Source of the DNA: Haematococcus lacustris
Taxonomy: Eukaryota; Chlorophyta; Chlorophyceae; Chlamydomonadales; Haematococcaceae
Assembly: GCA_030144725.1 (NCBI GenBank)
Contig: JASKMD010000008.1
Location: forward strand, 1,406,343-1,470,342
Direction: 5' to 3'
DNA length: 64,000 nucleotides
Program-made: the position numbers and the translations under genes
The notes under the pieces: model-generated
What the model was told of the DNA's origin: nothing
Database searches by the model: none
What the model saw: the letters and a program-made list of their open reading frames with translations, nothing else
Part shown: piece by piece, positions 1 through 64,000 of the stretch
How positions within the stretch are numbered: position 1 is the stretch's first letter
Layout: each line of letters begins with the position of its first letter

Positions 1-283
1 GCTTGCCTTGGGCGGAACGAGACACTGCGATGGAACCAACAGGAGCGACGGGTTATCTCACAGCGCGTAGTTCACGTAGCTCACAGTCGGCTAGGGAAAC
101 GCACCTTTCTGTTTCTTGTCGCTACCCTTCCGCTTCTTCTTAGCCATCACGCGATGCGCAGTGCGACGGGCGGGGGCCTTTTCGAGCAATTACCGCCTAC
201 CACCTACACTATTGCCTGACCCGAGGGCTAAAACTGTGTGTGACGACCATGGCAACAGTCGTCCTGGCCTGCTCCAGCGCCCG
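1..283 (-). mobile_element. 5' fragment of the Fanzor-like repeat family, with an embedded 3'-end motif
   Basis: Read on the minus strand, bases 1-197 match the stretch around 15675-15865 of the copy at 15526-17072. This includes the start of a small reading frame, MAKKKRKG, with an SV40-like basic cluster. Bases about 231-283 match 15607-15655 of the same copy. Between them, bases about 195-232 do not match the 5' region. They match the conserved 3' end of the family instead (the 'ggtcaggcaata.tgtaggtggtaggcgg' block seen at about 16987-17015). The copy is truncated by the window edge and has no recognisable nuclease motif. Confidence 0.75.
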
Positions 284-1466
284 GTCCTGGGCTCCGTACA
301 GCCTCAGCCTTGCTTGGCTGCCAGCTTGGCCGCAGTGAACCTTGCAGTCACGTACATGAGCCCGGTGCCAGGTGGCCAGCCTCTGGAGGTGAAGGCTACC
401 GTGGTGAGCTGCTGCCAGGGGTGCGGGTGGAGCCAGACATTCCCAGGCTGTGCTCCTATTCTACTGGCTGACGCGGCACACAACCACTGGCTCAGAAAAG
501 TATACAGACTGCATCTACATTGCGTGCGTTGCCAATGGCACATGTCGCGTCTTTGCAGCTAACTTTCGCTTTGCTCAATGTGTGTCACTCTCAGATGTCA
601 GCCTCCGTCATGCACGAACGGAGGAATAACTGATATGTCAGTAATAAATTGCAAGATGTACCTGCCACACACCCTCTCAATGCATCCCTCTCATTGCTCC
701 TCCAATGAGCCTTCAGTGCACCCCTGCCCTTGCCCTTGTCCCTGCCGAAGGGTCGTGGGCTGGGGGTGGAGTCCTGCCATTCCTCCAGGCACCTCTTGAC
801 GAGGATGGCTTACACGGTTTGGCACTTGGGCATGTTAGGTGTCGAGCGCACCTCCAACCCTGGTAATCTATCCTACTGTCTGTCTCTGAAGCTGAGAGTC
901 GCTGAACAGCTGCATGAGGCCGGCTGGGCAGCAAGGGCACACGCTCTGCCCCTGCCCCAGGCAAATGCAGCTGGAGGTTGAGGGGGTTTGGCTGCTGCTG
1001 CTGCATGCCCGTATATATAGGACATGATGGCGTATTGACATGGTCTGACCATGGTCCTATACCCACTCACACGGTCAATCAGACGGATATGCTGCTACTA
1101 CAAGAAGATGATAGCATGGGGCAGCGACAGGGGTGGCTGTAGCTACCACGCAGCACATCCAGCTGAATGCTGGTGGCAGTGGGCAAACTCAACAGCGCTG
1201 GATGGGCAAAGTAGGGCTGGCTAGCGGTGTGGCAGCTTGACCATGGTGAGCAGCAGGGGAGGTGCCAGCAGGGGGGCTGCCAGGTCCGGCCTGCTGCTGC
1301 TGCAGCGGCAGGGGGGCTGGGGCCAGCCTGGAGTCAAGGTGATGAAATGCAGAGGGCAGGAGGAGGGGGAAGGCACCGCCACTCAAAAGGCCCCTCCTGC
1401 TGCCAGTCCTGCCGTTGCTTTGCTGGCGGTGTGCCCTGCCCCCTCCCTGCATGAGTGAGGTGGTGT
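284..1466. other. Non-coding flank, no gene recognised
   Basis: This is about 1.2 kb between the repeat fragment at the left edge and the stop codon of the large minus-strand gene. Short open frames occur on both strands, but none shows a convincing start, splice context or recognisable motif. It probably contains the 3' untranslated region of the minus-strand gene. Confidence 0.4.
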
Positions 1467-4400
1467 CAGGGACTGCATGGGCAAGCGCTGAAGTCCCCCT
1501 GAAGTCCCCCAAGGGCATCACCTGCAGTGGCCCTGTGACGGCTTCTGCTGCCCAGCTGCCCGCTGCAGTCAGACTGGCTGCTGGCGCTAGTGTGCGGCCT
1601 GTTGTCACTACCTGCCTGGCCGCTGCTGCTGCTGCTGGGCTGCTGGCTGCTGCAGTGGAGTCGGTCACCCCACTGGCGGCTGCTACCATCCAAGTCACCG
1701 CTGCCATCAGACTGGCTGTCACAGCTGGACTCCCACAGCTGCAGCTGCCGGCGCTGCAAGTCAAGCAAGGGCACAACAGGGGAACTTGAGCCGCAAGCAG
1801 CAGGACCTGCATCTGGCTCCTCACCTACCCAGGCTGTTGCAGCAGCAGTGCTGGTGAGACGACAGCACAGCCTGCTGCTGCTACTGCTGCTGCTGCTCTG
1901 GTGAGGCTCCAGGGCGGAGGCTGGCTGGGGGGCGTGCCTGCGCCTGCTCTTGCCCCTGCTGCTGTGTGGGGCTGTGAAGGCTGTTGAGCCACTGGCTGCC
2001 GTGGTGGCAGCCGGGGTGGTGCGGTGAGGGTGGCGCAGGCGGGTGCTGCAGCGCCACAGGCTGAACCACAGGCTGAGCAGGCTGCTTTGGTGCAGGGCCC
2101 GCACGCGGTGGAGCGCCTGGGCCAGGTCCTTGGAGGCCTGCTCACCCAGCCCCTGCAGCCCAACACAGGCCAGGCCAACCTAGCTCAGCACAGCCCAGTA
2201 CTGCACAGCACAGGCGAGTTCGGGTGATGCACAGGACACACCCTGGCTGAGTCACCCTAAGCCTCACCGTGGTGCACCCTGACCCAGGCCTAGGCCTGAT
2301 GCTTATGACCCAGGCCTAGGCCAGTACCTTCGGCTCCCAGCCCCGAACAGCTCCCCTCACCTGGGAGTGAGATGTGTGAGCTCTGGCGAGGCAGCCTGCA
2401 GCCTCATGCAGCAGTTTTTGCCGCATGTCCTGCTGCGGCGGCCCCTCAGCACCAACATGGAGGCCCAGCTCAGCCCCAGGCAGGCGCAGGGCGGGGGGTG
2501 GCACGAAGTGCAGGCGGCGCTGCAGCTGCCCGAGCACCGCACTGAGCCTGCTGACGTTGACACAGCACTGCAGGGCCTCAGTGAGGGCGGGGTCTGGCGA
2601 GCAGCAGGCTGCTGGATGGCCTTGGGGGGTCAGGGGCCGTGGGTGAGCCAGGGGGGCTGGCCCCTGTGCCCCTGCCCCTGCTGGCTGCTGGGGTGGTGTC
2701 AGCAGGCCGGGTGCTGCAGCGGCTGCCCCAGCTGGCTGGCGGGGTGATGTTGACCCGCACAGCATCAAGCGCCTGGCCGTCAGCCCCTTGCTGCTGTCAC
2801 TGCTGGCCCCTGACGCTGTGTCCTGTTCAGGCAACACCAGGGCTGGGCTGTGGGCGATTAGGGCAAGTGAGTGAGCAGGGCTGGTGGAGCAGGTTGCTGG
2901 CGTGGGTGCTTGCTGCTGAGAGCTGTTGGTGTCCCAGCTGTGGCAGGAGGACTGGTAGGAGGTGCAGGAGCTGGCTGTGCTTCCTGCAGGTGCTGACCAG
3001 CTCCCCACCTCCCCCTGCAAGGCCTGAGCTTGGCTCTGCCAGGCTGGCCAGCTCCTCCCAGGGGAGGCTGCAGGCGGGTGAGGTGTGCAAGGCAGCCCGG
3101 GCAGGGCCTGGCCGGCAGCAGCAATGGAATCGACCCAGCTGCCAGCGTCTGAGTTGGAGGTGGTGGAGCGGAGGGGTGTGCGTGTCAGGCAGTGCTGGCT
3201 GCCGCTAGGTGAGGAGGGTCTGGAGGCGGCTGGCGGGCTGCTTGGTGAGCTGCTGGTGCTAGCGGGGGGAGGGTGGGGTGTTGCCTGCAGAGCCAGCTCT
3301 GCCACACCACCTGCTGGGCCCCCTCCATGAGCACTGCAGCCAGCCTCTGCCAACAGTCCGCTGCCAACAGCACCTAGCATGGCCCCCTGAGGCCCTGCCA
3401 GCTCCCAGCTCTGGGCAGGCAGCACCTGCCAGGGTGACCCTTGTCCCTCAGCCCTGCCTGCCAAACCCTCTGCAGCTGCTGTGCTGGTGCTGCTGGCAGC
3501 AGGCAGCAGTGCAGTGGCAGCAGCAGCGGCAGCAGCAGCAGAAGAAGAAGAAGCAGGTGGCATGTGGGCCCTGATGGCGCGGCTGACCATGGCCTGGAAC
3601 AGGTCGTGGAAGGCTGTCAGCTGCCCTGAGTCCTTCAGGCTGAGGGACAGCTGCAGCAGCACTGCCGCATCAGCCGCGGCTGCAGGGGCTGGAGAGCCAG
3701 CGCTGGGTGCTGAACCCAAACCTGTGTCGAGCAGCAGGGGGGGCTGGCCAGCAGGGGCCAACACTGACTGTTCTGACTGCATGGAGCATGTGGTGCCAGG
3801 GTGCAGAGGAGGGTGCGGCTGGGGCAGCTGGGTGTGGCCTGTGTCCACATGCTGGCAAGCCTCTGGGGCAACATGCCTGAGGAGCTGAGCGGGCTGCTGC
3901 AGGTCGTGCAGGGCAGCAGCAGTGGTGGTGAGGCAGCCAGGTTGACTCCAACCTGGAGCTGCCAAGGCATCAGCATCACCGCACTGTGGCTTGGCCTGCA
4001 TTGGTGCACCTGATTCCTCCCACTGTCTCAGCATGAGTACCTCTGGCTTAGTCTGATGGGCCACATGAGTGCCATGGCCCTGCGGCCCTGCATGGGCCTG
4101 GTCGCCCCACACACCCCTCCCAGCGACCTGGCTGCCGCCCCCCTGGCTGCTGCCCCCCTGGCTGCCTCGCCCCTGGCTGCCTCCCTCCTGGCTGCTGCCC
4201 TCCTGGCTGCTGCTGGTACCCGCGTCACCCCGAGTGTGTGCCGGCTCCTGGCCAGGCTGCTCAGCTGGTTGCACCTGGGCATGGACCTGTGGTCTGACCA
4301 GGCAGCCCAGCATGGGCGAGTGAAGAGGGAGGGTGGAGGGGTGCTCCTGCAGAGGAGGCTGGTGCTGACGAGCTTTGGCATGGCCAGGGCGGTCAGGACT

Positions 4401-7400
4401 GGCTGGGGCGGTGCTGGCAAGCGCAGGGGCAGTCAGGGCAGGAGCGTCTAGGAGCTGAGGTTGGCCCCCTGCAGTTAGGCTGATGGCACTGGCTGGGTGT
4501 AAGCCCGAGGGGAGAGGTGCATGGAGGAGGGGTGACGGGGCAGGATAGGGTGCGGGTGAGGTGCAGCAGCCCTGCTCTTTGCACAGTTGAGCCTGATCAG
4601 GCACCCTGACGGCTGGCTCTGCTGCCTGTTCAGGACACTGAACGCCAGCTGGCGCGTGGAGGGGATGCTGAGGCAGTGGTGCTGAGGGGCAGGGTGGCTG
4701 AGACGCACTGGGTGGAGGGCAAGGGGGTGGAGGAGATGCTGTGCCCGGTCTGCTGTTGCTGCCATCCAGGCTGCATGTTCGCAAACTGGTTGCCTGGATG
4801 GCCTGGTCGCCACTGCAACGCGGGCTCATGGAATCCTGCTGCTGCTGGGCTGGGTGCCCAGGGCAGGCTGGGTGCGAGTGTGGTGGGTCACAGGGCAGCT
4901 GGGGTGGCTGGCCGGCCGTGGTGAGCTGTCCAGGTGTGTGTGGGTCAGAGGGGCCAGACAGGCGCAGGTCCGGCGGCATAGGGGAGCAGTCAGGTGCCTG
5001 CAGCTCAGCTGTGGCATGGCCTGAAGCAGGAGGCGGGAGGCGGGAGGCATGGCTTGCGGTGTGAGACTCTGCTACGTCAGGAGGTGCTGTGGCGGGGTGT
5101 GGCGGGCAGTCAGCCACACTGCTGAGCGGCATAGGGGGGGTGGCCTGCAGGGTGCTGGGGGGCAACAGCTGGCTGGGTGGGGAGAGCTGGTGGGTGGGAT
5201 GGGTGGGAGTAGGAGGTGGCGCTGCGCACAGTGTAGGGTGCTGGCTGGGGGGGCCGGGACTGGGAGGGGCGCTGGGGGGAGTCACAGCAGGGGTGGGGGA
5301 GTGTGGTGGCAGGGGGGCGGCTGCAGCTGTCCAGGCAACTGTCCTGGTGGTGCTGGGCTCCACCAGAGCTAGCGGCTGAGGCCCCACCTGCACTAGCACC
5401 ACGGTGGTGTGGGCAGGCTGCAGGTACAGCTGCTGCAGCAGGCCGGGGGGCAGCAGGCCTGCCAGGTCATTGGCCTGCTGTGCTGCCAGCTGGCCAGGCT
5501 GCGGCGGGTTGGTGGCGGTGGTTGCATGGTACTGGCCGGGCAGGGGCATGACAGCCAGCCCAGCCTGACTCGCTATCAAGGGTGCGTATGGCGGTGTGTG
5601 GGGACTGGGCTGGGCTCTGTCCAGCGCCAGCGCCTGGAGCAGGGTGCCGGCTGCCCCTGATGCAGCTCCCTCCGGCTGCAATGGCTGTGATGGTGAGGGT
5701 GGTGAGGGGCCGCTCTGGCTGGCCACCTGATGGCTGTGCTGCTGCTGTAGGGCCTCAGCTGCAGCTGGGGCTGGCAGGGGCGAGGTGGGCAGGCAGGCAT
5801 GCCTAGTGCTGGCAGCTGCAGCCAGCAGTGCGTCGAGACTGCAAGCTAACGGTGCTGGGGGCTGTTGCTGCCCACTGTCCCGCTCAGGGTAGGGAGGAGG
5901 GTGGCACTGCCAGGTGATGAGCTGGCTGGGGGCAGGAGCTGAGGCAGCTGGTGGCTGTGCAGCCAGTGAGGAGTTGTGCTGCGCCTGTGGGCTGCAGTGG
6001 TGGTGATGGGGAGCAGGAGTAGGGCAAGGGGACGGGGATGGTGACGCCAGGTAGGGCCCTACTGGGGTATGTGGCAACAGCTGTGGCTGTGGCCAGCCAG
6101 CCATGGATGCACCTGGGCTGAGAGTGTATGGCTGCAGCAGGCCTGCAGCAGGGGACCCCCGGTGCACCTTGGCCCCCTGGCCGCCCTGCCTGGCCTCAGC
6201 AGGGGCTGGGCTGCTGTGATGGTGGCCTGATGTGGTGACAGGGGTGTGGGCTGGACCTGGGTGCTGGGCCCTGACGCTGGCTTGGTGTGGCCGCATCGCC
6301 GCGTGGGGCAGGGGTGCGTGAGGGGTTGGGGTGGAGTGCAGCCGCGAGGCTGGGGCGGCGGCCTGGGTCCTGGGGCTGGGGCTCAGGGGGCTGCAGGGCC
6401 CTGCTCCCCTGAAGAAGCTGCTGGCTAGCCGGGGTTGAGGCTGGTCAGCACTGGCCCCAGATAGGCTGCCTGCCTGTGTGCCGGCAGACAGGGTGGCAGG
6501 GGCAGGGCTGGGCAAGGATGGGCGGAAGAAGTCCTTGGCTGTACGTGGCGGGGTGGACAGCCGGGCAGGCAGGCTGTGCAGCGGGACAGGGGCAGGTAGG
6601 CAACCTGGCCGTGGCACATCTGCGATCACTGCACCAATGGGGCTGTTGTGGCACGAGTCAGCAGCGAGGAGCTGCTGCAGCATCCAGCCGTTGAAGCTGC
6701 CCATGGATGGGCTGGCCTTGTGAGCATAGGCGGCAGCATGTGAGGCAGGGGGTAAGGGGCCAGGTGGGGCTGGGGTGGCCGTTGTGGTCGGGGCTGGTAT
6801 AGCGGGCGGGTGGGCTGGGCTGGGGGCTGGGGCAGGTTGGGCTGAGCTGGCAGGTGGGCCTAGGCCTGAGGTGCTGGTGGCCCTGGAGCGGGAGGTGGGG
6901 TGGTAGGAGCTGAGTGAGGACCTGCAGCTGTCAGGTCCAGCCAGGGGATACGGCCCTGGGGGGGGCATAAGGCCAGGCCGGCCCAGCCCCAGCCCCTGCC
7001 CCAGCCCCTGCCCTGCCTCCCGCCTCCCATCTGCTGCGAGGCGTGCCTGCCAGGCTGCTGTGCTGGGGGGGCTGCTGGGGCTGGGGGGCGTGAGGTGGGG
7101 TGCAGGGGAGACGGGCTTGCTGCTGCTGGAGAGGCTGGTCTTGCTATAGGCTGAGTGGGGCGAGTGGGGCAGCACCAGGGTCAGGGACCTGTAGGCAGTG
7201 TTGAGGCCAGCGGGCAGGAAGTGCGTGTCTGGAGGCTCAATGGTGCAGGCAGGCAGCGATAGGTGGATGTCGAAAGCGTCCTCGGGGGGCAGTGGGGGGC
7301 GTGTGTCCTGGAGCGGGGCAAGCAGCAGGCAGGGGCAGAGGCACTCAGCTGCGTCGCCATGGGGGCAGGAGGCTGGCGCTGCCTCCAGTAGGCCCCTGGA

Positions 7401-10400
7401 CTCATGTGCACGCCGCAGCTTGAGGGCCAGCAGGGTCAGGGCCCAGCGCGTGAAGGCAAGAGGCCGCAGGCAGCATGCACACCGCCCCTGAAGCAGGCGT
7501 GCTTTGACACCCGCCAGGAGCTTTGATCGCTGTCCAGCATGTTAGTGCTGTTGCATGCCAACGCCATCAGGGTCAGGGCCATCAGGGTCAGGCACTGCAG
7601 GTGTGCTCAATGGTTCACGGGACCCGTCATAGCAGGGCCATTGCATGTTGGGCAGCGTGCTGACATGCATGGCCACATCAAGGACAGCAGGGCAGCAGCG
7701 CATGCAGTGAGGCCATGCACTTGCCTGCAGCTCCACCTCCCCCTGGCAACTGTTTGAAGAGGGGCGTAGGAGGGGCGTGGGCTCGTCCCCCTGGCTGCTG
7801 CGCTCCAGGGGCCGGCTGCGCCTGCGCTGGGAGCTGGAGAGGGAGGCCATGCGGAACAGCGTCTGCGCGTGGCTGCTCATCACCTGGCTGGCTGGCCCGC
7901 TGATGTGCGAGCTGAGCTGGCTGGGGGGGCCAGCTGCATCTGACTCTTCACCGTCCCCTTCTCCGGGGTGGCTGGACTGGCTGGGGGCGCCATGCACACC
8001 ATGCACACACACGGCAAGCAGAGTCTCTTGGTAAGTGTGTCGCAGCAATGCTGACAGCGGGAGGGTGATGAGGATGATGAGGATGATGAGGATGATGAGG
8101 GTGATGAGGGTGATGAGGGTGATGAGGATGATGAGGGTGATGAGGATGATGAGGGTGATGAGGGTGATGAGGATGATGAGGATGATGAGGGTGATGAGGG
8201 TGATGAGGATGATGAGGATGATGAGGGTGATGAGGGTGATGAGGGTGATGAGGGTGATGAGGATGATGAGGGTGATGAGGGTGATGAGGGTGATGAGGGT
8301 GATGAGGGTGATGAGGATGATGAGGGTGATGAGGGTGATGAGGATGATGAGGGTGATGAGGATGCACACACCGCCCAGCAGCTTTGTGACGCGGGAGGTC
8401 ATGGGCATTCAGGGAGTGGGAAGGCAGTCGAGCCACTTAAGGCAGAAGGGAGGTAGGAATTGAAGGGGCAGCACAGCATCAGCAGCACACCCACATCCAG
8501 GCTAGGGCCAGGGTCGCTCACCGTGCACTATGGCCGTCCACGGCCTCAGCCTGCATAAGGAGGCCCGACCGGGACCCTGCCGCCCTCCTGCCCTCTAGCA
8601 GCCCCCGGCGCCCCCCCGCCCCCTTGCTGCTGCCACTGCCGCTGCTGGCCCGGCGTGGCAGGGGACCATGCGCGGCAGTGGCAGTGGCTGAGGAGGATGA
8701 GCAGGATGAGCATGAGGAGGAGGAGGTATCATCCTCATGCCCCTGTGGCTCCAGGATGGTGTCCATCACGGCTTCCTCGTCAAGCCGCAGCGCAGAGGCC
8801 AGCCCACCATCCTCCTGGGCTGGGTAGGTGTGGCGCTTGCTGTGCAGGGAGGTGACCCGGTGCAGGATGCGCTTCAGCGTGGTGGAGGCAGCGGGGGAGG
8901 CGGGGCTGCTGCTGCTGCTGGGCCCTGCCCACCGCCCTGTGAGCGCCCCGCCTGGGCTCAGGCCAGGCAGCGTGGGGGTCGTAGCAGCGCCCGGGGTCAC
9001 CCCCCCACCTCCGGGGTCCAGGCTGTCAGTCGATGGCGGGGGGGTGGCAGCGGCCTGGGGGCAGGGGGCAGGGCTGCGTCAGTGCTGGCCAGCAGGCGGG
9101 TGACCCAGGCTGGCGCAGCAGCAGCAGGGGCTACATGCTGACCACCTGGCGCATGGACCAGCCTAGCGACCAGCTGTCCCAGAGGCCGTTTAACTCTAGT
9201 GTTGTAGCATCTGGCATGCACCTTGAGCTGGTGCCATGAGGTGGTGTGGTGCTGGGCTCCAAAATGCAACTGATAGAGCCCAGAGCCTGGGCCCAGCACC
9301 CTAGTAGTACTCTAGCACCCATGCCAGCTCGGCGCGCCAAGGTAGCCACACAGCCTCACAGCCAGAGCACAGCATTCCCTCGCCAGCCAAGCGCACCAAG
9401 GCTGGGCAGACAGCTCAGCCCCCCAAGGGGCAAGGCTGCTTTGGCCATGGGCAACACAGCCCCACAGCCTGGACCCAGCGCCCCTCCTTTATAACCCCGT
9501 TGCCCCTGAACACGCTAAGGCTATGTAGCCAGCCTGCCATACTAGGCGGGTGGGTGGACAGGGACACCTATGCAGCGTTCAACCAGGATCGCGATGGTGA
9601 TAGCAGGCGGTGCCCCATGGAGCTATGCTGGTGGCTGGACCTGCCGGAGCTGGAGTAGGAGGACCCAGGGCTGGGGTACAAATGGCTGCGAGACCGCCCA
9701 CCCAAGGCCTAGCAGCAGCAGTAGCAGCCTGCTGTGGCACAGTAGTGTGCCCCCTTGATCAGCGTACATCAGCGCATGTTTGTCATGCCCACCCTAGACC
9801 ATGGCCCTGTCACAGGGGTCAGCCAACAGTGTAGGTGGTGGGGCGCCCATGCCATGTGCATGGGAGCATGAATCCATACAGACAAGACACCACCCCTAGT
9901 GAGGGGACCTGGTTCTGCCTTAGCGGTCTGGCGAGGGAGGTGCTGCCAGGCGCTCACCCGCTCCAGCGCCATCTGTGAGCCCAGGGCGGACAGGTTCACG
10001 ATGCCCCGCTGTCGCAGGTTGTCCTTCACCACGCTGACAATGGTGGAGAGCACACCTACTGCACCTGCTGGCCGCTCCTCCCCTCCCACGCCTTGACCCT
10101 GCCCCTGCTGCCCTTGCGATGTGGGGGTGCCTGGCGTGCCTCTGCCCAGCCCCAGCCCCTGCTGCCCCTGCTGCCCCTGCTGCCCTTGCGATGTGGGGGT
10201 GCCAGGCATGCCTCTGCCCAGCCCTTGCCCCTGCTGGCCCTGCCCCTGTGCTGTGGGGGTGCCTGGGAAGTCCCGGCCCAGGCCCTGCATCACACCTGGG
10301 TCATTCCCGCCTGTCAAACTGCCAGCCACCAGCTTGTGCTTAAGCAGCATAGACGTGCTGGCTGACTTAGTGGGCCGGGACTGAGGCAGCTGGCTGGCTG

Positions 10401-11112
10401 GTTGGGGGTTGTGACTAGTGCCGGGGGGCTGCATGGCAGCAGGTGGCATGGGGGGTGATGCCGCCTGCTGAGTGGGCGGCTTGAATGATGGGGTGGTGGT
10501 AGTGGCAAACTGTGGGGCGGAGATGGAAACAGCCGCTCTAGGAGTCGGCAGCTGAAGGGCCGAGGAACTGCTGGTTGCATCCTTTTGCTCCTTTGAAGCT
10601 GTCAGGTGTAAATGAGAGGGTAGCTGGCTGCTTGGGGGGGCTAGCGGTGCGCTCTCTGGGCCGCTGCCGGCTGTGTCACCATGCACCACCTCCACCACAT
10701 AGCTGGTGCGATGGGTACTGAACCTCCAACCAGTTGCTGGCGATACCAATGCTGGGCTGCTTATGTCTGCCACTGACACCTGGGAGTTGCTGGATGCTTG
10801 ACTGGCTGAGGAATGCGGGCGGGCTTGAGGGCTGTACGTAGGCAGCGTCCCTCGAATGTCTGTTGCAGCATTGGGTTCATGCTTCACAGCCTGATGTGCT
10901 GCTTGCTGAACACTGTCACAGGGTGTGAAGTCATCAGCATAGGCTTCAAGCTGTGATAGACACGATTGCAAGCGACCTGCATGCACCAAAGGGCTGTGTA
11001 TTTTGCCGGTGCCAAGACGTAGTGGGTTTGGGCGGGTGGCTATACCGGTGAGCTCCTGGACCTTGGATCGCACACCGAGAGTCTCGTCTAACTTCAGTGC
11101 GGCATAGTGCAT
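1467..11112 (-). CDS. Giant low-complexity Pro/Ser/Ala/Gln-rich protein, unknown function
   Basis: I do not recognise this protein. The start is set at the ATG ending at 11112, giving MHYAALKLDETLG. The first exon runs to about 9959, where a GTGAGC donor follows. Later exons are about 9053-8519, about 8010-7727 (possible GC-AG donor), about 7492-2362 and about 2157-1467. The 7492-2362 exon is one uninterrupted coding block of about 1,710 codons, rich in Pro, Ser, Gln, His and Ala. A more ordinary globular or helical stretch (AFTRWALTLLALKLRRAHES) opens the big exon, and a helical piece (ASKDLAQALHRVRALHQSSL) opens the last one. Repeated peptides include Gly-Ser-Gln-rich blocks near 4130-4200. 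It could be two adjacent genes rather than one: joins after the first exon rest only on splice motifs, and exons between 9958 and 9053 may be missing. The fold is probably largely disordered. Confidence 0.55.
8062..8365. repeat. GATGAGGRT hexamer/nonamer satellite
   Basis: About 300 bp made of 'gatgag' alternating with 'gatgagg(a/g)t' units. All three frames stay open on the minus strand (Ile-Thr-Leu, Ser-Pro-Ser and His-Pro-His repeats) purely because of the repeat. It lies between two coding exons of the large minus-strand gene and is best read as intronic. Confidence 0.9.
9546..9930 (+). mobile_element. Decayed 3' end of a Fanzor-like element, intronic and antisense
   Basis: The plus-strand reading frame at 9546-9750 gives GGWVDRDTYAAFN, then a degenerate MELCWW and GLGYKWLRDRPPKA. 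It is aligned with WLDRDCNAALN and GLGYKRLRDKPPKA of the copy at 15526-17072, but with three in-frame stops. The conserved non-coding tail follows, including hairpins at 9805-9817 and 9846-9864. It then shares a further tail (tagtgagg.gacctggttctg) with the 60.8-61.2 kb copy. It sits antisense in an intron of the large minus-strand gene. Confidence 0.75.
10100..10290 (-). repeat. In-frame tandem repeat, about 60 bp, three units
   Basis: Three imperfect units on the minus strand encode GLGR(D/G)xPGTPT(S/A)QGQ followed by runs of QGQ in the first exon of the large low-complexity gene. Units differ in the number of Gln-Gly-Gln steps, as expected from slippage. Confidence 0.8.
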
Positions 11113-12384
11113 TGCGGTCAGTCTGCAGTACAACCGACGCTCTAAGCATTGCGGTCACATTTGCAAATGAGATACCTGCAATGGTAGCAGCGTTAGTTTC
11201 AGGAGCAATCAGTCAAACCTGTCGATTTGACTTCGACCTTGCAAACTATTGCATGCGTGTTACTTTTGCTCTGGTAGCTGGCTGTCATCATCAATCAACG
11301 GTGGGGGTTTGGAGACACTCATGATCCAGCCATCACTGCCCCAGCGTCTGCCCATCAGCATTTGACCAGGTATAGGCTTTCCAGACATGGAGTCAACGAA
11401 CAGGGGTCAGGCAATCGTGTGGGTGACAGGTGCCCCATGCCATGTGCCATGTGCATGGGAACATGACACCACACTGCCGCATAACACCATCCTGAGTGGT
11501 CACTAGTTGGTACCTCAAATGGAGGCCCTAGGTAGTGATGGATGAGGGGGCTGCAGGGGGTGAGTCAGGGGCTGTAGGGGTGGCAGCGAGCAGGTAACTG
11601 GGTTGCAGGGGGTGGATCATCTGCAAGGTAGTCAGCAGAGGATCATCTGCAAGGTAGACGCTGGCCGCTCTGCCGGTCCATGACTGCCTTGAGAGAAGTT
11701 GGAGAGAAGAAGAAGAATGAAGATGGAGAAGAGGAATGCCCCATCCATGCTACATGTCAACACAGCTTCCTTAATGCAGACGCTTAATAACTTATATCGC
11801 TAAACAGCCACGCAACCCCACACATTGATTTGCTTGAACACGAATAAATGCCAACCCCGTGAAATGCAGTTCTTTCGCACGAACCTTGCGCCACCTTAGC
11901 TCAGGCTTGCTCGTAACATCGCCCCTTCGCAATAGAGCATCGTCTATCATTGTGTGGAACACTTCCGCAGGTCAGTTCAGGGCCCACACCATCAGCGCCG
12001 TGGCCTGGGACATAGGTTTCCGCTATACCACAAGGAAATGCGCCCGGGCAATAACTTCACCATGTCCTGCCATCACCCCACTTTGGGTTTTGCAGCTGAT
12101 GGGCCGGCCTCTCGATGACTCTCCCTTTGCAACCATTCACAGCACAGCACCTGATGCGCCAAGGCTAAAGGCAGGTTACCGTTTGTTGATATGCTGCACC
12201 CCACATTGGCTGACGGTGTCTCACCATCGTCAGTGCATGGTATCTGCCTGCCGGCATCGATGGCTAGTGCACAATCATGAATGTAGTCCTTGTGATTCGG
12301 GGTGTTTGTTGTATTGCAGGGAGCAGCAAGGTCCGCTTTTGGATTACAAAGCGACTCCAGACGTTTGTCCTGTCCTCGGCACAG
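11113..12384. other. Intergenic region with a second 3'-end repeat fragment
   Basis: This lies between the head of the large minus-strand gene and the first recognisable exon of the plus-strand PG-repeat gene, so the two are divergently arranged and probably share promoter DNA here. Bases about 11405-11530 resemble the conserved 3' tail of the Fanzor-like family (ccccatgcc...gcatggg, then atggaggccctag). The true 5' exons and start codon of the plus-strand gene may lie in 11859-12384, but I could not fix them. Confidence 0.5.
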
Positions 12385-15113
12385 TTTCGGGCAGAGCAGC
12401 ACGCGTGAGCAAGCAGCCAAGGTCTTCATCACAGCCCAGCATGTGGCCGTGGACAACAAGGGCAAGACGGGGGCTCCCTGCGTCTATAAGCTGCCAGGTG
12501 CCACCAAGCCCACCCTGCAAGCCCGCCTGCACTACTGCTGCCCAGGCCATGGCTGCCCATGATTACAAGCACAAGATGCATGCATCTTGCTCATCAGTAG
12601 CTACTGCGTATTCCTGCTGAGCATTGATGGCAGAGCAGCCCTACTCCCCGGCCTCACTTCTCCCACTGGCGCTGCCCACAGGAGCCCTGGACAAGCAGCC
12701 TGAAGCCTTGAAGACAACAGCCCCCAGCTTCTCATTCAGTCAGCTAGACCGCGAGCAGGTAATCCGTGGATGACATCCGGTGGGTGGGCTGTTGCTGATG
12801 GAGGGCCCTGGACAGGATCTGGGGCCAGACCCTGCCTGCCAAAACACCTGCCTGGGTGCCTGAGTTGCTCTCACACCTGCCTGCTGCTATGTGGGGTCGC
12901 CCTGCAGGCCAGCGGCCCCCGGCCTGCCTCTGTGCCACCGGTTGGCTCCTATGACTCGCCGTCAGCCTTTGGCGAGCAGGTGGAGAGCAGCCGGCAGTCA
13001 CCCCAGCGCATGCGCTTCAGCCGCACCACCAGGGAGCAGGTCAGGCAGGGAGGGGTGAGGGCATGAGGTGTGAGGGCATGGGGCGGGTAGCTACAGGAGG
13101 ATCAAAGCCTGGGGGCAGGCCAGGCCTGGTAGAACACCTTGTACATGATTCCTTGCCCGCAATGCTGGAACTCTGTATAGTTAGGTTACATATCAATGAG
13201 GTGTATGGATATCAACTAGACCCAGTAAAGCAGGTCAGGCCCTTAAACAGGCCAGGTGGTAACACACACATTGGCACATCTGCACCCCCCATGATGCTCC
13301 CGCGATGATGTCAGGCATGTCGTCTGAGTGCACTGACACAGGCACCATCAGGGAGCAGCCGGAGTTTTTCATGACTAGCTTCACCCTACGTGCGTGTCCA
13401 TGTGCTTCACTGCATGCCCATGCACCTGCTGCGACATCTTCTCCTTGCCTGCGTAGTCTATGCCTATGGCTGGCTAGCAGCCCACTGCCCAGCTGGCTTG
13501 TGCCGTCCCCTCGCCTCGCAGGCACAGCGTGTGCTCATCTCCTCCCGGCAGCTGACCTCGCAGCTGGGCACGCAAGGGACAGACCCCGGGCAGTACCCCT
13601 TGCCTGCAGCCATTGGCCCGCAGCCCTCCTCCCAGCGCCCCACCATGCCAGCCTTCAGCCTGCCGCGCAAGGACCGGCTGCAGAATGAGTTTGAGCGGCT
13701 GGGGAAGACGCTGCCAGCGCCGGGCAGGTAGGCCTAGCCAAGGAGTGTGGGCTGCGCTATACAGGCAGGGTCGCCCCCGCGCTCTGCATGGCAAGGCCCT
13801 CCCCTCCTTCACCGCATGCCCACCGCTTGCATGTTGCAGTCCTCCGTTGCTTGCCTTTGAACCCTGACATGTTCAATCTTTTCTCCATGCTTCCACTTTG
13901 TGCCTGTCACGCTTCATGCCTCTCTGGTTGTGCTTACGGCTGGCCCTGCAGCTACGAGACCTGGAAGAGCATTGGCAAGCAGGCGCTGTCAGCAAACCGC
14001 ACCCTGCCTTCTTTTGGGTGAGCTGCCTTTACTCCCTCTGCCCTGCCCCACCCTACATGACCCCACCCCACCCCACCCCACTCAACCAGCCACCCTAACC
14101 CTCTACTGCACTGCTACCCACCGCCGCTGCCCACACCTGCTGGCCTCAGGTTTGGCACCAGTACTTGGGCCGGCTCGGAAGAGAAGCGTTTCATCAGCTC
14201 CGCCCACACACGGCTCATGAAAGGCATGGAGTCCCCCGCAAACTATGACCACCAGACACCAGCCATGCAGGTAAGCAGGCAGCCCCTACAAATGCTGTGC
14301 CAGGGCCAGGGCCCAGACTCAGCTGGGTCATGCCTGCCTGCCTCCTTGCCTGCCTGCCTGCCTGGCAGCAGACCAGACCGTACACTGGCTTGCCACATGC
14401 CACTGACCAGCCTGGCTATAGTAGCCTTTGGTATCTTTCCCTTTGCACTTGCCCATGACCTTTGTGTAGTCAAATGGTTAGTAGCTGCTCAAAGGCATGG
14501 GTCTGCCTTGCCCATCCCAGGCGTGGTCCTGTTGTACCCTGTCGCACTGTAGCAGCAACGCTAGCAATTGGACCCGCCACCTGGCCAGACCCTTGACCCT
14601 TGGTTGGACCCAGTCTGATGCCCCTGGAGATGGAGATATGTTGCCCACCGCTCTGTTCTCCCCCACTGTGCTGCTCTGTTCACCCCCCAAATTCATCCAA
14701 GCCCCTGCAAATCAAATGTGCAACCATCGTCATGAGTGGTCATAATACACGGGGCAAAGGACAAGGAGTATCTGACACATGCTGGCAAAGGAGTGTAGGG
14801 CCATGTTGCACATGTCTGGAAACATAGCAAGGCATGGCAGGCAGGTTACCAGCTGCTTCTGCTGAGCTAGCCAGCTACTGTAGCAGACACATAAGCTCAG
14901 CCCCTTCTCACCTTCGTAATCGTTGCTGCTTGACTGCCTGCACATCAGCTGACTCTGCTGCCCTGCATTGTTGGCTCTGGGTTCCCTGCCCTGCAGACCA
15001 GCTTTGGGCGCCAGGTCGTCAGCTCGAGAGGCTCAGGCATCAGCGTCAGCTTTGGTGGCGCCAGGCAGCCCTTCAAGACCTCAAACACGCCAGGGCCCGG
15101 CCACTATGACTGA
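12385..15113 (+). CDS. Sperm-tail PG-rich (SHIPPO/STPG) repeat protein, probably flagellar, 5' end not resolved
   Basis: Seven exons join in frame: 12385-12497, 12682-12758, 12908-13039, 13522-13727, 13952-14017, 14150-14270 and 14997-15113 (TGA). All have GT donors and AG acceptors. The product carries repeated Pro-Gly-x-Tyr motifs typical of STPGR proteins: GAPCVYKLPG, VPPVGSYDSP, TDPGQYPLP, PAPGSYE (formed across a splice), SPANYDHQTP and a terminal TPGPGHYD. Between them recur 'F...TREQ..(K/R)V.I(T/S)' segments (TREQAAKVFITAQH and TREQAQRVLISSRQ). This family includes ODF3-like proteins of sperm tails and microtubule-associated axonemal proteins, so a structural role along flagellar microtubules is inferred. 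The initiator exon upstream of 12385 is not identified. Nearby centriolar and coiled-coil genes fit a flagellated alga but do not prove co-function. Confidence 0.85.
13340..13515. repeat. Intronic dispersed repeat next to a 3' splice site
   Basis: Bases about 13348-13395 match, in reverse complement, the 5' end of the copy at 15526 (tcagggagcagccggag is shared exactly). Bases about 13397-13510 match 53071-53185 at roughly 90 percent by eye. Both copies lie in introns just upstream of an exon acceptor. Confidence 0.7.
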
Positions 15114-15200
15114 GGTTGGCCCAAACCCCTCACACTGTCAGACTCGACCTGAAAGCCTGGAACCTTGACGGTGGTCAGGTGTTCAGGTGTGATCAGGAAG

Positions 15201-15280
15201 CAAGTCTTTCACTGCCAGTCCATCAGCTGTGAGCGACAGGGTCGGACGGCTAACAGATCCACTGCTGTAGTCAGGGCACA
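15201..15280. repeat. 80-bp direct repeat, left member
   Basis: Matches 17479-17559 in the same orientation (caagtc.ttcactgccagtccatcagctgtgagcgac ...), about 85 percent by eye. The pair brackets the Fanzor-like copy at 15526-17072. Confidence 0.75.
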
Positions 15281-15975
15281 TGATATGTGACTTGGGTGTG
15301 GATGTAGCTTAATGCGGCGTACACATACAGGCATCCTGGCAGCGACATCACCAGCTGTGCCGGGTCACGCTTGACCCAGGTGCATGCAGGCTGCAAGTTA
15401 GCGCTAATATTAGCTAAAACGGCGGGAGCTAGTACGGGGAGCTTAGATGAGCTGATTTGAGCTAGTATGAGCTGATACGAGCTATTGGGAGCTGGTATGA
15501 GCTGATCTGATAGATGAGATGAGACGGGTAGATGAAATTGGTAATGACAAGCTCCGGCTGCTCCCTGACACTCACACGCACCCAAGCTCTAGGATACTCC
15601 CTGACTGGCGCTGGAGCAGGCCAGGACGACTGTTGCCATGGTCGTCACACACAGTTTTCACGGGAAACCCAAATTGCTCGAAAAGGCCCCCGCCCGTCGC
15701 ACTGCGTATCGCGTGATGGCTAAGAAGAAGCGGAAGGGTAGCGACAAGAAACAGAAAGGTGCGTGTCCCCAGCCGACTGTGAGCTGCGTGAGTTACGCGC
15801 TGTGAGATAACCCGTCGCTCCTGTTGGTTCCATCGCAGCGTCTCGTTCCGCCCAAGGCAAGCAACGACAGGAGCGCAGGGATGGCTGGACCACGCGTCGC
15901 CGTCAGGTGCCGGCCCCGCCTTATGTGTCCCCGCACTCTTTGTGCTGACCCCGCCTTGTGTCTTGGCCTGTCAAA

Positions 15976-16902
15976 ATGGCCTGTCAAAATGTCAATTGCG
16001 CTTGGCTGCAGGTCATCAAGGTCCCCGAGGGCGCAGTGCTGCGCGGCTGCAAGAAGACCAGGCGCAAGCTGCGGGAGCACCTCCGGCTGCGGGCTGAAAT
16101 CCACTCCCAGCTCCGATTCATCGCTTCGCTGTTTGTATTGCGCATTTTTCTCACCTGCCTAGTGGGCTACCCTACCCCCGGCTTCCCCAGCGCCCCTCAG
16201 CCTCCAGCCGTGCAGCCTCCCCAACCCCCTAATGCTCCCGCCCTACCCCCACTCCCCCCACGGGCCCCTGCCCAGCCTGCCCCTGCCCAGCCTGCCAGCA
16301 TGGAGTGTGACAATGACTCTGACTCCGAGTCAGACTATGGCTCGGAGCCAGAGCCACAGTCTGACTCGGAGTCAGAGTCAGAACCTGAGCCAGTCCCGCA
16401 AAGGCGCTGTAGCGCCCGCCTGGCAGCCCTTGCACCTGCAGCACCCACTGGCCCTCCCATGCCCCTTGACTGCGAGGACCCTGTCATGCTGAGGCAGCTC
16501 AAGGACTTCTGCAAGTTCTTCGCCAACCCCAACTTCAAGACATGCTACAACCAGCTGCAGCGTCGCCATGTGCGCAACCGCCACCCCAGCACTCCCCCTC
16601 CAGCCAAGCGCAGCAAGCCGGCAGCTGAGCCCACCAAGGGCAATGGCAAGGCCCATGGCAAGGCTGCGAGGGCAAAGCCAGCCCCACAGCCAGGCAGGTG
16701 GCTGGACAGGGATTGCAATGCAGCGCTCAACATGCAGCGCATTGGGGAGAGCAGGTGGCGGCCACTGGAGCTGTGCTTCTGGCCAGACCAGGGAGCGCTG
16801 CCAGCCAAGGGCAAGGAGTACCCTGGCCTGGGCTACAAGCGGCTGCGAGACAAGCCCCCCAAGGCCCAGGAGCAGCAGCAGCAGCCTGCTGAGGCACAGT
16901 AA
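15976..16902 (+). CDS. Reading frame of copy A with a RuvC-III-like C-terminus
   Basis: The ATG at 15976 opens MACQNVNCAWLQ and the frame closes at TAA 16900-16902, 308 residues. Order of parts: a basic helix (GCKKTRRKLREHLRLRAEIH), a hydrophobic stretch (FIASLFVLRIFLTCLVG), a Pro-rich linker, and an acidic block of Ser-Asp/Ser-Glu repeats near residues 112-145. Then come Cys-containing segments (DFCKFFANPNFKTCYNQ) and a Lys/Ala/Pro-rich linker. Last is WLDRDCNAALNMQRIGESRW, followed by ELCFWPDQG and GLGYKRLRDKPPKA. DRDxNAAxN is the hallmark third RuvC motif of TnpB/Fanzor nucleases, where the second Asp is catalytic. The first two RuvC motifs are absent, so nuclease activity is not expected from this frame alone. 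Whether it is expressed is unknown. Confidence 0.55.
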   Translation: MACQNVNCAWLQVIKVPEGAVLRGCKKTRRKLREHLRLRAEIHSQLRFIASLFVLRIFLTCLVGYPTPGFPSAPQPPAVQPPQPPNAPALPPLPPRAPAQPAPAQPASMECDNDSDSESDYGSEPEPQSDSESESEPEPVPQRRCSARLAALAPAAPTGPPMPLDCEDPVMLRQLKDFCKFFANPNFKTCYNQLQRRHVRNRHPSTPPPAKRSKPAAEPTKGNGKAHGKAARAKPAPQPGRWLDRDCNAALNMQRIGESRWRPLELCFWPDQGALPAKGKEYPGLGYKRLRDKPPKAQEQQQQPAEAQ

Positions 16903-17060
16903 TGTGTGCCCCCCCCTACTTGAGCTGTCATCAGCTTACAATTAGTGCATGTTTTGTCATGCCAACTCTACATCATATAGCCCTCGGGTCAGGCAATATT
17001 GTAGGTGGTAGGCGGCTCATGTGCCATGTGCACTGGGTTTACTCCACACAGCCCAATAAC
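16903..17060 (+). ncRNA. Candidate guide-RNA-like 3' segment of copy A
   Basis: This non-coding stretch begins right after the stop codon and is kept in the other copies of the same subfamily. Stem AGCTG/CAGCT with a TCAT loop lies at 16923-16936. Downstream are the conserved blocks catgttttgtcatgccaactctaca and ggtcaggcaatattgtaggtggtaggcgg. In TnpB and Fanzor elements the omegaRNA derives from this position, so the assignment is by analogy. No expression evidence is available. Confidence 0.35.
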
Positions 17061-17063
17061 ACT

Positions 17064-17117
17064 ATTTTAGCCGGAGCTAGTTAGTGGCTGCTAGTGGCTG
17101 CTAGTTCCGGCTAAAAT
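17064..17117. repeat. Near-perfect palindrome at the 3' end of copy A
   Basis: Arms 17064-17080 (attttagccggagctag) and 17101-17117 (ctagttccggctaaaat) pair over 17 bp with one mismatch, around a 20-bp loop containing a tandem 'tagtggctgc'. The left arm overlaps the last bases shared with copy B, where no such palindrome exists. Confidence 0.8.
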
Positions 17118-17478
17118 GGAGGCCCTAGTGAGGGACAAGGAGGCTGCAAGTTAGGAGCAGGTGGGTCCACAACTGACAGCGTGTGGACCTGTTTGGTAGA
17201 CCGAGGCCACGAGGGAAGGGCGCAACATTGTTGACGGCATTTAGCTCCACGCTGCAATGGCTGCCAGTGATAGGCAAAGGGATATCATTATGTGTGTGGT
17301 GTTGTAATGATGATGATGCCTGTCAAAGCTGTGGGTGCCCCTCTTATCCCTTCACAGCTGCATGGCTTCATCAAGTAGCTGCCATCAGTCCATCACCACC
17401 AGCTGCCATCAATCCATCACCACCGCTCTCCTCATCAGGGCAGCATGCAACACATATTGACGCAATGGCACAACCATG

Positions 17479-17559
17479 CAAGTCCTTCACTGCCAGTCCA
17501 TCAGCTGTGAGCGACGGGTCCGAATAGGCTGTCGGATCCACTGTTGTGATCAGGGCACA
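17479..17559. repeat. 80-bp direct repeat, right member
   Basis: Partner of 15201-15280; see there. It lies directly upstream of the reverse-transcriptase remnant. Confidence 0.75.
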
Positions 17560-17714
17560 AGCTGTTGTTGGGCAGCTGTCGCTCCTGCTTGGCCAACAAT
17601 GAGCAGCGAAGCTCAGCATGCAGGGCGATACTGCAGGACACGGTGTTATTGCGACAAGTATAACAGGAGCAAGGTAGATTGTAGGTTTAAGACAAACCTT
17701 CAGTGGCAAGTGCA

Positions 17715-19570
17715 GTCTCATCCATGAACGGGATCTTTGAGCCCATGATCAAGGCTGGTTCCGTCCTTGTTTACCTAGATGACATTTTGGTGATGACCAA
17801 TACCCCTGAGGAGCATGTGCAGCATTTGAGGCAGGTTCTGGAGTTGATGAGAGCCCACAAGCTGTTTGCAAAGCTGAGCAAATGTGAGTTCAACAGACCT
17901 GAGCTGGCTTTCCTGGGCCACATAACGGTGTGGCAGTGGACCCTGCTAAAGTGAAGGTGGTCTCAGCCCCGAGGGCTGAAGGAATTGCAAGCCCTCTTAG
18001 GTCTGTGTAACTTCTTCCGCCGCTTCATCCGTGGCTACAGCTCTGTGGCTGCTCCCCTCACCGACCTTACAAGGCAAGACAAGCAAGCTGCACCTACGGG
18101 GCACAACATGATGCAAGAGTGCAGGTAGCCTTTGCTAAGAACCCTCAAGTCAAGGGTGCCTTCCAGGCTCTGAAAGTCAGGTCCCACAAGGTCTCTTTGG
18201 CAAAATGTACCGTGAGCCATTTGATGCCGCGCTTACATAGCCTTGATCAGCGAGTGTTCCCGATATGCCTACTGCATCAAAGGGCCTGCACGGCCTGGAC
18301 GCCCACCAACCCTTGCCAAGTGTCCAGCTGGCAAGGTTACTGTAGATGGATGCGGCGTCCTTTTTAAGCGGGTGCTGGTAGGTACGGTACACAACAGCGC
18401 TAGCGCGAGGGCCGGCGGTTATGTCGGTTGACCAGGTGGCTCGCATCTCGCATCGGGCTGCCGCAGCTCACTCGCAACATGCCTAAGCGTTGCAATGGCC
18501 CTACTCCTCCACCACATCAAAGCATATACTACGAGCTGCAGGCAGCATGTCCGAAGGAATTGTTGTTTCTGGTCTCTCCTTCGACGACATTATTGAAGGG
18601 GCTGATGAACGACGAGAGCTTCCTATGCTTTCTAATGCTTCCCTGTGCTTCCCTTTGCTGTCCTATGCTTTCCGATCCTTCCTATTCTTACTACGCTTAG
18701 TGCGTCGGCCCATCGCTAATTATGGCCGCCAGTCTGCATCATTTGCGCCGCTGATGGACGCTGGTGGTAGCTTGGAGGAACCAGAACGACCTCTAGTACT
18801 TTCATAGCCTGGTGAGCGCGAGATGATGGGGTAATTTAGACATGAGCATGGTAGGTATGTCTGGGTGTATCTATGGGTGCTAACCTAAAGGATACGCTAC
18901 CAAAAGTTGCAGAAGTTCTCGGGGCACACCGCTTGCATCTCTACAGGAGGTCAGCACGGCGTTTGATGCACTTCCTGCCTAGAAATTAGGTTTCAACTCA
19001 CTAGAATTTCAAAAGCCTCCCAACCTGCGCAGGGCAGATGTATTACACTGCAATAGCTTCCCGTGGGAGCTATGAGTATACGTCAAAGCTAGGGCGCAAA
19101 AACTGGACGGATGCGCAGCAGCAACAAGCAGCAAGTCGATCTAAAAAACAGCACTGCAGATTTGCATGCCGGCACCCCATCACGGCACGCCGACCGACCG
19201 AGTAGTGACCGCTCTACCTCGCTCGTCGTTGCGGCGTTATTGTATGCACGTGCACTACCGTCAGGGTGCAAGGAGTCACTGGTGCAAGGATACCGCGGAG
19301 GGGGGCAAAGTTGACTTTAGCCCGTCCCTCGCAGGCCAAGCTGCGGAGCACCACGCCGCAGCGGGCCGTCGCGGTTTGACCTCTTGGAGTGCAGTATACG
19401 CGACAAAAAGTGACGGTACATTTTTTCGAGCCATTTTACCTGACCTTGTGGGACCTGACTGAAAGCAGCCTTGTGCTCAGCCCCTGTCCTAGCTCTGCCT
19501 GACTTCTCCAAGCCGTACTTAGTGCGGACTGACACCTCCCTTCCAGGCGTCCATGAGAAGCAGTGGTAAG
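17715..19570 (+). pseudogene. Decayed Ty3/gypsy retrotransposon RT-RNase H fragment
   Basis: Reading frames with shifts encode the reverse-transcriptase end: [12 protein letters not shown], then [10 protein letters not shown] carrying the YLDD catalytic box, then [18 protein letters not shown]. Next come the connection pieces [22 protein letters not shown], split by frame errors, and AFAKNPQVKGAFQALK up to 18176. The frame resumes at 19466 with AALCSAPVLALPDFSKPYLV, the start of RNase H, and stops near 19570. The gap between the two halves is a separate inserted element (18177-19458). No integrase, gag or clear LTRs were found, so this is a broken remnant. Domain order is that of Ty3/gypsy elements. 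Confidence 0.85.
18177..19458. mobile_element. 1,282-bp terminal-inverted-repeat DNA transposon inside the gypsy fragment
   Basis: Left end tcaggtcccacaaggtc and right end gaccttgtgggacctga are perfect 17-bp inverted repeats. A further 'aaaatgtaccgt' block is also inverted in both ends. The host sequence ctgaaag is duplicated at 18170-18176 and 19459-19465. Removing the element restores the gypsy reading ...QALK/AALCSAP. The interior holds only short frames, for example one starting MSEGIVVSGLSFDDIIEGAD near 18549, and no recognisable transposase. It is therefore probably non-autonomous or decayed. Superfamily not assigned. Confidence 0.88.
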
Positions 19571-19627
19571 CTTCCTAGCTGCGGGCAAGTGTTGTAGGTT
19601 ATGTGCATGGCTTCCTATTTGTGGGGC

Positions 19628-20912
19628 GGGCAGATGAAATTAGTAATGACAAACGCCGGCTGCTCCCTGACACTCACACGCACCCAAGCTCTAGGATACT
19701 CCCTGACTGGCGCTGGAGCAGGCCAGGACGACTGTTGCCATGGTCGTCACACACAGTTTTCACGGGGAACCCAAATTGCTCGAAAAGGCCCCCGCCCGTC
19801 GCACTGCGTATCGCGTGATGGCTAAGAAGAAGCGGAAGGGTAGCGACAAGAAACAGAAAGGTGCGTGTCCCCAGCCGACTGTGAGCTGCGTGAGTTACGC
19901 GCTGTGAGATAACCCGTCGTTGCTGTTGGTTCCATCGCAGCGTCTCGTTCCGCCCAAGGCAAGCAACGACAGGAGCGCAGGGATGGCTGGACCACGCGTC
20001 GCCGTCAGGTGCCGGCCCCGCCTTATGTGTCCCCGCACTCTTTGTGCTGACCCCGCCTTGTGTCTTGGCCTGTCAAAATGGCCTGTCAAAATGTCAATTG
20101 CGCTTGGCTGCAGGTCATCAAGGTCCCCGAGGGCGCAGTGCTGCGCGGCTGCAAGAAGACCAGGCGCAAGCTGCGGGAGCACCTCCGGCTGCGGGCTGAA
20201 ATCCACTCCCAGCTCCGCTTCATCGCTTCGCTGTTTGTATTGCGCATTTTTCTCACCTGCCTGGTGGGCTACCCTACCCCCGGCTTCCCCAGCGCCCCTC
20301 AGCCTCCAGCCGTGCAGCCTCCCCAACCCCCTAATGCTCCCGCCCTACCCCCACTACCCCTACGGGCCCCTGCCCAGCCAGCACCTGCCCAGCCTGCCAG
20401 CATGGAGTTTGACACTGACTCTGACTCCGAGTCAGACTGTGGCTCAGAGCCAGAGCCACAGTCTGACTCGGAGTCAGAGTCAGAACCTGAGCCAGTCCCG
20501 CAAAGGCGCTGCAGCGCCCGCCTGGCAGCCCTTGCACCTGCAGCACCCACTGGCCCTCCCTTGCCCCTTGACTGCGAGGACCCTTGGGGAGAGCAGGTGG
20601 CGGCCGCTGGAGCTGTGCTTTTGGCCAGACCAGGGAGCTCTGCCAGCCAAGGGCAAGGAGTATCCTGGCCTGGGCTACAAGCGGCTGCGAGACAAGCCCC
20701 CCAAGGCCCAGGAGCAGCAGCAGCAGCCTGCTGAGGCACAGTAATGTGTGCCCCCTTTGTTGAGCTGTCATCAGCTTACAATCAGTGCATGTTTTGTCAT
20801 GCCAACTCTACATCATATAGCCCTCGGGTCAGGCAATATTGTAGGTGGTAGGCGGCTCATGTGCCATGTGCACTGGGTTTACTCCACACAGCCCAATAAC
20901 ACTATTTTAGCC
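19628..20912 (+). mobile_element. Fanzor-like element, copy B, with internal deletion
   Basis: Nearly identical to copy A from 'gggcagatgaaatt' to 'actattttagcc', apart from scattered substitutions. About 260 bp are missing, corresponding to about 16483-16742 of copy A. The junction reads gaggaccc/ttggggagagc with a 1-bp overlap. The deletion removes the Cys-containing segment and the whole WLDRDCNAALNMQ motif and shifts the frame, so copy B cannot encode the RuvC-III end. The 3' non-coding tail is intact. It inserted at the downstream end of the gypsy remnant. Confidence 0.75.
20744..20900 (+). ncRNA. Candidate guide-RNA-like 3' segment of copy B
   Basis: Nearly identical to 16903-17060, with the AGCTG-TCAT-CAGCT hairpin at 20763-20776. 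It is retained although the upstream coding part is deleted. Confidence 0.3.
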
Positions 20913-21762
20913 TACGATGCTTTGCCACCTCTGCCACCCACCTAGGCTGCCGCAGCACACTGTTGGGTGGCAAGCGCCACTTGTGCTCCCGGCCAGGCAG
21001 GCTGTAGTCAAGGCGCCCTAGCACCAGCTGGGGGAAGTATTTCTTCATAATCCTACTGAACCCCCCCTCCACCACCCCAACCGCCTTGCACCACCAACTG
21101 ATGAAGCGCCCCGGGTGCCAGTAGAACTCCTGGATGCTGGTGATGATCTTAATGGCGTTGGCGTTGAGGGAATTACCATCCCCTAGCAAGTGCACCTCGT
21201 CCAAGTCCTTGAGCATGGCAATCAGCCAAGCATTGCTAGGCTGCCACAACACAGCCACCTCACCGGGCAGCAGCCTGATGCCACGGTAGTGGGGGCCACG
21301 CATCATGTGCTCCAGCACACTGGCTTTGGCGAGCAACTCCATGACATCTTTGATCTGTGCCAGCAGCAGTGGGTCCCAGATGTTGAGCTATACTGGGGGG
21401 GGCAGCTGGGCTGGGGCGGGGATGAGCATAGGGAGGGCAAGCTGGGTCAGGTGGAGGAGGGGGGCCTGGGGCTGGGCCTGCTGTTGGGAACCTGGAGTGG
21501 GCTGGCCTAGGAAGGACTGGAGCAGCACAACGAGACACGGGACTGCTGCCAGGACGCACTGCTTGCTGCCCATGATCATGCGTTTGTTGACCTCTGCCAC
21601 AACAACGTCTACTTGAGCTGGGCTGAGATCAGGCCGGGCTGCCTCCACAAGGCCTTCATGACCTGGCGCCTCTCTCGAACTAATTCCTTCACAACCTGCC
21701 CCTGCCCCTGCTCGTGATCTTGCTGCCCACTGCCACAGGCGCCTGCAGACACGGGAAAGCAC
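20913..21762 (-). pseudogene. Broken open frame of unknown origin
   Basis: On the minus strand a frame from about 21610 (VVVAEVNKRMIMGSKQCVLA) runs through a TAG at about 21390. It continues in phase as LNIWDPLLLAQIKDVMELLA, LPGEAVAVLW-like residues and EFYWHPGRFISWWCKAV, ending near 20913. Composition is protein-like (Trp, Phe, Ile, hydrophobic spacing) and unlike the Ala/Gln-rich host genes. I do not recognise the family. Its end abuts the 3' end of copy B, so it may belong to a mobile element into which copy B inserted. Confidence 0.4.
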
Positions 21763-22770
21763 AGCACACGCACGGCGGGACTTTATGCACGGAGTCGCAA
21801 TGTCACGTGGCCCACACTGCGTCGCGTCGTCAGGTAGCTTCGGGGGGTGGTATAGCCTTTCGTCAAGCTCTGCGGCTTACCGGCTGCACTCTGTGCGGGG
21901 GAGACGGACCGCTCGCGTTTCCTCTTCGAGGGCATTTCAGAGATTCAGTAACATTGTCCAAGCGGAGTGGCCGTAATGGGGTGTGCATCAGGTCGCCATC
22001 AAACCGGAGTGCCGGCAACCGGAGTGCAGCGGAAGTGGGGTCAACCACACATATATGAGTCATAATATGACATGTCCCCACAGTGTGCGCTGTCCGTCCT
22101 TTGACAGCAGTTGCATTTGATGACGCGTCCTTAGCTACTTAGCTACAGTAGTTGAGGCAGGCTTGGCGCATGGCCAGGGCGATTTGGGGATGGGCACACA
22201 CGCAAATTAGTGCACAACTATCGATTTTGAGGGGGTGTTTTTTGTACACGGTTCGCCTCGGAATGAGACTATTGGCCCATGCCCACCAACATCGTGACAA
22301 ACCTCGTAATAATCAGCGAAATTTGTTGATTAATTAAGTAATATTTAGTTACCCTCTTTTAAAGCTACTCCTTATAGTGCAGTACTGCACCATATCTAAT
22401 GCCGCAACAACGCACCAAACCCCATCGTGAAAAACTGCACCATATACAGTCTAGTAGTTTTGTGATGTAATAAAGTAGTTATGTGGGTAATTCATTGGTA
22501 TTTTAACGGTTTGGAGATTGTTGTTCGTTAAAATCCCATTGGTTCTCATGGTGTAGTACTGCACCTGTCACTAGTGCACTACTACAATGCACCCAATTGT
22601 GCTACACTGCACCACACCGAGTGGTACAACACATCACCTTAGCGATATCTCACCAACCATGCATGTTTATGAATTTTCGTTCGAACCCCAATCTTACAAC
22701 CACGTCATATGGCTATGTGCAAAATCTCAAGCCGCGATTCTGAAAAATGCTGTTACTAATTTGCCTGAGT
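21763..22770. other. Gene-free, AT-richer stretch
   Basis: No coding exon is supported. From about 22200 to 22760 the base composition is clearly more AT-rich than the rest of the window. The motif 'gcagtactgcacc' or close variants recurs near 22380, 22430 and 22555. This suggests repeat or foreign origin, but no family is recognised. Confidence 0.4.
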
Positions 22771-24027
22771 GGGGATGTGTGTGAGCATGAGCCATAGGAG
22801 CTTGAGCTAGAAGTAGTCATGGAGGCACACACATTAGATGGGCGGAGCTGAAGTCACATCAATGAGCTCGCAGCCTGTATTTGGTTACAATCTATGTTTT
22901 GGTGTAGCATGAGGGCTGTAGGGTTCAGAAGCTGCCGACCAGTAGGGCGCGCCCGAAAAAATCTTTAAGATATGACCCAATATGATCAAGCCAGAGAATA
23001 TGATGAAATATGATCAAGCCAAAACCGAGCTAAAGTCAACTACGCATCAACAACAAGCTATGGGCCCTGTTCTCAAGCTTCTAGAATCCATTTGCTTTAA
23101 ACCGCTGCACCACGGCCGTGTGCCAAAATGGCTGGCGCGATGCGCGGCCTGACCCCACACGGTTCTCCTGCACATCTGTAGCTGCTTGGGGAGCGTCTCA
23201 GCAGCGCAAATGGCTGACCCGTGGCGACCCAACCGTCGGACCCAACCGCCGAGCATTTCAAATTTGCTGACCCTTTTTGTTAAAGCAATAGCATGCAACC
23301 TTAGCATCGCATGCTACAAGGCTTGTACATTACACTCAGGCCGCTGCAGCTTGAGGAGCTTGACAACTTTGAGATAGGAGCATGGAACCCGGACATGGCG
23401 TGTAGCCAATATCATTTTGCGCATGACCAAGGCTACAGAGATCGATTGCAAGAGGATACAGAGAGCCTCATTGCCGTGGTCTCAAGCTCAATAGTTAACT
23501 GCGCAGAGAGTAGAGGAATGTTGCGGCGGGGTAACTGCAACTGAGAGCGGTACTGGTTTGGAGGGTGTCAAACCCTCTTCACACTCCGGGTTCCCAGGTG
23601 GGTTAGTGTGGACATCTGCCACATTATCCTCTTGACTACGTACCCAGTCATATCCCATCTTTAAGCCATCATATTCAGTCATATGACCAATTCCTCAGCA
23701 AGTCATATGATCGGTCGCGCCCTACCGACCAGTCACTTCTTCTTCTTATCTCTGAGTTATCTTTCTTTATTCTCCCTCGGTTACTCAAGAAATCTATACT
23801 CAAGGCTTTCCCTCCGACCGTTCCTCGCAAAACCCACCAACTCCTGAACCACACAGCCCCTCATGCTACACCAAAATAAAACATGAGTTGTTATCGAACC
23901 GGGCTGCGAGCTCATCATTGTAAAGGCTACCGACAGTGTGCCTAATGCCCACTTCAGCTCAGCCTTCTGGTGTGTGTGCATGTTGCCAGAGCCCTAGTAG
24001 CTCAAAGCCACACACATCCCCTTTGTG
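22771..24027. repeat. Long imperfect inverted repeat (foldback) around a MITE
   Basis: Left arm about 22771-22932 and right arm about 23846-24027 are imperfect reverse complements. Shared blocks in left-arm orientation include ggggatgtgtgtg, gcacacaca, gagctgaagt, caatgagctcgcagcc and ttttggtgtagcatgaggg(g)ctgt. The arms differ by small indels. Between them lie the hAT-like MITE (22943-23724) and a short unique part. Confidence 0.7.
22943..23724. mobile_element. hAT-like MITE, 782 bp, 8-bp target duplication
   Basis: Left terminus tagggcgcgcccga and right terminus tcggtcgcgcccta are inverted with one mismatch. The 8-bp sequence ccgaccag occurs immediately outside both ends (22935-22942 and 23725-23732). 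Subterminal 'tatgatcaagcc' and 'catatgac' repeats follow. An 8-bp duplication plus a TAGGG terminus fits the hAT superfamily. Internal frames (for example 23311-23544) match nothing I recognise, so it is considered non-autonomous. Confidence 0.85.
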
Positions 24028-24088
24028 AGGGGTTCATTGTTTTTTTTATGTTGCGATTGTCTTGAGCTGTAGCTGGCTATTGCTGCAA

Positions 24089-24588
24089 NNNNNNNNNNNN
24101 NNNNNNNNNNNNNNNNNNNNNNNNNNNNNNNNNNNNNNNNNNNNNNNNNNNNNNNNNNNNNNNNNNNNNNNNNNNNNNNNNNNNNNNNNNNNNNNNNNNN
24201 NNNNNNNNNNNNNNNNNNNNNNNNNNNNNNNNNNNNNNNNNNNNNNNNNNNNNNNNNNNNNNNNNNNNNNNNNNNNNNNNNNNNNNNNNNNNNNNNNNNN
24301 NNNNNNNNNNNNNNNNNNNNNNNNNNNNNNNNNNNNNNNNNNNNNNNNNNNNNNNNNNNNNNNNNNNNNNNNNNNNNNNNNNNNNNNNNNNNNNNNNNNN
24401 NNNNNNNNNNNNNNNNNNNNNNNNNNNNNNNNNNNNNNNNNNNNNNNNNNNNNNNNNNNNNNNNNNNNNNNNNNNNNNNNNNNNNNNNNNNNNNNNNNNN
24501 NNNNNNNNNNNNNNNNNNNNNNNNNNNNNNNNNNNNNNNNNNNNNNNNNNNNNNNNNNNNNNNNNNNNNNNNNNNNNNNNNNNNNNNN
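24089..24588. other. Assembly gap (500 N)
   Basis: Exactly 500 N, a standard placeholder; the true length is unknown. Confidence 1.
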
Positions 24589-24906
24589 CATGCAAGCGAT
24601 TAGGGGCTGCCGTGCGAAATACATAAGACGTCAGACGATAGAGTCCAGCTGGGCCTGCACCAGGTGTCAAGGCCACATGTGCTGAAGCCTTCATTAGCAG
24701 CTACTCTGTTGCTGCCGACCCTGATAGCCATCTCAGGGCCAGCCTTGGCTTTGCACGTAGTCGATTACCTGGGCATCACCGCATCTGCAGCTCCTCTCCA
24801 CAACTTGGCTCAAAGGGCCCTGGCCAGACCGTGCCATGGATGGCAGCGCCTGCTGGCCTGCCTGCCCGGCAGCCTACTCCTGGCCCCCCACCCACCCATG
24901 GCCCAG
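24589..24906. other. Short region between gap and POC5-like stop, no gene seen
   Basis: Probably 3' untranslated or intergenic sequence of the minus-strand gene. No motif recognised. Confidence 0.3.
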
Positions 24907-27900
24907 TCACCGCCTGGCAGCAGGGGTAGGCAGCACCCCCCTGGCCCTGGGTACCTCCGGCGGCGCCCTCTCCACGCTGTACTTCAGCCCCACCTGGCGC
25001 CCTGCAGCCTGTGGGCCTGTGGGCTGGGGGAGCAGCAGCTGCCGCCCCCCGCCAGCAGCCCCCCCTGGGGCCTGCACAGCCAGGCCAGGGGGCTGGTGAA
25101 GACCCAGGGCAGGCCCCAGGGGCCCAGGGCCTGAGGGGCTGGGGGAGGGTCTGTCCCCCTCACATGCTGAGGGCATAGGCCCTGGCGGCCCTGAATAGGG
25201 TGGTGGGCGCTGCGCTGGTTGCGACTGGCTAGGACCGGCCATGCTGCGGTGGTCTGCCTGGGGCGCTTGCACCTGGCTGCTTGCTGCTGTCAGGGGCTGG
25301 GCCTGGGGGGCTGCTGCGCTGGCCAGGCTGCTGGCTGCTCCGTTGCTGTAGGGTGGGCCAGCCAGGCCAGGGGGCTGGCTGCTGCTGCTTGGAGGCAGCA
25401 TGACAGGGATGGGGTTGGCCCCACCGGGGGGTGCCCCACGCTTCATGATGCTCATGGCTTCGATGTTCAGCGCGCACACACCTGCTCAGCCGCAGCAGCG
25501 CACGCAGGGGCCAGTCACCACCTGGCAGCAGCAGGGGTAGGCAGCAGCTCCCTAGCCCTGGGTACCTTGCTTCACTGCACCTCCCCTACCCTCCACTGCT
25601 ACAACACAACAAGAAGAAGCAGTACAAGTAATAGAAGGAGAAGACTACGCCAGTATTCACCGGCGTGCATTGAGGGAGGAGCTACCGCCTGTAGGGGGCG
25701 CGGCCTGCTCACACCATCAATCCAACACAGCTGAGTCGTGGCACAGCCAAGCACTGCCACTTGTCAGTGTTGACGCATGTGCTCGTGCAGTGCACCACTG
25801 AGCTGGTCATGTCTGCCTGGTGCTCAGGCTCATGGGGAGGATGTGGTGCTGGGTGGGCATGCGGCATGCAGGCAGGGGTGGAGGTTACTCAGCATGCCAT
25901 GTCATGGAGAACACTATATGTAGTACGAAAACACTCTGGTGAGGGTCCCAGCAGCCCAGCCGGCCCAGCAGCGCACCGCGCATGAAGGCCTGCTTCATAT
26001 TCTCCTCCAGCTTCTCACGCAGCACAGCTTCGCGGGACAAAGCTGCGTCAGCCTCTGCTAGCTGCTGCCTGCGTGCACACACACAGGCAACGCCATCACC
26101 ATCATCACTTACCAACAAACAGGGGCAAGAAAGATGGCCATGGCTGCAGCGCCTGTGGGCATGCTGTACTTCAGCCGTCAAACTGAAGAAAGCTTAGTCC
26201 AATGCCGTCAACACAGCGCCAGCGGCAGTTGGTGATGGCACCACTGACATGCATCGCTTCAATGATGAGCAGTAGGACTGAGGGGAGGCAGTATGGCAGT
26301 GCCACACGCATCTTGATGTGCACTTAACACCCAGGTGCACTGATAAGGTGCTTCAGCGGCCTGTGCTGCCACAACGGCTTGCTGACGACTGTACTCTATA
26401 CCGCATGTGGTGTAAGTGTGAGCGGCGTGAGGTCCAAGCTGATCAAAGTGTGAACCATTGTGTAAGGGATGTATGGAAGCAAGCGCACATGCAGGGAGTG
26501 CACGCCACATGGGTGCATGGCTCCGGCCCACCCATACCCACCCCACCTTAGCTCATTCATGCTGGCTGTGTATTGGTCATGCAGCTGCTGCTTGACTGCT
26601 TGCAGCTCGCTCTGAAAGCTGTGTGCCATTGTGATGCGGCCGTCCTGTTGCGCTACGTGGCGCCAGGCCCTCAACACATGGCGCAGCTGGTGCTCCTGCA
26701 GCAGGCCAGGCCAGGCAGCTGGGAGGGACCTGCAGCTTAGCTGTGGCACTGCCCCAGCACCTGTCCTGGGCTGATTTTCTTCAAGAGAGGCTGGAGTGAG
26801 CCGAGGGTGAGGCTAGTGTGATGAGCCAGGTGGCAGCCTCCTGTGGCGAGGGAGTGGGGGGTAGCAGGAGGGGTGGGTGCATGGTGGCAAGTGGTGCAGG
26901 GGCAGTGTGCACCAAAGGCAGAGACAAAGCAAGGGGGTGCTTGGCTATGTGTCTGCCCAGCGTGTCACCTTGGCGTGCCAGTGCACGGCTCGCTGCCACC
27001 GCTGCTTGCGCTGCCTGCTGAGGATGGCGTGCTGCCGCCAGCAGTAGAAGGTCTGCACCACCAGGCTGGTGCAGCGCTTCCTGTACTTGCTCAAGGCGTA
27101 CGCAGTGGCCAGCCTGAGGGCAGCAAGCATGTGGACCACAGCGCTGAAGGCAGGCGCATGGCTGTCATAAACACCATGGTCGCACGCCATGCGCTAAGTG
27201 ATGGCGGCTGCAGACGATGCTGCTGATAGATCAGTAGCACAGCCCAGGGGGCCGCAACAGGGAGCTGTACCCGCGTAGCATGTCTTGCTGCTTGTTGACC
27301 CGGGTGGTGCTCTGGTTCAGCTCAAACCGCAGGAGGTCAATCTCTGCCTGCATGCAAGCAAGGGTGAACGTCGAAATGCTCCATGGCCCCGTGACAGATA
27401 ATCAAACACATAGCAAGTCCTAATGGGTGGTCCTCACACTGTGGAATTTTCTGAAAGTGGTGCTGTAGTGCTCAAGCTGCCGCCAGCCCATGCACCTGTT
27501 TGGCAGCGAGCTTGCTGGCACCAACACGCCGTTCTTCGTCCACTGCAAGTGTCTGGGCTTGCATCATGCGTGACTTGATGTCCATGAACTGCAGCTCAGA
27601 CCCAGCGAGGAGTGAGTGCGCCTAGTGAGCATGCAGCCACCCTGGATGCCATCTCAGCGTACTGAGAAACAGCAGCCACCTGGTCAACGATTGCCTTCTT
27701 TGTCTGCATGTGCTGCCGATCAATGTTGACCTGTTGAACACCACACATGTCAAGGATTTGCTCGTGGGCAAGCAAAGCGCTCCTACTGGATGCTGTCGTG
27801 CATGCTGACATAGGCAAGGTGTATGTGCTGCCTTTATGCGGGCGTCTCACACTTCACAGGCAGGCTGGAACGCACCGCAAGGTTTTCTGCGTCAAGATCA

Positions 27901-28176
27901 AGGACCTGGGCAATGGTCAGGCCTGCCATTGATGACGCCAATGCTTCAGGCTGCTGCGTCACAATGGTCTGCAATGCATGATTATGAGTCGTACCAAGGT
28001 TGCTCAGACTGCAACCCTGGACCTGAACCTGGGACAGCTGGCTGGATGCACACCGGAGGAAAGCGAGGCAGTTGATCACGAGTGGCATCGTCTGATGCTG
28101 TGCGTGGTGGAGAGGTGAGGCGCGGACCCAAGTAGGCGTAAGCCGGTGGCATGAACGGGTTAACTGAGTCTTGCAT
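24907..28176 (-). CDS. POC5: POC5-like centrin-binding centriole/basal-body protein
   Basis: Start MQDSVNPFMPPAYAYLG at 28176. Exons in order (approximate): 28176-28030, 27968-27850, 27729-27640, 27585-27490, 27345-27245, about 27190-26970, about 26745-26545, about 26068-25985 and 25481-24907. The join of exon 1 to exon 2 is not certain. The protein is helical and coiled (VNIDRQHMQTKKAIVDQVAA, DIKSRMMQAQTLAVDEERR). It has Trp-centred Sfi1/centrin-binding-like repeats (VVQTFYCWRQHAILSRQR and LRHVLRAWRHVAQQDGR). The late box MKQAFMRG joins VCALNIEAMSIMKRG across a splice. That box, placed after coiled coils and centrin-binding repeats, is what I associate with POC5, which acts in the centriole lumen and in basal-body elongation. 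The final part is a Pro/Ala/Gln-rich tail ending at 24907. An alternative is another centrin-binding coiled-coil protein. Confidence 0.78.
25508..25566. repeat. 60-bp duplication of 24898-24957
   Basis: Both read gg/cccagtcacc.cctggcagcag...gggtaggcagca ... ccctgggtacc, same orientation. One copy overlaps the coding end of the POC5-like gene and the other lies in the preceding intron, so the pair brackets the last exon. Confidence 0.75.
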
Positions 28177-28483
28177 CACTACTGCCGACTTGCACGCACG
28201 TCGTGCCGCTTAGTTGGGCTAGCTTTGTTTGAACTTTGGCATATATTTTGTTTAAACTTTAGTCTCGTTCTCAGCCTAACATAGCTGATTCAACACGGAA
28301 CAACATGTTTATTTGTAAGTGACACCAATTAGCTACAGTTACATTGGAGCACCTTGGTCGCACCCTTGATGACCACAAACCCCACACAAAACACTATTCC
28401 CCTAAACCACTGGGCACCTCATCAAAACTAAAAGCTTGATGCTTCAAAGCCTAACAACCTGTCAAGGTTACAAGACCCTAAGG

Positions 28484-29400
28484 ATTGTTGCGGGCCCGTC
28501 CATCAATACCCCCGCCGGTACTCTGCAGCCCGGTGCAGACGCTGCCTGCCTTTGGGCAGCCGGTCATTGACCAGCTTGAAGCGCTGCTGGTATTCCTCGC
28601 CAATGGGGGGCAAAGCCTCCAGGTCATCCCAGTTGCACAGCTCCAGGGGGCGCTGCATGCTCTCCCCAATGTTTTGGAAGTTGAGGCATCCGTTGGTGTC
28701 CCGGTCCAGCCAACTACCCCATGGGGGGGCCTGGGGTCGTGGCACTGGGCCAGGCATTTTAGTTTTAGCTGGAGACCACTGGGCACCTCAACAAGATTAA
28801 CAGCTTAGTGGGGCCTGGGTAGGGGGAGGGTGGTAGGGGGAGGGTGGCTCCTCAGTAAGGGGGCCATGGGCAGGGGGGCATGGGGAGGTGGAGGGGGTAG
28901 CTCCTGGGCAGGGGGAGGAGATGGGTCCTGGGCTGGGGGAGGGTGGTTGGGCGGCACCTCATGGCACCTCATGGCTGGGGGAGGGTGGTTGGGCGGCACC
29001 TCATGTCACAAGTCAGGCCCCGCACATACTTAGCATGCCGCTGGCTCCAGGCTGGGCGCACCAGCCGCTGGATCACTTGGCCTGCTGGGGGTACCCGGTC
29101 TGAGGGTCTAGGCTGGTTACGTGGCCTGCTCACAAGGCTGGCGGGCATGCTCAGTCGAGCTGACCCGGCTGGTGCGGAACTATCTTGCCACGCTGCCTGT
29201 CTGTTGTCCTATCGCTGTTGGGCCACTCCCCCACCTTACGGCAGGCCTGCAGCACGGCGGTGGCGCCCCATCCACCCTGCGTGCCAATGCCAGCATCGCC
29301 GAAGAATACAAATAGCTGCTTGTGTGCCCCCCACAGCCGTTGAGTTACATTATCTGCCTTCTCCTCCAGCTGCATGGCCCACAAGGCAAACAGTGCGCAT
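28484..29400 (-). mobile_element. Fanzor-like element, copy D (second subfamily), decayed
   Basis: Minus-strand frames in order: KQLFVFFGDAGIGTQGGWGA and VLQACRKVGEWP (29320-29220), the equivalent of the block at 63.08 kb; QRLVRPAWSQRHAKYVRGL (about 29070-29010); then a duplicated 30-bp low-complexity insert. It ends with SWLDRDTNGCLNFQNIGES and MQRPLELCNW, then a terminal YRRGY and stop at about 28503. The WLDRDxNxxLN motif is the RuvC-III-like element. A frame break near 29150 and loss of the VDEFRT-like motif mark it as a pseudogene. Its 3' flank does not carry the conserved tail of copies A and B, indicating a distinct subfamily. The imperfect repeat accactgggcacctca occurs on both sides of its C-terminal part (28397 and 28772). 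Confidence 0.65.
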
Positions 29401-29429
29401 GATGGCTACACGGTCACTCCTATGCACGG

Positions 29430-29705
29430 CAGTGTTTTTTTGTCGTTTCGCTCGGATGCATGATCTATAGCTCAAAGTGACATGGCATAGGTTCATACCC
29501 CTGATTTTATAGCTCGACCTTACTTCAAAACATCGCTCAGGTAGAGTTTCAACGAAAACTACGCAAAGTTTCAGGGTATACCGCAGTTTTCATAGCGCAG
29601 TGAGAGGTAGGGAAGCTCGAAAAGCGACCATTTCATAGCGCAATAGGACCCCTGAAATGTCGCTTTTTATAGCGATCGCTATATATAAGGCGAAAAAAAA
29701 CACTG
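29430..29705. mobile_element. hAT-like MITE, 276 bp, 8-bp target duplication
   Basis: Ends cagtgttttttt.cg and cgaaaaaaaacactg are inverted repeats. Target duplication atgcacgg lies at 29422-29429 and 29706-29713, perfect. The interior has the palindrome tatagcgatcgctata near 29670 and repeated 'catagcgca' units, but no coding capacity. Features fit a hAT-derived MITE. Confidence 0.9.
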
Positions 29706-29713
29706 ATGCACGG

Positions 29714-30487
29714 TCACATTCGTCAGCCTCTGGTCCTGCCCCTTTCCCCCTGCCATTGATACACCCACCTTCATGAAGAAGCCCACACTCACGCCAGGTG
29801 GCCAGGGTGATGGCCAGAGGCAGACCGCAGTGCAGATTAAAAGACGTTGTTTTACAGCGCGCAAGCAGTGTGGGAGGGAGAACAGGCGATACGCATGCAG
29901 GCTGGGTGGGGTGGGGTGTTGAATATGCGGGTACCTGCAGCCACATGTGGCTGCATCCCGGCAGCTGGTGTGTGTGGGGTGTGGCAACGAGCCCAACCCT
30001 CATGTCCTGAGCGTCTGCCGTTGGTTCCCCGAGGGCCAGCTGCTGCACAACCTGCTCAGGGACCCGTACGACGGCAACGCCTTGGAAGCAGTGGTCGGAA
30101 AAGTGCGCAACGACCCTCAGGAAGCACCTGGTGGTTCGGTTTGACAAACGGGTGGCCAAGGGCGTGGAGCTTGGTGACCGGCAGCGCTCAGTCATGCACA
30201 CGACACCAGCACCGTAGGGGAGCCAGGGGAGTGCCATGCGTACACAGCCATGCCTCAAACCTTACGGACTGGCTGGCAAACAGGTCGACGTGCTGATACC
30301 TTTTGCGTGCAGGGTACATGCGAGTGCTTAACTTCCAAACCCTGGAGGTATAAGGCGGCCATGCAGCTTTACGGCTATGAGCAGTGTGGGTCAACAAATG
30401 AGAAACGTCTGGAAACATCGACCATGTCGTAGCACATGCATACATACATATGGCTACACATGTCCTTCAAGGTTTCAGGCATGCCTG
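29714..30487. other. Unresolved region, possible decayed coding remnant
   Basis: The plus-strand stretch 29965-30220 has protein-like composition in shifting frames (CRWFPEGQLLHNLLRDPYD, then LVVRFDKRVAKGVELGDRQ). No intact frame or recognisable domain is present. It follows the Fanzor-like copy D and the MITE, so it may be mobile-element debris. The 3' untranslated region of the BIG-like gene probably begins at about 30487. Confidence 0.3.
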
Positions 30488-41226
<10,739 letters not shown>

Positions 41227-42335
41227 CTGCAGCGATCCACAGCAAAGGGGCTAACTATGTTTCATAGCTGACTCGCCCATTGCGGCACAGCCCCTGCGTC
41301 CTGTCTCCTGTGTACTGCAGTTGTGCGCAAATGACACGGAAAATGGTGTGGGGTAAAGGCAGGTTTCTATGGCGCATGCAGCTGCCCACAAGCTTGGCTT
41401 TCCCACTTGTTTAACACAGCGAGACCCAGTGCACACTGCTGGGCCACTGTTTTACAACTCTCCAACCAGGTGACTTTCATTTACCCGCTGTTGGATGTTA
41501 TCCCCAACTCCTAATACATACAGTCAGCCGGTCCCAGCTGAGAGAGATCCTACCCCTGGTAATCAAAACGACGCCGCGTCTAAACCACATTGTTACTATT
41601 TGTTTGTCGCACATCCCCGGATAGAAGACTATGTCAGCTATGCGGTGCATCATGTATCATTAGATACTGTGCAGTGTGCTGAGTGCTATGGCGGCTCAAA
41701 TCTTGGCATTCAATTATATGCCAGTTTTGCTCATGCGGGCCTGGTCCCGACGTAGAGCCACATGCCGGGACTCGCGGCTAAAGCCAGCGGCCCGCGAGCG
41801 GTACTGGCAGGAACAGCGGTAGCGCGAGGAGTCATGCGTATTAGTGCAGTTTCGTATTAAACGCTGTACCTAGCGGTAATAGAAACATTATGTCTAGTGG
41901 CAAGGAAGAATGTAGCTTGTACCTGATGTGGTGCTCTGCAATCCAGACACTGGGCAATCGTGACAAGCTTCTCAATTAATAGTGGAGGCGTATTGCGTCT
42001 GTGTGACGCCGTGCTCAACGTGAGTGACATTTTGACATTTGCGCCCATCACCCCCAATTTCCAGGCCAGAGTGCTTGCGCTACACGAGCAACATCGCTGA
42101 ACTAGCTGCTGCCATACTCCTCGCGGCTGCCGCGTCGTGGAAGAGTGAAGTTCTTAACCTTGCCCAGACCTGCCGAGGACGTGAGCTGGAAAAGCTGGTT
42201 TGTTGAGTTATGGACGCTATGAGTCTTCAAAACTCGTTCAGTCAATACCCTGGTTGCCCGCAGGATTTTGATACTTGCTTCCTTCTCAGAGGCCGCGTGT
42301 TTTTGGAGTAGCGAGCACCTAGCGCACAATTGCCG
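41227..42335. promoter_or_regulatory. Divergent intergenic region between BIG-like and FAR genes
   Basis: About 1.1 kb separates the start codons of two oppositely transcribed genes, so promoters and 5' leaders of both should lie here. No TATA box or named element could be supported. An open frame at 41495-41755 has no recognisable motif and is not called. Confidence 0.45.
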
Positions 42336-45300
42336 ATGCATCCGTCAAGCCCGGCTGCGATGGGTCCGGCTGCGGGCCTTGCACCCAGCAAACTGAGTGT
42401 CAAGGCGGCGTTCGCGGGCACCTCGGTTCTGTTGACGGGCGCTACAGGCTACGTGGGCAGCCTGGTGCTTGAGCAGATTTTGCGTTGCTGTCCAGACGTC
42501 AAGCGTATCTACTGCCTCGTCCGGGGCAAACGGAAAGTTAATGCGGAGTTGCGAATGCGAAGGTCAGCAGGTCCACATCGCCCAGGGCCCGCCGAGAAGT
42601 TGCCGGGTGGGGGGGAGGGATGGGCGCCAGGCCGTGGGGTGTCACCTCACCCCTGCCTTGTCTGCACAATGTGCACCCTTACCATCTTCAAAAATCCACC
42701 TAAACAACACGACCCGGCCTGCCTCCTACCTCACCCCGCCCTATCTCGCCCCACTCACTCTCCCAGCACCACCCTTTGTGGCGCTGCTGCCCCGCTACAG
42801 GCTGCTGCACAGTGGGCTGTTCCACTTGGTGCGCGACCGCCCCGAGCTGCTGCGCAAGGTGGTGCTGCTGGAGGGCGACCTGCTGAGCGACAAGCCGCAC
42901 CTAGGGGTGGACCCAGGGGACCTGCCCTTCCCACCACCCAACGCGGCCCGGGCGCCTTGCCTGACACCAGTGCTGATAGACCCGCCCGGCCCCTCCTTAC
43001 CCACCCGGGGCTCCAGCCCCGATGACGAGGAGGACCCGGCCCTGCAAGCCATGTCCATGACCGGCGTGGCCCGCACTTTCAGCCTGTCGGCCACCAAGAG
43101 CCAGTCCTCCACACGCAGACCCTCTGAACTGGACGCACCCAGCCAGCACGCCCCGCCCCCCAGCATGACCCGCCGCACCCTCACGGCCCAGCAAAGCGTG
43201 ACCCAGCAGCAGAGTGTGATGCAGCTAACGCAGACGAGCAGCAGCAGGCTCCAGCAGGGGCTGGACATGGCACCCATGGGGCCTGGAGGGGCAGTGCCCA
43301 TGGCCTCGCTGCCAGGCATGATGTCGCAGGCAGCTGACTCGACCGCTTCCACCCCTGCAGTGGCACCACCCATGGGGAGCCCGGAAAGAAATGCATATGC
43401 GGCCAGCGTTGCGGCTGCAGCTAGGGTGGTGATGGAGGCGGTAGAGGTTCCCCCGGCGCCGGCACTTATGAAAGCCCAAGGCCCTGGCATTGCCTCTGGG
43501 CCCAGCGTGAAGGGGGAGCGGGACATGGTGTGGGATGGGGAGGGCCGAGGGGTGCGCGGCACGCTGGCCGACGTGCAGCGCGAGGCCCGGCTGGTGGCCA
43601 TACACTGCGCCGCCCGCATTGCCCTGGAGGACCCTGTGCAGGTGTCCCTGCGCCATAACTACGGGGTGGGTGGGGCGTGCAGGCCGTGGGTGCAGCATGG
43701 AGGCCGTGGGTGCAGCATGGGGAGCGAGCACTGGTGATGGCAGTAGTGTTGATGATGATGATGATGGTGATGATGATGGTGCTGGTGGTGATGGTAATGA
43801 TGCTGCTGCTGCAGGGCGCCCGCAGCCTGCTGGAGGTGCTGCGCTGCCTGCCCAACAAGGTCTGCCTGCTGCACGTGTCCACCGCCTTTGTCAACTGCTG
43901 CAAGCCCTTCCTCCCTGACGGCCTGGTGGAGGAGAAGCTGTACCCGCTGAAGTTTGGAGACCAGGAGGTGTCAGGGCTGAGGGGGCACAGCCAGGGTGAC
44001 CCGGCCGCTAGGGCAGGGGTGGCGGCAGGGGTAGGGGGGAGGAGACCAAGGTCAGGTAGGGTGAGGCCAAGGCAAGACCAGGGGGTAGGGGGAGTGCAGG
44101 GGGAAAGGACACCCTTCCCCTCCCCTCCCCCCCCAAGTGTAATAAATCACCCTTCCAGGGCCTTGCCACAACGACAGCATCTCCTACCTCTTCCTACCTC
44201 TACTGTCTCCTGCTCTTACACCTGCTGCCGTCCTGCTGCTGCCGTTGGCATCCCTGCTGGCCATGCTTGTGGTGCTGCCGCTGCCGCTGTCCCAGATGGC
44301 TAAGGTGGTGTGCCTGCTGGCTATGGTGTTGTGTGGCTCGGCAGATCAACCACAGCCAGGTGGTGGCAGACCTGATGGGAGCGCGGCTGCGCGACGCCCA
44401 GGCCCACGGCGAGTACCTGGCTCACAAGTGGGGCTTCCCCAACACATATGTAGGTCACACTCCCACCCCTCACTCCCGGGGCTAGGGTTAGGGATGAGGT
44501 TGAGGTTAGGGTTGAGTTAAGGGTTAGGGTTGGGCTAAACTAACTCACTAACCCAACCCCTGCAGGTCCTCCGCACCACCCTCCCCAGTAAGGCAGGGTC
44601 TCAACCCTGGGGCCGTGTGCAGGCAGCCAGACCAGGCCCATGGGCTCCCTTGCGCTCAGCCATGATACCGTCTGATGGTGTGTGATGGTGTGTGATGGTG
44701 CGGTGTGGTGCAGGTGCTGGGCAAGCATATGACTGAGCAGCTCATCTGCTCCGCCCACAGCCCCCAGCTGCCTGTGGCCATAGTGCGACCCTCCCTGGTG
44801 TCGGCAGTGGCGGGCCAGCCCTACCCTGGCTTTGTGGGCAACCTGGCAGGTGCGGGGGGAGGGCCAGGGGGTAGGGGCAAGGGGTGGAGGCAAGGGACGT
44901 GGCGGCAGGGCGTCTTACCTGCTTACCCTCTCCTTACCTGCTGCTGCGATGGCTCCCCCTGCCATGATGTCTTTGCCTACCTGCCAGCCACCCCTGCCCA
45001 GCTGCCTGGCCCCCTGCCCAGCTGCCTGGCCCCCCGTCCCTACCCAGCCGCCTGCCCTCATGCTTCTGCCTGCGCATGGCAGGTCCTAGCGGCTTCATGG
45101 TGGCGTTTGCCATGGGCTTCATGGTGCCTAACTCGCGTGCCTTCGCCCCCTTTCACCACATTGACGGGGTCCCTGGTGACATCTGCTCCTCCCTCATCAT
45201 CACCGCAGCAGCCGCCCTGCTGCAAGACACGCAGCAGGGGCTGCCCTCCCCCATCTACCCACCCCCTGCCCCTCCCCACCCCCCAGGCCTGGGTCCTGCA

Positions 45301-47238
45301 GCCCGGGCCGAGGGGCGGACGGACGCAGCGGGGGGCTGGGGAGGCTCAGGGGCAGGGGGGGTCATGGAGGGGGGAGGCCGGAGAGGCCTGCACCTCCCCT
45401 CCTCTCCTGCGCTACTCCAACAGCTGCCTAAGCCAGCCATATTCCACGCCGCCACCTCCAGCCTGCAGCCTATCTGCCACTTGGAGGTGGGCCAGCTGGG
45501 GTATGACTTCTTCCGCAAAAACCCTCCCAGGTTCAAGTTTGCGCGGTGAGTGGTGGCGGTGTTGGCAGGCCTAGGGTCTGGGTCTGGGCCGCTGCCAGCC
45601 ACAGCTGTGGCACCTCCACCTGCATCATGCATGGCTCACCAGCAGAAGGTGCTCAGCAGGGGGTGATGCCACTGCGCAGCAGCCAACAACAATGCTGCTG
45701 GGCCCTCCCCTCCCAACCCTGCATGCATGGCCTGTGCTGTGTTCCACAAGCCGGCACCACATCAGGGGGTGATGCCACTACACAGCCAGCAGCAGCTGTG
45801 ATGGTGTCCCCCCTCCCCCCTGCCAACCCCCTATCTGCCCCACCCCTCCTCGCACAGCTTAGCACAGCCCCCTCAGGCCTCCCTGCCCACCGTATCTGCT
45901 CAGAGTGGACCTCCCCCTCCTACACCTGCCCTCCTCCCCCAAACCCATGCCTCACCAACCACCCCTTCCTGCCTTGGCCCCCTGCCCTGCCCTCCCTGTC
46001 CTGCCCACCCCCTCCCCTGCTGTGCCATAACACAGCCTGTCGCCTGTCCCCCCTGCCCTGCCCTGCACAGCTACCACGACTTCCACCCTGACGACAGCCC
46101 GCCCGGCTGGAAGCTCAACTTCTCCAAGGCCTGGACGGGCTTCAAGGTCAAGTGCGCCGCCAAGCTGCTGGGCTGCCTAGGGCACCAGGGGGAGGCGCGG
46201 CGCCTGGTCAACGGCTTCGCCATGTTTGACCAGGAGATGGACCCCAAGAACGACTTTTCGCTGGTGTTCAGGTCAGGGCTCAAACAGTGCCCTGCCTATG
46301 GTTTGAGCAGGCGGGCACACCAGGCACTGACCGGGCAGCGGGCATGCTGGGAGACATCTGGCTTGAGGGAAGCCCCGCCTAGCTGGCCTGCTGCCCGGAA
46401 CCTTTGACAGGGTGCTCCTGTAGGGTGCAGGCAGGCCTGAACGACGCGGTGGGTGAGGGGTGTTTGAGCCGCCCGCATGGGATACCTGACTGGGTCATCT
46501 TCACTGCTGCCTGCCTGCCAGCTTGCCTGACTGACGGACCTGCACAACCTCCAGCCCTCACTGTGCTCACTGGCCCAGACCTCATCCCTACACCACCCCT
46601 TTGACTGAGCCGCCCCCCCACCCGCCAACCCTACCTTGCCTGCCCCTGTCCTCCTGCCCCTACCTTGCCTGCCCCTGTCCTCCTGCCCCTACCTTGCCTG
46701 CCCCTGTCCTCCTGCCCCTACCCTGCTTGCCCGTCTGCAGTGTGAAGAACGCGTTGTTCCTGGAAGCACGGCTTGTGGAGGCAGAGCGGGCGGAGTTCCC
46801 TGTAGTATGGCGCGGCTCCTGGACTGACTACGCACAGACCTACATGGTGCGTGGCCCATGCTCCCATGCTTGCCAGCCATGAGATCCATGCTTGCCATGA
46901 AATCCCATGCTTGCCAGCCATGAGATGGGGCGGCAGGTGATGGTGTCGTGCGTCGACTGCGAGACTGGGGTCTGTTGAGGTGTGCATGCACCGCCACACC
47001 CTGCCCACCACAAGCTGCTGCTGTGTCCCTCATCTGCTGCCTCCTCCCTTGTCTGCTGCCGCCACACTGCTGCTGGTGCCCATGGGGTGTGCACCTTGTG
47101 GTGCCCATGGGGTGTGCACCTTGTGGGCTGGGGCGTGCTGGTCGGCAGGCTGGCGTGTCCAAGCTGTACCTGGGGATGGACATCCCTGCGGAGCGCGGCC
47201 ACGGCTTCGTGCACATCCCTGACCGCCGTATCAACTGA
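42336..47238 (+). CDS. Fatty acyl-CoA reductase (alcohol-forming), NAD-binding_4 plus FAR_C
   Basis: The start ATG at 42336 gives MHPSSPAAMGPAAG. Exons (approximate): 42336-42561, 42800-43670, 43815-43966, 44345-44450, 44714-44849, 45081-45548, 46070-46271, 46740-46844 and 47151-47238. The Rossmann motif TGATGYVG is at residues 34-41 and is followed by RIYCLVRGK. Then come VVLLEGDLL, a long insertion, AIHCAARIALED, and LHVSTAFVNC (the Ser/Thr region). The catalytic Tyr-x3-Lys is formed as NTY/VLGKHMTEQL across an intron. VAIVRPSLV follows, and the C-terminal FAR domain includes NPPRFKFARYHDFHPDD and FVHIPDRRIN before TGA. The enzyme reduces activated fatty acids to primary alcohols with NADPH, for wax or ether-lipid synthesis. 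The insertion of about 210 Ser/Gln/Pro-rich residues (about 42905-43560) inside the NAD-binding domain is not typical of the family. Confidence 0.93.
44480..44560. repeat. Degenerate telomere-like TTAGGG repeats
   Basis: Repeated ggttaggg/gggttgag(t)taagggttagggttggg in an intron of the FAR gene; imperfect and short. Confidence 0.7.
46620..46738. repeat. 30-bp minisatellite, four units, FAR intron
   Basis: Four copies of taccttgcctgcccctgtcctcctgcccc or close variants end directly at the polypyrimidine/acceptor region of the exon that begins at about 46740. Confidence 0.88.
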
Positions 47239-48163
47239 GCGGACCCAGTGCAACCCTCAGTTACTCCAAGGCCATGAAGGCCCTGTCAGCTGCCCCGCCA
47301 GGCTGCTTGTGGCGGACCAGGAGCGGTGATGTTGCCCCAGCTGCCAGCCCCATGTTCATGGGCCACATTGACCTGAATTGAGCATAGAGCATTGCATTGG
47401 GGTGAGCAGAGCATGTGTTACACTGCGTGACTACATCACGTCTGGGCAGCTAGCTCCCGGATAGGCGCGACACCCACACAGTTCAGGATATGCTATTGAT
47501 GTGTTGGATTTAGCCTACCTGCGCACCCTTGCTGATATGCATCTGTTTCTAGACTGGCCTTCTGTTAGCTCACCCTGGCATTTGCTCATTTGCAGAGCAT
47601 CAGGAATGAATGGCGCATCACTGGCTCAATGGTCTGGTTGTCGCGTCGAAATTAGCGTGTGTGCTTGATTGTTGAATGCGACGGGAGGTCCTTCGAATCA
47701 CGGTTAGTTGTCCAAACTGCGAGTTTACGAGCACAGTTTAGTAGCTAAGCAGCCCACATTGTAATGCATTTGGTGCCGTTGACTGACGCTTGCTTTCCCA
47801 AGAGAAGCGGAAAGGGGTTCGGGTTAGGTATAGGGTTAGGGTTAGAAAAACAACTACCGCACCTAACATGCCAGCCCATCTGTGAGGTAGTTTGTTAGCA
47901 AGCAACGCCTCCTGGCAGACAAGTTGGTCTCGTGGAGCGCCTGTGCCCTCACGTTCGCCTACTTTTCCTGAATGGCATTCGTGTACGCGGATTGGCATGT
48001 ATCGCACAAAGCTTTGGAGTAGCGGCAGATATAAAAGTGGAACTTGCGCACTAACCAGTGGGTGCAGGACATTTCGTGTGTGCTATCTTTGCTGGACATT
48101 TCACGACAACTCCTTTCAATCCATTCGCAGAACCAACAGGCCACTGCGTTACTTAACCGTTGC
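47239..48163. other. Intergenic region between FAR and the coiled-coil gene
   Basis: Two same-strand genes flank about 0.9 kb. A short telomere-like run (gggttaggtatagggttagggttag) lies at 47818-47848. The promoter of the downstream gene is presumably here. No other feature seen. Confidence 0.5.
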
Positions 48164-51100
48164 ATGGCGCAGTTCAGCCCACATCGGCCCGCGCTAGCGT
48201 GGTATTCAGATTTGAGTAAAGCCAAGGTGTGGCACCAGCACCTGGGAGCAGTTAGGGCGAGGTGTCAATGTACCGGGAGTTCACGGTGGCTCTACATGGC
48301 GTGCACAGAACGATGGGCTCGTCGGTCTTAAAGCTCGTGCTACAATCCAGGATCTGTTGGAAAGGATTAATGGTATGTTTCCCATTCCTTCAGCGCTGTA
48401 CATGCACTACAGTACTAACATATTACAGCATCTCTCCCTCCATCCCTTTGCAGACCCAAACGCTGATGAGCAAGCACTGGTGCCATCGAGTCCCCGCTCA
48501 GTCGAAGCTTGTTTTAGACTAGGCTTGGACCCCCATGACCTGCAATACCACCCTGTGAAGTGGTATGCAAAGAAGGAAGACGTCGACAGTGACGTGACAC
48601 ATGCACGCTTTGAGCGCTTTGAGTATGTTCGCCAGGAACGCCTGCGGGCCCTCATTGAGCAACGCAAGTAAGTTCACCATGCACCATGGGATAGGGTGGG
48701 GGTTGAGTCCAAAGCAGGCGCCTTACCCTGTGACCACGTGACACAATGATATTGCTGCAGTCACTGGGCAAAGACAGTCAAGCCAAGCCCTATGCAGAAG
48801 CACCCGCACAAGTGTGAGCAGCAGTGTGCTGCCGCATGCAAGCCTTCTTGCCCGCATGCTGAGCTTGCAGACAGCTAGTGGATGAGGGTTGGCAACCCGC
48901 TGACCAGCGGGGCTTCCAAGGCCTGGGAACCTCCACCTTGCGGAGGGAGGCCAGCGGCGGCAATGCAGCCAGCAGTTCCATGGTGGAGCAGGTAGGAGCA
49001 GCAGCCTGGTCTGCAGAGTTACTTGGGCTAGTGACTTGGATGGCAGCCCATGCCCCATGGCCTTTGAGGACCATGCATGGATAGCCCAGCAGCTCAAAGT
49101 GGAACAGCCATTGCCAGGGGCAGCAGCTGGTCCCAGCACATCACTTAAGCAGCCCCGAGCGACAAGGCAGTGGGGTGTAAATCCTTTAGGGCTTCCTGGA
49201 TGGGTAAAGCAGGCTGTGCAGCGCAGCGGCAGCACCATCGTCTGCCCCCTGCACTTGGCGTTTGCAGGAGAAGCAGCGGCTGGAGGTGCTGAAACGCCGC
49301 CAGGAAAAGGACCTCCAGCAACTGGTGAGAAAGGAGCACTGGGTTAGGGTGGGCACAAAGCAGGTGCCTGACCCTCAGGCGGTGTCACCCGCGTGATGGC
49401 TGGCAGAGGTGCCAGGTCTGATGTGCCCACACTTCTTCCTGGGGCCATGTGGTCCTCAGGCTTGGGCTGATCATGGCAAAGCACCTCTTGCAGCTGCAGC
49501 CTGGATGTGCTTGCTATTAACAGCACCTTGGCCCTCAACCTTGAGCCTTCATTGCAATCGAACACACTAATTGTGAACCACTACAAAACAGTGTTTTTGT
49601 CTGTGTGGAGTTCCCATCGCATGGCATGCACATGGCCTATACATGGCATACACATGGTCACGGTCGCCTACCACCTACAGCATTGCCTGACCCCTTTGAC
49701 AGGGCGATGCATAGAGTTGGCATGACAAAACATGCACTAAGCGTAAGCTGATGCCAGCTCTGATGGGGGGGGGCACACACTACTGTGCCTCAGCAGGCTA
49801 CTGCTGCTGGGCTGTATGTGGCTTGTCTCGCAGCCGCTTGTAGCCCAGGCCAGGGTACTCCTTGCCCTTGGCTGGCAGCGCTCCCTGGTCTGGCCAGAAG
49901 CACAGCTCCAGTGGGCGCCACCTGCTCTCCCCAATGCGCTGCATGTTCAGCGCTGCATTGCAGTCCCTGTCTACCCACCTGCCTGGCTGTGGTGGGGGTT
50001 TGGCTTTAGCAGCCTTGCCCTGGGCCTTGCCTTTGCCCTTGGTGGGCTGGCTGGGCTCAGCTGCCTCTGGCTCAGCCTTCTTCTTGATCATTTCTTCTTG
50101 ATGACTAGGGTCAACAAGGGGTTACACAGAGTCGCAATAGGGTCTGCAAACCTCACACGTTGTCACACATCCTAGGATGCAGCGATGGCAAGATCAGTGC
50201 CAGATAGAGCCAGGGGCTAATCACCACCGCTGCCACTGTTGCTCAGGCAGCCAATGCTGCTGAGCAGGGTCATGTGGGGTGTTTCATCAGCCATCTCCTT
50301 ATGCCTTACCCTTGGTACCAGCCCAGGGGGCACCAGGGGCCCCTATCTCCAGCGATTGCCTGCATGGTCAGGTGTGGGGTCCTTGGTGCAGTGTGTTGTG
50401 GCGTGAGGTGTGGCTCATGTGTGTGTGTGTGTGTGTGCCCTGCTTCACCCCAGCAGCCCTGGCCTTGTGCAGGTTAACCACGAGCTGTCTCGCAAAGAAC
50501 TTGCTGAGCGCCAGCAGCGCAAGGTGGAGGAGCTGGAGCGGCGCAATCAGGAGCTGCAGCGCCAGCGCCTGGAGCAGGAGGCGGCGCGCTCGGCCAAGCA
50601 GCGTGAGATAGAGCTGCTGAAGGTAAGCCACCAGCCAATGACACCACTGGCGCAAGCACAAGGCTGCACAGGAGGTGTGCAAGGTGCCTTCACAGCATGC
50701 AGTTGAGAGCTGACGCAGTTGGAATGGTGCATAGCACACACTGTACATTGTGCTATAGGCCACTGCTGGTGGGCAGTCTTGTAGCCGCCTGTAGCCCAGG
50801 TCAGAGTACTCTATGGCCGTTATATGGCATCGTGGGCACTCATTTTGTTTGCCTCATTAGCTTCAGCTTAGTTGCCTTGGCACCACACCCAACCTGTTGC
50901 CGCCACACGGGTCCTGCTGGTGGTACCTTCACAGCATCTTCCTGACCATTGTGAGAACCCCTGTGGCGTGCATCCATGCACCCCTTCAGCCGGGGCAACC
51001 CACCGCCAGGCTCTGGACCCCCTCCCCTTCCCGCAGCCCTAACCTCCCTGGCCACCTGAAGCCATAGGCACCCCTGTGGCGTGTGGCTAGGCAGTTCCCA

Positions 51101-54100
51101 GTGACTGCCAGTGTGCAGGGACCCCTCAGCCGCAAGGTGCATTGTTGACCTGTGAGGTGAAATCCTGCTGTGCTCACCATGTCACAGCCACCACCACCCC
51201 TGGCTGCCTCACCCTCAGCAGCTGGGAGTCCTGGCTGCAGGCTGCGGAGGAGCAGGAGCTGCTGCGCAAGGCCCGGCTGCAGGCTGAGGAGCGCAACCAG
51301 TGGGTGGCTAAGGCGTTGGGGACAGGAGCTGGGAGGTGTAGCTTGCATGGAGATCTATCAGGCAGCCGTCCAGGGCTGCTGCTCTCATCCAATCTGCCAC
51401 TAAGGCAGTGTGCAGCAGCGTTTTACAAGGGTGCAAAAGTGCAACCAGATGTCAGAGCAGGCAAAGTGGGAGGTGTACACATGCACACTGACAGCTGCTG
51501 CTCACAAGGGAAACAAAGTGCAATAAGATGTCAAGGCAGGCAAAGTGGGAGGTGTACACATGCACACTGGTAGCTGCTGCTCGTGACCCGGCCAAAACAC
51601 ATGACCAGCCAAGGGTCCGGTACCTCCAGGCGCTGCTGCGTGAAGGTGGCTGTGTGTTGTGGTCCAGGACTCAGCACAGCAGCTTGCCCTTGAGCTAGCT
51701 GTCGGGGCCATGTCAGGAGTGATCAGCTGTGTAGCATTGGGCCTCAGTGTTAGTTTAGGCCAAAGCAGTGCCCAGTTTAGCCTAAGGCCTCTTCAGCACT
51801 GAGGCCTGTGATTGACATTGAACAGTGCTGGGCTGAGTGCTCAAATGCTTTTTGTCCCATGGCTGCAGGCATGACAGACGGATGGCTGCCGAGAAGGCAG
51901 AGCAAGAGAAGGCGATGAAGCGGAAGGCAGCCCAGGACGACCTTGAGAGGCGGCAGAAGGCAGAGGAGGCGCGCAGGCAGACTGACGCCATCCTGGCTGC
52001 GCAGGTGCAGCCCTGCACTCTCCTCTGCACCACCAGCTGTAGGGGAGGGGTTCTGCTTGGCTGAGGTGAAGTTCAATGCTGGGTGGAGGTTTGAAGCCAG
52101 GCTCGACTCTATGCTTGCAGGCAGTCAGTGCTAGCAGCGGGGACAGTCAGTCAGCCAGGTGCTGTGGCTGGCTCAGGTGTCCCTGCCTGTCACTGGCTGC
52201 CACTCACAGGCAGAGGAGGTGCGGCTGCGGCGCCTGGACATGGACAAGCGTGATGCGGAGCGGGAGAAGCGGCTGCAACAGGTGCAGGGCGGCCAACAAG
52301 CACCCCTGACCTGCTGCCCTGGTAGCAGGGGTACATGCAGGGTTATAGCTGGGCTGGTCAATGCTGGGAGGCTGTGCTGGGGGTTGGCCTCGTGACCTGG
52401 TGCCACTGGCCTCCTTCGGAGCCTGAGCTAAAGAGGTCGCCATGGAGTGGGTCGCCGGTTGTTTCCGCTGTAGGAGCGACCATCTGCCTCTAGTACAAGG
52501 AATCCTTCACAGGAGCGGAACAAGGGATGTCCCGTGTGCTGCACAGCCCTGAAGCCGTGTGTCTGGCTGCAGGAGCTCAAGCAACGCACGCTGGCCAACA
52601 TTGAGAAGCGCAAGAAAGCGGATTTACGGATCCAGAGCGCCTTGGACCAGGTCCGCGGCTGTCAGCTGCCGGCTCAAGAGACATGTGCTCTCAACCTTAC
52701 CCTCCTGACCGCCCCTTTGCACTGCAGCCCCAGCCAGACTTGTGATCAGTCTCCACTCCAGGAGGCTCTCTCACAGTCGCAGTGTTTCACCAGCCATCTC
52801 CTCATGCCATTTACGGCACGTTACCAGCACACCATGTTGCCTGCTCAGCTCATGGGCTCAGGGGCTCATCGGCTCAGGGGATGCCACCAACAGCACGTCC
52901 CTCACTTTCACGGTTGACTTTCATAGAGTGATACACAATGAGGTAGTACAAGTCAGTACTAGCACGAACCATGTGTGGCACCCACCCATCTATGGCACAC
53001 ACTACTGCAAGCACACACTATGGCACACACTACTGCGAGTCCAATCAGGCCACCCAGCACCTGAGTGCTTGTCCATGTGCTTCACTGCATGCCCATGCAC
53101 CTGCAGCGCCATCCTCCCCTTGCCTTTGTAGTCTATGCCTATGGCTGGCTGGCGGCCCACTGCCCAGCTGGCTTGTGCCATCCCATGCCATCGACAGCAC
53201 TGCTCTGCTGCAGGCCAGGTGTTGTGTGCACCCTTGCGTGCAGAATGCCCAGCTGGTGCAGCAGAAGCGGTCCACGTTCATGGCGCGCGAGGCTGAGGCA
53301 GCAGTCCGGCGCAAGGAGTTGGAAGAGGTGCGGTGTGGGTGTGTGCCCTGTTTTATTGCTGTGCCCAGCTGCCTGTCGGCTGCTGCTGCTGTCACCTGCA
53401 TGCATTCAGGGCTTCTGTGTGTTGCTGCGTATGCTGATGCTGTTGCATAGATCCGGCTGCGACAAGAAGAACAGAAGCGGCAAGAGGAGCTGCGGAGGGA
53501 GCGCGATCGTCACGACAAGTACATGTGAGTGCCCACTCCAGCTCCCCCATGCCTTGGTCGCTCTCGTGCCGGAGCAGTGTGTGGAAACCTCTGACTGAGA
53601 ACGTTGCTGCACGTCTCGGCAGCTGTGGAGGGTCTGAGGGGAGCGCACGAGGGCAGTGACGTGTAGCCCAGGCGCGCAGTGCACCGCGTGGGAGCACAGT
53701 GGGAGCTCAGCTATGCGGTGACCTGCGCAATGCTTCTAACAGGTCTGCCGTAGAGATGGAGGCGCAGCGCCGTGCCAGCATCAAAGCCCGCGCGGAGGAG
53801 AAGGAGCGCATGCTGTCCGAGCTGTATGAGAAGCGGCGCAAGGAGAACGACCTGAAGCGGGTTGAGCAGGACTTCCAGCTCAAACTGCGGCTGGACAAGG
53901 TAGGGTTAGGACAAGGGAGGGCAGGCGGACCGCGGACCGCGAGCACAAGGGTGAACAGAGTGAACGAGGTTGTATACGGACGAGTCTGCCCCACACAGCA
54001 TCCCATGTGAAGCTGTACAGCAGCCACGTATACGTATACTGTGTGATATCTGGCTGACGGCCATGTCCTGATCCTGTTCTTACATGAGACAATGGTGCTT

Positions 54101-54490
54101 GATGTGCAGGTGGACGCCATGCAAAAGACGTCTCTGTACCAGCGCCAGGAGCTGCTGGCCAAGATCTTGCAGGTGGGGCCAATGATGCAGGGCGCCAGGG
54201 CAGCTTGGCACTGTCTGCAGGGCAGGATGCCAGGGAGGGGCTGCAGGCTGCCTGGCAAGTACCCATCTGGCCTCTGTCAAAGCGGGCAGCAGCAGGTCCA
54301 ACCACCCCAAAAAACACTAGGCTCTACCCTGCACCCTCTCCACTCGCTTTCCCTGCACCTACTTGTTGTATGCGATTAATGCAGTGGCATAGTCGCTAGC
54401 GTGCCTTCAACCCTCCCTGCCCTGCCATGCTTTCCCCTCTCTGTCCCATCCATCAGATAACCCTTTGACACAATGTGGGCCACTAACTGT

Positions 54491-54530
<40 letters not shown>

Positions 54531-55146
54531 TTAGGAGTATGAGAAGACACGCAGCCTGATGCGTGATCGCACCGAGCTGCAGCGCCAGCGCAAAATGACC
54601 AACATGCAGAGCAGCATGCAGCGCCAGGCAATCTCCCAGGTGGGCCTACCACCCCTGCCACCCAGCTGAGCCATCCAAGATCATCATTGTCATCATACAT
54701 GGCATCGCTGCCTGCCTGGCTTGCTGCAATATTTGTATCACACAAACACAGCATGTTGTGCCATGTGTCCTGACATGCTGTGATTGACAATGTCTGGCAC
54801 ATGGCATGCAAGGGTAAGCTCTTTTAAGTAACACAAACAGGGAAGAAGATGGCTGACACCGCTGACGCCGTCAGCCATTAGGCTGCTTGGTTGCAATCCT
54901 TATCTGATAGGGGAAGTAGAACAAGCAGAAAGCAGCACGGCATGGGTCAGCTTCCTTGACTTTGTTTTCTACACAATGCCAGCTGATGCTGCGAATGACA
55001 TGTAGCTGCGGCTGTGTTGTTGTTGCGGTTTGCAGGTGATGGATGCATTGAAGAGCAGCAAGGGCATGAGGGTGTTGGCGCAGGGCGGAGGCCAGATCAA
55101 CATCAACCAGCTGCTGGGCTCCGTGCGGCCCTCCACCGCATACTGA
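48164..55146 (+). CDS. Charged coiled-coil protein, function unknown (possible flagellar/cytoskeletal)
   Basis: The proposed start is ATG 48164 (MAQFSPHRPALAWYSDLS); the first two small exons are uncertain. From 48454 the exons are secure by frame: 48454-48668, 48875-48990, 49268-49324, 50472-50621, 51241-51299, 51870-52004, 52210-52280, 52572-52650, 53242-53328, 53451-53523, 53743-53899, 54110-54170, 54535-54639 and 55036-55146. The N-terminal part has CFRLGLDPHDLQYHPVKWY and ARFERFEYVRQERLRALIEQ. The remainder is continuous Glu/Lys/Arg/Gln-rich heptad-like helix (KVEELERRNQELQRQRLEQE; RKENDLKRVEQDFQLKLRL). It ends in a small conserved-looking tail (LAQGGGQINI, then SVRPSTAY). No catalytic motif is seen. 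The layout resembles axonemal or centriolar coiled-coil proteins, but I cannot name a family. An antisense Fanzor-like copy lies in the intron before 50472. Confidence 0.75.
49575..50100 (-). mobile_element. Fanzor-like element 3' half, copy G, intronic and antisense
   Basis: The minus-strand frame from ATG 50091 starts MIKKKAEPEAAEPSQPTKGK and reaches GRWVDRDCNAALNMQRIGES, then PLELCFWPDQGALPAKGKEY and a stop near 49796, without internal stops. The conserved 3' tail follows, at lower coordinates to about 49575. This is the best-kept C-terminal half besides copy A. The region corresponding to the 5' part of copy A is absent. Confidence 0.7.
49640..49795 (-). ncRNA. Candidate guide-RNA-like 3' segment of copy G
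   Basis: Same position and order of blocks as in copies A and B. The AGCTG/CAGCT stem is kept at 49746-49759, with the loop reading GCAT on the element strand instead of TCAT. The ggtcaggcaat.ctgtaggtggtaggcg block is present near 49665-49695. Confidence 0.3.
50418..50437. repeat. (GT)n microsatellite
   Basis: About ten GT units inside the pyrimidine-poor part of an intron of the coiled-coil gene. Confidence 0.9.
51425..51583. repeat. Tandem duplication, about 75 bp, two units
   Basis: The block ...gatgtca.(a)g.caggcaaagtgggaggtgtacacatgcacactg..agctgctgctc appears twice in succession in an intron of the coiled-coil gene, with few differences. Confidence 0.85.
53071..53190. repeat. Second copy of the intronic dispersed repeat
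   Basis: Matches 13397-13515 in the same orientation. It is again in an intron, shortly upstream of the acceptor of the exon starting 53242. Confidence 0.75.
54492..54533. repeat. (CTGC)n array at a 3' splice site
   Basis: About ten ctgc units run directly into the acceptor 'ctttag' of the exon that starts at 54535, where they serve as the pyrimidine-rich tract. Confidence 0.88.
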
Positions 55147-56650
55147 ACTCACCAAGGGCACTGGAACCAGCACAACATGGACCCAGCTCATGCCTGCCAG
55201 CTGGACAGCCTGCCAAGCTCATCCGACATTCCAATGTGCAAGCCAGCAAGAAGCGAAGCAGCTCTCACAGCGACAGAGGGATACTGGCGTTCCTAAACTT
55301 GCCCCCATTGCAGCAGGGCAGCAGGCGGCCAGTACGACCTTTCGCGCATGCCTATTTGTGTCAACCCAGGGCTGTAGTAAACGCACCTCTTCTGGCTGGA
55401 GAGGGTCTGGTACAGGGTCAAGTCCGAACCGGGTGCTAGAAGGAGGTGAGCCTATTGATGATGGCTTCAATCGTCACGCGTCAAGCTGCATGGCTGCCCT
55501 CCTCCTCCTAGAGGTTTAGGACTTTCTGCAGCGCCCTTACTTAGCTATGGGCTGAATAAGGAGGTGTGAGGCTTGGGTCAAGGCTGCACCAGGTAGGCCG
55601 GACTGGAGCACCAAGACGATGCGTTGGGGAAAGGAGGTCGGGGTCGTGGGGCTAGACCAGGTTGTGGGGACTCGGTCGGAGAGTCTCCTTCCTCTTGGCG
55701 CAGACGCAGACGTACTTATTGCATGACGCAGCCATTGCTGCTGTTTCAAGTACTTCTGTTGACGAGGACGACAAGGCAGTTGATGACATGATGAGTAGTT
55801 TACACTGTTGAAGCCGTCAGTCGGCACGCTGATTGGCTGCCCTCCACATGTAGCATCATCCTACTATACAAGCAAGTGGCAACCAAGGCCAAACTACATT
55901 GTCGCCTCAAGCACCTGGCCTCACCAACAGCACAACGACGCTAATGGCCGGCAACATGTATGCCCCACAGCTCACAACAACATCAACATGACAGTAATGG
56001 CCATATCGCATGCTATAGTTTGCTACTTCAGTGTGGTTATACAGTGTGTTTGCGTACCATCAAGTTGACGTAGAGTGTATGGCTCATCTAACCCTCACTC
56101 TTCTCAACCCTGACCACATCATTCACAGCCATCTTCTCAGATCCGACATGGCAATTGTGTTCTGTTCAGAGCGCTCAGTGCACACACAGATCACAGGATA
56201 CTAGGCTGGCTGCACATCAACTCGCCGTCCATGCATATGCCACAAGCAGCAGAATTGCTGCCCAGGGCTGAAGTGAAGCACAGCACATCCCCTACTACTG
56301 GGAGATGCGTTATCTGCGACTACTCCGAACTGTTAGTACCTATACAGCCGGCACCAATACCTAATGTGAAGCGTGAAATGAAGCATAGCACCTGGCCACT
56401 TCTTTCAACCTGGCTGGCAGGCATTGCCAGGAGGCTCAAACGCTCGTCACAGTCAGGCAGGTGGATCACCCTCGCTCACATTTGCATCCCCATGTTTGGC
56501 ACATGCCATGCACTGATGGTTTTGATGGTGATGACAGCTTCAAATGCCCACCCAGTTTTTGCCTGCCGCATGCTGCTCACCCCTTTGGATTGCACGACAG
56601 CCACCAACACCCCTCCAGCAGGCGGTCCCAGCTGCCCTGCGGGCCTGTAG
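55147..56650. other. Convergent 3' intergenic region, nothing recognised
   Basis: This lies between the stop codons of the plus-strand coiled-coil gene and the minus-strand PH-domain gene, so it holds both 3' untranslated regions. No intact coding frame, RNA gene or mobile-element ends were found in the remaining 1.5 kb. Confidence 0.4.
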
Positions 56651-59600
56651 CTAGGAGGCTGCAAGCAGCCCCTGGTCCCCCTGTGCCCGGCCTGCCACCC
56701 CTGCCGCCGCCTCCCTCACTGCCAGCACCCACTCGCAGCAGCTGTCAGTGGAGGGCGCCCGCAGGGTCAGGCGGCGCACGCGCAGCGCACCCAGCAGGCT
56801 GCCCAGCACCCCCCAACCCGCCGCCTGTTGGGAAGGCCCGGCATTCAGAGTGATCAAGGGCGGCTGGCTGGACTCTAATTGGGCTCTGCAGCAGGGGCAG
56901 CCACAACAGCCACATCAGCAGCAGGGGCAGCCACATCAGCAGCAGGGGCAGCCACAACAGCCACATCAGCAGCAGGGGCAGCCGCATCAGCCACAACAGC
57001 CACATTGGCCACAGGTGCAGCAGCACATCACAGATTTGACCAGGCTCATCAGGCTAGGGGCCAAGCTAAGGGTAGTGTGCCCCTACTTAGACCTGGAGGA
57101 GGACTGGCGCCAGGCAAGGATCAGAGTCAAACCCAGAGCCCGTGTCTGGTCAGGCCCAGCAGGAGGTCTGTGCGCAGGCAGGGCAGGCGCCTGCACCAAG
57201 GGGCTGGTAGGCGCAGCGATGGGCCCATCCTTACCTCACCACCTAGACCTGCTGCAGCTGACTGCCACTGCAAGTCGCCATGCACAGACACGAGTGGCTT
57301 GTGCTGGTTTGCAGCAGCATAGAGCCCCACCTGGCCAGGGCTATGGAGCAGGCTGGGGGCAGGCAGCCATCGCCCCGCAGCCAGTGCAGGAAGCCTGCGC
57401 GTGTGAGCACTGCGTGGCCTGGCTGCCAGCGCCCAGCCGCCTCCTCCCACAGCTCCAGGGGTCCCTGTGAGGCCAGGAGGGAGCAGGGCAAGGGAGGGCC
57501 AGCTGGGTAAGCAGGCAGCCAGGCAGGTGGCAGTGCAGGGGGTGGGTGGGTGGGTGCCGGCAGCTGGTCCTTTTGCAGGCAGAAGGGGCAGCCGCTGCTG
57601 CTACTGCGTAACCAGCCATGGCCGCTGCATGCTCTGGTGCGCAGTGCCAGATGGAGAGCTAGTTGTCTAATTGAGTGCTGCGAAGACTGTGTCGGATGTG
57701 AACTCACATTTCTTCACGTGACCTTCATTTTCTTCGTTTCTATTATCGCGAGTTACATTTCTACCCAACTGCCCGACACTCGTCTAATCTCCATCTCTAA
57801 TCTAGAGCAAGCAGCTGCCGGCCTCACCTGGCAAACGATCTCAGGGCTGCAGAACAGCTCTGCGCTCGCCGCCTGCATACTCTCAGCCTGACGCGCCGCC
57901 AGCATTCCCGCAGCTTCACTGGCCGTGGCTGCTGCCCTGCAGCTCACAGGCAGGAGGACACACTACAACCTTACTGACCAACACCAACAGTGCAGGCGCA
58001 GGCAGACAGGCAGTGCAGGCAGGAGTGGGTGCGGCTGCCCGGACCAATGGCGTGCCTGACCTCCACACTGCCCTGCCCACCCCACCCCTAGCACCATGCA
58101 TGCCCTGCCCACGCCCCCTTCCCCGACCAAGTCTGCTTGCCCTGCCCTCCCCCTCCCTGCACGCTGCTGGTAGTGCCTACCACAGCCCACCCCGCCCACC
58201 CCTCACTTTGTGAGTTCACTGAGCTGCTGGCCAGCCTGGTCCGCGCCCAGGGTGCCCCACACACAGGGTGCTGCACAGGCCTGCGCCATGCGCTGCAGCT
58301 CAGGCTGGAGGGGCAGGGCCGCCGCCTGGTACACCTCAGAGGCGGTGGCCAGCACCTGCAGCCGGCACCCCTCTCACTCACCTCTCACTCAGGCAGGCAG
58401 CAGTCACTCTTCAGGTCACAGTGCCCTTCCCATACTACCCTTCTACATACCCTTCCCTTAGCTGCACAGCGTGGAGGTGATGCAGTGCTGCCAGCCAGGG
58501 CGCCTGACTGTGATCAGCAGCAGCAGGGGCGCCACAGGCAGGGAGTGCCTGGGGGGGAGTCCCTGCCTGCCCTGCACCATCCTGAGGAGCCACAGGACCA
58601 CTGCCGGGTCATCTACATCTTCACAGCCTTGCCCGCCTGCTCCCAGCCGGGCTCAGCCAGCCTAGAGCCCAGCCGGAGCCTGGCACAGCCCGGGCACAGT
58701 CCTGCCAGCCCAAACTGCCTGGCTGCCAGGCGGCGGGCGAGCCTGGCCTGCCTGCAGCCTGCAGGTTACCTGATGCACCAGCTCCAGCCGAGCAGCCTCC
58801 AGGTCCTTGGCCTGGGAGAAGGCGGTGTTGAGGAAGGAGCGCTCCTTGTCCTGCCAGCGCTGCAGACCCTGCTGCTCCTGCAAAACAAACGTGTCAAGCT
58901 GCGCTGCTGCCGTGCACTGCCATGGCACTTGAGTGTGGTCCAGAAGGTCAGAATGCTAGTTGGAGGTGTGAGTGCGTGAAGCTCGCATGAAAGCATGCAT
59001 GAACAGCACATGTGCAGCACATATGCAAAGCTGACTGTCTAAGCAGGGACATGGCACCAAAGCGTGACCAAGACACAACAGCAAGCGAGCAGAAAGACCT
59101 CCACTGCCAGGACCCCACCTCACCTGCACCAGCAAGGCCTCAGCCGCCCATGGGTCAGTCTGGGGTCCACGCACCACCTGCCCTTCAGCTTGCAACTGCA
59201 ACAGTTGGTCAAACTCCTCCTGCAAACCCCACGCCGAGCCAAGTCTCAGGTGTGTTGTGTGAGGCTTGCATTGACATAGTGTGGCGCAATGATGCAGAAA
59301 AGCACTGGGGCTCCTAGGGAGGCATAGCTCTGGCATTAACGGTGCTGGGCGCTGCACATTACTGATGACCAGGTGTCGGGATGAACTCACGCAGGCTGCT
59401 GCGTGCTGCTTCAACAGCCCGTCAAGCGCCCGGCGCCCGGAGTTGAGGGCCGAGTTTAGCGCCGCAAACTCATCCCGCACGTCACGGCAAGTGGCCTGGA
59501 AGCGGTGCAACAGACGCTGCAGCTGCTGCGCCAGGCGTGCCAGGCTGGTTGCGATGTTGCCATGCGAGGCCGTGAGGGAGTCCGGCAGCTTGGACAACGC

Positions 59601-61919
59601 GGCCAATCCAACCACCACCAGGCTGCTCTCAGACTGGACATTAGGCGAGCCATGCACTTGCGCCTGCTCGCCGCACAAGGCAGGGTCTTCGGCCTTGACT
59701 GGCGATCGCGATTTTGCGAGGGCGGCACACGAAGGCCCAATTGCTGTCGCGCCGTTTCCAACGCTGAGAGCACGGCCTGCGCAGGCGGCTGAGGTGCTGC
59801 GGAGGGCGGCGACATAGGCTGACTCTGCCGAGGCTAAGCCGTGCACTAGCTTCACCAAGCCACTCAGCATCCTGCAACAGCAGGCACAGCATGGAGGCAT
59901 GGAGTAATAAGGTATGCACACACACATCAGCAGAGGGGCAGCAGGCGCTATGGTTTGCAATCAGTGCCACGCCCTGCTCACCTGCTGCTTCCCTCCAGCT
60001 GCTTCACAATCAGACCGCTGATCTCGGCCGCCACCCCACTCTCATCCTGCACACCACCTGCCACTGCACTGGGGGCTGCAGCCACACAGGCCAGAGGTGC
60101 CAGCAGGTGCCAAGGCACAGCGCATGCCCACCACCAACTGACCCAAACCCTTACCAACCCCAACCTTTCTGACCTGCTGCCTCCACCTTCACCCCTCAGC
60201 TCCACCCCACCCCCTAGCCCCACACCCTCACCCGCCGCTGTGCCAATTAGCTCAATGGCTCACCTATCTACCCCTGCTGGTCCATGGCTGGCCGGCAGCA
60301 CTACCTGCCAGGCAGTGCAGTGGGCCTGCCACCCCACCCCTGCCTTCGCCCCTGTCTGCTGACCTGGATGTCCAGGTCCAGCTGCTCCAGGGCCTGGCGC
60401 TGGCGCTCCACATCCCCCGAGTGGTCCCCCATCAGGGCCGCACAGCATGCGTGAGCCAGGAGGCTGGGCCGCACAGGAGTGACCTGGAGCCCCGGATTAC
60501 ACCACATCACACTACACATATCCACAGTTGCTTACCGTAGGCTATGAGGTGCTGTGCTGCCGCTGATCAGCACACCCCGGCACTGAATGTCAAAGGCACG
60601 ACACTGCCTACTGCAATTGCTGGTAAGCAGGGCTTGCACACTGAACTGTGGACAAGGAAGCACCTAGTGGTGGGGTTGTTCACTGCATGATTGGAAGGAG
60701 GCCAGTAGAGGGCGCTGCAGGGCTGTCTGCTTCTCTACTGCAGCGCTCCCTGGTGCAGCCCTCCCCGCAGTGCCCCGCAGTGCCCCTGGCAGGTGGCTGG
60801 ACAGGGGGCATTGAACATGCAGCGCACTGGGCAGAGCAGGTGGCTCCCGCTGGAGCTGTGCTGGTGGCCGGATCTGCCTGAATTGCCAGCCAAGGGCAAG
60901 GAGTACCCTGAGCTGGCTACAAGCGCCTGCTAGTCCGCCCACCCAGGGCCCAGCAGCAGCAGCAGCAGCAGCGGCAGCAACAGCCTTTGGCACAGTAGTG
61001 TGCCCCCTATAAGCTGTCACCAGCTTACATCAGTGCATGTTTGTCATGCCAACTCTAGGCTATAGCCCTGCCGCAGGGGCCAGGCAATAGTGTAGGTGGA
61101 AGGCGCCCATGCCACATGCATGGGACTACAACTCCACACAGCCAAAACACCAACATAACTTCATAAAGACAAGACACCACCCTTAGTGAGGGAACCTGGT
61201 TCTGCCTTAGCGGGCTGACGAGGGAGATGCTGCTTGAGCCTATTGCTCTGCTGAGCTTTCACTGCATTCTACCCTTGATGTAGAAACTGCAGCCACACTA
61301 GCTGACAATGCCCTGGCCTGACAGCTGACCCACACCCCGAGCTTGAGGTCAGCGCGGGTTCAGGTTGATGAGGGCACACCAGATGTAGGCTGGGCCTCAC
61401 CTGACCACCCACACAATTGCCTTGGGCTGGGGACGCCAAGCCAGTGCTGCCGCAGCGGCTGCCCAACTGCTGGCGGGCTGCATCTGCCAGCTGTGGGTCT
61501 TGGAGGATCTCAGCGCTGACGAAAGGGCGGCTCGGGGTTATGTCCAAGGACCCCTGCAGCCGGGGGGAGGTAGCTTGTGGCTCAAATGGTGTTGCAGCAC
61601 TCCCTGCCTCAGCTGCTTTCACCTTCTTCATCAGCAGCATCAGGGTGGCTTTCTCAGAGGGGTCGCGCCAATATACGTCATCCTGGAGGTGGTGGTTGTT
61701 GAGGGTTGAGGATGCTAAGCTAGAAGGTTGGGTGGGGGAGGACAGGTCTGAGGAGCTGTCAGCTAAGGGGTGGCTGTCCTCTTGCTCGGATGAGGCCGCA
61801 GGTGACATGCAAAAGTGATAGTCGAGGTAGTGTGCTGAGGTGGCTGAGCTGGCTTGTTCGGGCACTTGCACTTGCACTGGCTTGGACTTGGGCTGGGCTG
61901 ACTCGGCGTAGATAGGCAT
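56651..61919 (-). CDS. Probable F-BAR-like helical region plus C-terminal PH domain protein
   Basis: The ATG at 61919 starts MPIYAESAQPKSKPVQVQVP. Exons: 61919-61401, 60483-60364, 60046-59982, 59871-59391, 59219-59124, 58877-58770, a small one near 58515-58480, 58355-58207, about 57938-57832, about 57466-57252, and about 56818-56651 (TAG). Phases agree at the secure joins. The N-terminal exon is Ser/Pro-rich. The middle part is helical and contains SGLVKLVHGLASAESAYVAA, the pattern of FCH/F-BAR helices, followed by long helices (LARLAQQLQRLLHRFQATCR; RSFLNTAFSQAKDLEAARLE). Near the end, GHAVLTRAGFLHWLRGDG and LTLRAPSTDSCCEWVLAVRE are the first strands and the last helix of a PH domain. Such proteins bind and bend phosphoinositide membranes. 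The F-BAR call is weaker than the PH call. The last join, between the PH halves, is uncertain. Confidence 0.7.
56893..57012. repeat. Minisatellite of cagcaggggcagccac/aacagccacat units
   Basis: Four to five units of 'cagcaggggcagccacaacagccacat' and shortened forms lie between the two PH-domain coding pieces; best explained as intronic. Confidence 0.88.
60775..61235 (+). mobile_element. Decayed Fanzor-like 3' end, copy F, intronic and antisense
   Basis: The plus strand reads RWLDRG, then a frameshift, then ALNMQRTGQSRWLPLELCWW and PAKGKEYPEL before a stop. The conserved tail then carries all three hairpins: 61012-61025, 61065-61080 and 61106-61124. The further tail to about 61235 is shared with the 9.5-9.9 kb copy. 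It lies in the first intron of the minus-strand PH-domain gene. Confidence 0.75.
61000..61135 (+). ncRNA. Candidate guide-RNA-like 3' segment of copy F
   Basis: Three stems: AGCTG/CAGCT with loop TCAC; GCCCTG/CAGGGGC with loop CCG; CCCATGC/GCATGGG with loop CACAT. The matching third stem at 9846-9864 has loop CATGT. Stems are kept while loops differ, which supports RNA folding, although the protein part has decayed. Confidence 0.35.
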
Positions 61920-62245
61920 CAGACTGGCATGAGCCAGCTGCCTACCCCGCTGTGGGGCAGTCTAGCTCCGCGTGCTGACGTGCGTCGCGCTGGCAGGCTT
62001 TATGTGAGCAAGTTCAGAGAAGCTTCGGGCTCAGCTCATCCTACGCGACGTACTCAGGGGGGGTCACGCTGGCAGACCAAAAGACGCTCTCTGCTCAAAT
62101 GCCTCGACCAGCGTAGAAGTTGCGACGTGGGTTTGGTGGGTTTTGTTGTGGTGAAAGTGAACGTGGAAAATGCATGTGTGTGTACTTGAGTGTGACAAGC
62201 ACGAAAATCCTTAGTATATGTTGCTACCTCGCGTTGCTATTGTTT
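61920..62245. promoter_or_regulatory. Short divergent region between the PH-domain gene and Fanzor-like copy E
   Basis: About 325 bp separate the start codon of the minus-strand gene and the plus-strand MARKKRRT frame. Promoters of the host gene are expected here. No specific element was identified. Confidence 0.35.
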
Positions 62246-63666
62246 ATGGCGAGGAAGAAGAGACGAACCGGTGTGGGTGGGCCTAGTGCAGTGCCGGAGG
62301 ACCCGGACTTCAACCCGCTGGCCCACCTCCACGCGGAGTGGCTTGGCGTGGACCCGGGCAAGACGAATATGGCCACGGTGGCGCACGAGGAGCGCAGCGC
62401 CGACGGCTCAGTGGTGTCCGTACGCCACTGGACGCTAACCGCCGGGCAGTACNNNNNNNNNNNNNNNNNNNNNNNNNNNNNNNNNNNNNNNNNNNNNNNN
62501 NNNNNNNNNNNNNNNNNNNNNNNNNNNNNNNNNNNNNNNNNNNNNNNNNNNNNNNNNNNNNNNNNNNNNNNNNNNNNNNNNNNNNNNNNNNNNNNNNNNN
62601 NNNNNNNNNNNNNNNNNNNNNNNNNNNNNNNNNNNNNNNNNNNNNNNNNNNNNNNNNNNNNNNNNNNNNNNNNNNNNNNNNNNNNNNNNNNNNNNNNNNN
62701 NNNNNNNNNNNNNNNNNNNNNNNNNNNNNNNNNNNNNNNNNNNNNNNNNNNNNNNNNNNNNNNNNNNNNNNNNNNNNNNNNNNNNNNNNNNNNNNNNNNN
62801 NNNNNNNNNNNNNNNNNNNNNNNNNNNNNNNNNNNNNNNNNNNNNNNNNNNNNNNNNNNNNNNNNNNNNNNNNNNNNNNNNNNNNNNNNNNNNNNNNNNN
62901 NNNNNNNNNNNNNNNNNNNNNNNNNNNNNNNNNNNNNNNNNNNNNNNNNNNNCAAGTGGAAAGATAGGACTGAGATTGGGACAATTGGCTAGGAGGAGTG
63001 CTTAGCAGCTAGTCCATGCGGCTAGAGGAGGAGGAGCCATCGTATAGAAGGCGGACAATGTAACTCAGCGGCTGTGGGGACACACAAGCAGCTGGTGGTG
63101 TTCTTTGGCAATGCTGGCGTTGGCACGCAGGGTGGGTGGGGCGCCAATGCCGTGCTGCAGGCCTGCCGCAAGGTGGTGGAGTGGCCCTTCAGCGGCAAAC
63201 AAACAGACAGGCCACGTGGCAAGGTGGTGACAGTGGATGGGTTCCGCACCATCTGTGTCAGCTCAGCTATGAACAGCCCCCAGCGATGTGAGAGGCGGCC
63301 AGGAAGCCCCAGCCAGGTCAGGTGCAGGACCGTCTGTTGCGGTCAGCCTGGAGCCAGCGGTTTGAGGCGCCAGTGCGGGGGCTCATGTGGTGTCCCTGGA
63401 TGAAGCAAGACACCCTTGGGGATCTTGGCAAATCTAGATGGATAAATAGGAACCGCTACTTAGCCTCCAGCGGGTAGGGGATGCCCAGCGCCTAGTGGAG
63501 CTGTGCCGATGGCCAGGCCAACCAGCGGCTCCTGTCCTAGGCAAGGAGTACCCAGCAGCACCTGGGTTGCATAATGTGCTGCAGCGCAAACTCCAATCGG
63601 CCAAGCTGTACCCCAGCATCTTACATGTTGACAGCTGTTGACAGCACAGTTGTTCCCCTACAATTA
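62246..63666 (+). pseudogene. Fanzor-like (TnpB-related) nuclease, copy E, most complete but broken and gapped
   Basis: The frame from ATG 62246 reads MARKKRRTGVGGPSAVPE, with a basic start that could act as a nuclear signal, then AEWLGVDPGKTNMATVAHEE and SVRHWTLTAGQY, and runs into a 500-N gap. GVDPGKTN fits the first RuvC motif of TnpB/Fanzor (Asp catalytic). After the gap, 63080-63300 encodes KQLVVFFGNAGVGTQGGWGA, LQACRKVVEWP and VVTVDGFRTICVSSAMNSPQ. The last fits the 'vDEfrTS..C' region, but with Gly in place of the expected Glu. With frameshifts it continues as LRSAWSQRFEAPVRGLMWCP, then LSLQRVGDAQRLVELCRWPG and a stop near 63666; the DRDxNAA motif itself is lost. In Fanzor proteins this region forms the RNA-guided DNA-cleaving core. 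This copy is inferred to be inactive. It lacks the 3' tail of copies A, B, F and G and groups with copy D. Confidence 0.65.
62453..62952. other. Assembly gap (500 N) inside copy E
   Basis: Exactly 500 N; it hides the central part of the nuclease-like frame. The true size is unknown. Confidence 1.
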
Positions 63667-63837
63667 CTACAGGGCAGGGGCTGTGTTATCTGTTGTCCGA
63701 TCTGTTTGCATGCAGCAAGCATCCGGTACCACTACCGGATTCACTGCCCCAACCCACTTGCGAAGGCTGGGCAATCTAGACTGGGCTGTGTGCGGACTGG
63801 GCTGTGTGCGGGGCTGAAACGTGGGCTTACCAGGTAT

Positions 63838-64000
63838 TAGGGCGGATGTCGCGTCATGTTCCATCTCATGAGACGCTATCACGGCGTGTCGCTCTGAAAG
63901 AACAAGCGCACAGCGGGGTTGGTTACGGGCCAGGGCTAGGGCCAGGGCTGGTGCGGTGCTGGTGCTGACCTTCGATGAAATCCCACAGCGGGGAGACATA
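63838..64000 (-). CDS. Partial gene at the right edge, unknown product
   Basis: Two probable minus-strand exons: 64000-63971, reading YVSPLWDFIE with a gtcagc donor, and about 63896-63838. The second follows a ttctttcag acceptor, reads RHAVIASHEMEHDATSALIP and ends at a gtaagc donor. Both look like genuine splice contexts, but the peptide is too short to identify. The rest of the gene would lie beyond the window and possibly at lower coordinates, with the Fanzor-like copy E nearby. Confidence 0.4.

Follow-up and report, generated by a model that had tools for sequence, protein, structure and literature searches.

Apparently dead, internally deleted members of three Fanzor1-type transposon families in Haematococcus lacustris

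Fanzor proteins are eukaryotic relatives of the CRISPR nucleases. One-ended Helitron2 transposition has been proposed for CRe-1, CRe-2 and CRe-3, the Fanzor1 elements of Chlamydomonas reinhardtii (Bao and Jurka 2013, PMC3627910), and the sections of that paper covered here give a Fanzor/TnpB motif string that includes RD and a C4 zinc finger between RuvC-II and RuvC-III. A second source, likewise covered in part, names DPG at RuvC-I plus Ealt as the Fanzor1 fingerprint and places a zinc finger in many TnpBs and Fanzors (PMC10711439), and the covered part of a third describes a Fanzor repeat in Auxenochlorella (PMC12636532).

The window, by which we mean the whole 64-kb stretch of DNA analysed, is part of the 308-Mb Haematococcus lacustris genome and lies on a contig of 21,499,393 bases. 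It holds eight related places, copy E being counted as one, in keeping with an earlier note that had recognised a repeated family from the letters alone. A set of 344 distinct proteins was assembled from the best 120 of 1121, the best 120 of 798 and the best 120 of 210 matches, and H. lacustris is the named source of all listed protein matches. Signatures together with tblastn split the material into three families: F-I (in the window, the right part of copy E and copy D), F-II (copies B, C, F and H; A and G are closely related to it) and F-III (the left part of E). By signature, 153 of the 344 proteins listed belong to F-II, 116 to F-III and 51 to F-I, with 23 mixed and one having none; long examples are P0219 (901 aa, F-II), P0134 (639 aa, F-II) and P0230 (588 aa, F-III). 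The features of the window are as follows.

1..310, minus strand: copy H, 5' part of an F-II copy across the left window edge, ATG at about 147
9458..9946, plus strand: copy A, 3' fragment of an F-II relative by sequence comparison, RuvC-III reading DRDTYAAFN
15394..15401, plus strand: left target-site duplication of copy B, CAAGTTAG, with AGGCTG just before it
15402..17146, plus strand: copy B, F-II, with start-codon exon (ATG 15716), N-terminal domain, internal deletion, RuvC-III and fixed 3' end
17062..17119, plus strand: subterminal hairpin of the F-II 3' end, CTATTTTAGCCGGA ... TCCGGCTAAAATGG, from the consensus of 11 copies
17147..17154, plus strand: right target-site duplication of copy B, immediately 3' of the terminal GGCTG
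19627..20912, plus strand: copy C, F-II, 98% identical to B, with an extra internal deletion and without the 3' terminus
28272..29375, minus strand: copy D, F-I, frameshifted, with the F-I 3' end (..GTTAGGCTG) at 28272
49647..50048, minus strand: copy F, F-II 3' fragment with DRDCNAALN intact
60785..61233, plus strand: copy G, 3' fragment of an F-II relative with a broken RuvC-III
62246..62452, plus strand: left piece of copy E, F-III Fanzor1-like N-terminus and RuvC-I, WED region deleted
62345..62368, plus strand: GVDPGKTN, RuvC-I, its aspartate equivalent to D36 of P0227
62453..62952, no strand: assembly gap, 500 N long, dividing copy E in two
63047..63557, plus strand: right piece of copy E, a broken F-I fragment in three frames

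None of the copies within the window contains all three motifs. The RuvC-I and glutamate region is absent from copies B and C, and the first ~120 bp of B (to ~15525) are without a match in the copies compared. Copy D has a 14-bp deletion that runs through the VTVDE block and destroys the glutamate codon, and its RuvC-III has the degenerate form DRDTNGCLN; among the further copies to which the earlier note had assigned DRDxNAAxN, B (~16.70 kb, plus strand) and F (~49.97 kb, minus strand) do encode it as DRDCNAALN, and the degenerate one is its copy at 28.5 kb. In copy E the glutamate of VDEFRT is replaced by glycine (VDGFRT, 63233-63250, plus strand) and the DRD block reads NRN (frame +1), with loss of the RuvC-III aspartates. 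Since E and D are broken at catalytic positions, and B and C are without the RuvC-I and glutamate region, no window copy can be active. Judged by their sequences, the window copies appear to be dead, internally deleted members of three related Fanzor1-type transposon families, and they are no longer capable of guided cutting or spread.

Copy H has its 3' end ~1.1 kb beyond the window, and its 5' region contains, at about 193-230, a 38-bp segment from the F-II 3' region (97% identity to 16978-17015); this segment has the appearance of a rearranged or captured end. Elsewhere in the window there are pieces of a BIG/Mon2 Sec7-type host gene at 38718-41250 on the minus strand (HUS domain, E 7e-20, 38718-39764; DCB domain, E 4e-22, 39889-41250), the start of a fatty acyl-CoA reductase-like gene at 42312-43025 on the plus strand (NAD_binding_4, E 2e-12), a long minisatellite at 7900-8430 with units such as GATGAG, open in several frames, and a second 500-N gap at 24089-24588. 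The open reading frame at 30488-32170 gave no Pfam match.

Catalytic motifs and the zinc-finger position

The longer relatives of the window copies display DPG, the Fanzor alternative glutamate and RD, in that order. The motif order that the earlier note had put together is thus found in these proteins, although its own motifs were pooled from three families. DPG was seen in 168 of 240 matches of a loose pattern, the remainder of which includes off-target matches. For the alternative glutamate, which lies six residues upstream of the zinc-finger position and aligns with E570 of the viral Fanzor1 P0345, we used a pattern with the glutamate position free and the flanking V and T fixed, blocks too degenerate to match being uncounted; 292 of 295 such blocks, from 270 of the 344 proteins listed, have glutamate. 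At RuvC-III, DRD was recovered in 357 of 375 matches, in 312 of the 344 proteins listed, the R being fixed by the pattern.

The cysteine-containing C-terminal pieces that the earlier note had noticed do not amount to a zinc finger: none of the 295 blocks has a CxxC after the glutamate, and where the first zinc cysteine would stand, 280 have Ser and 2 have Cys; in the second half CxxC was encountered in 0/100, 0/83 and 0/221 overlapping pattern matches. Given this lack of a C4 zinc finger, we file the proteins as zinc-finger-less Fanzor1 relatives, not as typical members. The same lack, together with the broken state of all window copies, could suggest that the families are Fanzor-derived passengers without nuclease function, relics that lost the finger and are carried by another transposon. 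The E-type protein P0227 fits such a reading too, as it is without the WED region and yet represents a cluster of 11 similar H. lacustris proteins. We regard this as possible, if somewhat unlikely, because the glutamate and RD columns are nearly invariant in alignments A1 and A2, as are D256, P257 and G258 of DPG in A2 (DPG is missing from the 90% list of A1), and because TDG, DPG, E and RD occur in order in 67 F-II, 25 F-III and 2 F-I proteins among those listed. This conservation is to be read with the caveat that other columns are equally conserved and that annotated gene models may be chimeric.

F-II ends, target duplications and mode of copying

The analysis of movement covered the window and 250 kb of flanking contig, 314 kb when joined. 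This contains 26 clusters, of which 25 keep the C-terminal end and seven the N-terminus; if that density held throughout, the genome would contain ~25,000 clusters, a figure extrapolated from one stretch. Right of the window, at 291025-294629 on the minus strand of the joined contig, lies a nearly complete F-II copy with TDG, DPG, VDEHRT and DRDCNAALN in one frame. It is interrupted by an intron-like stretch.

A 30-nt terminus is matched at eleven F-II 3' ends, its last letters being ...GGGGGCTG in ten and GGAGGCTG in copy B, and similarity between copies ceases within 13 bp of it in nine, the other two reaching the limit of the comparison. Eight of the eleven have, after this terminus, a direct repeat that recurs upstream right after CTG (GGCTG in six of the eight), with lengths of 11, 8, 10, 12, 9, 12, 5 and 6 bp. 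The CTG anchor was built into this search; an unanchored one returned the same sites for 6 of 7 ends. In a first pass (2.6 kb upstream), 5 of 11 repeats were at least 8 bp long, a length that random CTG-site flanks reach in 2.8% of cases; such flanks reach 5 bp in 17% and 6 bp in 8%, so that the two shortest duplications are weak, and the 9-bp one comes from a wider 5.2-kb search without its own control. At the 5' side, no more than 4 bp separate the end of the left repeat from the independently placed start of inter-copy similarity in five of the eight duplicated copies, and in the other three ~40-200 bp of extra sequence follow the repeat, as is likewise described for CRe elements in the part of PMC3627910 covered here. 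These 5' ends are ragged: the start-codon exon is included in six of the eight, which begin at varied distances upstream of it, and the remaining two begin inside the coding region. Telomere-like CCCTTAC/TTCTAACCCTTACAC repeats occur near 240805-240860 of the joined contig, between the left duplication and the copy at 242676, and are possibly captured DNA.

The other families yielded less. F-I copies showed target duplications in 0 of 5, and from three F-III copies no 3' end was resolved. The F-I 3' end differs from that of F-II, being TTGAATGAGTTTTGTTTGR (for example at window 28272, minus strand), and CTG comes next in 8 of its 12 pattern matches, one of these having an additional G in between; at 296087 (minus strand) of the joined contig a possible 5-bp repeat follows the CTG.

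A GTGAGG...GCAG-like stretch lies between RuvC-I and the glutamate in four F-II copies by pattern, one with a changed donor, and matches that looked spliced fell on these very sites; tblastn placed a stop-containing insertion at that site in a fifth, F-I-like copy (366-1232, joined contig); none of the five copies spanning the site is without it. The donor of the start exon is kept in six of eight start-exon sites, and none of the eight has a spliced junction. These introns are predicted from gene models and sequence, and their retention speaks for DNA rather than spliced RNA as the template that was copied.

The retention bears on a second alternative, that a LINE partner copied the families via RNA. 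Target-primed reverse transcription also yields fixed 3' ends, 5' truncation and short target duplications, and at endonuclease-cut LINE sites the target motif stands just upstream of the duplication. The fixed 3' end, ragged 5' ends and 5-12 bp duplications of F-II, with the motif directly upstream, are therefore consistent with it. However, an RNA route sits badly with predicted introns kept in 5/5 copies and with the want of any spliced start-exon junction, and visual inspection of the F-II 3' ends showed neither a poly-A nor a tandem-repeat tail; we consider it unlikely.

The F-II consensus of 11 copies contains a 14-pair stem ~30 bp before the terminus, and CAGCCC pairs with the terminal GGGCTG; one pair is changed on both sides in three copies, possibly as a single event. 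The fold of the 3' UTR is unexceptional for copy B (z -0.39), a comparison of five copies showed no pair with changes on both sides, and Rfam gave no match in 15300-17300.

Taking these features together, we infer that F-II spread through rolling-circle DNA transposition of the one-ended, Helitron2-like kind proposed for CRe-1/2/3, with a partner supplying the enzyme. By analogy with OMEGA systems, in which the guide derives from the flank beyond the 3' end of the element and the target lies beside a short motif, intact copies may produce a guide RNA that extends from their 3' end into the adjoining DNA. An empty site would then read GGCTG followed by exactly the guide sequence, and is predicted to be cut by the nuclease of intact copies, which would favour spread of the element. 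This prediction meets a difficulty, in that GGCTG and the same sequence also stand together at the right junction of the element itself. As a joint reading, three Fanzor1-type families with dead window copies, one-ended Helitron2-like spread and OMEGA-type guiding of intact copies is in our judgement probable. A bolder form, in which an active, zinc-finger-free Fanzor1 branch couples RNA-guided recognition of the GGCTG empty site to insertion, one motif serving as target motif, 3' terminus and target-adjacent motif, seems to us quite improbable; if true, the nuclease would take part in selecting or guarding the places where a rolling-circle transposon inserts.

The fixed 3' end, ragged 5' ends, CTG-anchored duplications and kept intron-like stretches of F-II are new. 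The covered portions of two H. lacustris genome papers (PMC7617258, PMC10400597) hold no account of these families that we noticed, which is not proof of absence, and 'helitron' occurs 0 times in their main texts so far as these were covered.

Copy E and the relationship to Fanzor1

The GVDPGKTN and VDxFRT blocks that the earlier note had read in copy E are both encoded there, the second with its glycine; its treatment of E as one copy of one element does not stand. The left piece is identical to P0227 over 69 of 69 residues (tblastn E 1.7e-42), and the right piece matches F-I proteins (tblastn E 1.5e-47 and 2.6e-48 for linked pieces). P0228 has 126 aa between PEDPDF and NPLAHL which P0227 is without, a junction unique to P0227 among the 344 proteins listed; the window DNA shares this junction, with the 126 residues missing, and the left piece is thus a deletion form. 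That E might be one frameshifted Fanzor is suggested by the two pieces lying on the plus strand in the expected order, ~600 bp apart with a run of N, and by two of the 344 proteins listed (P0092 and P0025) matching both, against 57 that match the left piece and 218 the right. Given that the left piece is F-III and the right F-I, with 500 N between, this is very improbable and was rejected: copy E is a mosaic, with a different family on each side of the gap.

A profile search, which the earlier note had proposed, gave 0 Pfam matches in five window ORFs; in 20 longer relatives PF07282 passed the cut-off in two (P0005 and P0059, both with repeated RuvC-III blocks) and was weak or absent in the rest. 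NCBIfam gave no relevant match in seven, and phmmer/hmmsearch of PDB sequences with P0001, P0027 and alignments A1 and A2 gave none, SpuFz1, PpFz1 and GtFz1 included. Viral contigs searched with A1 and A2, and genome contigs with A1, returned pattern matches and no relative.

The pattern VDE[YF]RT[ST]xxCxxC drew in one viral contig, IMGVR_UViG_3300042867_001586 (locus L001), whose protein P0345 (671 aa) phmmer identifies as a Fanzor1, with matches to Parasitella Fanzor1 (E 4.5e-35), SpuFz1 (2.8e-34) and GtFz1 (4.4e-23). With hhalign, the family profiles align to it over 334 and 325 columns (P ~1e-10), collinearly through the LDT stretch, TDG, DPG and RD; as the DEFRT block was fixed by the search pattern, the weight of homology falls on the rest of the alignment. 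Profile scores exceed those of 500 shuffles (21.4 versus 2.9 bits, and 17.5 versus 5.2 bits), the significant stretch being that up to RuvC-I, with RuvC-III alone not significant. Chance motif resemblance in low-complexity, GC-rich algal DNA, to which the empty Pfam scan of window ORFs and the weak single-sequence scores might point, is scarcely credible beside profile matches far above shuffles, collinearity over ~330 columns and the many related proteins annotated in the genome.

The spacing of the D-E-D residues is 177 + 53 in P0230 and 168 + 50 in P0345; the covered part of PMC10432273 gives 158 + 65 for SpuFz1 (D383, E541, D606). Structure prediction, also proposed earlier, produced a low-confidence RuvC core model of one F-III relative, for which SpuFz1 is the top fold match in a list containing Fanzor and Cas12 rows, plus others. 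With the viral Fanzor1 as a bridge, the families show sequence homology to proven Fanzor1 proteins, and the encoded proteins are divergent Fanzor1 homologues with a WED-like stretch, DPG, the Fanzor-specific glutamate and RD, and no zinc finger.

Comparison with known systems

These families bear on the question of why Fanzor rides on eukaryotic transposons. With their base-exact ends, predicted target-adjacent motif (CTG/GGCTG) and natural loss of the zinc finger, they make it possible to test whether the finger is needed and how cleavage is linked to the site of insertion. For annotation, many matching H. lacustris 'hypothetical proteins' represent fragments of transposons, and in some of them the fragment is joined to a host gene model.

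SpuFz1, PpFz1 and GtFz1 (8gkh, 9cf0, 9cer), so far as their descriptions in PMC10432273 and PMC11423790 were covered, have the RuvC-I aspartate, alternative glutamate and RuvC-III aspartate in the same order as the H. lacustris proteins. The F-III model has its best fold match in SpuFz1, but none of these solved Fanzor1s was matched by phmmer/hmmsearch, and the CCCC zinc finger of SpuFz1 has no counterpart in the H. lacustris families. The viral P0345 is collinear and has VDEFRTS in common, this block being part of the search pattern, but keeps cysteine pairs in both halves (TSCRCSKC ... CCNNGC), which the H. lacustris families are without.

F-II displays the fixed 3' end, ragged 5' end and post-motif duplications of Helitron2-type one-ended insertion (8/11 copies), with CTG (8/8) or GGCTG (6/8) in place of the T-rich target tetranucleotide. 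Going by the covered sections of PMC3627910, CRe-1, CRe-2 and CRe-3 are likewise chlorophyte Fanzor1 elements with introns, internal deletions, over-representation of the 3' end and duplications after a fixed short motif, that motif being TTTT as against CTG/GGCTG in F-II; H. lacustris differs further in being without the zinc finger and in having three families, with 26 clusters in 314 kb. A Fanzor-coding element is also, according to the covered part of PMC12636532, the most abundant repeat of a green alga of another species, Auxenochlorella.
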